Source: Acidimicrobiia bacterium (GTDB lineage: Bacteria > Actinomycetota > Acidimicrobiia > Spongiisociales > ZC4RG35). Taken from it: a stretch of 64,000 nt of DNA. Under the pieces are notes generated by a model. That model had not been told where the DNA came from, did not search any database, and saw nothing but the letters and a program-made list of their open reading frames with translations. The position numbers and the translations under genes were made by a program. The stretch is from contig JAICNB010000004.1 in the NCBI GenBank assembly GCA_025928935.1, positions 19,687 to 83,686 on the forward strand, read 5' to 3'. Numbering within the stretch: position 1 is the first letter of the stretch; each line of letters begins with the position of its first letter. This document shows positions 1 through 64,000 of this stretch, one piece after another.

Positions 1-555
1 AACCGCTGGGACCCGGCCCATCTGCGCCGGATCGACAAGCTCTTGCCTTTGCGCACGGGGGACCGTGTCCTGGAGGTGGGTTGTGGGCAGGGTCACCTCA
101 CCACCCGGCTGGCAGAGAGGGGAGTCGACGTCGTCGGCATCGACGCCAACCCCAACGCCCCGGAGGTGTCGAGATCGGACCGGGTGCTGCACATGATGGC
201 CGAGGACCTCTCTTTCGACGACAGCGAGTTCGATGCGGTGGTCGCGGTCCATGCCATCGAGCACATTCCGCCGCTCGACGAGGCGGCAGCCGAGATGGCG
301 AGGGTGCTCAAGCCCGGTGGCAAGGCATTGTTCATCTACCCGGCCGAGCCGATCCAGGGCCTCTACGCCGTCCCCACCTCGATGATCCTCTACGGGACGC
401 CGTTCAAGGCGCGGGAGGTGCATTGCCAATGGCTCTCCCCGGCCAAGGTGCGCCGCATCATGGGACAGCACGAGCTCACCGAGACACATCACGAGTTCAA
501 CTTGCTCAAATCGCCCCAGTTCATCTCTGTTTTCACCAAGGCCTCCCCAAATTGA
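1..555 (+). CDS. class I SAM-dependent methyltransferase, 5'-truncated by window edge
   Basis: Frame 1 is open from base 1 (NRWDPAHLRRIDKLLPLRTGDRVLEVGCGQGHLTTRLA...); SAM motif VLEVGCGQG and MARVLKPGG. Confidence 0.85.
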   Translation, partial: NRWDPAHLRRIDKLLPLRTGDRVLEVGCGQGHLTTRLAERGVDVVGIDANPNAPEVSRSDRVLHMMAEDLSFDDSEFDAVVAVHAIEHIPPLDEAAAEMARVLKPGGKALFIYPAEPIQGLYAVPTSMILYGTPFKAREVHCQWLSPAKVRRIMGQHELTETHHEFNLLKSPQFISVFTKASPN

Positions 556-608
556 GACAGCCATGGCGCATATGCGAGTCTCTCCGTCCCAATTTCGGTG
601 GTGGGTGA

Positions 609-1271
609 GTGTTCACCTGCCAGACCTGTGGCAGGGAGTTCGAGGTGCGTCAGGATGCCCTCGATCGCTATCCGGGCTGGGTTCCCCGTAAGTGCCTCGA
701 CTGTCGTGAAGGCGGGCGCATGCCCGCGAACACCGGTGCGGCTCGGGAATCGGCCCCGGCATCGAGGGCGGCGAGCCGGACCAAGGCCAGGGATCTGACC
801 GTGGCCGAGGTTCTCGATTCGTTCACCGAAGGTCCTGACACCGGGGTGTTCACCGACGGCGCCGCGGAGGGGAATCCCGGCCCGGGGGGGTGGGGCGCGG
901 TCTATGTCGTTGATGGGGAGGTCATCGACGAAGGACAGGGCTCGGATCCCTACACGACCAACAACAAGATGGAGCTCACCGCCCTGATCGCGGGTCTCCG
1001 CATGATCCCGCCCGCCGCCGGCATTGGCGTCTACACCGACTCGCAGCTCGTGGTGAACATCGTCACCAAGTGGGCCGAGGGCTGGGAGGCGAGAGGATGG
1101 ACCAAGAAGTCCTCCGGCCCGATCGCCAACCTCGAGTTGGTCAAGGAGGCCTACGCCCTGGCCAAACAGCGGCCCGGGGCCCGGATCCAGTGGATCAAAG
1201 CGCATAGTGGGTATCGCTGGAACGAGTACGCCGACGCCCTGGCCACCTCCTACAGGCGCCAGATCCACTAG
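609..1271 (+). CDS. rnhA: ribonuclease HI with N-terminal CxxC...CxxC zinc-ribbon-like segment
   Basis: RNase H motifs VFTDGAAEGNPGPGGWGAV, NNKMELTALIAGL, YTDSQLVVN; N-terminal FTCQTCGREF...PRKCLDC. Confidence 0.85.
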   Translation: MFTCQTCGREFEVRQDALDRYPGWVPRKCLDCREGGRMPANTGAARESAPASRAASRTKARDLTVAEVLDSFTEGPDTGVFTDGAAEGNPGPGGWGAVYVVDGEVIDEGQGSDPYTTNNKMELTALIAGLRMIPPAAGIGVYTDSQLVVNIVTKWAEGWEARGWTKKSSGPIANLELVKEAYALAKQRPGARIQWIKAHSGYRWNEYADALATSYRRQIH

Positions 1272-2293
1272 TGGCAAGAGCACCAGTGGCGAGAGCACCA
1301 GTGGCTTCCCCGGTCACCGTGCAATACATGCGGGACTGGGGAAAACACGCCCACGGATCCCCGTTGTACGCCACTCTCGTCGACGTCGTCTCTGCAGACG
1401 CGGAGCTGATGCGGGTGATCAACCGCATCGAGCATCAACTACCTCCCAATCTGTTGTTCGCCGCCGTGCAGTACCTGCTCATGGAGGGTGCCGACGACGA
1501 CCTCTCCCGGTTCTATCCATCCCTGACCACGGATCCGGATCCGCCTGAGGGGGTGGGTCCTCACTTCCGACGGTTCGTGCTCGAGCACGAAGAGCAGATC
1601 GTCGAGATCGGCAACACCCGGTACACCCAGACCAACGAGTGCCGACGCTGCATCGCCTTGCTCCCCATGGTGATGATGGCGCCTTTCGACTCGTTCCATC
1701 TGGTCGATATCGGTGCCAGCGCCGGGCTCAACCTGGCCGTCGACCGCTATGGCTACCGCTACGACGTCGCGCAATGGCACACCGATGCGAGCCTGGTCCT
1801 CGAAGCCGAATGGAGGGGAGCACCGGTGGCCCTCCGCGAGGTCGAGGTGGTCGGGCGGACCGGTCTCGACCTGAACCCCCTCGACCCGTACGACGTGAGT
1901 GCGCGTCGTTGGCTCGATGCCCTCATCTGGCCCGAGCACCACGAGCGACGAGCGCGGCTTCGGTCCGCCCTCGAGCTGGTCTCCACGCTGGAGATGGAGA
2001 TGGTCGGCGGCGATGCGACCGACACGCTGCCCGTGTGTCTCGACAACCTCGCCCCCGGTGTCCCGGTCGTCATGATGAGCTCGTTCACCCTGGCCCAGTT
2101 CAGCCCGGCCCAGAGGGACCGTCTGGAGACAGTCCTCTCCGATGCGCGGGCACACCGGCCGGTCCATAGCATCTCGATGGAGGCACTCGAGAAGTCGGAT
2201 GACTGGGCCCAGCTCGTGGTGGACGACGGCAGCGGCACCCGCATTGTGGGCCAGGCCCATCCCCACGGGGAATGGGTCGAGATCTACCCCTAG
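1271..2293 (+). CDS. DUF2332 family protein
   Basis: 340 aa ORF; overall pattern (SPLYATL, IGASAGLNLAVDRYGYRY, HPHGEWVEI) matches DUF2332 proteins. Confidence 0.7.
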   Translation: MARAPVARAPVASPVTVQYMRDWGKHAHGSPLYATLVDVVSADAELMRVINRIEHQLPPNLLFAAVQYLLMEGADDDLSRFYPSLTTDPDPPEGVGPHFRRFVLEHEEQIVEIGNTRYTQTNECRRCIALLPMVMMAPFDSFHLVDIGASAGLNLAVDRYGYRYDVAQWHTDASLVLEAEWRGAPVALREVEVVGRTGLDLNPLDPYDVSARRWLDALIWPEHHERRARLRSALELVSTLEMEMVGGDATDTLPVCLDNLAPGVPVVMMSSFTLAQFSPAQRDRLETVLSDARAHRPVHSISMEALEKSDDWAQLVVDDGSGTRIVGQAHPHGEWVEIYP

Positions 2294-2304
2294 GTGACCA
2301 CTGA

Positions 2305-3009
2305 TCAGGCCCGGCCGTAGACCGGTATCTCCGCGCCATTGATGACGCCCGAGTCGTCGCTGAGGAGGAAGTAGGCGACGGCGGCGATCTCCTCAGGCGT
2401 CGGCCAGTTCACGTAATCGGCATATGGCAGGGATCGCCGGGTTGCCGGAGTATCGATGACGGCGGGGAGAAGCACATTGGCCGTTACCCCGGTCCCGTCC
2501 AGCTCCTGGGCCACCGACCTGGTCAACGCCACCACCCCGGCCTTGGCCACGTTGAAGGCGGCCTGGCCGGTCGGGAAATCGACGGCGGCCCTGCTGCCCA
2601 CGGTGACGATCCGGCCCCAGCCGGTCTCTACGAGATAGGGGAGCACGGCGCGGACCGAGTTGAATGTGGAGCGAAGGTTGAGATCGAGCATCCGCTCGAA
2701 CCGGACGTCGTCGGTCTCGACCACGTCGCGCCCTCCCGCCCATCCCCCGACCAGGGCGACGAGACCATGTATCGCCCCCCATCGATCCGCCACGCTCTTC
2801 ATGAACGTGTTGATCGCCTCGGCGTTGGTGGCATCAACCCGGACCAGGAGCACCTGGTCCTCGTCGACGTCGAACTCCTGCTCGAACTGCTCCGCCTCGT
2901 CGGGCATGAGATAGGTGATGGCGAGTCGGTGGTCGTCGTTGATCAGACGTCGCACCAGGGCAGTCCCCAGGCCGCCTGTCCCACCGGTGATCACGAGTGT
3001 CTTCTGCAT
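2305..3009 (-). CDS. SDR family NAD(P)-dependent oxidoreductase
   Basis: MQKTLVITGGTGGLGTALVRRL Rossmann motif; FNVAKAGVVALTRSVAQEL; start trimmed to the internal ATG. Confidence 0.82.
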   Translation of the reverse strand: MQKTLVITGGTGGLGTALVRRLINDDHRLAITYLMPDEAEQFEQEFDVDEDQVLLVRVDATNAEAINTFMKSVADRWGAIHGLVALVGGWAGGRDVVETDDVRFERMLDLNLRSTFNSVRAVLPYLVETGWGRIVTVGSRAAVDFPTGQAAFNVAKAGVVALTRSVAQELDGTGVTANVLLPAVIDTPATRRSLPYADYVNWPTPEEIAAVAYFLLSDDSGVINGAEIPVYGRA

Positions 3010-3041
3010 GCTCCCGTCGGCCCACTCTACGGCGGGGCCGT

Positions 3042-4244
3042 TCACCTCCGCCACAGGATCCATAGGTCGGAGACATTGGTCCCGGTAGCACCGCATCGGA
3101 TCAGATCGGAGGTCGCTGCCAGGTACGCGGCGGAGTCGTACCTGCGTAAGGCCCCGGCCGGATCGCCACCTCTCACGACCGTCGACCTGTCGACGATCGC
3201 CCCGGCCGCATCGGCGCTGCCATCCACGCCGTCGGTGGCGAAGGCGCAGAACAGATCCCCGGGGCGAAGGGCCTCGGCAGCGAGAAGCGCGGCATGTGTG
3301 TTCCGGCCACCCGAGCCCTGTACGGTGACCTCCAGCGTCACCTCACCCGCTCCCACCGTCACCCCCTTCCCGGCAGCGCCGAGAAACCTCCGTAGACACG
3401 TGCTCAGCTCCCCATGCAGCCAGCCGGGCGCCACCCGACCTGGCCCGGGGGCAGCCACCGCCACCGCCCTGGCGACGTCGCGGCCGTCGGCGAGCACGGT
3501 GACGTGAGGAGCCGGAAGGCTGGAGATCCGCGCACGCATCGCTTCCACCACCGGATCGGGCACATCGATGGACAGATCCTGGAGGATGCGCAATGCAGCA
3601 TCGGCGTCGCGACGACCCGGGATGGTCGGTCCCGACGCCACCACCTCGGGCCCGGCCGCTCCGACGTCGGAGACGACATAGGTGTCGATGGGCCGGCCGG
3701 CCGCCGCCGCCAGCCCGCCCCCCTTGACCTTGGAGAGATGGCTCCGAACCAGGTTGACCGCCTCGATATCGGCCCCGGAGGAGAGGAGGCTGGCGTTGAC
3801 CCGACTGAGGAAATCGGCGGTGACACCCTCGCGTGGCGACTCACACAGCGCCGACCCGCCACCGGAGATCAGAGCGAGTAGGTCGACCGAGGCCGGGATT
3901 TGTTTCACTGCATCGATCACCGCAGCCCCGGCGGCGTAGCTCGCCTTCCCGGGGATCGGGTGGTCGCCGACCACCGACTTCATCGTGTTTGGCACCTCGT
4001 CGGGCTGACCGGAAACGCAAATCCCATCCATCACTTCGAGGATCGATGCGGCGCCTCGCGCCATGGCCGGGGCGGCCTTGCCGATGGCAATCACCGCAGC
4101 CGGACCACTTTGACGGACGGCCAGCGCCTCAGCGGTGAGACGCTCAGGATCTGCCGTTCGAAGCGCGATCATCAACCAGCCGAGGACGACGCGTCGTCGT
4201 TCCGGGTCGGGTGCGAGAACGGCCCTGTCGAACTCGACCGTCAC
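3042..4244 (-). CDS. glycerate 2-kinase family protein (DUF4147/MOFRL type)
   Basis: AVIAIGKAAPAMARGA, LALISGGGSALCESPREGVT, FCAFATDGVDGSADAAGA; GTG start chosen because the N-terminal part of the longer ORF is low-complexity. Confidence 0.82.
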   Translation of the reverse strand: MTVEFDRAVLAPDPERRRVVLGWLMIALRTADPERLTAEALAVRQSGPAAVIAIGKAAPAMARGAASILEVMDGICVSGQPDEVPNTMKSVVGDHPIPGKASYAAGAAVIDAVKQIPASVDLLALISGGGSALCESPREGVTADFLSRVNASLLSSGADIEAVNLVRSHLSKVKGGGLAAAAGRPIDTYVVSDVGAAGPEVVASGPTIPGRRDADAALRILQDLSIDVPDPVVEAMRARISSLPAPHVTVLADGRDVARAVAVAAPGPGRVAPGWLHGELSTCLRRFLGAAGKGVTVGAGEVTLEVTVQGSGGRNTHAALLAAEALRPGDLFCAFATDGVDGSADAAGAIVDRSTVVRGGDPAGALRRYDSAAYLAATSDLIRCGATGTNVSDLWILWRR

Positions 4245-4831
4245 ATCACCCCGGCAAGCCAGGCCCCGCGGGGATGATTGCGAGCAGAAACGAGGTCGGC
4301 GACGGTGTCGACGTCGTGGAGCAGGCCGAGGCGGGTGACGATTCCCGACCCGGGATAGCTGGCGAGATGACGCCGGAAGCTGCCCGGGCCATATCTGAAC
4401 CGGTAGTGGACGCCCCGTCCCCCAATGGCCGATGTGCCTCCGTCTGCGGAAGGGGCCAGCACTACGCCATGCCGCAACAGTGATTCCTCCAGCTCGGTGA
4501 GGTCCGAAACTGTGAGAAGGGGCAGATCGGAATGGATCACAAGCCAATGGCTCCCCGATTCATCGGCCCAGGCGCTGCCGATGTCAGCGGCGCCATCGAG
4601 ACCCGTCCCCATATCAGGCGCGGAAGGGAAGCCATGGAGGAGAGCCCATTCCGCCACCTCCATATCGCCGGCGATCAAGAGGGGGAGGAGCCCCGCTTCG
4701 ACGGTCAGGCTGGCGGTGCGCTCGGCCAGCGCCCGGCCCAGCTCGGAACGGTCCGCGTCGTCGAGATGAGCGGCCAAGCGCCCCTTGCCCAGGCGAAAGG
4801 ACTTGACGGGGAGGATGGCGATCGTGGGCAT
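4241..4831 (-). CDS. cofC: 2-phospho-L-lactate guanylyltransferase (F420 biosynthesis)
   Basis: MPTIAILPVKSFRLGKGRLA, VIHSDLPLLTVSDL, VLAPSADGGTSA, GSFRRHLA. Confidence 0.82.
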   Translation of the reverse strand: MPTIAILPVKSFRLGKGRLAAHLDDADRSELGRALAERTASLTVEAGLLPLLIAGDMEVAEWALLHGFPSAPDMGTGLDGAADIGSAWADESGSHWLVIHSDLPLLTVSDLTELEESLLRHGVVLAPSADGGTSAIGGRGVHYRFRYGPGSFRRHLASYPGSGIVTRLGLLHDVDTVADLVSARNHPRGAWLAGVM

Positions 4832-4844
4832 GTGGCCTGTACCA

Positions 4845-5285
4845 CTACGGCACGACCATGACCGGGACCGGGGAGTGGTGACAGAGGCGGTCGGCGACAC
4901 TGCCCAGCATCACCCGCTCGGCTAGCCCGGCTCCTCGTTTGCCGATCACGATCAGACCTGCTTCTCGTTCCTCGGCGACGGCGATGAGGCGCGATGTGGG
5001 GTCACCGAGCTCTTCAACGGTCTCGTAGTCCAAGCCGTCCAAAGGCAGAGTCTCCTCGTTCTCCTTCAGGACCTGCTGCTGGCCTTCCACCAACGCCGCG
5101 GACAGTGCCTCGGGAGTGGGCGGAGCGCCCCCGATGCCCCACCAGCCCTCCGGTGGCCGTACAACGGTGACGAGGACCAGCTTGGCCTCACGGGATCTGG
5201 CGATCTCGGTGGCGATCTCTGCCGCTCGAGTGCTCGTCTCCGATCCGTCGACTCCGACCACGATCGATTTTGGGTTCCAGGTCAT
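4845..5285 (-). CDS. universal stress protein
   Basis: SIVVGVDGSETSTRAAEIA; GLIVIGKRGAGLAERVMLGSVADRLCHHSPVPVMVVP (ATP-binding UspA motif). Confidence 0.93.
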   Translation of the reverse strand: MTWNPKSIVVGVDGSETSTRAAEIATEIARSREAKLVLVTVVRPPEGWWGIGGAPPTPEALSAALVEGQQQVLKENEETLPLDGLDYETVEELGDPTSRLIAVAEEREAGLIVIGKRGAGLAERVMLGSVADRLCHHSPVPVMVVP

Positions 5286-5339
5286 GGCTTCAGGGCACCT
5301 CCTCGATAGACCATAGGCAGGTCGCCCCAGGGCGCGACC

Positions 5340-5798
5340 TCAGAAGATGGTGGCATCGATGAGATGGGCGATCCCCAAGGCCCACAGACCGGCCACCACG
5401 TCGTCGAGGACGATCCCGGTCGCCCCCGGCATCGAGTCGGCTTGGTAGACCCCGGGAAACGGCCGTTTGGTGATGTCGACCAGGCGAAACAAGCCGAATG
5501 CGATCACCGCCGGCCAGCCAAGCAGCCCGATGGTGGAGACGAACGTCCCGGCCGCCTCGTCGATGACGATCCATCCGGCGTCACCCTCGGTGGCGGCTAC
5601 GGCTCTCGCCGACCAGGAGGCAACGGCGGTCACGATCAGCGACGCGATGAGCTGCCCGGGCCAACCCCAGGCCTCCCCGATCAGCAAGGCGAATGGAAAG
5701 GCGACCAGACCTCCCACCGTCCCCGACCCGGCGTCGGAGCCGCGGATCTTGCGAAGGATCAGACCCGCCCCGAACATCGAGGCGGTGAGTCTGGCCAT
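5340..5798 (-). CDS. pgpA: phosphatidylglycerophosphatase A family protein
   Basis: GSGTVGGLVAFP, IVIDEAAGTFVS, FRLVDITKRPFPGVYQADSMPGATGIVLDDVVAGLW. Confidence 0.85.
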   Translation of the reverse strand: MARLTASMFGAGLILRKIRGSDAGSGTVGGLVAFPFALLIGEAWGWPGQLIASLIVTAVASWSARAVAATEGDAGWIVIDEAAGTFVSTIGLLGWPAVIAFGLFRLVDITKRPFPGVYQADSMPGATGIVLDDVVAGLWALGIAHLIDATIF

Positions 5799-5809
5799 CG
5801 GAGGCGAGG

Positions 5810-6724
5810 CTAGTTGTGGGCTTCCCACCCTTCGAGCACCCTCATCGCCCTGAGCGTGTTCCATCGGCTGGGCTCGCCGACCGTCTCCATCTCGAACCAT
5901 GTCTCACCCGGCCAACGTTGCTGGAGGGGCCAGACCCCGTCGGCTGTGCGCTTCCCGGTTACCACCTCAATTGCATCGGCGAGCCGGTGGTCGTTCAGGG
6001 CGCCGGCAGACCAGAAGTAGTCGAGACCTCGCAGGATGTCGTAGTGCCAGCGTGGCGGGAACGAGAGGCGGAGGTAACGCTGATCGACGATCTCCCCACT
6101 GCGATGGGAACGGAACATCCCGTGGCTCAGGAAGAACTCCTGCCCCCGGGCTTCGGCGTTCTCGACCTCATCACGGCGAGGACCGCCGGCCTGGGCCGTC
6201 TCGCGCAGGGCTTCCAAGGCCGCCGAGGTGGTGTGAAACGACCCGTGCCTCGAACCGACGTCGCAATTCCAGCCACCGTCATCCAGCTGTCTGGAGAGGA
6301 GATGTCCCAGCACCGGCTCCCTGTCGGCCTCGTCCACCTCGAACCAGTAGAGGAGTGCGGTCACCATGGACTGGATGCACATCTCCGAGTTGCGTCTGGT
6401 GCCCTGGCCCTCGGTGAGGAACAAGCGGCACGAGGCGATCGCTCTTGGATCGGACCTGGGCAGGCCCATCCGTCTCAGCAGCACCATGGTGTAGGTGGTC
6501 GATATCCACTTCTTGCCGTAGAGCCGTGGCGTCCAACGGCCGTCCCGGTCCTGATGCGAGAGCAACCTGGCTCCCCAACCCTCGGTCGCCACCTTCTCCT
6601 GTTCCGCCCGCCAGTCCGGTTCGGGGGAGCGGTTGAGGTCACGCATCACCTGCCATCTGATCGCCGGGTCTCCCTCGAGGAGCCAGTCGATGGTGCTGGA
6701 ACGGTCGGGCTTGCTCACGGCCAT
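5810..6724 (-). CDS. prenyltransferase/squalene-cyclase-like alpha-alpha toroid protein
   Basis: Repeats such as DRDGRWTPRLYGKKWISTTYTMVLLRRMGL and LDDGGWNCDVGSRHGSFHTTSAALEAL resemble squalene-cyclase QW-type repeats. Confidence 0.6.
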   Translation of the reverse strand: MAVSKPDRSSTIDWLLEGDPAIRWQVMRDLNRSPEPDWRAEQEKVATEGWGARLLSHQDRDGRWTPRLYGKKWISTTYTMVLLRRMGLPRSDPRAIASCRLFLTEGQGTRRNSEMCIQSMVTALLYWFEVDEADREPVLGHLLSRQLDDGGWNCDVGSRHGSFHTTSAALEALRETAQAGGPRRDEVENAEARGQEFFLSHGMFRSHRSGEIVDQRYLRLSFPPRWHYDILRGLDYFWSAGALNDHRLADAIEVVTGKRTADGVWPLQQRWPGETWFEMETVGEPSRWNTLRAMRVLEGWEAHN

Positions 6725-6801
6725 GATCGGGATTCAACCAAGCCCGAGCCCGATGCGAAATCGACTGTTCCGATCCGCCGATCAGCAGTTAGCCTTCGGG
6801 G

Positions 6802-7716
6802 ATGGAACCGGCAAACAAGATATGGGTCGATGGCGACTTCGTCGATTGGGACGACGCCACCGTCCACTTCCTGTCACATTCCCTCCAGTACGGGACCGGT
6901 GTCTTCGAGGGCATTCGCGCCTACAAGACACCCGAGGGAACCGCCGTATTCCGTCTCCATGACCACATGGTGCGGCTCGTCGCATCGGCCCGCGCCTACG
7001 GCCTCGCCATGAAGGAGACAGCAGAGGAGATGGACGAGGTCTGTCTCGAGCTGCTCAGGGTCAACGACCTGGAATCGGCCTATATCCGGCCCTTCGTGTT
7101 CTACGGTGCCGGCGCGTTCGGCATCAACCCCAAGGCCAGCCCGATCCACAACTATATGGCCGCTTTCTATCTGGGCAGCTACATGGGCGATCATGGCGTG
7201 CAGAACGGCATCACCACCATGGTCTCCAGCTGGCGTCGGATCTCGCACACCAGCTTCATCCCCACCGCCAAGGGGTCGGGCCAGTACCTCAACTCGGTGC
7301 TGGCCAAGCAGGAGGCGCTCCGGGCTGGCTACGACGAGGCGCTCATGCTGAACGACGTTGGTCTGGTCTCCGAGGGGAGCGGGATGAACTTGTTCACCGT
7401 GAGCAGGGGCGTCGTCTACACGCCTCCGGTCTCATCCGGGATCCTCGAGGGGATCACCCGAGACACCGTCTTCGAGTTGCTGACCGGCGAGGGGTTCGAA
7501 GTGGTCCAGACCGACCTGGCCCGGGGCAGCCTATACACCGCCGACGAAGTCTTCCTGACCGGGACGGCCGCCGAGGTGACCCCGGTGCGGGAGATCGACG
7601 GCAGGATCATCGGAACCGGTGAGCCCGGGCCGATCACCCGCAAGGCGCAGGATCTGTTCTCAGATCTGGTCGCGGCCAAGATCCCTGAGTACCGCCACTG
7701 GCTGACCTTCGTCTAG
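6802..7716 (+). CDS. ilvE: branched-chain amino acid aminotransferase
   Basis: IWVDGDFVDWDDATVHFLSHSLQYGTGVFEGIRAY; EGSGMNLFTV; ILEGITRDTV; TGTAAEVTPV. Confidence 0.95.
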   Translation: MEPANKIWVDGDFVDWDDATVHFLSHSLQYGTGVFEGIRAYKTPEGTAVFRLHDHMVRLVASARAYGLAMKETAEEMDEVCLELLRVNDLESAYIRPFVFYGAGAFGINPKASPIHNYMAAFYLGSYMGDHGVQNGITTMVSSWRRISHTSFIPTAKGSGQYLNSVLAKQEALRAGYDEALMLNDVGLVSEGSGMNLFTVSRGVVYTPPVSSGILEGITRDTVFELLTGEGFEVVQTDLARGSLYTADEVFLTGTAAEVTPVREIDGRIIGTGEPGPITRKAQDLFSDLVAAKIPEYRHWLTFV

Positions 7717-7729
7717 TGAAGGGCCACTA

Positions 7730-8236
7730 GTGGGGCAGCAGCCGAACATCGAGGTGACCGAGGCGGAACGACCCCGTTCGGTCCCCGAGCCTCCGCCTGC
7801 TCGCCGTTGGCGGCCCGACATCAAGCCGGGCATACCCACCACGCCGGAAGAGGTGCCACGGGGCGGCCTCTTCGGCTCGCCTACGCCGGATGGCGGGTGG
7901 GGGCTCCGCCTCATCAGCCAGGTCGATCTGCCCGACGACGACCCCAGCCTCAGGTCGGTGATCGCCGCCCTCGCCATCGCCCGGGCAGGCGCCCTGGGCA
8001 GGGGCCCGGTCCTCGAGGACATCGAGGTCGCCCTTGCACTGACCGGATACGGTTACGAGGCGCCCGATTCCGTGACAGAGCGCCGGGCGCGCTGGATGGA
8101 TGCGGTGCCACATGAAGGCCGGCCCGGCCAGACCGCGGTAGGCGAGATGGACCGTGACCTCCTGGTGAAGAAGCCGGACGAGGTGCGGCAGGCTCTTGGC
8201 GGGCAGGGCGCCGGCGACCGCTCCGGTCCCCGATGA
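7730..8236 (+). CDS. hypothetical protein
   Basis: 168 aa GTG-start ORF; stop overlaps the start of the downstream gene by 4 bp; no recognised domain. Confidence 0.65.
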
Positions 8237-8997
8237 AGCTCGTCCGCATCAAGGCTGGTGACGACATTGCCTACGGTGTGGCCGACACCGAGGGTGTCCT
8301 CGTCTACAAAGGCTCGCCCTTCGTCGCCTGGGAGCCGACCGAGACAGTGGTTCCCTGGGAGACGGCTCAGCTCCTCGCCCCTGTCCTGCCCTCCAAGATC
8401 GTGGCGGTAGGCCGCAACTACGAGGACCATGCCGCCGAGCAGGACGTGGCCACACCGGAGGAGCCGATCATCTTCCTCAAACCGGCGACCTCGGTGGTCG
8501 GTCCCGAAGCCAATGTCGTCCATCCGGCGATCTCGGAGAACGTGCAACACGAGGCAGAGCTGGCCGTGGTCGTGAGCCGGGTGGCCCGCCATGTCAAGGC
8601 TGAGGACGCCTCCGCCTACATCCTGGGCTACACCGCGGCCAACGACGTGACTGCTCGCGACCTGCAGCGGAAGGACGGGCAATGGGCCCGGGGAAAGGGC
8701 TTCGACACGTTCTGCCCGCTGGGCCCGGCGATCGAGACCGAGCTCGACCCTCTGGAGAAGCTGGCGGTGATATGCCGGGTCAACGGGGAGGTGAGACAGG
8801 CAGGTTTCACCTCGGACATGGTGTTCGGCGTGGCTGAGCTTTTCGAGTTCGTGACGGAAGTGATGACGCTGCTCCCCGGTGATGTCCTCCTCACCGGGAC
8901 CCCCGCCGGTGTCAGCAAGGTCGAGCCAGGAGACGTGATGGAGGTCGAGGTCGACGGGATCGGCGTCCTCGAGAACAGGGTGGTCGCCGCCAGATGA
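8233..8997 (+). CDS. fumarylacetoacetate hydrolase family protein
   Basis: [67 protein letters not shown]. Confidence 0.93.
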
Positions 8998-10427
8998 CTG
9001 TCCGCCTGCGGGTGGCACCGTCACCCACCGGGCATCTCCATGTGGGCACCGCCCGGGCGGCGCTCTTCAATTGGCTCTACGCCCGGCACACGGGAGGGAG
9101 CTTCATCCTCCGGATCGACGACACCGACCGGGAGCGCTCCACGGTGGAATTCGAAGAAGACATCCTCGACTCCCTGCGCTGGCTCGGGCTCGACTGGGAC
9201 GAAGGGGTCGGAGTAGGTGGCCCACACGGCGATTACCGCCAGTCGAGTAGATACGACCGATATCGGGAGGCGGCATCATCGCTGGTCGAGTCGGGCGCCG
9301 CCTACTACGACAACAGGACGGCCGAGGAGTTGGAGGCTCTCCGCCAGCGCGCCGTGGCCGAAAAGCTCCATCCCGCTCACTACATCAGACGTCCCGAAGA
9401 GACTTGGGCCGATGGCGCGATCCGCATGTCGGTGCCGCAGGAGGAGGCGGTGGTGTTCGAGGACCTGGTCCGGGGCCGGGTCAGCTTCGAGGCCAGGGAC
9501 ATCGACGATTTCGTCATCCTGCGCAGCGACGGGACGCCCACCTATCACCTGGCCTCGACTGTCGACGACGTCGACTATGGGATCACCCATGTGGCCCGGG
9601 GTGAGGACCTCCTCCCCTCGACCCCAAAGCACATCGTCCTGACTCGGGCCCTTGGGGCCGCTCCCGAGCCCGAATACGCCCATCTCCCTCTGCTCTTCGG
9701 CACCGATGGCAAGAAGCTGTCCAAGAGACATGGTGCGACCTCGCTCTCGCTGTATCGCGACGAGGGATACCTGCCCGATGCGGTGTTCAACTACCTGTCG
9801 TTGCTGGGGTGGTCCATCGACGGTGACCGGACCATCTTCTCCAGGGACGAGGCGATCGCCTCCTTCGACCTCGTCGACGTCTCTCGAAACCCTGCGGTGT
9901 TCGACCCCGACAAGCTGGCGTGGCTCAACGGCGAGTACATCAGGGCCATGGATCCGGTCGATTTCGCCCGGTCGGCCCGGCTTCACGTCGAGGGGGCGGT
10001 GGGCCGTTCCCTGGACGAAGGAGAGTGGGCCAGGTTCGAGGCGGTGGCCCCGCTGGTGCAGGAGCGAACCCGTCTCCTCCCCGAGGCGGGGGATCAGGTG
10101 GTCTTCCTCTTCGAGGATTTCGCGGAATACGACCCCGTGGCATGGGACAAGGTGATGGCCAAAGCTGGGGTGGCCGGGATCCTGTCGTCTGCCCGGGACC
10201 GTCTGGCCACTGTCGATCCCTGGGAGGCGGGCACCGTAGAGGCCACATTGCGGGGGATGCTGGAGGAAATGGGCTTGGGAGCGGCCAAGGGCCTCCAGCC
10301 CCTCCGAGTGGCGATCACAGGCTCGTCGGTCAGCCCTCCACTGTTCGAGTCCATGTCGGCCCTGGGACGTGAAAAGACCCTGCAGCGGGTGGACCGGGCG
10401 ATCGGGCAGCTGGCAGGTACTGGGTAG
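8994..10427 (+). CDS. gltX: glutamate--tRNA ligase
   Basis: [29 protein letters not shown] (HIGH motif), [12 protein letters not shown] (KMSKS-type motif). Confidence 0.97.
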
Positions 10428-10461
10428 GTCGAAGGCGACGGGTAACCTGCTCTCAGCTCGA

Positions 10462-10537
10462 GGTCCCGTCGTCCAGAGGCCTAGGACGCCGGCCTTTCAA
10501 GCCGGAAACGCCGGTTCGAATCCGGTCGGGACTGCCA
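10462..10537 (+). tRNA. tRNA-Glu (anticodon TTC), CCA encoded
   Basis: Acceptor GGTCCCG/CGGGACT, anticodon stem CCGGC-ctTTCaa-GCCGG, T arm GCCGGTTCGAATCCGGT, discriminator G then CCA. Confidence 0.95.
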
Positions 10538-10583
10538 GCCATCTCCTCCCTGAGGGCTTATGAGTCCACCCTGTCAGATCGAC

Positions 10584-11861
10584 TCAGCCCCCGGCCAGGG
10601 CAGTTTCGAGAAAACCGATGACCTCCCGGCTCCAGTCATCGGGCGCCACATCGAGCCCCTGGATGTGGCCCGCCCCGGGGACGACCCACACCGAGACGTT
10701 CTCCCCTGCTTGGCGTCTGACGTGCTCGGCCGCATGTATCTCATCGGGCATTTCGCTGCCGGCGATCAGCAAGATGCTCCGGGGGAATGCGCTCTGAGCC
10801 GAAGCCGCCAGCGCGTCGGGCTTCGAAGCTTCGGTGAGCAAATCGGTCAGGCCGTACTGCATCCATTCCAGACGGGATTGGAGCCAGCCACGTGCTCCGT
10901 AGATCTGGTTGAACCACACCTTGTCGGCGTCGGTACGAGCCGTCGCACCTTCGGCCACCACCGCAGCGATCCGGGAGTCGGCCCCGATGGCGCCGATCGC
11001 CTCCTCGCCACCCATCGACATCCCCACGACTGCGATGGCTTTGGAATCGACCTCGGGGCGTGAAACGAGGAAGTCGACGGCGGCCATGATGTCCATTTCA
11101 CCGTTCCAACCGAAGTCCATCGCCTGACCACCGCTGAAGCCATGTCCGCGGGCATCCGTGACCAGCACTCCAAAGCCATGCCCGGCCAATACCTCTGCCT
11201 GGGGCAGCACGCTCGATGCCGTGGAGCCCGAGCCATGGCGCAAGACGACTGTCGCTCCTTCGGTGGGCGGAATGAACCACGCCCACAGATCGACATCGTC
11301 CGCGGTGCGAAAGCGCACCTCCTCGGCGTGGAGCCCGAAGTCCGCCGGCGTGGCGGCCCCATGGGCAATGGGAGGCACGCTGGTGGCGATGAGCGCCGGA
11401 GACAGCGTCCAGACGAGCACTGCGACAGCGACACCCATGACAATCGTTACCCCGAGCCGCATCACCGCCCCCCGGTGATAGGTCAGCCGCGCGATAGCGG
11501 CAGCGACGAGTGGGAGACTTGCCAGGAGCGCAATCAGCCCCGACACAGCGATCCAGCTGATCCCGTCGACCGAGAGCCAGCGAAGTCCAATGCCGACCCC
11601 TGCGACGAGGCCAGCCGTTCCTAACGACAGCGCTGCCCACGGCCCGGCTCGCCCCGGCCGCAACCAGAGCGCGCTCGTTCCGATGGTCAGGGCCACGACG
11701 AAGACGAGCTTCGACAGCCTCGACAGGAGCGTGCCATCCGCGGCGACCATGACTGCCAAAGACATCCCCACGGCGACGATGGCCACCGCCGGCCAACGCG
11801 ACCGGACGGTCGGCCGGTTCCCAGCCAGGTATCCAACGGCGCTTCTCGGCAGGGTCTCCAT
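10584..11861 (-). CDS. alpha/beta hydrolase with N-terminal multi-TM region
   Basis: VVLRHGSGSTASSVLPQAEVLAGHGFGVLVTDARGHGFSGG, AIAVVGMSMGGEEAI (GxSxG), VPGAGHIQGL. Confidence 0.85.
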   Translation of the reverse strand: METLPRSAVGYLAGNRPTVRSRWPAVAIVAVGMSLAVMVAADGTLLSRLSKLVFVVALTIGTSALWLRPGRAGPWAALSLGTAGLVAGVGIGLRWLSVDGISWIAVSGLIALLASLPLVAAAIARLTYHRGAVMRLGVTIVMGVAVAVLVWTLSPALIATSVPPIAHGAATPADFGLHAEEVRFRTADDVDLWAWFIPPTEGATVVLRHGSGSTASSVLPQAEVLAGHGFGVLVTDARGHGFSGGQAMDFGWNGEMDIMAAVDFLVSRPEVDSKAIAVVGMSMGGEEAIGAIGADSRIAAVVAEGATARTDADKVWFNQIYGARGWLQSRLEWMQYGLTDLLTEASKPDALAASAQSAFPRSILLIAGSEMPDEIHAAEHVRRQAGENVSVWVVPGAGHIQGLDVAPDDWSREVIGFLETALAGG

Positions 11862-11865
11862 CCCG

Positions 11866-12402
11866 TCAGGTCTTCTTCAGATGGCGACGCGCCGATGGCG
11901 TCAGAGCGAGCAAGAGGATCGCCAAGGAGCCTGCGATGAGTAGCGGGTGCATCACGGGATGAAATGGCACGATGAACAACTCGACGATCTCGAAGACCAG
12001 GAGAAGCCCTCCGATGCTGAGAACAGCCAGCCAGGGCCAGCGATGACCGATGAAATCCTCGATGCCAGATGCCCACTTCCACTCCCAGCGCAGCATCAGT
12101 CCGGCGATGGTGAGAAGGGAAGCTGCCGCGATGCCCAACAAGAACCAGCCGGGCCAGAAGTAGTCGCTGACAGGCGCGCCTTCGAGATAGCTGACGGGCA
12201 TTCCCAGGGGCTCCAGCGGGTCGGTGACCATCGCGAACCCTCCCTGGAGGGCACCGATCACCAAGAGCGTCAGAAGTCCCGCGAGTCCGATGATCGATGC
12301 CGGGCGTCTGGGAGCCTTCCGCAGTTCCTCTCGAGATGGGGAAACGACAGACATATTGCCTCCTCTGTTCGTTTTCCTCATCTCACCGGGACGGTTGGTC
12401 AC
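11866..12402 (-). CDS. hypothetical multi-pass membrane protein
   Basis: Four to five hydrophobic helices; no family recognised with confidence. Confidence 0.6.
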   Translation of the reverse strand: MTNRPGEMRKTNRGGNMSVVSPSREELRKAPRRPASIIGLAGLLTLLVIGALQGGFAMVTDPLEPLGMPVSYLEGAPVSDYFWPGWFLLGIAAASLLTIAGLMLRWEWKWASGIEDFIGHRWPWLAVLSIGGLLLVFEIVELFIVPFHPVMHPLLIAGSLAILLLALTPSARRHLKKT

Positions 12403-12681
12403 CGGCTAGAGCCGAAATCCCTCGTTCGGTGGGTCATCCGGCCGGTTCAAGGGGCCAGTGTCGACACGATCCGACCGCTGCCCTGGATCCGGTCGGGACT
12501 GCTGCCGGGTGGGCTCAGGACGCGCTTCAGAGATGGCCACGAGGCACTATGTCGGTTCAGGAGGGTGAGTCCATGGTGTCGATCCAGGGGAGGGCGACAT
12601 CGCCCTTCTCGCTCATCGCATCGACGGCAGATAACCTCGGGCACCGCAGGGGCGCCTCCAAGGAACCCGAACCGGTACCTC

Positions 12682-13209
12682 ATGTCCGCGCAGACCATCA
12701 TCGTCTTCAACAACCTGTTCGCCATCCTCACCCTGGTCGCCCTGGCCGGGGCGATCGGGCTGACGGTCTATCGCGTGGTGAGAGGCCCGGAGGCGGCGGG
12801 CCTGCTCGGTGGCAGGGCGATCTGGCTCGCCTTCGCAGTCGCCCTGGTCAGCACGATCGGCTCACTCATGTACTCCGAGCTCTTCCACTACGTGCCATGC
12901 CGGCTCTGCTGGTTCCAACGAATCGCCATGTATCCGCTGGCCGTCATCCTTCTGGTGGGCGCCATCCGCCGTGAGGCCGTGGTGAGGTTCTATGGCATCC
13001 CTCTCGCCCTGATCGGTCTCGCCATCTCGATCTACCACAACCTCGTGCAGTTCTTCCCCAGTCTCGAGGGCGGCTCCTGTGACCCCGCGGTGCCCTGCTC
13101 GGCGCGGAGCATCGAGATGTTCGGCTTCATGGACCTGCCTTTTATGGCCGGGGTGGGGTTTATCCTCATCACGATCCTTCTCGCCATCTACACGAAAGCC
13201 ACCGAATGA
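12682..13209 (+). CDS. dsbB: disulfide bond formation protein B family
   Basis: MSAQTIIVFNNLF...; YVPCRLCWFQRIAMYPLAVI (CxxC-W-QR); loop cysteines in GGSCDPAVPCS. Confidence 0.88.
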   Translation: MSAQTIIVFNNLFAILTLVALAGAIGLTVYRVVRGPEAAGLLGGRAIWLAFAVALVSTIGSLMYSELFHYVPCRLCWFQRIAMYPLAVILLVGAIRREAVVRFYGIPLALIGLAISIYHNLVQFFPSLEGGSCDPAVPCSARSIEMFGFMDLPFMAGVGFILITILLAIYTKATE

Positions 13210-13865
13210 CCGCCACCAAGAAGCCAAAATCGGGAACCACGCAGGCCAGGGGCAACTCCACCCTGTGGTGGATCATTGGCGGGGTGGTCGGTCTCGGCTT
13301 GATCGTGTGGCTCGCCATGTCCATCGCCGGCGAGGTGCCGGTCGACGAGTCCATCGGTTACGGCGATCCGACCGTCGAAGGCGACCCGCTCCCGGTGTAT
13401 GCGGCAGGTCAGCAGGACGTCTCGGTCGGTCTCACCGCGCCTACCGTGGAAGGGGCCGACTGGAACGACAACCCGGTCTCGATCGAGCCCGACGGCACCC
13501 CCAAGATCGTTATCTTCCTGGCTCATTGGTGCCCTCATTGTCAGGCCGAAGTGCCCGTAATCCAGGACTGGATAAACGATGGGAATGTGCCTGACACCGT
13601 GGAGCTCGTGTCGGTAGTGACCGGTACCGATCGGCTTCGTCCCAACTGGCCCCCCCAGGACTGGCTCGAGGAGGAGGGATGGACCCCACCCGTCATAATG
13701 GACGATGAGATCACGACGGTGGCGGTGAATTACGGGATGGGCGCGACACCGATGTTCGTGGTTCTGGATGGCAACAACACCAACTTGGGCCGGATCACGG
13801 GGGAGCTGTCGACCGAGGCCCTCGATCAGTTGGTGCAGGTGGCCGAGGCCTCCATCGAAGGTTGA
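13206..13865 (+). CDS. membrane-anchored thioredoxin-fold protein (TlpA/DsbA-like)
   Basis: N-terminal TM; IVIFLAHWCPHCQAEVPVIQDW active site; GATPMFVVLDG cis-Pro region. Confidence 0.85.
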   Translation: MTATKKPKSGTTQARGNSTLWWIIGGVVGLGLIVWLAMSIAGEVPVDESIGYGDPTVEGDPLPVYAAGQQDVSVGLTAPTVEGADWNDNPVSIEPDGTPKIVIFLAHWCPHCQAEVPVIQDWINDGNVPDTVELVSVVTGTDRLRPNWPPQDWLEEEGWTPPVIMDDEITTVAVNYGMGATPMFVVLDGNNTNLGRITGELSTEALDQLVQVAEASIEG

Positions 13866-14306
13866 TCAGGCCTCCATCGACCTGATCTTCTCCAAACGTC
13901 TGACGTGGCGCTCTTCGCGCGAGAAACGCGCCTCGAGGAAGGTCGTGACCAGTTCCCGGGCCAAAGCCTCCCCGATGACCCTTGCCCCCAGGCTGAGGAT
14001 GTTCACGTCGTCGTGCTCCACCATCTGGTGTGCGGTGTAGGTGTCGTGGGCGATGGAAGACCGGATCCCGTGGAGCTTGTTGGCGGCAACTGCGGCGCCG
14101 GCCCCGGAGCCACAGATGAGGATGCCCCGGTCGGCCCGCCCGTCGAGGACCGCCTGGGCCACGGCCGCAGCGAAGTCCGGGTAGTCGACGGGCTCGGCTG
14201 AGTGAGTCCCGAGGTCGTACACGGCGTGGCCCGACTCGGCGAGCCATTTGGAGAGCTGCTCCTTGAGCGGGTATCCGGCGTGATCGGCGCCGAGTGCGAT
14301 TCTCAT
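13866..14306 (-). CDS. rpiB: ribose-5-phosphate isomerase B (RpiB/LacA/LacB family)
   Basis: MRIALGADHAGYPLKEQL, YDLGTHSAEPVDYPDFA, GILICGSGAGAAVAANK. Confidence 0.94.
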   Translation of the reverse strand: MRIALGADHAGYPLKEQLSKWLAESGHAVYDLGTHSAEPVDYPDFAAAVAQAVLDGRADRGILICGSGAGAAVAANKLHGIRSSIAHDTYTAHQMVEHDDVNILSLGARVIGEALARELVTTFLEARFSREERHVRRLEKIRSMEA

Positions 14307-14384
14307 TTCCGGCGGCAGAGTAGCCAAGAGCGGTGGCGTCGCCCCTGCATGGGGTTGCGGCCATACCTAACTACATTCGCCTGA

Positions 14385-15635
14385 ATGTCCAAGTTGGTTG
14401 TCGAGGGCGGAGCGCGTCTCCAGGGCACCGTCGGCGTGATGGGGGCCAAGAACGCGGTCCTCAAGGAGATGGTCTCAGCCCTGCTCGCCCCTGGACGGCA
14501 TCGCCTCACCAACGTCCCCGGCATTCTCGACGTCACCCTCATGTGCGAGGTCCTCGGCCACATCGGTTGCAGGGTCGAACAGGGAGATCATGAGTTGTGG
14601 CTGGTCGTGCCCGATCAGCTTCTGCCCGAGGCGCCAATCGAGCTGGTGCGCCAGATGCGGGCTTCGATTGTGGTGCTCGGCCCGCTGCTGGCGCGATGCG
14701 GCGAGGCCCGGGTCGCTCTCCCGGGCGGCGACGACCTCGGTGCGCGCCCGATCGACATGCACCTCAACGGTCTCGAGGCCATGGGGGTCGACTTCGAACT
14801 GGTGCACGGCGAGCTGGTCGGACGGGTCGATGGACGTCTCAAGGGCACCGAGGTGGAGCTTCCCTTTCCATCGGTGGGCGCCACCGAGAACCTGCTCTTC
14901 GCCGGTGTGCTGGCCGAGGGTGACACCGTGATCGTCAACGCGGCGCGTGAGCCCGAGATCGAAGACCTGATCACCCAACTTGCCGAGATGGGCGCCGACA
15001 TCAGCGGCGGCGGCACCTCGCTGGTGACGGTGCACGGCGTGGAGAAGCTGGCGCCTGCGGAGCACCACGTCGTGCCCGACCGTCTCGAGGCGGGAACCTA
15101 TGCGACCGCCGCCGCCATCACGGCTGGCGATGTGACCGTCACGGGGTGCACACCGGAGCACCTGCGCATGGAGTTGCGGAAGCTGTCCGAAGCGGGCTGC
15201 GAGGTCGAGCAAGGGAACGGCTGGCTGCGTGTACGGGGCCCGGAGCGCCCTACACCAGTCGACTTCGCCACCCTCCCTTTTCCCGGGTTCCACACCGACA
15301 TGCACCCGCAGATGGTTGCGGTGCTCTCGATCGCCGCCGGCACTTCGGTGATCACCGAGAACCTCTACGACGCCCGGTTCCGATATGTGGGGGAGCTGGC
15401 CAGGATGGGGGCCGACATAACCACCGAAGCGCAGCATGCCGTGATCAGGGGGGTCGAACAGCTCTCCGGCTGCCCGGTGCTGGCACCCGACATCCGGGCC
15501 GGAGCGGCGCTGGTCATGGCCGGTCTTCGGGCCGAAGGCATCACCGAGGTGGCTGATGCGAGCCATATCGATCGGGGTTATGAAGAGTTCCCGGAGAGAC
15601 TCCGGGCGCTGGGAGCCAGAATCGAGCGGGGGTGA
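14385..15635 (+). CDS. murA: UDP-N-acetylglucosamine 1-carboxyvinyltransferase
   Basis: GARLQGTVGVMGAKNAVLKEM, MRASIVVLGPLLARCGEARVALPGGDDLGARPIDMHL, FPGFHTDMHPQMVAVL. Confidence 0.94.
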   Translation: MSKLVVEGGARLQGTVGVMGAKNAVLKEMVSALLAPGRHRLTNVPGILDVTLMCEVLGHIGCRVEQGDHELWLVVPDQLLPEAPIELVRQMRASIVVLGPLLARCGEARVALPGGDDLGARPIDMHLNGLEAMGVDFELVHGELVGRVDGRLKGTEVELPFPSVGATENLLFAGVLAEGDTVIVNAAREPEIEDLITQLAEMGADISGGGTSLVTVHGVEKLAPAEHHVVPDRLEAGTYATAAAITAGDVTVTGCTPEHLRMELRKLSEAGCEVEQGNGWLRVRGPERPTPVDFATLPFPGFHTDMHPQMVAVLSIAAGTSVITENLYDARFRYVGELARMGADITTEAQHAVIRGVEQLSGCPVLAPDIRAGAALVMAGLRAEGITEVADASHIDRGYEEFPERLRALGARIERG

Positions 15636-16954
15636 TGGCGCTCCGGGCCCGACTCGCCCCCATCGCTGCTCTCGGAGCTGCATTCTTCGCGCTGGCGGCC
15701 CTGGTCGTCCTGCCTGCTCATCCGAGCCAAGCGGCAGCCCGCCCGGAGGGCTCGACGATCGAGGTGTCGGTTCCCGCCAACGGCTATCTCGAGATGAACG
15801 GGCGTCGCTATCGGGGGCCCTTCAGGATCACCGCCGAGACGGATGGTGTGGGCGTGGTCGAGGTGACTTCCCTCGACGCCTACCTGGAAGGGATCCGGGA
15901 GGTTCCATTCACCTGGGACGAGGAGGCGCTGGCCGCTCAGGTAGTTGCCGCCCGCACCTATCTCGCATGGACACTGGCCGGCGGCCGTACGGAGACCGGA
16001 AGACGGATCGGCTACGACATCTGCGCCACCGCCGCCTGCCAGGTTTACGCCGGCGTCGAGGCGGTTCTCGGGGAGGACGGCGAGCGGTGGCGGGCAGCCG
16101 TGGCCCGTACCTCCGGTGAGATCCTGATTCACGAAGGCGAGCCTGCCCGTGCTTTCTACTCCTCCACCACCGGGCTCCGCACCAGGAACATCGAGGACAT
16201 CTGGCCCGGGTCCGAGCCCGCCCCATATCTCGTCGGGGTCCCGTCGCCAGGGGAGGACAGCCCCTTCGTGCGCTGGTCTTGGGAGCTTCCCGAGTTCATG
16301 ATGGAGCGGCTCCTCCGTGAGGCAGATGTCGCCGGCGGTGACCTCCGGTCGATCGTCAACCGCACCACCGAAGATGGCCAGGGTCCCTGGATGATCGACA
16401 TCGTCTCCGACACGGGAACGGTTTCGATCGACACCTGGTCTCTTCGCTCCCGGATCAACGAGGCAGCGTCGCTCTTCCCCGAGCGTCTGCCCGCGTTACG
16501 GCCAGACGGGGTGCAATACCCGAACACGGTGCTCAGCCCCGAGTTCTCGATCCGGCGCGAGGTGCGCATCAGCCGTCACGGAGGCGACGCGCTGGTCCTG
16601 CCCTACTACGTCGTCGAGGGAGCGGGCTGGGGACATCTGATCGGCATGTCCCAATATGGCGCCCAGGCAATGGCGGAGGCCGGGTCGACGTACCCGGAGA
16701 TCCTGGCCCACTACTACGGAGGTCTCACCCCGGTGCCCGGGGACGGGTTCCTCCCCGAGCAGCTGGCGGTGGGGCTGATGATCGGTGGCGAGAAGGCGCA
16801 GATCTCATCGGAGGTCCCCCTGCAGGTCACGGTCGATGGCCTCGAGCTCCCCAGTGCCCAGGCGGGCGCCTGGACCTTCCTGTGGGTAGACGGGGCCCTC
16901 CAGGCGATACCGCCGATTCGATTCGCTCCGTGGGGCCTGCCCGACGAGTTCTGA
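15632..16954 (+). CDS. SpoIID/LytB domain-containing protein
   Basis: YLEGIREVPFTWDEEALAAQVVAARTYLAWT; GAGWGHLIGMSQYGAQAMAEAGSTYPEILAHYYGG. Confidence 0.9.
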   Translation: MMALRARLAPIAALGAAFFALAALVVLPAHPSQAAARPEGSTIEVSVPANGYLEMNGRRYRGPFRITAETDGVGVVEVTSLDAYLEGIREVPFTWDEEALAAQVVAARTYLAWTLAGGRTETGRRIGYDICATAACQVYAGVEAVLGEDGERWRAAVARTSGEILIHEGEPARAFYSSTTGLRTRNIEDIWPGSEPAPYLVGVPSPGEDSPFVRWSWELPEFMMERLLREADVAGGDLRSIVNRTTEDGQGPWMIDIVSDTGTVSIDTWSLRSRINEAASLFPERLPALRPDGVQYPNTVLSPEFSIRREVRISRHGGDALVLPYYVVEGAGWGHLIGMSQYGAQAMAEAGSTYPEILAHYYGGLTPVPGDGFLPEQLAVGLMIGGEKAQISSEVPLQVTVDGLELPSAQAGAWTFLWVDGALQAIPPIRFAPWGLPDEF

Positions 16955-17013
16955 GCGGCGGGCCCCCGGTAGAATCAGGAACAACCCCAACCAGGTAAGG
17001 GTTCTTCAAGACG

Positions 17014-17352
17014 ATGCCAGAAGCAACACCGGTCACCATTTCGAGCAGCGCGAGAGCTGATGAAGGTCCTGTCGACGTCGAGAAGCTGCGCGAGACGCTC
17101 GAGTACATACGCCCTGCGGTCCAGGCCGACGGTGGTGACTTGATCCTGCTCGGCACCGACGGCGGTCGAGTGGATATCCAGATGGTTGGCGCATGTGGGG
17201 GTTGCCCCCTGTCGATGATGACACTCAAGGCAGGTATCGAGCGCATCCTCATGGACCGTGTCCCGGGGGTGACCGAAGTGCGTGCCAGCGCCGATGCCCC
17301 AGGCCTGGACGAGCTCGACAACCCCAACGCCATCACCCTGCCCGCCCTCTGA
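17014..17352 (+). CDS. NifU-like Fe-S biogenesis protein (C-terminal domain type)
   Basis: LEYIRPAVQADGGDLILLGTDGGRVDIQMVGACGGCPLSMMTLKAGIERIL (CxxC). Confidence 0.92.
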   Translation: MPEATPVTISSSARADEGPVDVEKLRETLEYIRPAVQADGGDLILLGTDGGRVDIQMVGACGGCPLSMMTLKAGIERILMDRVPGVTEVRASADAPGLDELDNPNAITLPAL

Positions 17353-17400
17353 CCTCCGCGTCAAGACCAAGGGGGTTGTCACTCTTAACCTGACGCCACC

Positions 17401-18111
17401 ATGAATGGGTCCGATCTGGCAGGGCGGGTGCGAAGCGGCGATAGACGTGCGCTGGCCCGGCTGGTCAGCCAGATCGAATCAGGCGATCCGGCTGTCGATC
17501 CTGTCATCGCCACCCTGATCGACTCCGCCCCCCCGGCACGCCGAATCGGCATCACCGGGCCCCCCGGAGCGGGGAAGTCCACCCTCGTCGACGCCATGAT
17601 CAGCGAGTTTCGCTCGAGTGGGAACAAGGTGGCCGTTCTCGCCATCGATCCGACCAGCCCGATCACCGGCGGGGCGTTGCTCGGAGATCGGATCCGGATG
17701 CAGGGCCATGTCGACGACTCCGGGGTGTACGTTCGGTCGATGGCCGCCAGGGGCCACCTGGGGGGGTTGTCGTTGGCGGCGGCACCGACGATCGCCGTCC
17801 TGGCTCGCGCCGGTTTCGACGTCGTCTTGGTGGAGACTGTCGGAGTGGGTCAATCGGAGCTCGAGATCATGGACCATGTCGATTCCGTGGTGCTGGTCCT
17901 CGCTCCCGGCTGGGGCGATCAGATCCAGGCGGACAAGGCGGGCATAGTCGAGATCGCCGATGTCTTCGTGATCAACAAGGGGGACCGCCCCGGGGTCGAT
18001 GTCGTGCAGCGTGCCTTGCAAGAGCGTCTGGGCGACACGGGCGCGCCGATTCTGGTGACGACTGCGACTACCGGTGAAGGCGTGCCCGCTCTGGTCGAAG
18101 TGGTCCGGTGA
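17401..18111 (+). CDS. meaB: methylmalonyl-CoA mutase-associated G protein MeaB/ArgK family
   Basis: RRIGITGPPGAGKSTLVDAMI (P-loop), VLAIDPTSPITGGALLGDRIRM, VLVETVGVGQSELEIM. Confidence 0.92.
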   Translation: MNGSDLAGRVRSGDRRALARLVSQIESGDPAVDPVIATLIDSAPPARRIGITGPPGAGKSTLVDAMISEFRSSGNKVAVLAIDPTSPITGGALLGDRIRMQGHVDDSGVYVRSMAARGHLGGLSLAAAPTIAVLARAGFDVVLVETVGVGQSELEIMDHVDSVVLVLAPGWGDQIQADKAGIVEIADVFVINKGDRPGVDVVQRALQERLGDTGAPILVTTATTGEGVPALVEVVR

Positions 18112-18117
18112 GCGGCC

Positions 18118-20754
18118 TCAGACGTCTCCGCGGACGGAGTCCAGTGCTGCCTGGGCCGCCGCCAGCCGTGCTCCTTCGACCCGCGGCGGGCTACAGGACA
18201 CATAGTCGAGCCCGAGATCATCGACGAAGAAGATCGAGTCGGGGTCCCCTCCATGCTCTCCGCACAGACCGACAATCAGATTCTGGTTCGCCTCGCGTCC
18301 TTCCCTGGTGGCCACGGAGACCAGACGGCCCACCCCGGGACGGTCGAGGGTCTGGAACGGATCCGAGGTGAGGATCCCCCGTTCCAGATAGTCGCGAAGG
18401 AACAGGCCTTCGGCATCGTCACGGCTCAACCCGTAGGTCATCTGGGTGAGGTCGTTGGTCCCGAATGAGAAGAAGTCGGCGACCCGAGCTATCTCGCCGG
18501 CGGTGAGCGCGGCCCGAGGGAGCTCGATCATCGTGCCGATCGGGATGTCCAGCTCGATCCCGGAGTGGGCCGAAGCCTCGGCGATCTCTGCCTCGATCAT
18601 CTCACGCATCCTGATCAGTTCCTCGGCCGCCGCAACCAGCGGGATCATGATCTCGAGGTGCGGATTACCGCCTGCCTGGAGGCGACGGGTGAGGGCAGTG
18701 GTCGCGGCACGGGCCTGCATCCGATAGAGGTCGGTGACCATCAGGCCGAGTCGGACGCCGCGTAGACCGAGCATCGGATTGTCCTCCTCCCATCGCGCCA
18801 CGTGCTCGGACATCGCCTGCAGGTCGTCGATGGGCCGGCCCGCCCGGACCCGTCGCAGCATCTCGTGCTCCAGTTCGAGACGCGAGGGGAGGAACTCATG
18901 CAGGGGCGGGTCGAGGAGCCGGATCACGACGGGGAGACCGTCCATCGCCTCCAACAGGCTCTCGAAATCGCCCACCTGCTGTGTCTCGAGATCGGCGAGG
19001 GCCTGGTTCCGCTCCGCGGTGTCGGCTGACAGGATGATTCGGCGGACTATCGACAACCGTTCGCCCATGAACATGTGCTCGGTCCGGGCGAGGCCGATTC
19101 CCTCGGCGCCCCGGGACCGGGCCAGGGCGGCGTCCTCGGCGAGATCGGCGTTGGCCCTGACCCCGAGCCGACGGAACTCGTCGGCCCACTCCAGGAGCTG
19201 GCCGAGCTCGGGTGGCACCTCGGGGGGTACCAACTCCACCTCACCCGGATACACCGCCCCGGAGGTGCCATCGATGGTCACGACGTCCCCGCGGCGGAGG
19301 TCGGCGGCCCCGGTGGAGGCGATCCCGGCGTCAGGGTCGACCCGGAGTGCGGCTGCGCCGGTCACGGCGGGTTTGCCCATGCCCCTGGCCACGACCGCAG
19401 CGTGGGAAGTCTTGCCACCCTGATTCGTGAGGATGCCGACGGCGGCCGCCATCCCATGGATGTCATCGGGGGTGGTCTCGGGTCGCACCAAAATGACCTC
19501 CACACCGTTGCGCGCCTCTGACACCGCGTCGTCGGCGGTGAAGACGACGACGCCGGTAGCGGCTCCGGGGGAGGCGGCCACCCCCATCGCCAGAGGTGCG
19601 GAGGCCTTGACCTTGTCGGCGAGGCGGGGGCGGTGCAGTTGCTCGAGCGAGGCCGGCTCGACTCGTGACACGGCTGTGGCACGGTCGATGAGGCCTTCCC
19701 CGACCATGGCGACGGCCATCTTGACCGCGGCTGCCGCGGTCCGCTTCCCGGCACGCGTCTGGAGGATGTAGAGGACATCTCGTTCGATGGTGAACTCGAT
19801 GTCACACATGTCCCGATAGTGCGCCTCGAGGCCCTCCATGATCTCCAGCAGTCGGCGATGACCCTCGGGGTGCAGGTCGGCGAGCTGATCCAGGGTCAAG
19901 GTGTTGCGGATGCCGGCGACGACGTCTTCTCCCTGGGCCCGTGGCAGGTAGTCGCCGTAGACCTTCTTCTCGCCAGAGCTCGGGTCGCGGGTGAAGCAGA
20001 CGCCGGTGCCCGAATCCTCGCCCAGGTCGCCGAACACCATCATCTGGACGTTGGCCGCCGTGCCCAGATCATCGGGGATCGAGTGGATCCGGCGGTATTC
20101 GACCGCACGCTTGGTGTTCCAGGACTCGAACACAGAGGTGACAGCCCCCCTCAGCTGCTCCGACGGATCGTCGGGGAGCTGTCCCGGGCGCTCGCGGTCG
20201 ACGATCTGGCGGAAGCGGGCGGTGGCCGTCTCCAGGTCTTCGGCGGTCAGGGCCGAGTCGTCATCGACACCCCTTGCCACCCTCAGCTCGGCGAGCACCT
20301 CCTGGAACAACGCCTCGTCGACGCCGAGCACGACATCGGCGTACATCTGGACGAAGCGGCGGTAGGCGTCCCAGGCGAAGTGGGCGTCCCCCGACCATTC
20401 CATCAACGTCTTGACCACCTCGTCGTTGAGCCCCAGGTTGAGGATGGTGTCCATCATGCCTGGCATCGAGAACTTGGCCCCGGAACGCACAGAGAGAAGC
20501 AGCGGCGCGGGCCCGCTCCCGAAGATGCGGCCCGTCGCCTGCTCGAGGCGTGCCACCGCGGCATCGACCTCTGGCCAGAGCTCGGACGGCACCTCACCGG
20601 CGGCCATGGCGGTCCGACACACATCCGTGGTGATCGTGAACCCGGGGGGCACGGGAAGCCCGAGCGACGTCATCCGGGCCAGGCCCGCCCCCTTGCCACC
20701 GAGCAGGTCGCGATCGGAGCCGTCGGTAGCCGAGAAGTCGTAGAGCTGTGGCAT
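18118..20754 (-). CDS. ppdK: pyruvate, phosphate dikinase
   Basis: LLGGKGAGLARMTSLGLPVPPGFTITTDVC; GILTNQGGKTSHAAVVARGMGKPAVTGA (phospho-His); SFGTNDLTQMTYGLSRDD; GLCGEHGGDP. Confidence 0.97.
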   Translation of the reverse strand: MPQLYDFSATDGSDRDLLGGKGAGLARMTSLGLPVPPGFTITTDVCRTAMAAGEVPSELWPEVDAAVARLEQATGRIFGSGPAPLLLSVRSGAKFSMPGMMDTILNLGLNDEVVKTLMEWSGDAHFAWDAYRRFVQMYADVVLGVDEALFQEVLAELRVARGVDDDSALTAEDLETATARFRQIVDRERPGQLPDDPSEQLRGAVTSVFESWNTKRAVEYRRIHSIPDDLGTAANVQMMVFGDLGEDSGTGVCFTRDPSSGEKKVYGDYLPRAQGEDVVAGIRNTLTLDQLADLHPEGHRRLLEIMEGLEAHYRDMCDIEFTIERDVLYILQTRAGKRTAAAAVKMAVAMVGEGLIDRATAVSRVEPASLEQLHRPRLADKVKASAPLAMGVAASPGAATGVVVFTADDAVSEARNGVEVILVRPETTPDDIHGMAAAVGILTNQGGKTSHAAVVARGMGKPAVTGAAALRVDPDAGIASTGAADLRRGDVVTIDGTSGAVYPGEVELVPPEVPPELGQLLEWADEFRRLGVRANADLAEDAALARSRGAEGIGLARTEHMFMGERLSIVRRIILSADTAERNQALADLETQQVGDFESLLEAMDGLPVVIRLLDPPLHEFLPSRLELEHEMLRRVRAGRPIDDLQAMSEHVARWEEDNPMLGLRGVRLGLMVTDLYRMQARAATTALTRRLQAGGNPHLEIMIPLVAAAEELIRMREMIEAEIAEASAHSGIELDIPIGTMIELPRAALTAGEIARVADFFSFGTNDLTQMTYGLSRDDAEGLFLRDYLERGILTSDPFQTLDRPGVGRLVSVATREGREANQNLIVGLCGEHGGDPDSIFFVDDLGLDYVSCSPPRVEGARLAAAQAALDSVRGDV

Positions 20755-20846
20755 CAGTCAGATGAAGTTACCGATCCTGCCACGGTCCTCAACAGGGCCA
20801 AAGGTGAAACATCGCCCGGTCTTTCGGCCCCAATCGGCAGATCGGC

Positions 20847-22574
20847 TCAGGGGATGATGGGAACAAGGAGGAATGAATCGGTCTCACCTCCGACGTGGAT
20901 GGTCACCCGACCCGAGAAGACATCGGCGGGCCTGTCGATGGGATCGGCATGCTTGAACGGGCCTACCCCCCGTCCTGCATAGTGAAACTTGCGGGCGAAG
21001 TCAGACAGCTCGCCTTCGTAGCGATAGTCGTTGCCTCGCACGCTGAGCCCGAGCCGATATCCGGCCGGGATCACGATGCAGGTCGGCCAGATCTCGATGT
21101 CCACCGGATAGATCTGCCCGGGGAGGAGCGGGTCCTCCCGATCGTGGGTGTGGTAGGGGCGGTGGGGCAGGCTCTTCCCGGGGTCCACAGCGCGATGGGA
21201 GGCGCGGAGCCATCCATGGGCGATCGGCGTGTTCGGGTCGAGGGCACCCATGAACGTGACCTCGTCATCGCTCTCGTCGAAGAGCCGCACGATCAAGAAA
21301 AGATCCGCGTCCGCCGTCTCCGATGAGATGAAGAGCCTGGCCGCCAGGGGCCCGGTGATCTCGGTCTCCTCGGCGAAGGGTGAAGTGAGGAAGGTCGACC
21401 CATCGCCGTCGGCTTCGTAGCCGATGGAGCCGGTCTCAGCGGAGGCCGAGGGCTCCAGCTCATTACCCGCGGTGAGGTGATACCGGGTCCAGTCGGTCCT
21501 GGCCAGAGGCCACTCGTTCTCGCTGCGGTCGTTGAACGTGCCGTCGGCCTGGCGGACACGGAGCAGGACCCGTGGCGTCTGCTCCCACCCGTTCTCCTCG
21601 CCCTTGAGGTAATGGCTGAAGAACCGCTTCTGCAGGCCGACACCGCGGTCGGTGTAGAAGTCCACCCAATGGGCGTCACCGTGGATCTCCAGCCATTTGT
21701 CGGTGGCGGCCGATTGTGTAAAGGCCTCGACGTTCCCGCGGAGATGAAGGCCGTGGCCGCCCCAGTTCCCGGCCGACAGCATCGGAGTGGTCACCCGCGA
21801 CCAGTCCGGGTTGCGCTCCAGGTACCAATCATCGACGAGGGGGCGGCTCATCACGTCATGGCCGAGGTCCGCCCGTCTCGTTGCCAGAACGTCGGGCTCC
21901 TCGGTGTCCGGGCCCGACACCGCCTCGCCTGTGACGGTGCTGTGGTAGCCACGCTCTCCGACACCGTGCTGGACCTTCTCGACCTGGCGCGGATACCAGT
22001 CCTCAGCGAACTGGCAGAGGATCCCACCGTGGCGGGCGAAGTCCCGATACCAGTCGGCGGCTCCTTCCCAGGGACAAATCGCCGACAGATGTGGAGGCTG
22101 GAGGGCCGCCACCTGGTACTGGTTCATTGCATAGTAGGAGATCCCGGCCAGGCCGACCCGGCCATTGCTCCACGGCCGGGTCCCTGCCCATTCGATGCAG
22201 TCGTATAGATCCACGGTCTCCCGGCCCGACCAGACATCCATGTACCCGGGGGACCGCCCGGTGCCTCTCGAGTCCACCCGGACGCAGACGTATCCGTCCG
22301 GCACCCATTTCTCCGGGTCGACCACCTCCCAGTTCTGATGGAGGTTGCTGGTCCCTTCCCCAACTTCCGGGTGGTGCTCGATCATGTAATCCCACTGGCT
22401 GCGGTAACCCTCCTGGAAGGCCAGGCCTTTCCCGTAAGGCCCGTAGCTGAGCAGGGCCGGGTACTCGCCCTCCGCGACCGGGAGGAAGAGGTCGGCTCGC
22501 AAGACGACACCATCGTCCATCGGGATTGCGACGTCTCTTTCTATGCGCATGGGAACCTGCTCGATGACTGTCAT
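20847..22574 (-). CDS. CocE/NonD family hydrolase
   Basis: MDDGVVLRADLFLP, YVCVRVDSRGTGRSPGYMDVWSGRETVDLYDCIEW, VGLAGISYYAMNQYQVA. Confidence 0.9.
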   Translation of the reverse strand: MTVIEQVPMRIERDVAIPMDDGVVLRADLFLPVAEGEYPALLSYGPYGKGLAFQEGYRSQWDYMIEHHPEVGEGTSNLHQNWEVVDPEKWVPDGYVCVRVDSRGTGRSPGYMDVWSGRETVDLYDCIEWAGTRPWSNGRVGLAGISYYAMNQYQVAALQPPHLSAICPWEGAADWYRDFARHGGILCQFAEDWYPRQVEKVQHGVGERGYHSTVTGEAVSGPDTEEPDVLATRRADLGHDVMSRPLVDDWYLERNPDWSRVTTPMLSAGNWGGHGLHLRGNVEAFTQSAATDKWLEIHGDAHWVDFYTDRGVGLQKRFFSHYLKGEENGWEQTPRVLLRVRQADGTFNDRSENEWPLARTDWTRYHLTAGNELEPSASAETGSIGYEADGDGSTFLTSPFAEETEITGPLAARLFISSETADADLFLIVRLFDESDDEVTFMGALDPNTPIAHGWLRASHRAVDPGKSLPHRPYHTHDREDPLLPGQIYPVDIEIWPTCIVIPAGYRLGLSVRGNDYRYEGELSDFARKFHYAGRGVGPFKHADPIDRPADVFSGRVTIHVGGETDSFLLVPIIP

Positions 22575-22618
22575 TTCCTACCACACCGCCTGGTCGACGT
22601 CTGAGAGCAGTCTGCCTC

Positions 22619-24160
22619 TCAGGTCTCGCCGAGGAGACTGTCGAGAGCCTGTGCATCCTGTTTGGCCAGAGCATGCTCGGCCCGGAGCGACTCGACGTCG
22701 CGATAGATCGTCGCCAACGCCTGGACGGCTCCGTTCTTGCGATAGCCGATCATCACGTCACGCTTGGACGGATCTCCGACGACCACCTCATCATCCCACT
22801 CCTTGACGTGGCCGACCACGTTGATCGGGACGTCGTAGTGCTGGCTCCAGAAGAAGGGCGGGTCGGTGAAGGGCAGATCGTGTCCGAGCATGTTCCGCGC
22901 CACGGCCTGTCCCTGGCGTTCGGCCAGCACCCAGTGCTCGATCCTCACCCGTCCCGCGTTCTGATCCGGATAGGACGCGACATCACCCGCGGCCCAGACG
23001 TGGGGGTCGCTAGAGCGCATCCGGTCGTCGACGATGATCCCGTCGTCGACATCCAGGCCCGCCTCCTCGGCCAAACCGGTCCTCGGCTTCACGCCGACGC
23101 CTATGACGACCAGGGTGGCCGCAATCCGGCTCCCATCGTCGAGCTGCACCGCGTCGGCCTCGATCGCCGACACGGTCCTCCCCAAACGGAACTCCACGCC
23201 GTGCTCCTCGTGGAGGTCCTGGACGAATCGCCCCATCTGCTTCCCGACTATCAGGGCCAGGGGGATGTCATCGGGCGCCACCACGGTGACCTCGATCTCC
23301 CGCTGGCGAAGTGAGGCTGCGACCTCGAGACCGATGAATCCCGCCCCGATCACGACAGCCCTCGAAACAGCGCCCAGGGCGGCGATGATGGCCCGGCTGT
23401 CCTCGAGGGTTCGCACGTAGTGGACGTGGGGCTGATCGGACCCGGTCACCGGGAGTTGCCGCGGTTCAGCACCGGTGGCGATGAGCAGTGCCCCGTACCC
23501 GATCTGCCGTCCGTCTTCGAGGCTCACGGTACGCTCGGCCGTGTCGATGCCGATCACCTGTGTCCCGCTGACCAGGTCGATGTCCTGCTCCTCGTAGAAA
23601 TCGGGGCTGCGCAGCGGCAGCCAATCCTCGGGAGCGGTGCCTGCCAGGTAGTCCTTGGAGACGTTGGGGCGGTCGATGGGTGGCTCGACGCCGATCATCG
23701 TTACCGGGCCTCGATACCCCTGACGGCGCAGCATCTCGGCCGCGGCGGCACCGGCAGCCCCCGAGCCGACGATCACCACCGAGTCGGGAGCAGTCGGCGG
23801 CGTCCGCTCGGGGACAGACGCGTCGATGGGGCCTGTCACGTAGATCCTCCCGTTCCGCTCCTCTGGTTGGTAGACCTGGATCGAGTCGAGGGCCGGTGCC
23901 CCCACCGCCTCGCCAGTGGTGAGATCGAATCGGGCGTGATGCCACGGGCAGCGGACCTGACCGTCGACACAGAGACCGTCACCGAGTGGGCCGCCATAGT
24001 GGGTACAGCTGCCGGCCACGGCGCATAGGCCGGCGGCGGTGCGGACGACGATCACCTGCCTCCCGTCCACCTTGCCCTTGATCGGGACGTCGAGGGCGAG
24101 GTCATCGGCCGGGATGCCCTCTTCGATCAGGTCGGGGCCGGTCACCTTGCTCTCGGCCAT
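22619..24160 (-). CDS. FAD-dependent pyridine nucleotide-disulfide oxidoreductase with N-terminal Rieske domain
   Basis: Rieske CTHYGGPLGDGLCVDGQVRCPWHHARFDL; FAD VVIVGSGAAGAAAAEML; VWAAGDVASYPD. Confidence 0.92.
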   Translation of the reverse strand: MAESKVTGPDLIEEGIPADDLALDVPIKGKVDGRQVIVVRTAAGLCAVAGSCTHYGGPLGDGLCVDGQVRCPWHHARFDLTTGEAVGAPALDSIQVYQPEERNGRIYVTGPIDASVPERTPPTAPDSVVIVGSGAAGAAAAEMLRRQGYRGPVTMIGVEPPIDRPNVSKDYLAGTAPEDWLPLRSPDFYEEQDIDLVSGTQVIGIDTAERTVSLEDGRQIGYGALLIATGAEPRQLPVTGSDQPHVHYVRTLEDSRAIIAALGAVSRAVVIGAGFIGLEVAASLRQREIEVTVVAPDDIPLALIVGKQMGRFVQDLHEEHGVEFRLGRTVSAIEADAVQLDDGSRIAATLVVIGVGVKPRTGLAEEAGLDVDDGIIVDDRMRSSDPHVWAAGDVASYPDQNAGRVRIEHWVLAERQGQAVARNMLGHDLPFTDPPFFWSQHYDVPINVVGHVKEWDDEVVVGDPSKRDVMIGYRKNGAVQALATIYRDVESLRAEHALAKQDAQALDSLLGET

Positions 24161-24220
24161 CAGCGTCCTTTCACTCCGATTCTTTCAACCATAGCCATGG
24201 CTTTTAGAACGATGGAATGG

Positions 24221-25012
24221 TCAGCTGTCGGCCCTGTACACCAGACCCAGCCCTCCCGGGGACGTGACGGTGAGGAGGTCCTCCTCGATCATTGCCCGGA
24301 AGCCATCACCCAGCACCGAGACGACATGGCTGTCCTGCTCGAAGAGTTCCGGCGGGCACTCACCCTCTGCGGCCATCTCGGGCATGGTCACCTCCGCCCC
24401 GGTCACCGCGTATCTGCCATGGAGGCCGCGGCAGCCGGTTGATCCCAGCATCGACCCGTCGGTGTACAACTCGAGTGTCGCCCGATCGCCGCCAACACTC
24501 GACACCGAGTCTCCGTCGGTGAGGCTCTCCAGCACCCACACTGTCCCGGTGAGCTCGCTCGTAGGCACCGGGGGGAGCGCCTGGTAGATGAGGTCGACGC
24601 CCTCACCGGTGAGGGTCAGGCGCTCTGCAGTGCTGGAGAAGCCTCGTACCCTTGGCAGGGCTTCCAGATAGATCCGCTCCAGCTCCATTACCTGTTCGGG
24701 GCTGCACGCCATCTCGGTCGCCCCCAGCCCGGAGAAAGAGACCTCCGCTCCCGAGATCGACGCCGTCCCGAAGTAGCCGTTGCAGGCTGCAGTCCCGCTG
24801 ACCCCATTGTCGCTGATGGTCAGGGTGATGGGGTGGTCGTCGACCAGTGTCAGATCGTTGCCGTCGACCGTGCCTGATTCGAGCTGCCATGGAGTCCCGA
24901 CCGGGTCTTCACCCGTTTGCGGCGGGTCGCCGCCTTTTTGAGCGGGGTCGGCGCAGGCGACGATCAGAATCGTGAGACAGACGAGGGCTCCAGCGAACCG
25001 ACCCATCGCCAT
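24221..25012 (-). CDS. META-domain lipoprotein (HslJ-like), two tandem META repeats
   Basis: Lipobox-like LTILIVACAD; GTAACNGYFGTASISGAEVSFSGLGATEMAC and GSTGCRGLHGRYAVTGAEVTMPEM. Confidence 0.8.
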   Translation of the reverse strand: MAMGRFAGALVCLTILIVACADPAQKGGDPPQTGEDPVGTPWQLESGTVDGNDLTLVDDHPITLTISDNGVSGTAACNGYFGTASISGAEVSFSGLGATEMACSPEQVMELERIYLEALPRVRGFSSTAERLTLTGEGVDLIYQALPPVPTSELTGTVWVLESLTDGDSVSSVGGDRATLELYTDGSMLGSTGCRGLHGRYAVTGAEVTMPEMAAEGECPPELFEQDSHVVSVLGDGFRAMIEEDLLTVTSPGGLGLVYRADS

Positions 25013-25019
25013 GGCCGGA

Positions 25020-25460
25020 TCAGGAGCTGGCCGGCGACTCGTCGACCACGAAGAGAAGGTCGACTCCCTCACCAGTCAGGTTCAGCTCGTTGCCCTCGAC
25101 GGTGAAGATCTCCACCAGGCCCAGGGCGCTCAGGAACGCCGTCTCCGAGTTCATCACGCCTTCATCGACGCAGGCCATCAGGGTCCCCCCCAAGTCGGAG
25201 AAGGTGAGCTCGTTTCCTGAGAGTGTGTAGCCGGCGAACCACTGATTGCAGGCGGATTTCCCCCCGGCCGTCCCCTCGGGTTGGTCGAAGACCAGAGTGA
25301 TCGGATAACCATCCACGATGGTGATGTCGGCGCCATCGAGGGTGCCCGCTTGCAGCAGCCATGCCTCGGACGTCGGATCGGCGGCGGCCTCCTCGGCCGG
25401 GTCGGCACAGGCCGCGAGCAAGACGGCGAGGACGGTCATGGCGAGCAGAGTCTTTCTCAC
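25020..25460 (-). CDS. META-domain lipoprotein, single domain
   Basis: GTG start VRKTLLAMTVLAVLLAACADPAEE lipobox; KSACNQWFAGYTLSGNELTFSDLGGTLMAC. Confidence 0.8.
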   Translation of the reverse strand: MRKTLLAMTVLAVLLAACADPAEEAAADPTSEAWLLQAGTLDGADITIVDGYPITLVFDQPEGTAGGKSACNQWFAGYTLSGNELTFSDLGGTLMACVDEGVMNSETAFLSALGLVEIFTVEGNELNLTGEGVDLLFVVDESPASS

Positions 25461-25498
25461 GTCCGATTCGACGCTACGCGACACCTCGGCGGTTCCGT

Positions 25499-26377
25499 TC
25501 AGATGAGCAGCCCGGCAGCGAGGGTGAGGCCCGTCCAGAGATGGAGGCGGGCTGTCATCTTGAGCGCCCGGATCAGCGATGGGCCGTCGCTCTTTCGATA
25601 CATGATGCGCACCGGCCCCATGGCGTAGGGAGCGAGCAGGGCGGCGAAGATCGTGGGAAGGGGCGTCAGCCCCGTGGCGGCAAACACCGCGATCAGGGCT
25701 ATGGCCCCGTAGACGAGGATCATGAACAGGCCCCTGGTGCGCTGCAGCCCCAGGATCACGGCGAGGGTCCGCTTCCCAGCCGCACGGTCGGTGTCGAAGT
25801 CCCGGTAGTTGTTGACGACGAGGATGGCAGCGGCGAGCAGACCCACGGGGATGGAGAGGAGCCACGCCGCCCTCGGAGCTGTCATGTCGTGGACATAGCG
25901 GCTTCCCACCGTCGCGATGATCCCGAAGAAGAGGAATACGAAGACCTCGCCCAGTCCCCGGTACCCGTACGGCAATGGCCCGCCCACGTAGCCGAGCATG
26001 GCGACGATCGAAAGGACCCCGATCACCAGGATTGCCGGCCCGGCGATGACGGTGAGGGCCGCCCCGGCGCCAGCTGCCACGATCAGGGCCAGGACCACCC
26101 CAGCCCACATCTGCCGTGCGGTGATCCGCCCGGCAGACACCATCCGTGGCGGGCCGATCCGCTCCACCGGATCCGCGCCTCGTCGAGCATCCGATACGTC
26201 GTTGGCGAAGTTGGCGGCGATCTGGATGGCGAGTGCGGCGACCAGCGCAAGGAGGAAAGCATCCCATCTGAACACACCCTCGTGAGCGGCGAGTGCCGAT
26301 CCCACCACCACCGGGACCACTGCTGCAGGAAGGGTGTGTACCCGCGCCGCGATCCGCCAGTCCTGGAGCGTGGTCAC
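25499..26377 (-). CDS. menA: 1,4-dihydroxy-2-naphthoate polyprenyltransferase
   Basis: WRIAARVHTLPAAVVPVVVGSALA; NFANDVSDARRGAD; NNYRDFDTDRAAGKRTLAVILG; adjacent to menB and menE. Confidence 0.92.
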   Translation of the reverse strand: MTTLQDWRIAARVHTLPAAVVPVVVGSALAAHEGVFRWDAFLLALVAALAIQIAANFANDVSDARRGADPVERIGPPRMVSAGRITARQMWAGVVLALIVAAGAGAALTVIAGPAILVIGVLSIVAMLGYVGGPLPYGYRGLGEVFVFLFFGIIATVGSRYVHDMTAPRAAWLLSIPVGLLAAAILVVNNYRDFDTDRAAGKRTLAVILGLQRTRGLFMILVYGAIALIAVFAATGLTPLPTIFAALLAPYAMGPVRIMYRKSDGPSLIRALKMTARLHLWTGLTLAAGLLI

Positions 26378-26384
26378 CCGATCA

Positions 26385-27281
26385 CTAATAGTGCCAGGGG
26401 TACCGGCCGAAGTCGGGCTCCCGCTTCTCCAGGAAGGCGTCGCGACCCTCTTTGGCCTCATCGGTCATGTAACCGAGACGGGTCGCCTCACCGGCGAAGA
26501 TCTGCTGGCCGACGAGGCCGTCGTCGATGAGGTTGAAGGCGAACTTGAGCATCCGCTGGGCTGTGGGGCTCTTGCTCGTGATCTCGACTGCCCATTCCAG
26601 GGCGACCTTCTCCAGCTCCTCGTGTGCGACCACGGCGTTGACCATCCCCATTTGGTTCGCTTCGGCCGCCGAGTACTCACGACCGAGGAAGAAGATCTCG
26701 CGGGCGCGTTTCTGGCCTATCTGCCGGGCCAGGTACGCCGACCCGTAACCGGCGTCGTACGAGGCGACATCGGCGTCGGTCTGTTTGAAGATGGCGTGTT
26801 CCTCCGAGGCCAGAGTCAGGTCACAGACCACATGGAGGGAATGCCCGCCGCCAACGGCCCATCCGGGGACGACGGCGATGACCACCTTGGGCATGAACCT
26901 GATGAGGCGCTGCACCTCCAGTATGTGGAGACGTCCCAGTCGCGCCTGGTCGACGCTGTCGGCCTCCTCACCGCTCGCGTATTGGTATCCGTCCTTGCCT
27001 CTGATCCGCTGGTCCCCCCCCGAACAAAACGCCCACCCACCGTCTTTGGGCGATGGCCCGTTGCCGGTGAGGAGGACACAGCCGACATCGGCGGACTGGC
27101 GGGCGTGGTCGAGGGCTGCGAACAGCTCGTCCACTGTGTGAGGGCGAAAGGCATTTCGCACCTCGGGACGGTCGAAGGCGATCCGCACCACCCCGTGCCC
27201 GATCGCCTTGTGATAGGTGATGTCGGTGAACTCGAAACCGGCGACCATATCCCAGGCCGATTCGTCGAAAAGCGCAGAGAC
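26385..27281 (-). CDS. menB: 1,4-dihydroxy-2-naphthoyl-CoA synthase
   Basis: FTDITYHKAIGHGVVRIAFDRPEVRNAFRPHTVDEL; FCSGGDQRIRG; VVPGWAVGGGHSLHVVCDLTLAS; ends AFLEKREPDFGRYPWHY. Confidence 0.95.
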   Translation of the reverse strand, partial: VSALFDESAWDMVAGFEFTDITYHKAIGHGVVRIAFDRPEVRNAFRPHTVDELFAALDHARQSADVGCVLLTGNGPSPKDGGWAFCSGGDQRIRGKDGYQYASGEEADSVDQARLGRLHILEVQRLIRFMPKVVIAVVPGWAVGGGHSLHVVCDLTLASEEHAIFKQTDADVASYDAGYGSAYLARQIGQKRAREIFFLGREYSAAEANQMGMVNAVVAHEELEKVALEWAVEITSKSPTAQRMLKFAFNLIDDGLVGQQIFAGEATRLGYMTDEAKEGRDAFLEKREPDFGRYPWHY

Positions 27282-27366
27282 CACCCGCGCAGGATACGAG
27301 CGGGGACCGTTGTGTGAAGATTCTTGGGCCACGAGAGCACAATTCGGATCGCATGATGGTGATCCG

Positions 27367-28560
27367 ATGCTCGATTGGCTGAAGAGACAAGACCCGGGGC
27401 GAGTGTTCCTCGAGACGACGGGGGAGAGTCTCACCTACGGGGAGATGGTGGAGGCTGTCGAGAGGCGGGCCGTGACCGGGGTCGAGGTGATCAGGCCCCG
27501 GCTCGACGTCCGATCGGCCGTCGACGTCCTGGCTGTGATGTCCCGAGGCTCGGCGGTGCTGGTCGGCGACGGCATCGGCCCGGGCCGGGTCGATCCTTCC
27601 GGTGCGGCCACCGTGATGTTCACTTCGGGGACGACAGGTGGACCGAAGGGGGTACGGCTCACCCGGGCGAACTGGGATGCGGCGGCCGATGCCTCCATGC
27701 GCCACCTTGGTCTCGGTCCCGACGATGTCTGGCTGCTGGCGATGCCATTGCATCACGTCGCCGGTATTTCCATCCTGCTCAGATCGGCCTATGCCGGAGG
27801 CCGGGTACGGATGCTCGACGGCTTCGATGCTCGGGCCCATGCAGCCGAACTGCGCAGGGGAGTGACGATGGCCTCCATGGTGCCGACGATGCTGGCCCGG
27901 GTCCTCGACGTCGCCACGGGAACCCATGACGGCCTCAGAGCCGTCCTGCTCGGTGGTGGGCCGATACCGGACCGCCTCTTGGAGAGAGGTCTCGCCACCG
28001 GTTTGCCGCTGCTCCCCACCTACGGGCTGACCGAGACGGCGGGCCAGGTGGCCACCCTCCGGCCGGGCGACCCACCGGCGAACCGGGGGCATCCCCTGCC
28101 CGGCGTTGAGCTGCAGATCGTGCCCGACGGCCGCATCGCGGTGCGCGGGCCGATGGTGAGCCCCGGCTATGTCGGGGAGCCGGACCGGGGCCGGGATGAC
28201 TGGCTGGTGACAGGCGACCTCGGCTCGATCGACGAGGATGGGGCCCTACGCGTCCTGGGCAGGGCCGACACGGTGATCGTGAGTGGGGGTGAGAACATCG
28301 ACCCGGGGATGGTCGAGGCCGAGATCGCCTCCCTGGCCCGTGTCGACGGGGCGCTCGTGGTGGGCTTGCCCAGCCAGGAGTGGGGGATGGAGTCGGCCTG
28401 CCTCTACGTCGGCGAGATCGGCGAGGGCGAGGTGGAGAGACAGCTGAGAGAGAGGCTGCCCGGGTTCATGATCCCGAAGCGCTGGCTCAGGGTGTCCGAG
28501 CTGCCTGTGACTTCGATGGGGAAGCCGGACCGCGTTGCCGCAGCGCGTTGTTTCAGCTGA
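27367..28560 (+). CDS. menE: o-succinylbenzoate--CoA ligase family (AMP-binding)
   Basis: ATVMFTSGTTGGPKGVRLTRANW; LPTYGLTETAGQVATL; WLVTGDLGSIDEDGALRVLGRADTVIVSGGENI. Confidence 0.88.
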   Translation: MLDWLKRQDPGRVFLETTGESLTYGEMVEAVERRAVTGVEVIRPRLDVRSAVDVLAVMSRGSAVLVGDGIGPGRVDPSGAATVMFTSGTTGGPKGVRLTRANWDAAADASMRHLGLGPDDVWLLAMPLHHVAGISILLRSAYAGGRVRMLDGFDARAHAAELRRGVTMASMVPTMLARVLDVATGTHDGLRAVLLGGGPIPDRLLERGLATGLPLLPTYGLTETAGQVATLRPGDPPANRGHPLPGVELQIVPDGRIAVRGPMVSPGYVGEPDRGRDDWLVTGDLGSIDEDGALRVLGRADTVIVSGGENIDPGMVEAEIASLARVDGALVVGLPSQEWGMESACLYVGEIGEGEVERQLRERLPGFMIPKRWLRVSELPVTSMGKPDRVAAARCFS

Positions 28561-29203
28561 CCCGGAGCGCGACCATCACGCCTTCCCGGAACGGGAAGGC
28601 GGCCGCCTCGAAATCGGTGTCGGCCGCCACGTGCCGGTTGAACTCGTCGGTGCCGTGCCCCTGGTCGATCCAACCCTCGCCCGTCCCGTAGACGTTGTCG
28701 GCGATGACCAGCCCACCCACCGGGATGAGGGATCGAACGAGCTCGAAATAGCCGATGTACTCGGACTTGATGGCATCGAGGAACAGCACGTCGATATCGC
28801 CCGTCTCCAGCTCGCCTGCCAGCTGCGCGAGCACCTCCAGGCCGGCGCCGATCCGAAGGTCGACGCGGTCGGCGATGCCGGCATCGACGAACTGCTGTGC
28901 TGCGAATCGGGCGTGTAACGGCTCGTATTCGATGGTGATGAGACGCCCGTCGGGCCTGAGCCCGCGGGTCAGCCAGATCCCGGAGTAGCCGGCGAGGGTC
29001 CCCACCTCGACTGCGAGACGTCCCTCGGTCATCGAGGTGAGGATCATGAGAAGGCGTCCGACATCCGGGCCGACCGCGATGGCGGGCAGGCCCGCTGTCA
29101 CGGCGTCTTCCATCAACCCGGCCAGATGCTCGTCTTGTGAGCCGAACACCTCGCGGGAGTACCGGTTTATGAAGTCCCAGGTCTCAGGGGTCATGGTCGC
29201 CAT
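28553..29203 (-). CDS. class I SAM-dependent O-methyltransferase (COMT-like)
   Basis: RLAVEVGTLAGYSGIWLTRGL; DVLFLDAIKSEYIGYFELVRSLIPVGGLVIADNVYGTGEG. Confidence 0.92.
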   Translation of the reverse strand: MATMTPETWDFINRYSREVFGSQDEHLAGLMEDAVTAGLPAIAVGPDVGRLLMILTSMTEGRLAVEVGTLAGYSGIWLTRGLRPDGRLITIEYEPLHARFAAQQFVDAGIADRVDLRIGAGLEVLAQLAGELETGDIDVLFLDAIKSEYIGYFELVRSLIPVGGLVIADNVYGTGEGWIDQGHGTDEFNRHVAADTDFEAAAFPFREGVMVALRVS

Positions 29204-29232
29204 GTGACGACGTTAGGCACGTGTGTCGGTGC

Positions 29233-30189
29233 CTAGGCAGCCCTCATGTCCTCGACCGATCTGAGATCGGCGGCGAGAAGTGCCAATGCCTCGGTGACCA
29301 GTTCCCGCACCTCGGTCTCGGGGACGCCGGTCACATTGGAGACCGTGGAGAACGCTGCGGGAGCGCCGTCGGTGAACCCGAAGCGCAGCTCCAGTACCTG
29401 CCGGTGAAGCTCGGGGAGATGGGACAGGCTGGCCCGAAGTGTGTCCTCCACGATCCGGTACTCGACCTCGGTGGCCGGGTCGATCGCCTCCGAGTCGGTG
29501 ATGAAGTCGCCCAGCAGGGCACCGTCCTCGCCGACCGGGGTCTCGAGTGCGACCGTGGTGGCCACGGACAGCGCCTTCTCGACGTCGACCACAGTCACAC
29601 CGGTGAGATCGGCGATCTCCTCGGGCGTCGCGACCCGTCCCATCTTGGTGCGCAGCTCGTCGGCGGCGCCCCGCACGACTGGGAGGATGTCGAAGAGGGC
29701 AGAGGGGATATGGATGGTGTCGCTCTGATCGGCACGGGCGCGCTGCAGCGCCTGGCGGATCCACCAGGTGGCATAAGTCGAGAACTTGAATCCCTTGCGC
29801 CAGTCGAACTTCACGACAGCCCTGATCAGGCCCAGGTTGCCCTCCTGGATCAGGTCGAGCATCTCGACGTTGGGCCCGGCGTAGAGACGGGCGTTGGACA
29901 CGACGAGACGCAGGTTGGCCTCGATGAACTCCTGACGGGCCCGGGAGCCCTCACGGGCGGCGCGCTGCAGACGCACCCTTTGGGACGCGTCCTTCACGCC
30001 TGCCTCCAGGGCGGCGCGGGCATCAGACCCGGCCTCCATGGCCTGGGCGAGTCTGACCTCGTCCTCGGCGGTGAGCAGGGGTCTGCCCCCGATCCCTGAC
30101 AGGTAGTGGCTCAGGGAATCGCTGGTGAGACGCCCCGTCTCGTCTACTAGTGAACCGTGTCTGGTGTCTGCGTTACGCATGGTCTGCAC
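29233..30189 (-). CDS. sigma-70 family RNA polymerase sigma factor (group 2-like) with atypical region 4.2
   Basis: ARQEFIEANLRLVVSNARLYAGPNVEMLDLIQEGNLGLIRAVVKFDWRKGFKFSTYATWWIRQALQRARADQS; region 4 HRQVLELRFGF. Confidence 0.92.
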   Translation of the reverse strand: MQTMRNADTRHGSLVDETGRLTSDSLSHYLSGIGGRPLLTAEDEVRLAQAMEAGSDARAALEAGVKDASQRVRLQRAAREGSRARQEFIEANLRLVVSNARLYAGPNVEMLDLIQEGNLGLIRAVVKFDWRKGFKFSTYATWWIRQALQRARADQSDTIHIPSALFDILPVVRGAADELRTKMGRVATPEEIADLTGVTVVDVEKALSVATTVALETPVGEDGALLGDFITDSEAIDPATEVEYRIVEDTLRASLSHLPELHRQVLELRFGFTDGAPAAFSTVSNVTGVPETEVRELVTEALALLAADLRSVEDMRAA

Positions 30190-30240
30190 ACACCATCGAA
30201 CGTAGGTTCGCAGCCGGTAATTCCAAGATCTCGGTCTCGT

Positions 30241-30648
30241 TCAATCGTGATAGGGCCGCTGCCGAGCCCTCTTCTTCTCGCCTCGGGCCTTCTTATCGGC
30301 GAGACGCCGCTCCTTCGCCGCCTTCGACGGTTTGGTCTTCTTGCGGGGCTTCTGTTCCACCATTGCCGTCTCGAGGCGCTCGGTGAGACGTTGTCTCGCG
30401 ATCTCGCGATTTCGCCACTGCGATCGGGTGTCGGATGAAGACACCTCCACCACCCGACCGAGCCCCCGGACCAACGTCTGCCGAACAGGCTCAAGAAGAG
30501 ATGAGGCGGTGATGTCCAATCGAAGGGTGACTGCGGTTTCGGTCTTGTTGGCGTGCTGGCCACCGGGCCCGCCCGGAGTGTCGAATCTCTCTTCGATCTC
30601 GCCCTCTGGGATCGACCAGTCCCCGAACTCGATCGCGTCGGAGGTCAC
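30241..30648 (-). CDS. arfB: peptidyl-tRNA hydrolase ArfB-like (RF1 GGQ domain)
   Basis: RFDTPGGPGGQHANKTETAVTLRLDI (GGQ motif), lysine-rich C-terminus. Confidence 0.9.
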   Translation of the reverse strand: MTSDAIEFGDWSIPEGEIEERFDTPGGPGGQHANKTETAVTLRLDITASSLLEPVRQTLVRGLGRVVEVSSSDTRSQWRNREIARQRLTERLETAMVEQKPRKKTKPSKAAKERRLADKKARGEKKRARQRPYHD

Positions 30649-31967
30649 ACCTCTTCGTAGTACTCGGTGCCGAGATGGGTTATCAGCTCTTCACCCATCA
30701 TGTGTCGGAGCGTGTTCTTCAGCTTGGTGAGCTGGATGAAGAGGTCGTTCTCGGGGTAGAGGCCGGGAGCCGACTGCGGGCTCTTGAAGTAGAACGAGAG
30801 CCACTCCTGTACCCCGGCCCACCCGGAACGCGCGGCGAGATCCATGAATAGGGCCAGGTCGAGCACGATGGGGGCAGCCAGGATCGAGTCCTTGCAGAGG
30901 AAGTCGATCTTGATCTGCATCGGGTAGCCGAGCCATCCGAAGATGTCGATGCTGTCCCACCCCTCCTTGTCGTCGCCCCGGGGCGGGTAGTAGTTGATGC
31001 GGACCTTGTGATAGATGTCGCCGTAGAGCTCGGGATAGACCTCGGGCTGGAGGATCTGCTCGAGGACACCTAGTTTGGAAACCTCCTTCGACCTGAAGCT
31101 ATCGGGATCGTCGAGGACCTCGCCGTCACGATTGCCCAGGATGTTGGTGGAGAACCAACCCCTCACCCCAAGCATCCGGGCCTTGAGGCCGGGCGCCACC
31201 ATCGTCTTCATCAGCGTCTGGCCCGTCTTGAAGTCTTTGCCCGAGATCGGCACCTCCTCCTGGGCGGCGAGCTCGACCAGAGCCGGAGTGTCCACCGTGA
31301 GGTTCGGTGCACCGTTGGCGAAGGGCACCTTCATCTTGAGGGCGGCATAGGCGTAGATCTGCGAGGGGCTGATGGCAGGGTCGTTGTCTTTCAGCCCCTG
31401 CTCGAAAGCCTGGAGGTCGGAATGGACAGCGGATGGCTCCTCGTATGCCTCGGTCGAGCCACACCAGACCATTACGAGACGGTCGACGCCCCGTTCGCCT
31501 CGAAAATGGTCGATGTCTTCCATCAGACGCTCTGCCAGGTCCATGTGGGTCGCGGCTTCCTTGACCTGGTCGATGCCTTCGAGATTCTTCACCCATCGGC
31601 TGGAGAACACCGCCGGGTAGGGTCGCACCGCCCGGAGCTCGTCGCCGATTCCCTCGATGTCTCGGGCGTCGAGGACCCCCGCCTTCATCGCCGAGGTGTA
31701 GGCATCGTCGGAGTAGGGATCCCAGCCACCGAACTCGAGGTCGTCGAGACCGGCGAGGGGGACGAGGTCCTTGATCAGCGGATTGCGGCCGTCGGTCCTC
31801 TTCCCCAGACGGATGTGGGACAGTTGGGACAGTGAACCGAAGGGTTGGGCGTAACCCTTGCGGGCGGCAAGGACCCCTGCGATGAATGTGGTGGAGACGG
31901 CTCCCATGCCGGGGGTGAGGATCCCGAGCTTCCCGGTGGCGGGGGCCGGCGGCTGACTTGGCGACAT
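30645..31967 (-). CDS. ino1: inositol-3-phosphate synthase
   Basis: KLGILTPGMGAVSTTFIAGVLAARKG; SGKDFKTGQTLMKTMVAPGLKARMLGVRGWFSTNILGNRDGEVLDDPDSFRSKEVSK. Confidence 0.92.
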   Translation of the reverse strand: MSPSQPPAPATGKLGILTPGMGAVSTTFIAGVLAARKGYAQPFGSLSQLSHIRLGKRTDGRNPLIKDLVPLAGLDDLEFGGWDPYSDDAYTSAMKAGVLDARDIEGIGDELRAVRPYPAVFSSRWVKNLEGIDQVKEAATHMDLAERLMEDIDHFRGERGVDRLVMVWCGSTEAYEEPSAVHSDLQAFEQGLKDNDPAISPSQIYAYAALKMKVPFANGAPNLTVDTPALVELAAQEEVPISGKDFKTGQTLMKTMVAPGLKARMLGVRGWFSTNILGNRDGEVLDDPDSFRSKEVSKLGVLEQILQPEVYPELYGDIYHKVRINYYPPRGDDKEGWDSIDIFGWLGYPMQIKIDFLCKDSILAAPIVLDLALFMDLAARSGWAGVQEWLSFYFKSPQSAPGLYPENDLFIQLTKLKNTLRHMMGEELITHLGTEYYEEV

Positions 31968-32041
31968 GAGACCTCCTGGTCCAAACGATAGGGCAATCCG
32001 GCGCTGCACTATCGATCGCCCCGCCCACATAGGCTGACAAC

Positions 32042-32497
32042 ATGGATCGCGCCCCTGACTCGATTGGCCCGACCATCGATGTGGCCCTGCTCGCCGATGC
32101 GGTCCAGGCGGTCCGGGGCAAGCTCTTCGTGCTCGGGGGTGGCTGGGACACCCTCTGGGTGCGCTCCTTTCCGGCGCGGCACCCCAGTATGGCGATCGGT
32201 CTGCGCCTCCGCGTCCCGAGCTCGTGGCGCGCCGACGTGCTCGATCTGTCGGTCGACCTCCAGGACGCGGACGGCGCTCCACTCATGACCAAGCCGCTCT
32301 CGCACCAGGTGAAGCTTCCGGCCCACCCTCAGGCCACGCCGGCCACCGACTTCGGCGTGGTCAGGTCTTTCACGTTCAACAATCTCCTCTTCTCCTCCGA
32401 GGGCTCCTATTCATTCGTGATCACGGTCGACGACGAACCGGTGTCGCGTCTTCGCTTCATGGTCAGGGCGCGCCCCACGGAGCCTCCCGGCGTCTGA
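32042..32497 (+). CDS. DUF6941-like protein
   Basis: VALLADAVQAVRGKLFVLGGGWDTLW; 151 aa; resembles short proteins of this DUF family. Confidence 0.6.
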   Translation: MDRAPDSIGPTIDVALLADAVQAVRGKLFVLGGGWDTLWVRSFPARHPSMAIGLRLRVPSSWRADVLDLSVDLQDADGAPLMTKPLSHQVKLPAHPQATPATDFGVVRSFTFNNLLFSSEGSYSFVITVDDEPVSRLRFMVRARPTEPPGV

Positions 32498-32585
32498 CCA
32501 TCCTCACGCGCTCTGCGCGCGGCGATATCACTATCTGCGCGGAGTTGGCGTAAGGAGCCGGTGCCCCATAGGGTGCCCCCGCTGC

Positions 32586-32620
32586 GAGGGACCCCAGGAA
32601 AGTCCCTCGTTTTTGTTTCA
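32586..32620 (+). terminator. intrinsic terminator-like hairpin + T tract
   Basis: GAGGGAC (32586-32592) / GTCCCTC (32602-32608) followed by GTTTTTGTTT. Confidence 0.7.
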
Positions 32621-32638
32621 CAAGAGGTCAGGAGTTCT

Positions 32639-33265
32639 ATGACGTCCCGAGGAAAGGCCGCGCCCTTTCTCACTCTGGTGCTGGCGGCATCCATCGTCGC
32701 CGGCTTCGCTGTCCCCGCCAGTCGCGCACAGGCGGAGACCGCCCCACCGTTCAATGTCGAGTTCCCCCAGGATTCGCAGGTCACCATCTTCTCGTCGACG
32801 TTCGGCGCCTCGAGGTCGGGTGGCAGACATCATCATGGCAATGATCTGATGGCCCCCAAGCTGACACCTGTCTATGCAGCGGCCGAAGGCGTCATCGCCA
32901 TCGTCGACACCTCGAGTCTCGCGGGTCGGTACGTCGAGATCCAACATGCCGGCGGGTGGACCACCCGCTACATGCATCTCAACAACGACGACCCCGGCAC
33001 GGACAACGGTGGTGCGGATTGGTCGCTCACAGTCGTCGCGGGCCTCGGTGTCGGGAGTCACGTCTTGGCAGGCCAGCAGATCGCCTTTGTGGGCGACTCC
33101 GGGAATGCCGAGTGGACCGGGTCACATACCCACTTCGAATTGGCCTACGAGAGCAGGGCGATAGACCCCTATCCCTACCTGAAGGACGCTTTCATCCGTG
33201 CCCAGGAGATCCGCGCGGCGGCCATTCGTAGCACATTGCGATACGGCGAGGACAAGTTGGCCTGA
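32639..33265 (+). CDS. secreted M23 family metallopeptidase
   Basis: Signal peptide; RHHHGNDLMAPKLTPVYAAAEGVI, TRYMHLNND, HTHFEL. Confidence 0.9.
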   Translation: MTSRGKAAPFLTLVLAASIVAGFAVPASRAQAETAPPFNVEFPQDSQVTIFSSTFGASRSGGRHHHGNDLMAPKLTPVYAAAEGVIAIVDTSSLAGRYVEIQHAGGWTTRYMHLNNDDPGTDNGGADWSLTVVAGLGVGSHVLAGQQIAFVGDSGNAEWTGSHTHFELAYESRAIDPYPYLKDAFIRAQEIRAAAIRSTLRYGEDKLA

Positions 33266-33270
33266 CACCC

Positions 33271-33753
33271 CTAGTCAAGGGCTCTTTCCTCGTCATCGGC
33301 ACTCCTCCGCTCCTCGGGGAGGACACGGGCGTCGTCCAGGGCGACGACCTCCTCCACCAGCCCGGGGCTACCCGGTGAGACCTGCCCGGTCTCTGCCGAT
33401 TCGACAGGCGGGCAGTCGCCGTCGTGGACCCAGATGACCCGGGTCACGCCCGAGGCGGCCGCTGCGGCCGCCCAACCGCGCATCACCTGCAGTTCGGTGG
33501 TCGCGAAGGCGCGCTCTCTGGTGTCGCGTGCGGCCTCGGTGACAAGGACAACAGTGAAGCAGTTGGTGAGCGAGCCCTGGATGTGGCTCTCGTCCGACAC
33601 ATCGCCCAATGCGACCTTCACACCCATGGCCCTGAGCTCGGCGACTGACCCCGGATCAGAGACGAAGGCCCTTACCTCACGCCCCGGTGCCACCAGCCCG
33701 ACGACCAGGGCTCGTCCATTCTCGGTGTCGGCTCCGACCACCATCACCGGCAT
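33271..33753 (-). CDS. NAD(P)-binding Rossmann-fold protein (NmrA-like)
   Basis: MPVMVVGADTENGRALVVGLVAPGREVRAFVSDPGSVAELRAMGVKVALGDVSD. Confidence 0.72.
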   Translation of the reverse strand: MPVMVVGADTENGRALVVGLVAPGREVRAFVSDPGSVAELRAMGVKVALGDVSDESHIQGSLTNCFTVVLVTEAARDTRERAFATTELQVMRGWAAAAAASGVTRVIWVHDGDCPPVESAETGQVSPGSPGLVEEVVALDDARVLPEERRSADDEERALD

Positions 33754-33857
33754 GGGCCGAACCTAACCCCTTTCCGCAAGGTTGCCGGCACCGCTCGGCG
33801 AACTCTGCAGCCCTGAGTTCGCCGGCTTCCCGGCAGTGGGGGTCATCCGGTACAATC

Positions 33858-33875
33858 CCACTATCGGGATAGTGG
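33858..33875. promoter_or_regulatory. palindromic operator candidate upstream of sufB
   Basis: CCACTATC-GG-GATAGTGG, perfect 8-bp arms, just downstream of a TACAAT -10-like hexamer (33851-33856). Confidence 0.55.
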
Positions 33876-33945
33876 AAATTCGAGAAGACCGCATTCCGTT
33901 TCAATAAGAGGCCAGAAACCAAGCGACATTCGAGGTGATCGAACA

Positions 33946-35355
33946 GTGGCCACCGTTGACATAGATCTCGGCGCATATCAGCTGGGATGGCATGACGAGG
34001 TCGAGTATGCCTTCACACCTCGCAAGGGCCTCGACGAGGACGTCATCAGGGAGATGTCGGCCATGAAGAAGGAGCCCGAGTGGATGCTCGAGTTCCGCCT
34101 CAAGGCGTACCAGCGGTTCCTTCGCAAGCCGATCCCCCAGTGGGGTGGTGGCGGCGCCCTCGACACCATCGATTTCGACGACATCTATTACTACGTCAAG
34201 CCGGCCGGTGAGCAGCAGAAAGACTGGGACATGGTCCCCGAGGGGATCAAGGCCACCTACGAGAAGCTGGGCATCCCCCAGGCCGAGCGCAAGTACCTGG
34301 CCGGGGTGACCGCGCAGTATGAGTCAGAGGTGGTCTACCACCGCAACCGGGAGGACCTGGAGAAGCTGGGTGTCCTCTTCACCGACATGGACACCGCTCT
34401 GCGGGACTACCCAGAGATCGTGAAGGAGTACTTCGGCACCATCATCCCGCCCAGTGACAACAAGTTCGCCGCCCTGAACTCGGCGGTGTGGTCCGGTGGG
34501 TCCTTCATCTACGTGCCGCCCGGGGTCCATGTCGATCAGCCGCTACAGGCCTACTTCCGGATCAACTCGGAGAACATGGGCCAGTTCGAGCGCACCCTGA
34601 TCATCGTGGACGAAGGCGCATACGTCCACTATGTCGAGGGCTGCTCGGCACCGGTCTACACCACCGATTCACTCCATGCCGCGGTCGTGGAGATCGTGGT
34701 CAAGGAGAATGGGCGCTGCCGGTACACCACCATCCAGAATTGGTCGAACAACGTCTTCAACCTGGTGACCAAGCGGGCCGCCGCCTATCGCAACGCCACG
34801 ATGGAATGGGTGGACGGAAACCTGGGTTCCCGCCTCACCATGAAGTACCCGGCGGTGTGGCTGATGGAGCCCGGTGCGCATGGCGAGGTGCTCTCGATAG
34901 CGTTCGCCGGCGAAGGCCAGCATCAGGATGCCGGGGCCAAGATCATCCATGTGGCCGAGGACACCACCTCGACCATCGTCTCCAAGTCGATCTCGAAGTC
35001 CGGCGGCAGGGCGGGGTATCGCGGGCTGGTCCGGGTCGAGCCGGGAGCGGAGAACGCCAAGTCATTCGTGCGATGTGACGCCCTGATCCTCGACGAGAAG
35101 AGTCGCTCCGACACCTATCCCTACATGGAGATCGAGGAGAACGACGCCGAGATCGGCCACGAGGCCACTGTGTCCAAGGTGGGCGAGGAACAGCTCTTCT
35201 ATCTGATGTCCCGCGGTCTCACCGAGGACCAGGCCACCTCCATGATCGTCGCCGGCTTCATCGAGCCCATCGTCAAGGAGCTCCCGATGGAGTACGCAGT
35301 CGAGATGAACCGGCTCATCGAGCTCAATATGGCGGAGGCGGGAGCAATCGGCTGA
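33946..35355 (+). CDS. sufB: Fe-S cluster assembly protein SufB
   Basis: [79 protein letters not shown] start. Confidence 0.95.
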
Positions 35356-35382
35356 GACCTGACCGTCTCACCACGTCATACG

Positions 35383-35733
35383 TCACGCCCGTCGTGTGTC
35401 GAGCTTCTGGATGAGCTCGTGGGCGGCCAACTCGATCTCCTTGTGATCCCACTGCGTGGCGCGGAACCGGCAGGCCATCAGGCCACTGCGGTGGAGACGT
35501 CGGAAGTCACCGAGGACGAATGCGTACCGTGCCTTGGTCTCATCCCCGGCACCATCGGTCAAGCCGAGATGCCATCGTGAGTACTCGGCCCAGTCAGCAC
35601 GCTCGAGAAATTCGTTCTCGTCCGCCGCTGTCGGCTGGACGTCAGACCACTCACTCCGCACCACATAGCGTCGGGCCGCGATCATCTCTTCGGCGTGTGT
35701 CACCGCCGCCTCGTTGACGAGGTATTTGGGCAT
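35383..35733 (-). CDS. hypothetical protein
   Basis: 116 aa ORF convergent with sufB; no recognised family. Confidence 0.6.
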   Translation of the reverse strand: MPKYLVNEAAVTHAEEMIAARRYVVRSEWSDVQPTAADENEFLERADWAEYSRWHLGLTDGAGDETKARYAFVLGDFRRLHRSGLMACRFRATQWDHKEIELAAHELIQKLDTRRA

Positions 35734-35752
35734 GACCGGTAGATCCGGGCCT

Positions 35753-35968
35753 CTACCCCTGGACGATGGTGACGTCTACCTCTTCGGGGAGGCTCTCGTC
35801 CGAGGTGTTGTTGACCAGGTACCAGATCCCCAACACCAGCGCGATGGCGATCAGGGCCCCGGCGACGATCATGCCGAAACTCCCCCCTCCGCTCCTGGTG
35901 TCGGTGACTATGATCTCGCGGTCTCTGTCGTTGCTCATTGGCGTTTCCTTCCCTCTCGAAACAGCCAA
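35753..35968 (-). CDS. small single-TM hypothetical protein
   Basis: 71 aa with one TM segment (FGMIVAGALIAIALVLGIWYLVNN). Confidence 0.55.
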   Translation of the reverse strand: MAVSRGKETPMSNDRDREIIVTDTRSGGGSFGMIVAGALIAIALVLGIWYLVNNTSDESLPEEVDVTIVQG

Positions 35969-36050
35969 TTACCACGGCTCCAGGGTGAACAAACCACCGA
36001 GTCTCCCGCCCGATTTATCCTGGTTCGGACCGTGACCCCGGAGACATTCG

Positions 36051-37367
36051 ATTAGCACCTTCCTGGGGCTGGCCGCGGTCCTCGTCCTCATCCTGCTCAC
36101 CGGCTTCTTCGTGGCGGCTGAGTTCGCCCTCGTCGCGGTCGATCGCAGCAACGTCGAGCGCAAAGCTCAGGAGGGGGAACGCCCGGCCCGTCGGATCCTG
36201 GGCTCGCTGCGAAATCTCTCGTTCGAGTTGTCCGGCGCCCAGTTGGGGATCACGCTCACCTCGCTCATCCTCGGCGCTATCGCCGAGCCCACGGTGGCCG
36301 CCCTGATAGAGCCACTCGTCTCGTCGGTCCCGTTCCTGTCGGTTACCGCAGCCCCGGCTGTCTCGCTGGTGATCGCGTTCATCCTCGCCACCGGAGGGGC
36401 GATGGTGTTCGGTGAGCTCGTCCCCAAGAACCTGGCCATCGCCCGGCCCTACTTCTCTGCCGTTTGGTTCGCGATCCCCCTACAGGTCCTGAACCGCCTG
36501 ATACGGCCGCTCATCCTCTTCCTCAACGAGTCCGCCAACTGGACGGTGCGAAAGCTGGGGATCGAACCTAGGGAAGAGCTGGCCGGTGTCCGCTCGATGG
36601 AGGAGCTGGAGCTCATGATCCGGTCTTCGGGCGAAGAAGGCCGTCTCGACGACGACGAGCTTGCGCTGCTCACACGTGCCATCACCTTCACCGAGAAGGT
36701 GGCGGCCGACGCGATGGTGCCGCGGGTGGCGGTTTCTGGACTGAGCCGTCACGATTCGATAGCCGAGTTGCGGCGGGCCTCGGCCGCGACCGGCCATTCC
36801 CGCTTCCCAGTGTTCGACGAGGACCTCGACGACATCGTCGGCGTGGTCCACGTCAAGGACAGCTTCAACGTGCCCGAGTCGCGGGTGCCGGTCACCCCGG
36901 TCGGGGAGATATCGAAGCCTGCCCTGCAGGTTCCGGAGTCGAGCACCCTCGAATATCTCCTGACCCAGCTCCAGACCGAAGGCCGCGGAATGGCCGTAGT
37001 GGTGGACGAATACGGGGGCACCGCCGGAATCGTGACGATCGAGGACCTGCTCGAGGAGATCTTCGGGGAGATCGAGGACGAGTACGACCCTGCGACCACC
37101 ACGACTGGCGAGGCTTCCGAGGAGGTCGAGGTCCTCTCCGGTCTGCTCCATCGTCACGAGGTAGAAGAGCTGATTGGCTTCGAATGGCCCGAGGGTCGGT
37201 ACGAGACCCTCGGTGGCTTCATGGTGTCCAGCCTGGGGAGGTTTCCCGCCCAGGGGGAGATCGTCCGCGTGGGCGGCACGGTGTTCGAGGTGCTCTCGAT
37301 GGATGGCCATCGGGTCGATCAGGTGCGCGTCACCAGGGACACCTCACATGAGGAAGGCGAGAGGTGA
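36051..37367 (+). CDS. CNNM/CBS-domain hemolysin-family transporter (CorC/HlyC-like)
   Basis: GFFVAAEFALVAVDRSNVERKAQEG, paired CBS domains, TAGIVTIEDLLEEIFGEI; N-terminus extended from 36111 to a putative ATT start. Confidence 0.88.
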   Translation: MSTFLGLAAVLVLILLTGFFVAAEFALVAVDRSNVERKAQEGERPARRILGSLRNLSFELSGAQLGITLTSLILGAIAEPTVAALIEPLVSSVPFLSVTAAPAVSLVIAFILATGGAMVFGELVPKNLAIARPYFSAVWFAIPLQVLNRLIRPLILFLNESANWTVRKLGIEPREELAGVRSMEELELMIRSSGEEGRLDDDELALLTRAITFTEKVAADAMVPRVAVSGLSRHDSIAELRRASAATGHSRFPVFDEDLDDIVGVVHVKDSFNVPESRVPVTPVGEISKPALQVPESSTLEYLLTQLQTEGRGMAVVVDEYGGTAGIVTIEDLLEEIFGEIEDEYDPATTTTGEASEEVEVLSGLLHRHEVEELIGFEWPEGRYETLGGFMVSSLGRFPAQGEIVRVGGTVFEVLSMDGHRVDQVRVTRDTSHEEGER

Positions 37368-38647
37368 ACTGGTCGGCACTCCTCTGGCTGGTGGTCTTGC
37401 TCCTCGCGAACGGGTTCTTCGTAGCGGCCGAGTTCGCCTACATCACCGCTCGTCGCAACCTTCTCGAGCAGGTCCCACGGCGATCGGCCCAGGTTGCAGT
37501 TGGCCTCAACAAGAACCTCACTCTCAGCCTTGCCGCAGCCCAGCTCGGGATCACCATGGCCTCGTTGGTCCTGGGTGCCGTCGCCGAGCCGGCCGTGGCC
37601 ACGATCTTCGAGCTCTTGCTCGGGCCTTTGCCCCTCTCGGAGAACGTGATCCATTGGATCTCGCTCGTGATCGCGCTCCTGATCGTCGTGTTCCTGCACA
37701 TGGTGATAGGGGAGATGGCCCCCAAGAACATCACGATCTCCGCCCCGGAGCGCACCGCGGTGGCGCTGGCCCTACCTTTCCGCGCCTTCATCATCATCTT
37801 CAAGCCGTTGATCTGGCTGCTCAACGGCAGTGCCAATGGCGTCCTCAGGCTGTTCGGGGTCCCCGCCACCGATGCGCTGGAGGTCGGTCACTCGGCCGAG
37901 GACCTGGCCGTGATCATCGGCACGGGCCGCAAGGAGGGGGTCATCGAAGACTTCGCCCATCGACTGCTGACCGGGGCGATCACCTTCGGCGACCTCGATG
38001 CGTCAGAGGTGATGGTGCCCAGGCCGGACGTCCAAGCTGCCGCGGCCGACACCCCTGTTTCCGGCATCCAGGAGCTGATGAGGGTCACCGGGCACTCCAG
38101 GATCCCGCTCTATGCCGGGAACATCGACGAGATCGTCGGGTTGGTCCACGTCAAGGATCTCATGGACGACCACATCGATCGGGAAGCGTCGCTGCCCGTC
38201 TCCTCGTTACGGGCGCCCCTGGTCGTGCCCGAGACGGCGCCACTCAGGTCGGTGCTCGACGAGATGCGCCAGTCCCGAACCCATCTCGCCGTGGTTGTCG
38301 ACGAGCACGGCAGCACCGCCGGGATCATCACGATGGAGGACATCGCAGAAGAGCTCGTGGGCGAGATCGCCGACGAGCACGACCTGAGCTCCCGCCCGGT
38401 CTCGGTCGACGCGAACGGGCGCATCGTTGCTTCCGGCACGGTCCGCCCCGACGAACTGGCCCGCTTCGGGGTGAGGCTGCCGTCTGGTGACTACGAGACG
38501 ATCGGGGGCCTCGTGATGGATCGGCTGGGACGGGTCCCTCGCCGGGGAGACGTCATCGAGGACACAGGTTGGCGATTGAAGGTGCGAAGCATCGAGGGTC
38601 GACGGGTCGGCGAGGTCGAGATCACGGCGATGGACAGCGCCCAGTAG
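37364..38647 (+). CDS. CNNM/CBS-domain hemolysin-family transporter, tandem paralog
   Basis: NGFFVAAEFAYITARRNLLEQ; GTGRKEGVIEDFAHRLLTGAITFGDLDASEVMVPR; STAGIITMEDIAEELVGEI. Confidence 0.93.
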   Translation: MNWSALLWLVVLLLANGFFVAAEFAYITARRNLLEQVPRRSAQVAVGLNKNLTLSLAAAQLGITMASLVLGAVAEPAVATIFELLLGPLPLSENVIHWISLVIALLIVVFLHMVIGEMAPKNITISAPERTAVALALPFRAFIIIFKPLIWLLNGSANGVLRLFGVPATDALEVGHSAEDLAVIIGTGRKEGVIEDFAHRLLTGAITFGDLDASEVMVPRPDVQAAAADTPVSGIQELMRVTGHSRIPLYAGNIDEIVGLVHVKDLMDDHIDREASLPVSSLRAPLVVPETAPLRSVLDEMRQSRTHLAVVVDEHGSTAGIITMEDIAEELVGEIADEHDLSSRPVSVDANGRIVASGTVRPDELARFGVRLPSGDYETIGGLVMDRLGRVPRRGDVIEDTGWRLKVRSIEGRRVGEVEITAMDSAQ

Positions 38648-38686
38648 GTGCGGATGGACGGCGGCGCGCAGTAGGCCGCCTCGCCG

Positions 38687-38950
38687 TCAGCTGGATCGTC
38701 CGACGACGTAGCCGAGAATCAGGCCGCCCGCGGCGGCCCAGACGAGGGAGAAGTTGTCCCCGACCGAGGCTATCGAGGGGGCGCCAACGATCCTCATGAT
38801 CGTCGAACCAACGATTCCCCCGATGATGCCCATGAGGATCGAGCCGAGGAGGTTCGTGGCGCTGGCCACGAACCCCGCGATCAGGCCTGCGACGCCGCCG
38901 ACGGCACCGACAACGGCCAGAGCCTGCCAGGTCGAGGCGTCTAGAAACAC
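38687..38950 (-). CDS. GlsB/YeaQ/YmgE-like small membrane protein
   Basis: AGFVASATNLLGSILMGIIGGIVGSTIMRIVG; WAAAGGLILGYVVGR. Confidence 0.75.
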   Translation of the reverse strand: MFLDASTWQALAVVGAVGGVAGLIAGFVASATNLLGSILMGIIGGIVGSTIMRIVGAPSIASVGDNFSLVWAAAGGLILGYVVGRSS

Positions 38951-39002
38951 GCCAGTGACTCCCGGTGGCCCGGCTTTGGGCGGATGGGAGCCGACCGGGC
39001 GC

Positions 39003-39245
39003 TCAGGCTGATACGACTTTCTCTTCGACCACCGTCGTCATGGGGAACTGCACCGATCTTCCCGCCATGCTGAAGGGCTCGGTCAGCATCACCACGATGG
39101 TGGAGGGCCCACGTGAGATCACGTGTCCCGTGTATGTGTGAATTCCTTCTTGATCCTGGGTTATGAATGTAACGACCATGTACCTATCTCTCCGACTCAC
39201 ATAATCGTCATCCGGTTTCACTATGAGTTGGGTCTTGAGACCCAT
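39003..39245 (-). CDS. hypothetical protein, 80 aa
   Basis: Intact short ORF between genes; no domain recognised. Confidence 0.4.
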   Translation of the reverse strand: MGLKTQLIVKPDDDYVSRRDRYMVVTFITQDQEGIHTYTGHVISRGPSTIVVMLTEPFSMAGRSVQFPMTTVVEEKVVSA

Positions 39246-39314
39246 ACTGGTGGCTGACCGGGGTGACTCTCGGTTTATCCATTCGTTACCGGCCGCGACC
39301 TAACTTGGATAGAA

Positions 39315-39989
39315 GTGCGTCTGTTAGTTGTCGAAGATGAGCCCGACCTGGCCAATGCCATCGCCCGAGGGCTGCGCCGGGACGGGCACGCCGTCGATGT
39401 CGCGCTGACCGCCGTGGATGCCGACATGAAGCTCCGCACCGCCGGGTACGACCTGGTGTGTCTCGACTGGAGCCTTCCCGATGGTTCGGGGATCACGCTG
39501 TGCAGGGAACTGGTGAGTGGAGAGCTGCCGACCCTGGAGGGGGAGAGGCCGAGAATCCTGATGCTCACTGCACGCGACGGAGTCGAAGACCGTGTCACGG
39601 GTCTGGACTCGGGAGCAGACGACTATCTGGTCAAGCCTTTTGCCTTCGCCGAGCTGTCGGCCCGTGTGCGTGCACTACTGCGGCGGGATGAGGGCGTGGA
39701 CCCGGTCCTGGAGGTGGGGCCACTTCGGCTCGACCCCGCGCGCTTCGAGGCAAGGCGGGAGGGCATGGTCCTGGAGCTGACGGCCAAGGAGTTCTCCCTC
39801 CTTCACTACTTCATGGCCCATGCCGGGCAGGTGCTGAGCCAGGAGCACCTGCTGGAGCATGTCTGGGACGAGATGGCAGACCCGATGACCAACGTGGTCC
39901 GGGTCACGGTCAGCAATCTACGGAAGAAGCTCGGTGACCCACCCTTGATCGAGACGGTGCCGGGCCGGGGCTACAGGCTGGGCCAGTGA
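39315..39989 (+). CDS. OmpR-family response regulator (MprA-like)
   Basis: RLLVVEDEPDLANAIARGL, CLDWSLPDGSG, MLTARD, DDYLVKPFAFAEL; winged-helix C-terminus ending VPGRGYRLGQ. Confidence 0.96.
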   Translation: MRLLVVEDEPDLANAIARGLRRDGHAVDVALTAVDADMKLRTAGYDLVCLDWSLPDGSGITLCRELVSGELPTLEGERPRILMLTARDGVEDRVTGLDSGADDYLVKPFAFAELSARVRALLRRDEGVDPVLEVGPLRLDPARFEARREGMVLELTAKEFSLLHYFMAHAGQVLSQEHLLEHVWDEMADPMTNVVRVTVSNLRKKLGDPPLIETVPGRGYRLGQ

Positions 39990-41134
39990 TGCGGGACTCG
40001 CTGCGCTTCCGGCTATCGGTCCAGTACTCGGCAATCGTGTTCGGGCTGGGAGGAGCCCTGCTCGGCCTGGTATATCTCGCGCTCCGAAACTGGCTCCGAG
40101 GCCAGACCATGACCCAATACGTCTGGAGCGGCCGCCCGGTGGTTGTCGATGGTGTGGAGGTCGGGGTCCTCCCGACCCTCGCCACCCGTGAGGTCCGGAT
40201 GATCGAGTCGGTCTACAACGAGATCGTCCTCAATCAGGTGGCCAAGTGGACCATCGTCGCCCTCGTCGCCCTTTTCCTGCTCAGCATGGTCGTTGGGTGG
40301 GTCATGTCGGGCCGAGTACTACGCCCGGTCGAGGAGATCACGAATGTCGCCCGCGACATCCAGGCGTTCGATCTCAGCCGTCGCATCGGCCTCGAGGGCC
40401 CCGATGACGAGATAACCCGTCTCGCCGCGACGTTCGACAGCATGCTGGAACGGCTCGACCGTGCCTTTGCCAGTCAGCGGCGCTTCCTTGCCGACACGAG
40501 CCATGACCTGAGGACACCGCTGGCCGTGATCAGATCCAATGTCGAGGTGGTGGCCGACGATAAAGCGGCGACTGTCGGCGATTGGCGGGAGGTCGGCGGG
40601 ATCGTCCAGCGCAACACCGAGAAGATGTCGGAGATGATCGACGGGCTCCTCGCGACCGCACGACTGCAGACGGGGAAGGCGCAGGCCGTCGCCTTGAGTC
40701 TGGAGGATCTCGTCGCCTCCAAAGGGTCCGAGTACTCCAAGCCGCTGGCCGAGAAGGGCATATCGCTGGTCATTGACGCCGCTCCGGCGCTGGTCGAAGG
40801 TGTGCCCGTCTCCCTCGACCGCGCCCTCACCAACCTGCTCGACAACGCAATCGTCGTCTCTGAGGCCGGCTCGGAGATCACGATCGCATCGGGCATGGAC
40901 GACGATTGGGCGTGGATGGCCGTGACCGATCGAGGCCCGGGTCTCCCGGAAGAGCCGGAGGGGGGGCGCATCGGCCTGGGTCTGTCGATCGTCGAGCAAA
41001 TCGCAGAGGCGCATGCTGGCTCTCTCGTCTCCACGCCCGGGCCCGACGGGGCAGGGACGACGATGACCATCTGGCTTCCCGGACCGGGGGCCGATGGGCC
41101 GGCCCCTGTCCGTGCGCCCTTTACAAAGGGTTGA
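39986..41134 (+). CDS. sensor histidine kinase with HAMP (MprB-like)
   Basis: Two TM, HAMP, FLADTSHDLRTPLAVIRSNVE (H-box), LTNLLDNAIV, GRIGLGLSIVEQIAEAH. Confidence 0.95.
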   Translation: MMRDSLRFRLSVQYSAIVFGLGGALLGLVYLALRNWLRGQTMTQYVWSGRPVVVDGVEVGVLPTLATREVRMIESVYNEIVLNQVAKWTIVALVALFLLSMVVGWVMSGRVLRPVEEITNVARDIQAFDLSRRIGLEGPDDEITRLAATFDSMLERLDRAFASQRRFLADTSHDLRTPLAVIRSNVEVVADDKAATVGDWREVGGIVQRNTEKMSEMIDGLLATARLQTGKAQAVALSLEDLVASKGSEYSKPLAEKGISLVIDAAPALVEGVPVSLDRALTNLLDNAIVVSEAGSEITIASGMDDDWAWMAVTDRGPGLPEEPEGGRIGLGLSIVEQIAEAHAGSLVSTPGPDGAGTTMTIWLPGPGADGPAPVRAPFTKG

Positions 41135-41177
41135 TGTCATCGCTCCTACGGTGGTGGGTAGGAGGTTTCACACAGAC

Positions 41178-42461
41178 ATGAGCAGCGAAGATACGACTCA
41201 CGGCGCTTTCCCCGCTTCGAGTGAAGAGGCGGGCGCCCCCTCGAGCGAAACGGTGCAGAGCCCGATAGCCACCCAAGACCCCGCGCCCCAGCCGGCAACC
41301 GCCGAGCCTGTCGAACCGGCCGGTGCCCTTCCCGCGGCGACGACAGGCCCACCCCCTGCCCGGCCGCCCGCCCAGCCCCCTGTCAAGAGGTCGTCGGGTC
41401 GGGTATCGCCGTGGTTGATCGGTCTGATCGCCCTGCTTCTGGTGGTCGGGTCGTCGGCCGCCACCTACCTGATCACCACGATCGACGATCAACCGGAAGT
41501 CTCGGCCGATGGGACTCCAGCCCCTGGCGCCGACGATGAGACCCAGGCCGAGGGCGTCGCGCCGGATGAGCTGGTTCCCGGCGAGGAGCCCGTGGCTGAT
41601 GCCGCCGCGGTGATCCTGCCCTCCGTCGTGCAGATCCAGACCGGTTCCGGTCCCAACTCGGGAGTTGGCTCGGGTGTGATCTACGACTCGAACGGGCTCA
41701 TCCTCACCGCGGCCCATGTCGTGTCCGGTCAGGAGACCGTGACCGTTCGGTTCGCTGATGGGGAGCAAGTCGAAGGGACCGTCGTAGGAGGCACAGCAGG
41801 TGCCGATGTCGCCGTCGTCCAGGTCGACCGCACCGGGCTGCCCGCAGCCGAGCTGGCGCTCGATGACGACCCCGAGGTGGGCCAGATGGCAATCGCCGTA
41901 GGAAGCCCATGGGGGCTCCAGGGCACCGTCACCGCCGGCATCATCTCGGCAGTGGACCAGGCAATCCCGCAGGGCGGCTCGGCCAGGGCAGTCCTGCAGA
42001 CCGACGCCGCCATCAACCCCGGCAACTCCGGTGGCCCGCTGGTCGATCGTGAGGGCCGGGTCATCGGGATCAACGTGTCCATATTCAGCCTCTCGGGGGC
42101 AAATGATGGTGTTGGCTTTGCAGTCCCGATCGACATCGCCCATGACATCGCGGAGCGAGTGGTTGCCGGCGAGGAGATCCAGTCTGCCTATCTCGGCGTG
42201 TCCCTGGGCGTGGTCGAGACCGGTCAGGCGGGTGCCCTCGTCGAAGAGGTGACCCCCGGCACCGGTGCCGCTGAGGCCGGGCTCCAGCCCGGGGACCTGG
42301 TCGTCTCGATCGACGGCGTCCCCGTGCAGAGTGGTGGCGACCTCGCCGCCCAGATTCAGACCCACCAACCGGGCGACAGCGTCGACCTGGAAGTCGTCCG
42401 GGATGGGGCGCCAAGCACCATCTCGGTGACACTGGGTGAGCGGCCGGTGAACCTCGGCTGA
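41178..42461 (+). CDS. HtrA/DegP-like trypsin-type serine protease with PDZ domain (PepD-like)
   Basis: TM anchor; catalytic H (LILTAAHVVSG), D (ADVAVVQVD), S (NPGNSGGPLVD); C-terminal PDZ. Confidence 0.95.
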   Translation: MSSEDTTHGAFPASSEEAGAPSSETVQSPIATQDPAPQPATAEPVEPAGALPAATTGPPPARPPAQPPVKRSSGRVSPWLIGLIALLLVVGSSAATYLITTIDDQPEVSADGTPAPGADDETQAEGVAPDELVPGEEPVADAAAVILPSVVQIQTGSGPNSGVGSGVIYDSNGLILTAAHVVSGQETVTVRFADGEQVEGTVVGGTAGADVAVVQVDRTGLPAAELALDDDPEVGQMAIAVGSPWGLQGTVTAGIISAVDQAIPQGGSARAVLQTDAAINPGNSGGPLVDREGRVIGINVSIFSLSGANDGVGFAVPIDIAHDIAERVVAGEEIQSAYLGVSLGVVETGQAGALVEEVTPGTGAAEAGLQPGDLVVSIDGVPVQSGGDLAAQIQTHQPGDSVDLEVVRDGAPSTISVTLGERPVNLG

Positions 42462-42545
42462 CTCCTCAGACTCCTATGGGCGGCCCTCCCTCCAAGAGGG
42501 AGAGAAGCTCCTCCCGGTGGGCCCGGCTATCATGGCCGGGCCCAC

Positions 42546-42650
42546 TGTCATGCAGGGGGTGCCCCGGAGACAGCGAAGTCGGTTGGAACCCGATGCTGTC
42601 CCGCAACTGTGAAGCCTCCCTGAGGAGGACGAGCCAGGTCGCCTGAGCTC
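42546..42650 (+). promoter_or_regulatory. cobalamin riboswitch aptamer (approximate limits)
   Basis: AGCGAAGTCGGTTGGAACCCGATGCTGTCCCGCAACTGTGA...GAGCCAGGTCGCCTG matches the B12 riboswitch core pattern; sits directly upstream of btuFCD-cobO. Confidence 0.92.
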
Positions 42651-42715
42651 CAGGGCCACGACGAAAGTCTCGGATGAAGACGGAAGCGTGGGCTCAGGGA
42701 AGCCACCGGCCTCTT

Positions 42716-42737
42716 CATCCTCCGATGACGGAGGATG
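42716..42737 (+). promoter_or_regulatory. SD-sequestering hairpin (riboswitch expression platform)
   Basis: CATCCTCCG-ATGA-CGGAGGATG, perfect 9-bp stem containing the GGAGG Shine-Dalgarno for the ATG at 42744. Confidence 0.75.
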
Positions 42738-42743
42738 TTTCAT

Positions 42744-43721
42744 ATGAGAAGGATCGCCTTGGTCCTCACCGTGCTCATCGCCGTCGCCTGTGGCGACGGT
42801 GGAGGGGGCACGACCACAGAAGCCGCCGAGCCGGTGACGACCGGCACCGCCGCTCTCACCACTCCGACGGTGCCTGACACCACCACGAGTGTCGCTTCGG
42901 CGGAGGGCTTCCCGGTGGAGGTGACCACTGCCAACGGGCCGGTGACGATCGAAGCGAGGCCGGAAAGCATCGTCTCCCTCTCTTCGACTGCGACGGAGAT
43001 GTTGTTCGCCATCGATGCCGGCGATCAGGTGGTTGCCGTGGATGAGTTCTCCACCTACCCACCCGAGGCTCCGATCACCGACCTATCCGGCTTCACGCCC
43101 AATCTGGAGGCGATAGTCGGATACGAGCCCGACCTGGTTGTGATCTCGTTCGATCCCGGAGACCTCGTGTCGGGTCTCGAGGCGGTCGGGGTGCCCACGC
43201 TGTTCCTCCCGTCGGCCTCCAGCCTCGACGACTCCTACACCCAACTCGAGGTCCTTGGGGCGGCGACCGGCCACGTAGGCGAGGCGGCGGAAGTCGTGTC
43301 CGGGATGCAGGCTGACATAGACGGGATCGTGGCCAGCACCACCATCCCGGCCGGCATCTCCTTCTACCACGAGGTGGATGCCACCTTGTACTCGGCCACC
43401 TCGGGCAGCTTCCTCGGTCAGATCTACGCCCTGCTCGGCCTGACCAACATCGCCGACGAAGCCGATGATGGCAGCGGGTTCCCCCAGCTCTCCTCGGAGT
43501 ACATCGTCAGCCAGGACCCGGACATCATCTATCTCGGTGACGTCGACTTCGGGGTCACGCCCGAGAGCCTGGTGGAACGGCCCGGCTGGGCGGAGATGAC
43601 CGCGGTCGAGAACGGGGCGATCGTCCCTCTCGACTCCTATCTCGCCTCCAACTGGGGGCCGCAGGTGGTGGAGTTGCTCCGGACCATCGCTGGATCCGTC
43701 ACAGCAGTGCCGGCTTCTTGA
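42744..43721 (+). CDS. btuF: cobalamin-type ABC transporter substrate-binding lipoprotein
   Basis: MRRIALVLTVLIAVACGDGG lipobox; RIVSLSSTATEMLFAIDAGDQVVAVDEFSTYP-type periplasmic binding motif; downstream of a B12 riboswitch. Confidence 0.88.
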   Translation: MRRIALVLTVLIAVACGDGGGGTTTEAAEPVTTGTAALTTPTVPDTTTSVASAEGFPVEVTTANGPVTIEARPESIVSLSSTATEMLFAIDAGDQVVAVDEFSTYPPEAPITDLSGFTPNLEAIVGYEPDLVVISFDPGDLVSGLEAVGVPTLFLPSASSLDDSYTQLEVLGAATGHVGEAAEVVSGMQADIDGIVASTTIPAGISFYHEVDATLYSATSGSFLGQIYALLGLTNIADEADDGSGFPQLSSEYIVSQDPDIIYLGDVDFGVTPESLVERPGWAEMTAVENGAIVPLDSYLASNWGPQVVELLRTIAGSVTAVPAS

Positions 43722-44761
43722 GAGCGGCGGCGGGTGCCCGCCCGATCGCTCCTGCCCGGATCGGGGCGGGGCGCTGGCTGGTGGCGGCCGGGCTCCTCCT
43801 GGTGGCGGTGCTGGCCGGATTGCTCGCCGGCTCGGTGCCTCTCGACCCTGTCGATGTGGTCAGGGCGCTGGCCGATCGGCTACCGCTGATCACCGTCGAG
43901 CACGGCCTCGACGAGGTGCAGACCCGGCTCCTCTTCGAGCTCAGGATGCCACGCGTGGTCATGGGTGGGCTGGTCGGGGCGGTGCTCGCCGTTGCCGGTG
44001 CCGGCTATCAGGGGGTCTTTCGGAACCCACTGGCCGATCCCTATCTCCTCGGTGTGGCCGCCGGGGCGGGCCTCGGGGCCACGGCCGTCATCGGGACCGG
44101 CGCCGGTCCGGCGGCCATACCCATCGTGGCGTTCGTTGGAGGCATGGCGGCAGTAGGAGCGACCTATGTGCTGAGCCGGACGGTCGGTGGCCGGACCACG
44201 ACGTCGCTGATCCTGGCCGGTGTCGCCGTGGCTGCATTCGCCACTGCGATCCAGACCTTCCTCCTCCAGCGCAGCTATGAGACGTTGCGCGAGGTGTACT
44301 CCTGGATCCTCGGCCGGCTGGTCACGGTGGGATGGGCCGAGGTGTGGTCGTTGCTCCCCTACGCGTTGCTGGCGAGCTCCGTGCTCGTGGCTCTTCGCCG
44401 GCTGCTGGACGTGCTGGGGCTAGGCGACGAGGAGGCGGTGGGTCTCGGAGTGAACGTGACCGGGGTCCGTCGGCTCGTCGTGGTCGCCGCCACGCTGGCC
44501 ACTGCTGCCGCGGTGAGCGTCAGCGGGCTGATCGGCTTCGTGGGGATCATCGTTCCCCACATCATCCGCATGCTGACGGGTTGGAGTTATCGGGTCATTG
44601 TCCCTCTGTCACTGGTGGTGGGTGCCACGTTCCTCATCGTCGCCGACCTCGGCGCCCGCACCCTGGTGGCGCCTGCCGAGCTGCCGATTGGAGTGGTGAC
44701 CGCCTTCATCGGTGCTCCCTTCTTCCTGCTCGTTCTTCGCACGACCAGAGGCTCATCGTGA
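43718..44761 (+). CDS. btuC: FecCD/BtuC-type ABC transporter permease
   Basis: RLLFELRMPRVVMGGLVGAVLAVAGAGYQGVFRNPLADPYLLGVAAGAGLGA; GLIGFVGIIVPHIIRML; TTG start. Confidence 0.92.
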   Translation: MRAAAGARPIAPARIGAGRWLVAAGLLLVAVLAGLLAGSVPLDPVDVVRALADRLPLITVEHGLDEVQTRLLFELRMPRVVMGGLVGAVLAVAGAGYQGVFRNPLADPYLLGVAAGAGLGATAVIGTGAGPAAIPIVAFVGGMAAVGATYVLSRTVGGRTTTSLILAGVAVAAFATAIQTFLLQRSYETLREVYSWILGRLVTVGWAEVWSLLPYALLASSVLVALRRLLDVLGLGDEEAVGLGVNVTGVRRLVVVAATLATAAAVSVSGLIGFVGIIVPHIIRMLTGWSYRVIVPLSLVVGATFLIVADLGARTLVAPAELPIGVVTAFIGAPFFLLVLRTTRGSS

Positions 44762-45513
44762 TCTCGTGGCGGGAGGTCGTCGTCTCGTTCGGCGATGTGG
44801 TCGTGGTCGGGCCCGTGACCCTCACCGTGGGCGACGGCGAGTGGGTCGGCTTGATCGGCCCGAACGGCGCCGGGAAATCGACCCTGCTCAAGGCCGCGGT
44901 CGGGATCGTCCCCCATGAGGGGGTAGTGGATCTCGGTGATCGGAAGGGCGAGGCCGGGAAGGACATCGCATGGATGCCGCAACGTCCCCTACTCCCCGAC
45001 GAGATGAACGTGGCCAACTACGTCCTCCTGGGCAGGACCCCACACCTCGGCTATCTGGGCTCGGAGAGCGGCCATGACCTGGATTCGGTTCGGAATGCCA
45101 TCGAGCGCCTCGAGTTGGTCGACCTCTCCGATCGGCCGCTTTCCACGCTTTCAGGTGGCGAGGCCCAGCGGGCGGTGCTGGCACGCGCTCTGGCTCAGGA
45201 GGCACCGGTGCTCCTCCTCGACGAGCCGACCTCGGCTCTGGACGTCGGCCACCAGCAACAGGTCATGGAGCTGATCGATCAGCTGAGACGTGAGGACGGG
45301 CTCACGGTGTTGAGCGCCATCCACGATCTCACCTTGGCCGGCCAATACACGGACCGACTGGTGATGATGGACCACGGCGTGGTCGTCGCCGACGGTTCGG
45401 CCCGCGAGGTCCTCACCGAGGAGCGCATCATGGACCACTACGAGGCGAGGGTGAGGGTCGCGGAGAGCAACGAGGATGGGCTCACCGTGACCCCGATGAG
45501 GCGGCCACAATGA
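44758..45513 (+). CDS. btuD: ABC transporter ATP-binding protein
   Basis: LIGPNGAGKSTLLKAAVG; LSGGEAQRAVLARALAQEAPVLLLDEPTSALDVGHQ; GTG start at 44758. Confidence 0.92.
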   Translation: MISWREVVVSFGDVVVVGPVTLTVGDGEWVGLIGPNGAGKSTLLKAAVGIVPHEGVVDLGDRKGEAGKDIAWMPQRPLLPDEMNVANYVLLGRTPHLGYLGSESGHDLDSVRNAIERLELVDLSDRPLSTLSGGEAQRAVLARALAQEAPVLLLDEPTSALDVGHQQQVMELIDQLRREDGLTVLSAIHDLTLAGQYTDRLVMMDHGVVVADGSAREVLTEERIMDHYEARVRVAESNEDGLTVTPMRRPQ

Positions 45514-45556
45514 GGGGGCCATTCGAGGCACTCTCGAGGGTGACCTCGGCCCGGCC

Positions 45557-46126
45557 ATGACAGATCACACCACACCCCCCACCGAGCCTCCACCTCCCGC
45601 CAAACGCCGCCTGCCTTCCCAGGTGCTGGTCAACACGGGGGACGGGAAGGGCAAGTCGACCGCCGCCTTCGGCACCGCGCTCCGGGCTGTGGCCCGGGGA
45701 TGGAAGGTCGGTGTGGTCCAATTCCTCAAGTCGGGCGAGTGGAAGGTAGGCGAAGAGACCGTCGGGAGAGAGCTCGGCATGGACTGGTGGGCCCTCGGCG
45801 ATGGCTTCACATGGGACTCGGATGACATCAGCGAATCCGAGGCGATCGCCCGCGAGGCGTGGTCCAACGTCCGCTCCCGGATCGACTCCGACCTCTATGA
45901 CCTGCTGATCCTCGACGAGATCACCTATCCGATCAACTGGGGGTGGATCGACCTCGAAGAGGTGCTCGCCGCCATCGACGAGCGGCCGCCTCGACTCAAC
46001 CTCATCCTGACCGGCCGCGATGCCCCGGCCGCCCTGATCGATGCAGCCGACACTGTGACAGAGATGAAGAAGGTCAAACACGCCTTCGACGCCGGAGTGC
46101 TCGCCAGGCGGGGAATCGACTACTGA
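45557..46126 (+). CDS. cobO: cob(I)yrinic acid a,c-diamide adenosyltransferase (CobA/CobO/BtuR)
   Basis: LVNTGDGKGKSTAAFGTALRAVARGWKVGVVQFLKSGEW; LLILDEITYPINWGWID; LILTGRDAPAALIDAADTVTEMKKVKHAFDAGVLARRGIDY. Confidence 0.95.
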   Translation: MTDHTTPPTEPPPPAKRRLPSQVLVNTGDGKGKSTAAFGTALRAVARGWKVGVVQFLKSGEWKVGEETVGRELGMDWWALGDGFTWDSDDISESEAIAREAWSNVRSRIDSDLYDLLILDEITYPINWGWIDLEEVLAAIDERPPRLNLILTGRDAPAALIDAADTVTEMKKVKHAFDAGVLARRGIDY

Positions 46127-49100
46127 GTCGTCGAGAGGTCGGCGCCGATCATCTCGATGGCGTCTTCGATGGAGAGGCCCTCGCCCTGGACCGTGGCATG
46201 GGCGAAGTCGAGGCTCCCCAACGCGTCCTGGGTCGATGCGACCTGAGCCGCGTAATCGTGCTCCTCCGGCGGTGGCCAGATCGCGACGCGGTTCTCGCTG
46301 GCGACCCAATCGGCCAGCCCGAAAAGGCGGGCGGCGATCATGTTCTCCGCGTCGGCGTGGGCGCAGACGGCCAGCCCGGCGATCGCGATCGCCACCCCAC
46401 GCATGTCCTGCGCCATGTTGCAGAGGATCAGGCTCTCGCGGAGCGCAGCCCGGGCCCGTTGCAGCTGCTGGTGCCGGAACGCTGTCTTGCCCATGTGGTA
46501 GAGGTACTCGCCCAGGGCCGCCGACGCCCCGGCCTCCTCATTGGGTGACGCCGCCCGGTCCCGGTTCTGCTCCACCACCCGTGCCAGCTCCCCGGTGGTC
46601 GGGTTCGACTGGATCATCGTCTTCATCTCGAAGAGGTTGTTCGAGGCCTCCTCATAGAGGCTGAACCCCGCCAGGACGGACTTGAACAGCTCGAGGGCAT
46701 AGTCACGGTCGCCGGCCAGCCAGGCCATCGCCCCGAGACCGGCATCGGCGTGGGCCAGGCCCAGGGAGTCGCCCGCGATCACCAGCAGGTCACGACCTTC
46801 CCGGTAGCGGTCGGACGCCTCGTTGTAGTCACCTTCATCCCGGGCCAGGGCTCCGAGCCGCAATGCCGACCACCCGACGTCGAGGACCCCGGAGTGGTCG
46901 AGGAACAGCCGATGGCTCTCCGTCATCTTCTCACGGGCGAGCACCAGGTCCCCCTGAAGACGGGCCATCGTGCCCCAGACCGCGAGTGTCCAGGCCAGCA
47001 TCCAGTCGTCCCCTACTTCCCGGGTCAGACTCTCGGCCATGGGGGCCAGCCGGGTTGCCTCCTCGATGTCGTCACGCAGCCAGGCGGTGGCCATGAGCTG
47101 GTAGGTCTGTCTCGCTTCGCCGACCCTGTCGCCGAGGTCGCGGTAGATATCGAGCGCCTCGATGAGGTGGGAGTGCGCTTCGTCGAAGGCGAGACGCCGG
47201 CTGGCGAGGAGACCGGCACCGTTGAGGGCCCGGGCCAGGATCTCGGGATCGACCCCCTCACGGTGGGCCAGGGTCCGCTCCAGCCACTCGGTCCCATCGC
47301 TGACCTCGCGCTTGATCACCCAGAACCAGCGCAGCGCACCTGCCATCGCCATCGCGTCCTCGGCACGGCCAGAGTCATGCAGCCATTCCAGCGCGGCGCG
47401 CAGGTTGTAGCGGTCGCGCTCGAGACGATCTGCCCACACGTTTTGCTCCATGTCGTGGATCCGTGCGTCACCGTCCTCGGCCATGGCCAGGTAGAACTCG
47501 GCATGCCTGTCCCGGAGCTTGGCGAGCTCGGTTTGCTCGTCCAGACGCATCCGGGCGTAGTGGCTGATCGGTTCGAGAAGCCGGTATCGGACGGGGTCGG
47601 CGTCGGTGGCCATGACCAGGGAGGTCTCCACCAGACGCCCCAGCAGGTTCATCACGTGCTCTCGGTCCACCAGACCGCCCGAGCAGACACTCTCGGCCGC
47701 TTCGAGAGTGAACCCGCCGTTGAACACAGACAGACGGGTGAACAATGCTCTCTCCCCACCCCCAAGGAAATCAAAGCTCCAGTCGAGGGTCGTCTCGAGC
47801 GTCTGCTGATGTGGTGGCAGATCGCGGGCCGTCCCGGCGAGGAGGGCGAACTGCTGGTCGAGTCGCTCTACGAGCTGGCTCACCGACAGGACCTTGAGAC
47901 GGGCAGCGGCCAGCTCGATGGCGAGCGGGATCCCGTCGAGGCGCCGGCAAACCTCTGCCACTTGCTCGGCGTTGGCCGGACCGAGGCTGAAGTTGGGGCT
48001 CACCAGGCGAGCCCTGCTCACGAACAACGCGACCGATGGATACTGGGCGACCCCCTCCACCGATCTGACGCCGGGCCCCGGCACTTCGAGAGGGGAGAGC
48101 TGAACGAGGTGCTCCTCCCTTATCGACAGCCATTCGCGGGTAGTGGCCAGGATCTTCAGCTCCTCGGTTCCCTGCAGCAGCTGGTCCGTGAGCTTGGCCA
48201 CGGCGTCGATGAGGTGCTCGCAGCCGTCGAGAATGAGGAGGGATCGAGCCTTGGCCAGCCGGGAGATCAGGGTGTCGGTTATGGATCGAAGCGGGCTCTC
48301 GGTGATGTGAAGCTGCCGGGCGACGGCGGAAGCGAGGAGGTTGTCGTCCGGCACCCTCGACACCTCGACGAACCACACGCCGTCCTCGAACCCGGCGGAG
48401 AGCTCTTCGGCGACCTTGAGGGCGAGCGTCGTCTTGCCCACCCCGCCAGGCCCGGTGAGGGTCACCAGGCGTGACTTGGCCAGGGCCTCGATCACGGCCT
48501 CCTTCTCGTCCTGGCGCCCGACCAGTGTCAGGTCGCGGATCGGAAGATTCCCCTTGCTCGAGGTGAGAGTGCGCAAGGGTGGGAAGTCGGCCGGCTGCTC
48601 TGGCACATTGAGCTGGAAGATGTGCTCCTCGTGGGTGAGATCGCGGAGGCGATGGGTCCCCAGATCCTCGAGTCTCGTCCCCTCGGGAAGGCTGTATTCG
48701 ACGAGGCGCGCCGTCGCTTCAGAGACGAGGGTCTGTCCGCCATGCCCCGCGTCCCCGATTCGGGCGGCCCGGTGGACGTCGATCCCGACGTAGTCCGAGC
48801 CGCCGAGGCGGCCTTCCCCGGTGTGCACCCCGATCCTGACCCTGAGACCCTGGGGCGTGGGCCAGTCTTCATCGGCCAGGCGGCGTTGGATCTCGACCGC
48901 GCTGGCAACGGCGTCCAGAGCCGACTGGTAGGCAACGAAGAACCCGTCGCCCTCGTTCTTGACGATGTGGCCGCGATGGGTCTCAGCCGCCTCATGGACG
49001 ATGGCGTTGTGGCGTTCCAGGACAGGTCGAAAGGCATCGCCGAGCTCTTGGAGCATCCTCGTCGAGCCCTCGATGTCGGAGAAGAGAAAGCTGACCGTCC

Positions 49101-49137
49101 CCACTGGGAGGGCCCGTTGTGTCATCGCAACCCCCAA
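46120..49137 (-). CDS. class III adenylate/guanylate cyclase domain + NB-ARC ATPase + TPR regulator
   Basis: TVSFLFSDIEGSTRMLQELGDAF...NEGDGFFVAY; P-loop LTGPGGVGKTTLALKVAEEL; LDGCEHLIDAV; DGIPLAIELAAARLKVLS; TPR-like C-terminus. Confidence 0.92.
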   Translation of the reverse strand: MGVAMTQRALPVGTVSFLFSDIEGSTRMLQELGDAFRPVLERHNAIVHEAAETHRGHIVKNEGDGFFVAYQSALDAVASAVEIQRRLADEDWPTPQGLRVRIGVHTGEGRLGGSDYVGIDVHRAARIGDAGHGGQTLVSEATARLVEYSLPEGTRLEDLGTHRLRDLTHEEHIFQLNVPEQPADFPPLRTLTSSKGNLPIRDLTLVGRQDEKEAVIEALAKSRLVTLTGPGGVGKTTLALKVAEELSAGFEDGVWFVEVSRVPDDNLLASAVARQLHITESPLRSITDTLISRLAKARSLLILDGCEHLIDAVAKLTDQLLQGTEELKILATTREWLSIREEHLVQLSPLEVPGPGVRSVEGVAQYPSVALFVSRARLVSPNFSLGPANAEQVAEVCRRLDGIPLAIELAAARLKVLSVSQLVERLDQQFALLAGTARDLPPHQQTLETTLDWSFDFLGGGERALFTRLSVFNGGFTLEAAESVCSGGLVDREHVMNLLGRLVETSLVMATDADPVRYRLLEPISHYARMRLDEQTELAKLRDRHAEFYLAMAEDGDARIHDMEQNVWADRLERDRYNLRAALEWLHDSGRAEDAMAMAGALRWFWVIKREVSDGTEWLERTLAHREGVDPEILARALNGAGLLASRRLAFDEAHSHLIEALDIYRDLGDRVGEARQTYQLMATAWLRDDIEEATRLAPMAESLTREVGDDWMLAWTLAVWGTMARLQGDLVLAREKMTESHRLFLDHSGVLDVGWSALRLGALARDEGDYNEASDRYREGRDLLVIAGDSLGLAHADAGLGAMAWLAGDRDYALELFKSVLAGFSLYEEASNNLFEMKTMIQSNPTTGELARVVEQNRDRAASPNEEAGASAALGEYLYHMGKTAFRHQQLQRARAALRESLILCNMAQDMRGVAIAIAGLAVCAHADAENMIAARLFGLADWVASENRVAIWPPPEEHDYAAQVASTQDALGSLDFAHATVQGEGLSIEDAIEMIGADLSTTQ

Positions 49138-49193
49138 ATTAACAACGGTGGAGTCGTTGCCAGCCTTCGGTTTCGGGTGGTTTCGGCCGGAGG

Positions 49194-49676
49194 TCAGGAG
49201 GCTCTTTGCACTCTCCGCAGGATTGAGGCACGTATCTCGTCGGAGGAGTACCCGAGACCCTCGAGGGCGGACAGGGCGCGGTCCGGCCCCGTGCCCGCGG
49301 TGAGCGCCAGGGCGATGTGCTCTGCCCCTATGTGGCGGTGCCCGAGCGCAATCGCCTCCTTGAGAGCCCCTTTGAGGGTGTCCTTGGCTGCCCCGGTGAA
49401 CGGGACGTGCTTCCTGAGATGCCCGGGCCGGGACCCGCCACCATCACCGATGAGGGCGGGGTCGAGGCCCACCGAGAGGAGGGCCTCCTCGTCGAGTCGG
49501 TCGAGCCTCTCACGCAGCTCCTCCATGGTGGGCAGGGTCCCGCCCAAGGACTGGGCCCCGGCCGCCGCGATGAGGAGATGCTCGGTTCCGATGCGTGAAT
49601 CAGCTCTCAGCTCGGCTTCCTCGGCCGCCGAGGTGACGATCGCTCGTGCTTCCCGGGTGAATCGTTCGAACACCAC
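49194..49676 (-). CDS. Clp_N (Clp repeat) domain protein
   Basis: MVFERFTREARAIVTSAAEEAELRADSRIGTEHLLIA; second repeat TLKGALKEAIALGHRHIGAEHIALAL. Confidence 0.88.
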   Translation of the reverse strand: MVFERFTREARAIVTSAAEEAELRADSRIGTEHLLIAAAGAQSLGGTLPTMEELRERLDRLDEEALLSVGLDPALIGDGGGSRPGHLRKHVPFTGAAKDTLKGALKEAIALGHRHIGAEHIALALTAGTGPDRALSALEGLGYSSDEIRASILRRVQRAS

Positions 49677-49888
49677 TACCTCCCGTGCTTCTTGTGAACC
49701 GCCTGACGAGACACCCCCAGGGCGTCGCCGATCTGTTGCCAGGTCCAGCCGTGGGCCCGCGCCGCACGGACATGTGTCTCCTCGAGCCGTTCGGTGAGCC
49801 GTCTCAGCACCACCACCGCCTGGAGTCCCTGGGCGGGATCGTCGCTGTCGGAGCCGGCAACCACGGTCGCAAATGTCATGGCTGTCAT
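49676..49888 (-). CDS. short helix-turn-helix DNA-binding protein
   Basis: ARAHGWTWQQIGDALGVSRQAVHKKHGR HTH; stop abuts Clp_N gene start. Confidence 0.82.
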   Translation of the reverse strand: MTAMTFATVVAGSDSDDPAQGLQAVVVLRRLTERLEETHVRAARAHGWTWQQIGDALGVSRQAVHKKHGR

Positions 49889-49893
49889 CTTAG

Positions 49894-49934
49894 GTTGACA
49901 GAGTGGCTGTGTCAACTTGGATTGACATAGTCAA
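49894..49934. promoter_or_regulatory. operator-like array: GTTGACA-N9-TGTCAAC plus TTGAC-ATA-GTCAA
   Basis: Two perfect inverted repeats of the same TTGAC half-site immediately upstream of the HTH gene ATG (49888). Confidence 0.6.
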
Positions 49935-50980
49935 GGACGTCGGGTCGCCGCCAGTCGGAACAGGGCGCGGGCCCCTTCACCGAGGGGCTCGAAACGGGTG
50001 TCTTGGGTCTGGCCCCGCAACCATCGAATGTGGATCTGTTGGAGGACGACTCCGAGCTTCCAGGTCCCGAAGACGACGTACCAATCGATGTCGGAGAGGT
50101 CCCGGCCGGACAGGTCGCCATAACGTTGGAGCGCCTCGTCTCGACTCATCCACCCGGGTGCGGTCGTGGGCATGGGGGCCAGCGTGGACCTCTCCTCTGC
50201 TTCCTCGTACCACGACGCCATGAGGGTCCCGACGTCGGCGAGAGGGTCGCCACGTGTCGCCATGTCCCAGTCGTAGACGGCGACACAGAGCCCGGGATCT
50301 TCGGGCGAGACCGCCATGTTGTCCAGCCGCCAGTCGTTGTGGAGGAGAGTCGGCGCGCCCGAGGCCGGCAGGTTGGAACGAAGCCAGCCACCCACCTCGT
50401 CCGCCACGGGGTTGTTCTCGTGCCGGGACCGCTCCCACCTGCCCCACCAACCATCCACCTGTCTCTGGAGGAAGCCATCCGGGCGCCCGAGGACCTCCAG
50501 CCCGGACTCGACGGCGTCGACGGCGTGCAGCTCGACCAGGGTGTCGATCACCACTTCGGATAGCTTGCGGTTCGCCTCCGGGTCTTCCCCGCCACCGAAT
50601 TGGTCCGGCACCCGGTCCCGGATGACGACACCGGGCTTGCGCTCCATCACGAAGAATTGCGCTCCGATCACTGCGGGGTCCTCACACATGGCCAGGGCAC
50701 GGGGCGCCTTCTCGAAGGTCTGCCACAACCTCGACAGCACCATGTGCTCTCGTGCCATGTCGTGAGCGCTCTCGGCGACTGGCCCCAACGGTGGCCTCCT
50801 CAGAACCAGCTCTTCACCGCCGGGGAACTCGAGCAGATATGTGAGGTTGGCCTTGCCTCCAGCGAACTGCTTCACGGTGGGCAATCCGTGGGGGAGGTCG
50901 GGTTGGCTTGCCAACCATCCCGTCAAGCTCTCGAGGTCGAATTGCTCGTCACTTCGGACCTCGATCAGGTCATCCACCAT
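49931..50980 (-). CDS. phosphotransferase family protein (APH/acyl-CoA dehydrogenase-associated type)
   Basis: FAGGKANLTYLLEF, LLHNDWRLDNMAV (Brenner motif), AVYDWDMATRGDPLADVGTLM. Confidence 0.92.
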   Translation of the reverse strand: MVDDLIEVRSDEQFDLESLTGWLASQPDLPHGLPTVKQFAGGKANLTYLLEFPGGEELVLRRPPLGPVAESAHDMAREHMVLSRLWQTFEKAPRALAMCEDPAVIGAQFFVMERKPGVVIRDRVPDQFGGGEDPEANRKLSEVVIDTLVELHAVDAVESGLEVLGRPDGFLQRQVDGWWGRWERSRHENNPVADEVGGWLRSNLPASGAPTLLHNDWRLDNMAVSPEDPGLCVAVYDWDMATRGDPLADVGTLMASWYEEAEERSTLAPMPTTAPGWMSRDEALQRYGDLSGRDLSDIDWYVVFGTWKLGVVLQQIHIRWLRGQTQDTRFEPLGEGARALFRLAATRRP

Positions 50981-51022
50981 CGGAAGGGTATCGGCGCACG
51001 TCTAGCCTCAACGCTCGCATCG

Positions 51023-52672
51023 ATGCCGACTACCACTGCTTTTCAGATCTGCGACCAGCTCAGCGAGTCCTACGCCGACCTTTCCCCGATGGCGGCCACC
51101 TTTGCCGGGGTCCCGGGTCGTGATCATCTCTGGGACGACCTATCCCCTGACGGTGAGGCGGCGAAGGCGGCTCTCTACGCAGCAGGGATCACCCAGCTGG
51201 AGCCCCACCTGGACGACCCGGACCCGGTGCAGGCGTCCGCGGCCAGGGTGGCCAAAGCCCATCTCGAGTCGGTCCTCCGCCGTCATGAGATGGGGCACTG
51301 GAAGCGTGATCTGAATCACATCGACTGCCCGTTTCAGAGTGCCCGTGACACCTTCGACATCGTGCCCAAGGAGGGCGCCGCCGCATGGGAGGCGATCGCT
51401 GCCCGTCTCGGTGCGTGGGACAGACTGCTGGAGGGTTACAGGGCGAGTCTGCAGGTGGGTTTGGACGACGGAGACGTGGTGGCGCGGCGACAGGTCGTCA
51501 CCGTGGTGGATCAGGTGCGGGCCGTTGCCGAAGGCTCGCGGTTCACCGATATGGTCTCCCGGGCCGCTGCAACGGGTGGAGACGTGGATTCGGTGACCGG
51601 GGCCGCGACCGCAGCTCGGGCCGCCTCGGCACGGTTCGCTGACTGGCTGGAGGCGGATTATCTTCCCCGCACCATCCCGGTGGACGCCTGCGGCCGGGAG
51701 CGTTACCTGACCGATGCCGAGTACTACCTCGGCATGGACCTCGACGTGGATGAGGCCTACGAGTGGGGGTGGTCAGAGGTGCATCGCCTCATCGACGAGA
51801 TGCGGGCGACGGCGAAAGAGATCGACCCCGACAAGGGCATCGAGGAAGTGATCCATCTGCTCGACACCGATCCGGCCCGATCGTCACCCGACCATCAGTC
51901 CTTCGCCCAGTTCGTCCGGTCGATCCAGGAAGAAGCCGTGGACCAGCTCGAGGGCGACGCCTTCGACGTGCCGCCGGAGATTCGAGAGGTGACGGTCAAT
52001 CTGGCCCCACCCGGGGGCAGCCTCGGTGCCTGGTACCACGGGCCGTCGGAGGACCTGACCCGGCCCGGCTCGATCTGGTACGCCCTCGGTGAGCGTCCCC
52101 GGATTCCCCACTGGCAGGAGGTGGCCACGGCCTATCACGAAGGCTTTCCGGGTCATCATCTTCAGGTCGGGGTGGCGGTGCTCCAGCGTGAGAACCTCTC
52201 CCGATTCCACCGACTGTTCGTCTGGTACCCCGGGTCGGGAGAGGGCTGGGCGCTCTACGCGGAGAGGCTCATGGACGAGCTCGGCTATTTCGACAACCCC
52301 GACTATCGGCTCGGGCTCCTGGCCAGTCAGCTGTTCCGATCGACTCGGGTGGTGGTCGATATCGGCGCCCATCTCGAGAAGCGGATCCCTGACGACGCAC
52401 CACTGCATGCGGGTGAGATATGGGATCACGACATCGCCGTCGACTACATGGTGCAGATCGGGCTTCAGGCTCCGGACGTCGCCGGCTCCGAGGTGCTGAG
52501 ATATCTCGGGATCCCTGGCCAGGCCATCTCCTACAAAGTGGGGGAGAGGGAGATCCTGGACATCCGCCGCGAAGCGATGGCGAACGGCGACTTCGACGCC
52601 AAGGGGTTCCATCGCAGGTTGTTGGAGGCCGGGGCTATCGGCCTCGATCAGTTGCGCGACCGCATGGGTTGA
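51023..52672 (+). CDS. DUF885 family protein (putative metallopeptidase)
   Basis: EYYLGMDLDVDEAYEWGW, YHEGFPGHHLQVGV (HExxH-like zinc region), YPGSGEGWALYAERLMDELGY. Confidence 0.88.
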   Translation: MPTTTAFQICDQLSESYADLSPMAATFAGVPGRDHLWDDLSPDGEAAKAALYAAGITQLEPHLDDPDPVQASAARVAKAHLESVLRRHEMGHWKRDLNHIDCPFQSARDTFDIVPKEGAAAWEAIAARLGAWDRLLEGYRASLQVGLDDGDVVARRQVVTVVDQVRAVAEGSRFTDMVSRAAATGGDVDSVTGAATAARAASARFADWLEADYLPRTIPVDACGRERYLTDAEYYLGMDLDVDEAYEWGWSEVHRLIDEMRATAKEIDPDKGIEEVIHLLDTDPARSSPDHQSFAQFVRSIQEEAVDQLEGDAFDVPPEIREVTVNLAPPGGSLGAWYHGPSEDLTRPGSIWYALGERPRIPHWQEVATAYHEGFPGHHLQVGVAVLQRENLSRFHRLFVWYPGSGEGWALYAERLMDELGYFDNPDYRLGLLASQLFRSTRVVVDIGAHLEKRIPDDAPLHAGEIWDHDIAVDYMVQIGLQAPDVAGSEVLRYLGIPGQAISYKVGEREILDIRREAMANGDFDAKGFHRRLLEAGAIGLDQLRDRMG

Positions 52673-53815
52673 TCAGCAGCCGTTGGCTACCAGCGTCGGG
52701 TTGGGGTTGATGGCCACGCCGTCCCGGTACATGCCGAAATGGAGATGAGGGGTGGTGCCGGCTGCGTTCCCCGAGTTGCCCACGTAGCCGATCACGTCGC
52801 CGGCGCCGACCTCACCCTTCTTGCCCGCGCTATCGAGATGGGAGCCGAGATATCTGATCCCGTCACTGCCGTACAGGTTGACCTGAAGGCCCCCGATCGT
52901 TCCCTCGATCAGTTCGGCGGTGCCGGAGACGGGGGCCCGGACCGGCGATCCCTTCGGGGAGAAGATGTCGTTGCCCTCGTGGAATCGCTCACCACCGCGC
53001 GGGAAGCCCCAGTCGTTGAAATAGCTGCCGTCTTCGATCGGGCACACCCAGCCTGACCCACCCGGGACCTTCAGCGTCTGTCCCGATCGGATGAGGTTCA
53101 CATCGGACAACCCATTCATGTCGGCGATTGTCGAGATGTTGGTTCCGTATTTGGCCGCGATGTCGCCGAGGCGATCACCCGATTGGACGACGTAAGTCCC
53201 CTCGCCGCCACTCCCTGACCCGACGAATGCGGGACCGTCGAGGAAGAGACGGGTCCCCGTGTAGACCTTGCCGTTGACCAGGCCGTTGGCCGCGGCGATC
53301 TGGTCGGGGGACACGCCGGAGTACTTGCCGGCGATGGCGTCAAGCGTCTCACCCCGCTGAACGACGTGATAGCGGCCCGTTCTCGAAGACCCGTCGCTTT
53401 CACCGTCGGTTGCGGTTGCGGAACCCGGCGACTTCTTGCGTGTGGCCGGAATCATCAGCTCCTGACCTGGGCGGATCAAGTCGGGGTTGACCAGATCGTT
53501 GGCGGCGGCGATGTCCCTGGCGCTGGATCCATAGGCGCGGGCGATGCGGTATAGCGACTCACCCTGGGCCACGACGTGGACCTGTTCCAGCGATCCGTCC
53601 TCGCCGGGTATCAGCAGCACGTGGCCGGGGTGTATCAGATCGGGATTGGCGAGCTCGTTGAACTCGACCAGATCCGAGACGGAAACGCCGTGGTCACGTG
53701 CGATCTCACTGACCGTGTCCCCGCGCTGCACGGTGTACTCCACCGAAAAGAGAGCAACAGTCAGCGCGATAACCGTGCCAACGACGAGGGCGCGGGCGCG
53801 TCTTTTGACCGGCAT
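52673..53815 (-). CDS. four-LysM + M23 peptidase domain protein
   Basis: Four LysM repeats (YTVQRGDTVSEIARDHGV..., HVVAQGESLYRIARAYG..., YHVVQRGETLDAIAGKY..., YVVQSGDRLGDIAAKYG...); M23 FHEGNDI, SHLDS, HLHF. Confidence 0.92.
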   Translation of the reverse strand: MPVKRRARALVVGTVIALTVALFSVEYTVQRGDTVSEIARDHGVSVSDLVEFNELANPDLIHPGHVLLIPGEDGSLEQVHVVAQGESLYRIARAYGSSARDIAAANDLVNPDLIRPGQELMIPATRKKSPGSATATDGESDGSSRTGRYHVVQRGETLDAIAGKYSGVSPDQIAAANGLVNGKVYTGTRLFLDGPAFVGSGSGGEGTYVVQSGDRLGDIAAKYGTNISTIADMNGLSDVNLIRSGQTLKVPGGSGWVCPIEDGSYFNDWGFPRGGERFHEGNDIFSPKGSPVRAPVSGTAELIEGTIGGLQVNLYGSDGIRYLGSHLDSAGKKGEVGAGDVIGYVGNSGNAAGTTPHLHFGMYRDGVAINPNPTLVANGC

Positions 53816-53887
53816 GAAGGTCCAACTCCTTCAGGCCCCTTTTTCCGTCCGCGAATCCACCCTAACCGGAGATCGCGAAATTGCCAC

Positions 53888-54979
53888 CTAAACGCGTTCA
53901 TGTTTCGCCGAGACCCTCAGACCCGGTTTGCCGGCGAGAAGACGGAGCTGGCCGCAGGCGGCATCGATGTTCCGCCCGCGCGTGTCACGGAGCGTGACAT
54001 TGACTCCGCGACGGGCCAACTCCCGGCTGAAGGCGCTGATGGCAGCCTCACTCGACGCCTTTTCACTGGTCATTGGGGTTGGGTTGAGAGCGATGAGGTT
54101 GACGTGGGCCCGAAGACGGCGAGCGATTCCAGCCAGCTTGACCGCCTGATCCTCGCTGTCGTTGACCGAGTCCATCATCGTCCATTCGATCGAGATGCGC
54201 CGCCGCTTCTTCTCGAAGTAGCCGGACGCAGCAGCCTCGAGCTCTTCCAACGGGTATCGACGGTTGATCGGGACCAGGCTGTTCCGCAACTCGTCGTCGG
54301 CCGCATGGAGGCTGACGGCCAGAGAGACCGGCCAGGGCTCCTCGGCGAGTCGTCTGATGCCGGGCACCAGGCCGACTGTCGAAACCGTGATCGACCTCGC
54401 CGACATGCCCATCACCTCGACGATCCGGCGAATGGCTTCCCGAACCCGGTCATAGTTCGCCAGCGGCTCGCCCATCCCCATGAACACCACATTGGTGAGG
54501 TGATCCGGTGTCCCCGGCATGCCGATCTGGCGGAGGAACGCCCGTGCGTATGCCACCTGCGCCACGATCTCGCCGGCATCCAGGTGGCGCTCGAAGCCGA
54601 ACTGGCCGGTGGCACAGAAGGTGCAGCCGAGAGCACATCCCGCCTGGCTCGAGATGCACAGCGTGGCCCGGCGGGGGTACCCCATCAGCACCGACTCGAT
54701 CGCCGCTCCGTCGGGGGCGCGAAAGAGCCACTTGCGGGTGGTGCCCCCGTCGGCCGACCTCTCGATCTCGACGTCGAAGGGCCAAAGGTCAGACAATTGC
54801 GCCCGCAAGGCCGTCGGGAGATTCGTCATGTCCTCGGTGCTCAGGACCGGTGTCTCGTACAACCAGCGTCGCAACTGATCGAGGCGATACGACGGCTCAC
54901 CGTCGAGGAGGTCGGCGAGGTCCTCCGGCTTGTGCAGGTAGGGCACCGTCAGGCCAACGAGCGGGCCCGTTCGATCCAA
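53888..54979 (-). CDS. rlmN: 23S rRNA (adenine(2503)-C(2))-methyltransferase, radical SAM
   Basis: CISSQAGCALGCTFCATGQFGFERHLDAGEIV (CxxxCxxC); VVFMGMGEPLANYDRV; YPLEELEAA. Confidence 0.95.
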   Translation of the reverse strand: MDRTGPLVGLTVPYLHKPEDLADLLDGEPSYRLDQLRRWLYETPVLSTEDMTNLPTALRAQLSDLWPFDVEIERSADGGTTRKWLFRAPDGAAIESVLMGYPRRATLCISSQAGCALGCTFCATGQFGFERHLDAGEIVAQVAYARAFLRQIGMPGTPDHLTNVVFMGMGEPLANYDRVREAIRRIVEVMGMSARSITVSTVGLVPGIRRLAEEPWPVSLAVSLHAADDELRNSLVPINRRYPLEELEAAASGYFEKKRRRISIEWTMMDSVNDSEDQAVKLAGIARRLRAHVNLIALNPTPMTSEKASSEAAISAFSRELARRGVNVTLRDTRGRNIDAACGQLRLLAGKPGLRVSAKHERV

Positions 54980-55269
54980 GTTCTCGCCCTGGCGCCGCTC
55001 ACACCGGCAGCCTCGGCGATCTTGTCGGGTGTCGCCGACGCGAGCTTCGAGACGTCGTCGATCCCGGCACCCTTGAGTCGCCCGGCGAACACGGGCCCGA
55101 TCCCGTCGATGGCGTCGATGCTCATTGGCTCAGGGTCTGCCGATGCGACTCGCAGCACAGGTGGCTCGGGCTCGCGCGAGGCGGCCACCGAGATGAACCG
55201 GTCGCGCATCGCCCAGATCACGGCTGCGGCTGCGCCAACGATGCCGACCACCTTGGCCAGAGTCTTCAT
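54949..55269 (-). CDS. helix-hairpin-helix (DUF4332-like) protein with N-terminal TM
   Basis: IDAIDGIGPVFAGRLKGAGIDDVSKLASATPDKIAEAAGVSGARARTWIERA. Confidence 0.75.
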   Translation of the reverse strand: MKTLAKVVGIVGAAAAVIWAMRDRFISVAASREPEPPVLRVASADPEPMSIDAIDGIGPVFAGRLKGAGIDDVSKLASATPDKIAEAAGVSGARARTWIERARSLA

Positions 55270-55318
55270 GGTGTCGGGATCGTACCCAACGCAGGCAGGA
55301 CCTACCCTGGCTCCCCTC

Positions 55319-56335
55319 ATGAAAGTGGACTTCTACTACCCGCCGAGCCCTCCCGAGCACGCCGGAGCGGCGGCTGTCGAGGCCCACGAAGCGGGGTACG
55401 ACGGGTTCTTCACCGCCGAAACCCAGCACGATCCGTTCTTTCCGCTCGCCCTGGCCGCAGTGGCGCAGCCCGGGCTGGACCTGGGGACCGCCATAGCCGT
55501 CGCCTTCCCCCGTTCACCGATGGTGATGGCGATGACCGCATGGGACTTGGCCCGCATGTCCGGCGGCCGGTTCATGCTCGGTTTGGGCACCCAGGTCAGG
55601 GCCCACATCGTTCGCCGCTTCTCCTCGACCTGGGACCGGCCGGTGCCACGCCTCCGGGAGTACATACAGGCCCTTCGGTCGATCTGGGCTTCGTTCCAGG
55701 ACTCGGACCCCTTGTCCTTCGAGGGCGAGTTCTACCGGTTTTCCCTGATCACGCCCTTCTTCAACCCGGGCCCGATCCGCCATCCCGACGTCCCGGTCTA
55801 CATCGCCGGTGTCGGCCCCTATCTGAGCCGGCTGGCAGGCGAGCTGTGTCAGGGCTTCCACGTCCACCCGTTCCATACCACCCGATATCTGGACCAGGTG
55901 GTGATCCCGGCCATCAGCAGCGGAGCCGGCGCGGCTGGTCGGACGATCGAGGACGTGGAGCTGGCGACCACGGTCTTCGTGATGACCGGCGAGACAGAGA
56001 CAGAGGTCGAGCAGGCGATGGACCCGGTGCGCCAGCAGATCGCCTTCTATGCCTCCACCCCTTCCTACCTGCCCGTTCTCGAGGCCGAAGGGTGGGATTT
56101 CGGCGGCGAGCTGAATGCCATGTCGAAGCGCGGAGAGTGGCAGGAGATGGCTGCGCTGGTGCCCGACGAGGCGGTCCTGACCGTCGGTGTGGCCGCCCCG
56201 ATCGACGGGCTGGCCAACGCGATCAGGGACCGATACGGCGACCGCGTGCAACGTATCGGCTTCTACACGATCGGGCCCACTCTCCATGCAGATCCCGACG
56301 CCCTTCGTCAGGTGATCGCCGGTCTGAAGGGCTAG
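55319..56335 (+). CDS. LLM-class F420-dependent oxidoreductase
   Basis: MKVDFYYPPSPPEHAG...; GTAIAVAFPRSPMVMAMTAWDLARMSGGRFMLGLGTQVRAHIVRRF; VPVYIAGVGPYLSRLAGE. Confidence 0.9.
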   Translation: MKVDFYYPPSPPEHAGAAAVEAHEAGYDGFFTAETQHDPFFPLALAAVAQPGLDLGTAIAVAFPRSPMVMAMTAWDLARMSGGRFMLGLGTQVRAHIVRRFSSTWDRPVPRLREYIQALRSIWASFQDSDPLSFEGEFYRFSLITPFFNPGPIRHPDVPVYIAGVGPYLSRLAGELCQGFHVHPFHTTRYLDQVVIPAISSGAGAAGRTIEDVELATTVFVMTGETETEVEQAMDPVRQQIAFYASTPSYLPVLEAEGWDFGGELNAMSKRGEWQEMAALVPDEAVLTVGVAAPIDGLANAIRDRYGDRVQRIGFYTIGPTLHADPDALRQVIAGLKG

Positions 56336-57891
56336 CCGGGCAGAATGACGGCCCGAGTGGTGTCGACCCGGGGGTCGGCGGCGGCGGCGACGACGGGGGG
56401 GTCGATAGCAATCACCGAGACGGGTCCCCAGTCCGACTGGGGGCCGGTGACCTCTTCGATCGAGTGCCCTCTTCTTCGTAGGTCGCTCACCGCGGCATGG
56501 GGAACTCCCGGCTCGATCTGGATCCGCGCCTCGGAGAACGGGCCGAAGTCCGCCACCGTCCACCGAGGGGCCCGTTGAGCGGCTTCGACATCGATGCCGG
56601 CCAACACCACACGCGCCGCCATCTGGGCCACGAGCTGTGGCTGCAGGGCCGCACCCCTGGTGCCCAGCACCAGCCTCGCCCGCTCCTCGTCCGTCCAGAT
56701 GGTGGGGGAAAGGGTGTGTCTGGGGCGCTTGCCGGGGCGTATCTCGTTGGGGTGGCCGGGAGTGGTGGTGAATCCGCTGCCCCGGTTGTGGAGCAGAAAT
56801 CCGCTGCGGCGGGCGCCAAAGTGGGATCCAGGCCCGGCGAAATTGGATTGGATGATCGAGACCGCCATCCCCTCGTGGTCGACGACACAGAGATAGGCGG
56901 TGCTCGACGGGGCACCGGTCCGTGGCCAGATGCCGGTGCGCGCCCTGTCGATGGTGGCCGCTGCCCGACGCAGGCGGTCCGGGTCGAGAAGCAAATGCGC
57001 CGGCAGTGGCGCATGGTCGGCGTCCGCCACGACGTCGTCACGCTCCCAGGCCACGGATCGGTACGCCTCGATCAGGAAATGCCACCAGTCGGGATGACCC
57101 GGGTCGTCCGGAGGCAACATCATCTCGAAGATGGCCAGGGTCGCCAGGCCGAGATACGCCTGGGAGTTGGGGGGAATGGTCCACGCCATCAGCCCACCAA
57201 TCGGGTAAGAGATAGGGCTGACCCACTCGGCATGGTCGCCGGCGAGATCCTCGATGAGGATGACGCCGTTGAGCTCCTCGACTATGTCTTCGGCAGGTCT
57301 GCCCCGATAGAAAGCGTCCCGGCCCCCGTCGGCGATGGCTTCGAGGGACCGTGCGAGCGCAGGCCGCCTGATCTGGTCTCCCGGGCTCACCACCAGGCCG
57401 TCCGGGTACAGCTCGCTCACGGCGGGGTGTCGCGCGTACACATGCGCCTCCTCGCCGAACCTCGCAGCCAGCTCGGTGCTCACTTCATAGCCCTCGATGC
57501 CGAGGGAGATGGCAGGGGCGAGGCAGTCCGCCAGCGACAGGCGACCGAGCTCCTGCGACAGCTTCGCCCAGCCGTCGACACAGCCGGGCACGGTGACGGA
57601 AAGTGGGTCGTGACGGCCGATCGTCCCCGAAGCAGGGTCTCGGGTCCTGGCCGCGGTCGCACCGGAGCCCGCTCGACCGGAGGCATTCAATGCTCGAGGC
57701 GTCTCCCATCCGGGACGATGAACCAGGGCGAAGAGGTCGCCTCCTATGCCACAGGTCTCCGGAGCGACCATCCCCTGTGTGGCAACGGCAGCGATGGCGG
57801 CATCGACCGCGTTCCCGCCTGATCCCAGCACGGACGCGGCGGCCTCCGTGGAGAGATGATGCGGAGTGGCGACGGCGCCGTTCAGAGCGAC
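56332..57891 (-). CDS. gamma-glutamyltransferase family protein
   Basis: VATPHHLSTEAAASVLGSGGNAVDAAIA; SSTAYLCVVDHEGMAVSIIQSNF; ending region with PHAAVSDLRRRGH. Confidence 0.88.
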   Translation of the reverse strand, partial: VALNGAVATPHHLSTEAAASVLGSGGNAVDAAIAAVATQGMVAPETCGIGGDLFALVHRPGWETPRALNASGRAGSGATAARTRDPASGTIGRHDPLSVTVPGCVDGWAKLSQELGRLSLADCLAPAISLGIEGYEVSTELAARFGEEAHVYARHPAVSELYPDGLVVSPGDQIRRPALARSLEAIADGGRDAFYRGRPAEDIVEELNGVILIEDLAGDHAEWVSPISYPIGGLMAWTIPPNSQAYLGLATLAIFEMMLPPDDPGHPDWWHFLIEAYRSVAWERDDVVADADHAPLPAHLLLDPDRLRRAAATIDRARTGIWPRTGAPSSTAYLCVVDHEGMAVSIIQSNFAGPGSHFGARRSGFLLHNRGSGFTTTPGHPNEIRPGKRPRHTLSPTIWTDEERARLVLGTRGAALQPQLVAQMAARVVLAGIDVEAAQRAPRWTVADFGPFSEARIQIEPGVPHAAVSDLRRRGHSIEEVTGPQSDWGPVSVIAIDPPVVAAAADPRVDTTRAVILPG

Positions 57892-58502
57892 TTGAGGTCG
57901 GGGAGGACTCGGTTCAGGGCGTCGAGCACGGCGCGTACCACCGCTCTCGATTCCTCGTCCTCGACGTATGCGCACCCGATCAGATGACGCTCGGTCGCTT
58001 CGGTGACCACGACCACTTGCGCCACCGCCACCTTCCGTCCGCCCAAGGCGGGGATTTCCATCGACGAAACCGCGAGGGCGGTATCACGGTGTATGGCCTG
58101 CCGGACGGCATCGAGGGTCGCCTCGGCTATCTGTCGGGGGCGGGTCGACATGGCGGCTGCCCCCTTGGCGATGCCGGTGAAGACCTCGTTCTGCCAACGA
58201 AGGCTGACCGAGACCTCGGCCCGGGAGCCGTCGAGAACCTCGCCGACGTCGATGAGGGCGGGGCGAAAACCCGTTCCCAGGTCCGAGTCCGCCAGCTGGA
58301 CCACCGAAACCACTCTGCGGTCTATCTCCTCGCCGAAGAGTGCCTGGCTGAGCGACTGCACGTCCCGAACCACCTGCTTGGCGGGCTTGTTGCGCCGGGC
58401 GAGAACGTGGATCTCTTCGATATGCCCGTTCCCTGCGACGATCCTGGCAGCCTCGACACCGTCGATTCGGCTGATTTTCTCCTGGAGGGCGAGCAGGTCC
58501 AT
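57882..58502 (-). CDS. conserved hypothetical protein
   Basis: 206 aa; IEEIHVLARRNKPAKQVVRDVQSLSQALFGEEIDRRVVSVVQL looks like a conserved uncharacterised domain. Confidence 0.7.
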   Translation of the reverse strand: MDLLALQEKISRIDGVEAARIVAGNGHIEEIHVLARRNKPAKQVVRDVQSLSQALFGEEIDRRVVSVVQLADSDLGTGFRPALIDVGEVLDGSRAEVSVSLRWQNEVFTGIAKGAAAMSTRPRQIAEATLDAVRQAIHRDTALAVSSMEIPALGGRKVAVAQVVVVTEATERHLIGCAYVEDEESRAVVRAVLDALNRVLPDLKSL

Positions 58503-58585
58503 GACCGCCAGCGTACAGTTCGGCGCTCCAGTGGTCAGCCATAACCTGCCATTTCCTCTTGTTCAGGGTTGGCCGAGGCTCTAGA

Positions 58586-58760
58586 TTTGCCTTGGCTGGA
58601 AGGCAAACAACCGGGCAACGTGGGGCAGCCGAGGTCTTTGACCCCGTCTGTCCGGCCTATGGCGGGCGAAGTCAGGGGCCTTTTGACATGTGAAAAGGTT
58701 CCCCGTCAGGTTTCTTGCCGGGGAAAAAGAGGTGAGACCGGCGTCAGACGTCGGCCTTTG
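58586..58760 (+). ncRNA. putative structured 5' leader RNA (candidate cis-regulatory element)
   Basis: Hairpin TTTGCCTT/AAGGCAAA with loop GGCTGG, CAGCC at 58626-58630 complementary to the loop, further nested and mutually exclusive hairpins; upstream of HD-domain gene pair. Confidence 0.45.
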
Positions 58761-58986
58761 GTACGGACGCCCATCGATCCAATAGCGGAGCGGATCGTCA
58801 AACACCGGCACACAACGTCGGTGGAATAACGGCACCAAACAGGTGAGCGCCCATGATGAAGGCATATCTGGCCCGTAATCTCCACTGTGTCGCGAGCCTG
58901 GAGTCAGTGCTCGCCGGCACCCGGATCGGCTGATCAACGGCGCCGGCTCACCAAAGACGTCACGACATGTCAGATAAAAGGGGCTC

Positions 58987-60378
58987 ATGAGGCTAGGTAG
59001 GACAAGACCGTTGCGGGGATGGTTCGGACGTCTCCGGCCCACCGTGCAGCGCAGGCTGCGCATCGCTGTGCCCTACTCCCTGATGGGTGCGTTCGCCCTG
59101 GTCGGCTCGTTCGTCGTGTCCGATATGCCCAACTGGCTCTACTGGTTCCCTTTCGCAGTCCTCTTCATCCTCCTCGAGTTCTTCGCCGTCGAAGTCAACG
59201 ACCGGATGCTGCAGTCCTCATCGGTGATGGTGGCGATGAGCGCTGGGGTCATAATGGCGATGAGCCCTGGCTCCGACGCCATGTTCGGGCTCGCCCTCAT
59301 GGGTGCCCTGGCGCTGTTCACTCCGCTCGACTTCAAGGAGAAGCGCTGGTTCCAGCCGGTGGCCAACTTCGGGCAGATCGTCACCGCCTGCGCCGTGTCG
59401 GGGTGGATCCTCGATGTGAACCTCGATGGGACCCGAATCACCGCCGGATCCCTCATCCACGTCCTATGGGTGTCGGCGCTGGCCGCCCTGGCCTACACCA
59501 CGGTGCAGACGGTCCTGGTCCGTCATGCTGTCAAGGTCGTCTTCGGACGGGACAATCTCGAGCCCTGGTCACAGATGCCGATCCTCTTCGGGGGACAGGT
59601 CGCAATGGGGCTGGTCGGTGGTCTCATCGGCGCCGCCTTCCTGATCGCCGGGGGCCAAGCCATCATCGTCTTCATCGTCGGCGTGTACGCCATCGGCCAC
59701 ATGTCGCTGTACGCCTTCGCCCAGCTCCGCGAGTCACACATCGGGTCGATCCGTGGATTCGTCAAGACCCTCGAGGCCAAGGACATGTACACCCGCGGCC
59801 ATACCGAGCGTGTCGCCTTCTTCGCCCAGATGATCGGCGAGGAGATGGGCTTCAACGGGACCCAGCTGGAGACCCTGCGCTGGTCGGCGCTGATCCACGA
59901 CCTGGGCAAGCTGGCGGTCCCGACCGAGCTGATCCGGAAGCGGGGACGTCTCGACGAAGACGAGTACGCCGACATGAAGGCCCATGCTCAGCTGGTCGAG
60001 GAGATTCTGGCCGAGGTGGACTTCCTCCAGCCGATGGTGGAGATCGCCTCGGGGCACCACAGCAACTTCGACGGGAGCGGGTACGGGGGGAGCGGGCACA
60101 CTCACGGTGACTCACCCAAGCTGGAGGCCTGCATCGTGGCTGTGGCTGATGCCTTCGACGCCATGACCTCGGCCCGGTCGTACAGGATGGCGCTCTCCCA
60201 GCAATACGCGATCTCGGAGCTGAGGGTGCACGCGGGCGGACAGTTCCACCCCGACGTGGTGGACGCCTTCGAGAAGGCCCTGGAAAAGACCGGGCGTCGT
60301 TGGGGGGCACCCCACGTGAACGACGAGGAGATGGCCCGTCGTCTCGCCGAGGAGCCGGAGCTGACTCTCCGTGGCTAG
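58987..60378 (+). CDS. membrane protein with HD-GYP-like phosphohydrolase domain
   Basis: Multi-TM N-terminus; TRGHTERVAFFAQMIGEEMG, ALIHDLGKLAVPTELIRKRGRLDEDEYADMKAH, GHHSNFDGSGYGG...VAVADAFDAMTSARSYRMAL. Confidence 0.9.
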   Translation: MRLGRTRPLRGWFGRLRPTVQRRLRIAVPYSLMGAFALVGSFVVSDMPNWLYWFPFAVLFILLEFFAVEVNDRMLQSSSVMVAMSAGVIMAMSPGSDAMFGLALMGALALFTPLDFKEKRWFQPVANFGQIVTACAVSGWILDVNLDGTRITAGSLIHVLWVSALAALAYTTVQTVLVRHAVKVVFGRDNLEPWSQMPILFGGQVAMGLVGGLIGAAFLIAGGQAIIVFIVGVYAIGHMSLYAFAQLRESHIGSIRGFVKTLEAKDMYTRGHTERVAFFAQMIGEEMGFNGTQLETLRWSALIHDLGKLAVPTELIRKRGRLDEDEYADMKAHAQLVEEILAEVDFLQPMVEIASGHHSNFDGSGYGGSGHTHGDSPKLEACIVAVADAFDAMTSARSYRMALSQQYAISELRVHAGGQFHPDVVDAFEKALEKTGRRWGAPHVNDEEMARRLAEEPELTLRG

Positions 60379-61615
60379 CTGGAGCCCGCGCGCCTTGGCG
60401 ATCGTCTCCTGGATGTACGTCGTCGTCGTCGCCGCCATCGGTCTCTACGCGGCCACCCTGGCATCGCTCGACCCGGTGACGATCCTGGTGGCGGTCACCG
60501 CCCTGGTCCTGGCCTCGATGGTGAGCGTCCCGGTCTCGAACTCGGGCAATCGGTTCACGGTCGGCCTCGCCGTTGCCGCCGCGGTCCCCATGGTCCTCGG
60601 TCCAACCGACGAAGTGGATCTCCCGGGTTCGATCGCGGTGTATGGGCTGGGCCTGGCGATCGTCTGGGCGCTCCGCTACTCACGTGGTGAGAAGCACAAC
60701 GACCTCCTGCCCACCCTGGTGCGGAGGTTCGCCGGTTACGCGACCTATGCCACGGTGTACGCCGCTCTCCGGACAGGGCCTTTCACCGACATGAACGGTG
60801 GTTGGGCGGACCTGGTCCCCTTCGGCGTGGCCCTGCTGGCATGGATGGCGGTGGAGGTATTCCTCAGGGCGATGCTGGTCGTGGGCAAGAGAGAGCTCTC
60901 CCGGAGCTATCTGGCCCGATCGCTCATCCACGATCTCAACGTCTTCCTCGGGCTCGCGCTGACCGGGGGCCTGTTCGGAGAGCTTTGGCCCACCATCCGC
61001 TGGTGGGCACTTCCCATCGCCGCCCTGCCCTACTCGTTCGCCCACCTCGCCTTCCTGCGCTTCCAGGAGACGAAAGTCACCTACAAACAGACCATCCGGG
61101 CCCTGGCACGGATCCCGGAGGTGTCGGGACTGGGGGTCGACGGCCACGCCGACCGGACCACGGATCTGGCGGCGACGATCGCCAAGGAGATCGGGCTCGG
61201 ACCGGTGGAAGTCGAAGATGTCGAGTACACCGGGCTGATGCACGACATCGGGCGCGTCAGCCTCAACGAGCCCCAGATCGTGCTCCACGGGTACACCAAC
61301 GACGACATCGCCCGGTGGAGCTCGGAGATCATCGCCGAGTCGCCTTACCTGAGCCGGGTCGCCACCCATGTCCGGCATCAGTACGAGCCTTACCGCAAGC
61401 CTGGCGAGCAGTCGGACCCCGAGGTTTCCGACGTCTCACGCATCGTCAAGGTCGCGGCCGCATACGACTGGCAGGTGCATCTGGAGGGCCTGTCCCCGCT
61501 TCAGGCATTGGAGGTGCTCCACAGCGGCGCCGCCTACGACTTCGACCCGGAGGTTGTTGCGTCTTTGCGAAGGATCCTGGAGACCCGGGGCGTCCTCACT
61601 CCGGTCCGCGTCTGA
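60371..61615 (+). CDS. membrane protein with divergent HD-GYP-like domain, tandem partner
   Basis: Multi-TM N-terminus; VDGHADRTTDLAATIAKEIGL, YTGLMHDIGRVSL, VRHQYEPYRKP, RIVKVAAAYDW; start overlaps the upstream stop by 8 bp. Confidence 0.82.
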   Translation: MASWSPRALAIVSWMYVVVVAAIGLYAATLASLDPVTILVAVTALVLASMVSVPVSNSGNRFTVGLAVAAAVPMVLGPTDEVDLPGSIAVYGLGLAIVWALRYSRGEKHNDLLPTLVRRFAGYATYATVYAALRTGPFTDMNGGWADLVPFGVALLAWMAVEVFLRAMLVVGKRELSRSYLARSLIHDLNVFLGLALTGGLFGELWPTIRWWALPIAALPYSFAHLAFLRFQETKVTYKQTIRALARIPEVSGLGVDGHADRTTDLAATIAKEIGLGPVEVEDVEYTGLMHDIGRVSLNEPQIVLHGYTNDDIARWSSEIIAESPYLSRVATHVRHQYEPYRKPGEQSDPEVSDVSRIVKVAAAYDWQVHLEGLSPLQALEVLHSGAAYDFDPEVVASLRRILETRGVLTPVRV

Positions 61616-61686
61616 ACCGACTCTTCGCCTCCTGTGCGCAGCCGGCCACCTGTGAGGTGGCGCGTGCACACGACACGAGATCCCCG

Positions 61687-62277
61687 CTAGGTCTTGCTCG
61701 CGGATCCGGGCTGGGCGTGGGCGCCCCGCTTGAAATAGCGACGGGGTCGTCGTAGCTCGAACTCCAGGAACCGCCCCAACCCGACGGCGAGGAAGACGTC
61801 ACCCAGGCTGATCACCTGGCCGACACCCCCAATCCGGAGAGGGATGACGTCGGCGAAGGCCGTCAGATGTGAGCTCGAGTCGAGCAGCACGTGCTTGTAG
61901 GTGCCGGAAAGATCGGGCGCGGAGATGGTGAACCCGCTGGCGACCTCGGCCGCCTCGGCGAGAACGGGCATGCCTCCGTTGATCGCGATCACGGTGAAGT
62001 TCATGAGGACCCCCAAACCGGCCAGCCACATCCCCGGGCTTCTGCGATTGAGGAGGACCAGTCCCATGAGCAACACATAGGAGATCAGCACCATGGCCAG
62101 CCCGAGACCTTCCGCCCAACTCGTGTCGGGGAGCCAGGCAGTCGCGACCTGCAGCCCCAACGCAACGAGCAGAAGCCACCAGTAACGGAGCTCGATGTCA
62201 CCCAGGTTGGTGAGACGGCCCCCGCGCAGAACCGCCATAGCCAGGGCGATGAACAGGACGATGGCCAGCCATAGCAT
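61687..62277 (-). CDS. DUF5317-like membrane protein
   Basis: MLWLAIVLFIALAMAVLRGGRLTNLGDIELRYWWLLLVALGLQ; NFTVIAINGGMPV; five hydrophobic segments. Confidence 0.72.
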   Translation of the reverse strand: MLWLAIVLFIALAMAVLRGGRLTNLGDIELRYWWLLLVALGLQVATAWLPDTSWAEGLGLAMVLISYVLLMGLVLLNRRSPGMWLAGLGVLMNFTVIAINGGMPVLAEAAEVASGFTISAPDLSGTYKHVLLDSSSHLTAFADVIPLRIGGVGQVISLGDVFLAVGLGRFLEFELRRPRRYFKRGAHAQPGSASKT

Positions 62278-62335
62278 GTGCTTCGACGGTAATACCTGGT
62301 GTCAAGTGAGATGCCGGCAATGGCAGGGGTGAGGC

Positions 62336-63094
62336 TTGGTCGAATACGAAGTGAACGAGGGTAGGGCGACCATCACCATCTCCGACCCGGAGCGGCGCAA
62401 CCCGATATCGGTGACGACCATGGAGGGCCTGCTCGAGGCAACGGGGAAGGGCCTCGACGATCGTTCTGTTCGTGTCCTGGTCTACACGGGAGCAGGGGAC
62501 GTGTTCTCCGCGGGCGGTGACCTGTCAAGCTCGTTCGTTGACGACGCTGTCGGCCTCCACCGGGAACGGGGGATCTTGGCCGATCTCTTCCGCCTGATGA
62601 TTCGCGGGGGCAAGCCCACGGTGGCGCGAGTGAACGGCCATGCCCTTGCGGGCGGGTTCGGCCTCGCCATCGCCTGCGACGTGACGATTTGCGTCGACGA
62701 CGCCAAGCTCGGCACGACCGAGGTCGCAGTCGGCCTGTGGCCGATGATGATCTCGGCGCTCCTGGTCAGGGTGATGCCGAGGAAGGCGGCACTCGAGCTG
62801 ATGCTCACTGGTCGGGTGATCGACCCCTTCGAGGCTCAGCGTCTCGGCGCTGTCTCCCGGGTGGTGTCGAGCGCCGACCTCGACCGGGCCGTGGACGAGA
62901 CCGTGGCGGCGCTCCAGTCGAAGAGCGCAGCCACCCTCATGATCGGACGTGACTCGTATCACGGTATCGCCGACCTCGACTTCGATGCTGCCCTGGACAG
63001 ATTGCAGGTCGGTTTGACCTCCGTCGCCATGAGCGATGACGCCGCGGAGGGGGTCGCCGCTTTCCTGGAGAAGCGGGAGCCGAGATGGGTTTAG
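62336..63094 (+). CDS. enoyl-CoA hydratase/isomerase family protein
   Basis: VLVYTGAGDVFSAGGDLSS; VARVNGHALAGGFGLAIACDVTICVDDAKLGTTEVAVGLWP; TTG start. Confidence 0.92.
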   Translation: MVEYEVNEGRATITISDPERRNPISVTTMEGLLEATGKGLDDRSVRVLVYTGAGDVFSAGGDLSSSFVDDAVGLHRERGILADLFRLMIRGGKPTVARVNGHALAGGFGLAIACDVTICVDDAKLGTTEVAVGLWPMMISALLVRVMPRKAALELMLTGRVIDPFEAQRLGAVSRVVSSADLDRAVDETVAALQSKSAATLMIGRDSYHGIADLDFDAALDRLQVGLTSVAMSDDAAEGVAAFLEKREPRWV

Positions 63095-63819
63095 GGCAAG
63101 CGGACGTTGCCACGGCGCCCAGGGCAGGGAAACGGGGCAGACGTGCCGCGGAGATCCTCGGGTGGACACTCATCTGGACCGGCCTCTACATGTTCGGCTA
63201 CGTGGGCTGGCTGCTCTTCGGCACCGATCTGGTCAACGCACGCGTCCAGCACGAGGCAGTGAGCCATCTCGAGACCCGATTCGACGAGGCGGCCGAATTG
63301 CCGCCCGAGATCGAAGAGGTGGTTGTCGAGGACGAGGTGGTGGTCGAGCGCGTTCTGGAGGATGCCCCGGCCGATGACACAGGTTTCGCCATGCTGCGGG
63401 TGCCGAAAGTGGGTCTGGAGGCAGTCGTGTTCGAGGGCGTGGCCACCGAGACGCTGGCAAAGGGCCCCGGCCACATGCCGGGCACCGCGTTGCCCGGCCA
63501 GCCTGGGAACTCGGTCATCTCGGGGCACAGGACGACGCATGGGCGCCCCTTCCACGATTTCGACCTGCTCGTGCCCGGCGATCTGATCGAAGTCGACACC
63601 GGCATCGGGACACATGTCTACGAGGTGCGTGATTCATTCATCGTCGCCCCCAGCGACGTCTGGGTCACCGAGGACAGGGATGGGGGCTGGTTGACTCTGA
63701 CAACGTGCAACCCGAAGTACTCGGCGCGGGAGCGTCTGATCATCACCGCCGAGCTCGTGTCCGGCCCGAACGCCGAGTACATCGCCACCCTCGACGACAG
63801 CGCACTGCCGGTTGCCTAG
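63085..63819 (+). CDS. class E-type sortase
   Basis: N-terminal TM; MLRVPKVGLEAVVFEGV, NSVISGHRTTHGRPFHDFDLL (His), LTLTTCNPKYSARERLIITAEL (TxTTC catalytic Cys). Confidence 0.92.
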   Translation: MGLGQADVATAPRAGKRGRRAAEILGWTLIWTGLYMFGYVGWLLFGTDLVNARVQHEAVSHLETRFDEAAELPPEIEEVVVEDEVVVERVLEDAPADDTGFAMLRVPKVGLEAVVFEGVATETLAKGPGHMPGTALPGQPGNSVISGHRTTHGRPFHDFDLLVPGDLIEVDTGIGTHVYEVRDSFIVAPSDVWVTEDRDGGWLTLTTCNPKYSARERLIITAELVSGPNAEYIATLDDSALPVA

Positions 63820-63821
63820 TG

Positions 63822-64000
63822 GTCCGTCGCTGAATTAGTTGACTCTGGCATGGTTCAGGTCATGGAGGTGCCGGCGGGGGCTCGGGTGGAGTTGGACCGA
63901 TGGCTCGGTCGTCGGTGTTGCCGCATCGGCAGGTCGTGCAGGCGAAGGCGCTGTTGGCATTGGCTGATGGGCGGTCGGTGCGTTCGACAGCGAAGAACTC
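63822..64000 (+). mobile_element. 5' end of probable IS630-like transposase/element, truncated at window edge, possible frameshift
   Basis: Frame from 63850 reads MVQVMEVPAGARVELDRWLGRR, frame from 63900 reads MARSSVLPHRQVVQAKALLALADGRSVRSTAKN, together resembling an IS630-type transposase N-terminus. Confidence 0.45.

Follow-up and report, generated by a model that had tools for sequence, protein, structure and literature searches.

Small signal precursors of the Phr, PrgQ and AgrD types are encoded beside the receptor, and riboswitches of the c-di-GMP-I and c-di-GMP-II classes can precede genes for cyclic-dinucleotide signalling. Control may also be exerted through a short leader ORF. One such ORF, encoding the 24 residues of TnaC, stands before its operon and works by termination arrest (PMC8429421), while that of the macrolide-resistance gene msrD encodes just six (MsrDL, MYLIFM-stop) and stalls at its stop codon, this peptide-dependent arrest altering the folding of the RNA and controlling the downstream gene (PMC10314930).

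The locus considered here occupies a gap of 484 bp between a divergent gene (57885-58502, minus strand) and the gene for a membrane HD protein (HD1, beginning at 58987), in a window that comprises the whole 64,000-nucleotide stretch of DNA analysed. The genome is of Acidimicrobiia type, MAGs of that class being the nearest named relatives in the search. An earlier reading made from the sequence alone (referred to below as the sequence-only reading) had proposed that the gap holds no credible gene and that it forms a leader, structured and acting in cis on the HD operon, that lies outside Rfam. The second proposal holds, there being a conserved leader that matches no Rfam family; the first is right in that there is no long gene, but a short ORF is present (58853/58856-58933), which is conserved and preceded by a Shine-Dalgarno sequence of its own. 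All the evidence concerning the leader is comparative (the locus counts given below take in partial contigs), and on this footing the gap is a real, conserved RNA control region that encodes a small peptide as well. It contains a promoter-like pair, a structured RNA, a ribosome-binding site and the short ORF. The strings named in the sequence-only reading were checked and are all present where it had placed them, while the promoter, the anchor, the short ORF and the long-range helix, called P-long here, had escaped it. The features, including the flanking genes, are as follows:

57885-58502, minus strand: divergent conserved protein of 206 aa, with orthologs of 40-73% identity beside most of the leaders checked
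58559-58587, plus strand: promoter-like pair TTGTTC - 17 nt - TAGATT, seen as invariant blocks in aligned relatives
58595-58599, plus strand: conserved GCTGG, the probable transcription start
58625-58660, plus strand: hairpin H0 around GGTC/GACC, a family-level feature that recurs with changed arms (alignment by eye)
58675-58698, plus strand: hairpin H1 with loop TTGACAnnTGA, the loop motif being conserved and the stem covariation weak
58699-58725, plus strand: hairpin H2, TTCCCCG/CGGGGAA, assessed by an arm-swapping control
58731-58745, plus strand: 5' arm of P-long, assessed by arm-swapping controls
58784-58794, plus strand: anchor AGCGGAGCGGA, the most conserved sequence, probably unpaired
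58803-58823, plus strand: hairpin H3, CACCGGC/GTCGGTG, predicted unaided and with compensatory changes in the 11-sequence alignment A4
58841-58847, plus strand: Shine-Dalgarno-like AGGTGAG, AGGTGAG/AGGAGG being kept before the ORF
58853-58933, plus strand: short ORF MMKAYLARNLHCVASLESVLAGTRIG-stop, of which frame, start and RIG-stop are kept
58939-58952, plus strand: 3' arm of P-long, 5 nt past the stop codon of the ORF, the two arms changing together across relatives
58987-60378, plus strand: HD1, a membrane protein with an HD-GYP-type phosphodiesterase domain (PF13487, E 1.3e-27)
60371-61615, plus strand: HD2, a second membrane HD protein (PF13487, E 2.2e-7), overlapping the end of HD1

HD1 carries the motif GHHSNFDGSGYGG, which is of the HHxxxDGxGYP type with GYG in place of GYP. 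Its structural relatives are PDB 5z7c (E 5.9e-30) and, from Foldseek, 9rbz and 4mcw (the mean pLDDT of the HD1 model being 73), and among solved structures cGAMP and c-di-GMP phosphodiesterases come closest; HD1 is probably a cyclic-dinucleotide phosphodiesterase, and the first protein of its operon. Its N-terminal half (58987-59766) is predicted to be a membrane domain, for which Foldseek matched the ECF S-components ThiT and FolT, though weakly (E 0.4-0.9), and in one locus, L040 (G004:C132), the match to the HD1 ortholog contains one in-frame TGA. In the sequence of HD2 the HHxxxDGxGY motif is not recognisable. The divergent protein is possibly a small-molecule-binding regulator; its C-terminal part has a weak similarity, below cut-off, to the LeuA regulatory dimerisation domain (PF08502, E 0.0026). 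Weak PF08502 matches were likewise seen in two of the four orthologs scanned.

In a DNA search of 60 relatives the leader was matched in 14 genomes, the best-kept part being 58660-58849 (158-347 of the query), with 71-79% identity in several other genera. The claim that the gap is structured was borne out, in that it folds more stably than dinucleotide shuffles of itself (z -3.0, with 1 of 100 shuffles as good); for the putative transcript the corresponding figure is z -2.4. Scanned at Rfam gathering scores, neither the window nor 40 relative loci yielded a match for the leader (Rfam recognised just one element in the window, a tRNA gene at 10462-10534), and the c-di-GMP riboswitch models gave no match within 58300-59100 up to E = 10. 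A likeness to c-di-GMP-I had been suggested from a GGCAAAC string, but a search against RF01051 and RF01786, which the sequence-only reading had itself put forward, returned neither, and a known riboswitch was rejected for want of an Rfam match. No description of the leader was found in the literature covered, that is, in open-licence papers, and the element is undescribed in Rfam, Pfam and NCBIfam. It may nonetheless be asked whether H0-H3 and the anchor could form the aptamer of a metabolite-binding riboswitch, given the complexity of the structure, the near-invariant, unpaired-looking anchor and the position before a probable cyclic-dinucleotide phosphodiesterase. This we consider very improbable: no Rfam riboswitch matches even at E 10, apart from the anchor little of the core is conserved, and that little differs from class to class, and the leader is single-copy in its own genome and was always seen before HD1. 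Where a riboswitch or an attenuator had been offered as alternatives, an attenuator-like leader is the nearer description, though a scan of the leader found no intrinsic terminator.

At the 5' end of the gap (58559-58599), the blocks common to the aligned relatives are TTGT..17 nt..TAGATT and GCTGGAA. A strict consensus promoter scan did not list the TTGTTC/TAGATT pair, so that the promoter reading rests on conservation. It is here that an 8-bp hairpin, TTTGCCTT/AAGGCAAA, had been proposed together with an H-type pseudoknot, neither of which is kept even within the genus. The 5' arm of this hairpin overlaps the end of the conserved -10-like element (58582-58587) and runs on into the bases that precede the likely start site, and both structures were rejected because they straddle promoter and transcription start and lack conservation.

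Further downstream, the proposed GGTC/GACC pairing (58633-58643) proved to belong to a hairpin (H0) found again in relatives, where the arms are for instance CGGCC/GGCCG, as judged by eye. The CCTTTT/AAAAGG pairing of H1 recurs also, but its covariation is weak (own arms 16.4, foreign arms 14.7); the TTGACAnnTGA loop motif is present in family f8 as well. For H2, own arms score 20.1 as against 16.0 (sd 3.1) for foreign ones, with 16 different helices among 19 sequences, and this covariation makes the CCCCG/CGGGG stem (58701-58723) a genuine hairpin and part of the regular structure, leaving GGGG/CCCC as a dubious extension and the suggested pair of mutually exclusive CCCC stems unsupported. 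In the window and its close relatives the H1 loop TGACATGT (58687-58694) can pair with ACATGTCA (58967-58975), just 5' of HD1. A pairing of the loop UUGACAUGU with ACAUGUCA before HD1 is confined to close relatives with little variation, and is not claimed. In nearly all orthologs examined the order before the HD gene is helix, anchor (AGCGRAGCG), ORF of 20-30 codons and HD gene, and in this cassette, as in nearly all loci, the anchor stands 61-80 nt 5' of the ORF; by chance it would be expected about 2.4 times per 64 kb, counting both strands, or about 0.007 times per 400 nt.

P-long encloses the anchor, H3, the ribosome-binding site and the short ORF in one closed domain. In an 11-sequence subset (A4) RNAalifold found both P-long and H3 unaided, 13 of 35 predicted pairs being changed on both sides, while on alignment A3 it returned no structure, apparently because MAFFT had misaligned the arms; alignment A7 slipped too. 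Arm-swapping controls were therefore adopted, in which the score is that of the best stem joining sequence 5' of the anchor to sequence 3' of the ORF stop; the swapped arms include those of close relatives, which makes the control conservative. Across 59 leaders own arms score a mean of 38.1 as against 26.3 (sd 6.1) with 3' arms swapped between species. For some of these leaders the stop codon was picked from several by its stem score; in a previous set of 39 leaders, where no such choice was made, the values were 38.0 for own, 26.4 for swapped and 24.6 for shuffled arms. An earlier duplex-energy test, for which long arms were used, gave a poorer separation of own and foreign. At 13 loci from other classes or orders the values are 47.0 own and 28.2 swapped (sd 6.9). 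L187, L192, L195, L203 and L204 have helices of 27-39 bp, and a convincing P-long is absent from L189 and L201 (both without the anchor) and from L199 (anchor present). Within the G441 class the gap is smaller (36.9 own, 28.0 foreign, sd 5.9) because the arms there are near identical (GGACCGACATCA/TGATGTCGGTCC). Such helices, of roughly 11-39 bp and joining both flanks of one domain, might suggest an RNase III-type processing stem that would excise the short-ORF domain from the operon mRNA, in the manner of rRNA-precursor stems; as this would leave unexplained both the anchor and the conserved peptide end beside the 3' arm, we think it improbable.

The reading favoured here, tentatively and with confidence that falls a little short of even, is that the HD1-HD2 operon has its 5' leader in this region, which would act as a ribosome-read control device of the leader-peptide type. 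A short ORF with a ribosome-binding site stands before the operon and is conserved as coding in its 29-codon form, and there is RNA structure overlapping the ORF or its stop that a ribosome could displace (displacement having been modelled only); an alternative structure hiding a downstream ribosome-binding site or forming a terminator was not found in the leader. In the window's order the 3' arm of P-long begins between -3 and about 25 nt past the stop codon, so that a terminating ribosome must meet the arm or stand close to it, and since it is the strongest helix that encloses the short ORF, the alternative states would be free RNA and ribosome-occupied RNA. Constrained folding of 35 leaders with a ribosome on the stop cuts P-long pairing from a mean of 23 pairs to 14, and leaves the accessibility of the HD1 ribosome-binding site where it was (0.38 vs 0.38). 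Unmasking of that site is therefore unsupported by folding, which leaves re-initiation, Rho access or RNA processing. The mechanism would then be that a ribosome at the stop codon occupies the 3' arm or pushes it aside for a dwell time set by the conserved peptide end, [KR][ILV]G-stop, and that the open or closed state of P-long governs HD1-HD2 output by one of these routes. By analogy, MsrDL and TnaC are precedents for termination arrest.

The peptide itself has also to be considered. Most of the short ORFs encode a hydrophobic peptide, and in the 35 distinct 29-codon ORFs (consensus MK..LVR......SLAA...AG.AS..IG) third codon positions vary most, pS and pN being 0.70 and 0.37 in frame as against 0.44/0.42 and 0.40/0.47 when the frame is shifted, while Ala24 is invariant and uses all four codons. 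The 29-aa form is, by this substitution pattern, under purifying selection along its whole length, hydrophobic core included. In appearance it is signal-like, with MK.[KR], a hydrophobic core, AG.A and then a short tail; against Pfam and NCBIfam models, pheromone families included, the short-ORF peptide gave nothing above cut-off. There is also a family, f64, in which tandem, near-identical ORFs of 20-23 codons ending VRW-stop precede the HD1 homolog without an anchor (tandem loci of this type are L191, L193, L194, L202, L205 and L206). The whole-length selection and the tandem copies count against the leader-peptide device, in that they suggest a role for the finished peptide, and it is because of them that its main rival is a strong one. 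On this rival account the short ORF encodes a working peptide, either a small membrane protein or else a precursor processed to a short tail that is exported, that would regulate or bind the membrane HD protein, with the RNA domain only setting the amount of peptide or protecting its message; we hold it to be a serious possibility, if on balance a doubtful one.

What speaks against a working peptide is the loss of the hydrophobic part in several lineages where RNA and tail stay. The window's own ORF is a shortened, non-hydrophobic relative of the 29-aa family: in its genus the ORF has 25-26 codons, of which only frame and ends are kept, and relative to G002 there are four nonsynonymous and no synonymous codon changes, with RNA, frame and RIG-stop unchanged. 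Peptides of the window's order end in [KR][ILV]G-stop. Family f8, which keeps the RNA and HD1, has an ORF of only six codons, M[STN]W[RK][IV]G-stop, overlapping in several members the stop of a short upstream ORF (ATGA/GTGA), and family f6 has 14-codon ORFs ending RVG-stop (both as read from the sequences). In L058 the ORF is split and its end is SKIG-stop, and in L054 a second mini-ORF, MSARIG-stop, lies 3' of the 29-mer. The tail is duplicated in L055 too, as a repeated STKIG. From the reduced ORFs of f8, f6 and the window's genus it follows that the hydrophobic core is lost sooner than RNA, frame and [KR][ILV]G-stop, and the peptide end, which persists where other coding parts have gone (f8, f6, L058, L054), is, on this comparison, a point in favour of the leader-peptide device.

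As to distribution, a profile search of the class for the short ORF matched 81 of 396 genomes, the strong matches lying nearly all within the window's order and mostly one per genome. Among 49 loci inspected, almost all of those with upstream sequence have the anchor at its usual distance, and the divergent gene and HD1 are present where the contig extends that far. L144, which lies outside the order and has neither the anchor nor the HD1/divergent-gene context, was set aside as a likely chance match. HD1 homologs were found in 29 of the 36 genomes of the G441 class and in 94 of 398 sampled across the phylum, and upstream of most of those inspected lies a short ORF of 20-30 codons whose product is hydrophobic and basic, in many cases together with the anchor; neither was found at L167 and L171, and the exact anchor is absent from L180 and L186. 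That such ORFs precede HD1 homologs in several classes, anchor-less loci included, is a further point for a working peptide. Beyond the window's order the tails differ from one another (VRW, WRW, GVWK, GLR), which on the sequences compared counts against the leader-peptide device, and a single C-terminal motif for the whole phylum was rejected, [KR][ILV]G being found mainly in the window's order. Taken across these genomes, the RNA-plus-peptide element is ancient, having been kept across several classes of one phylum.

A wider picture, which we regard as unlikely in its entirety, is that of an unrecognised phylum-wide cassette in which the peptide of 20-30 residues would be a partner or ligand of the membrane HD-GYP-type phosphodiesterase, its ORF being held in an RNA clamp (P-long plus AGCGRAGCG) through which the terminating ribosome would set expression of the receptor. 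The locus is in any event a candidate either for a new switch of the leader-peptide kind (marked by an enclosing helix, a six-codon ORF and [KR][ILV]G-stop) or for a new peptide signal in poorly studied Actinomycetota, and the reduced-ORF families are of value in separating the parts that are kept (RNA, tail and stop) from the dispensable hydrophobic core.

When the described systems are set beside it, MsrDL resembles the f8 leaders in size, both having six-codon ORFs, but is unrelated in sequence to the window's peptide; it has an intrinsic terminator and senses erythromycin, whereas in the window's leader no terminator was found and a long helix surrounds the ORF, and its stalling has been shown, whereas the window's leader is known from comparison. 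TnaC and SpeFL, both of which work by termination arrest, share with that leader a short ORF before an operon, with no sequence likeness to its peptide noted, and TnaC control involves a Rho site and a ligand-bound nascent chain, whereas the present leader is again known by comparing sequences. From the c-di-GMP-I and -II riboswitches it differs in matching neither model. With the Phr, PrgQ and AgrD types the family has in common a short ORF with a basic start, a hydrophobic core and a short tail, beside a membrane signalling protein; it differs from them in matching no NCBIfam or Pfam pheromone model, in having an HD phosphodiesterase as partner and an ORF placed inside an RNA helix, and in that, in f8, the tail persists without the hydrophobic part.
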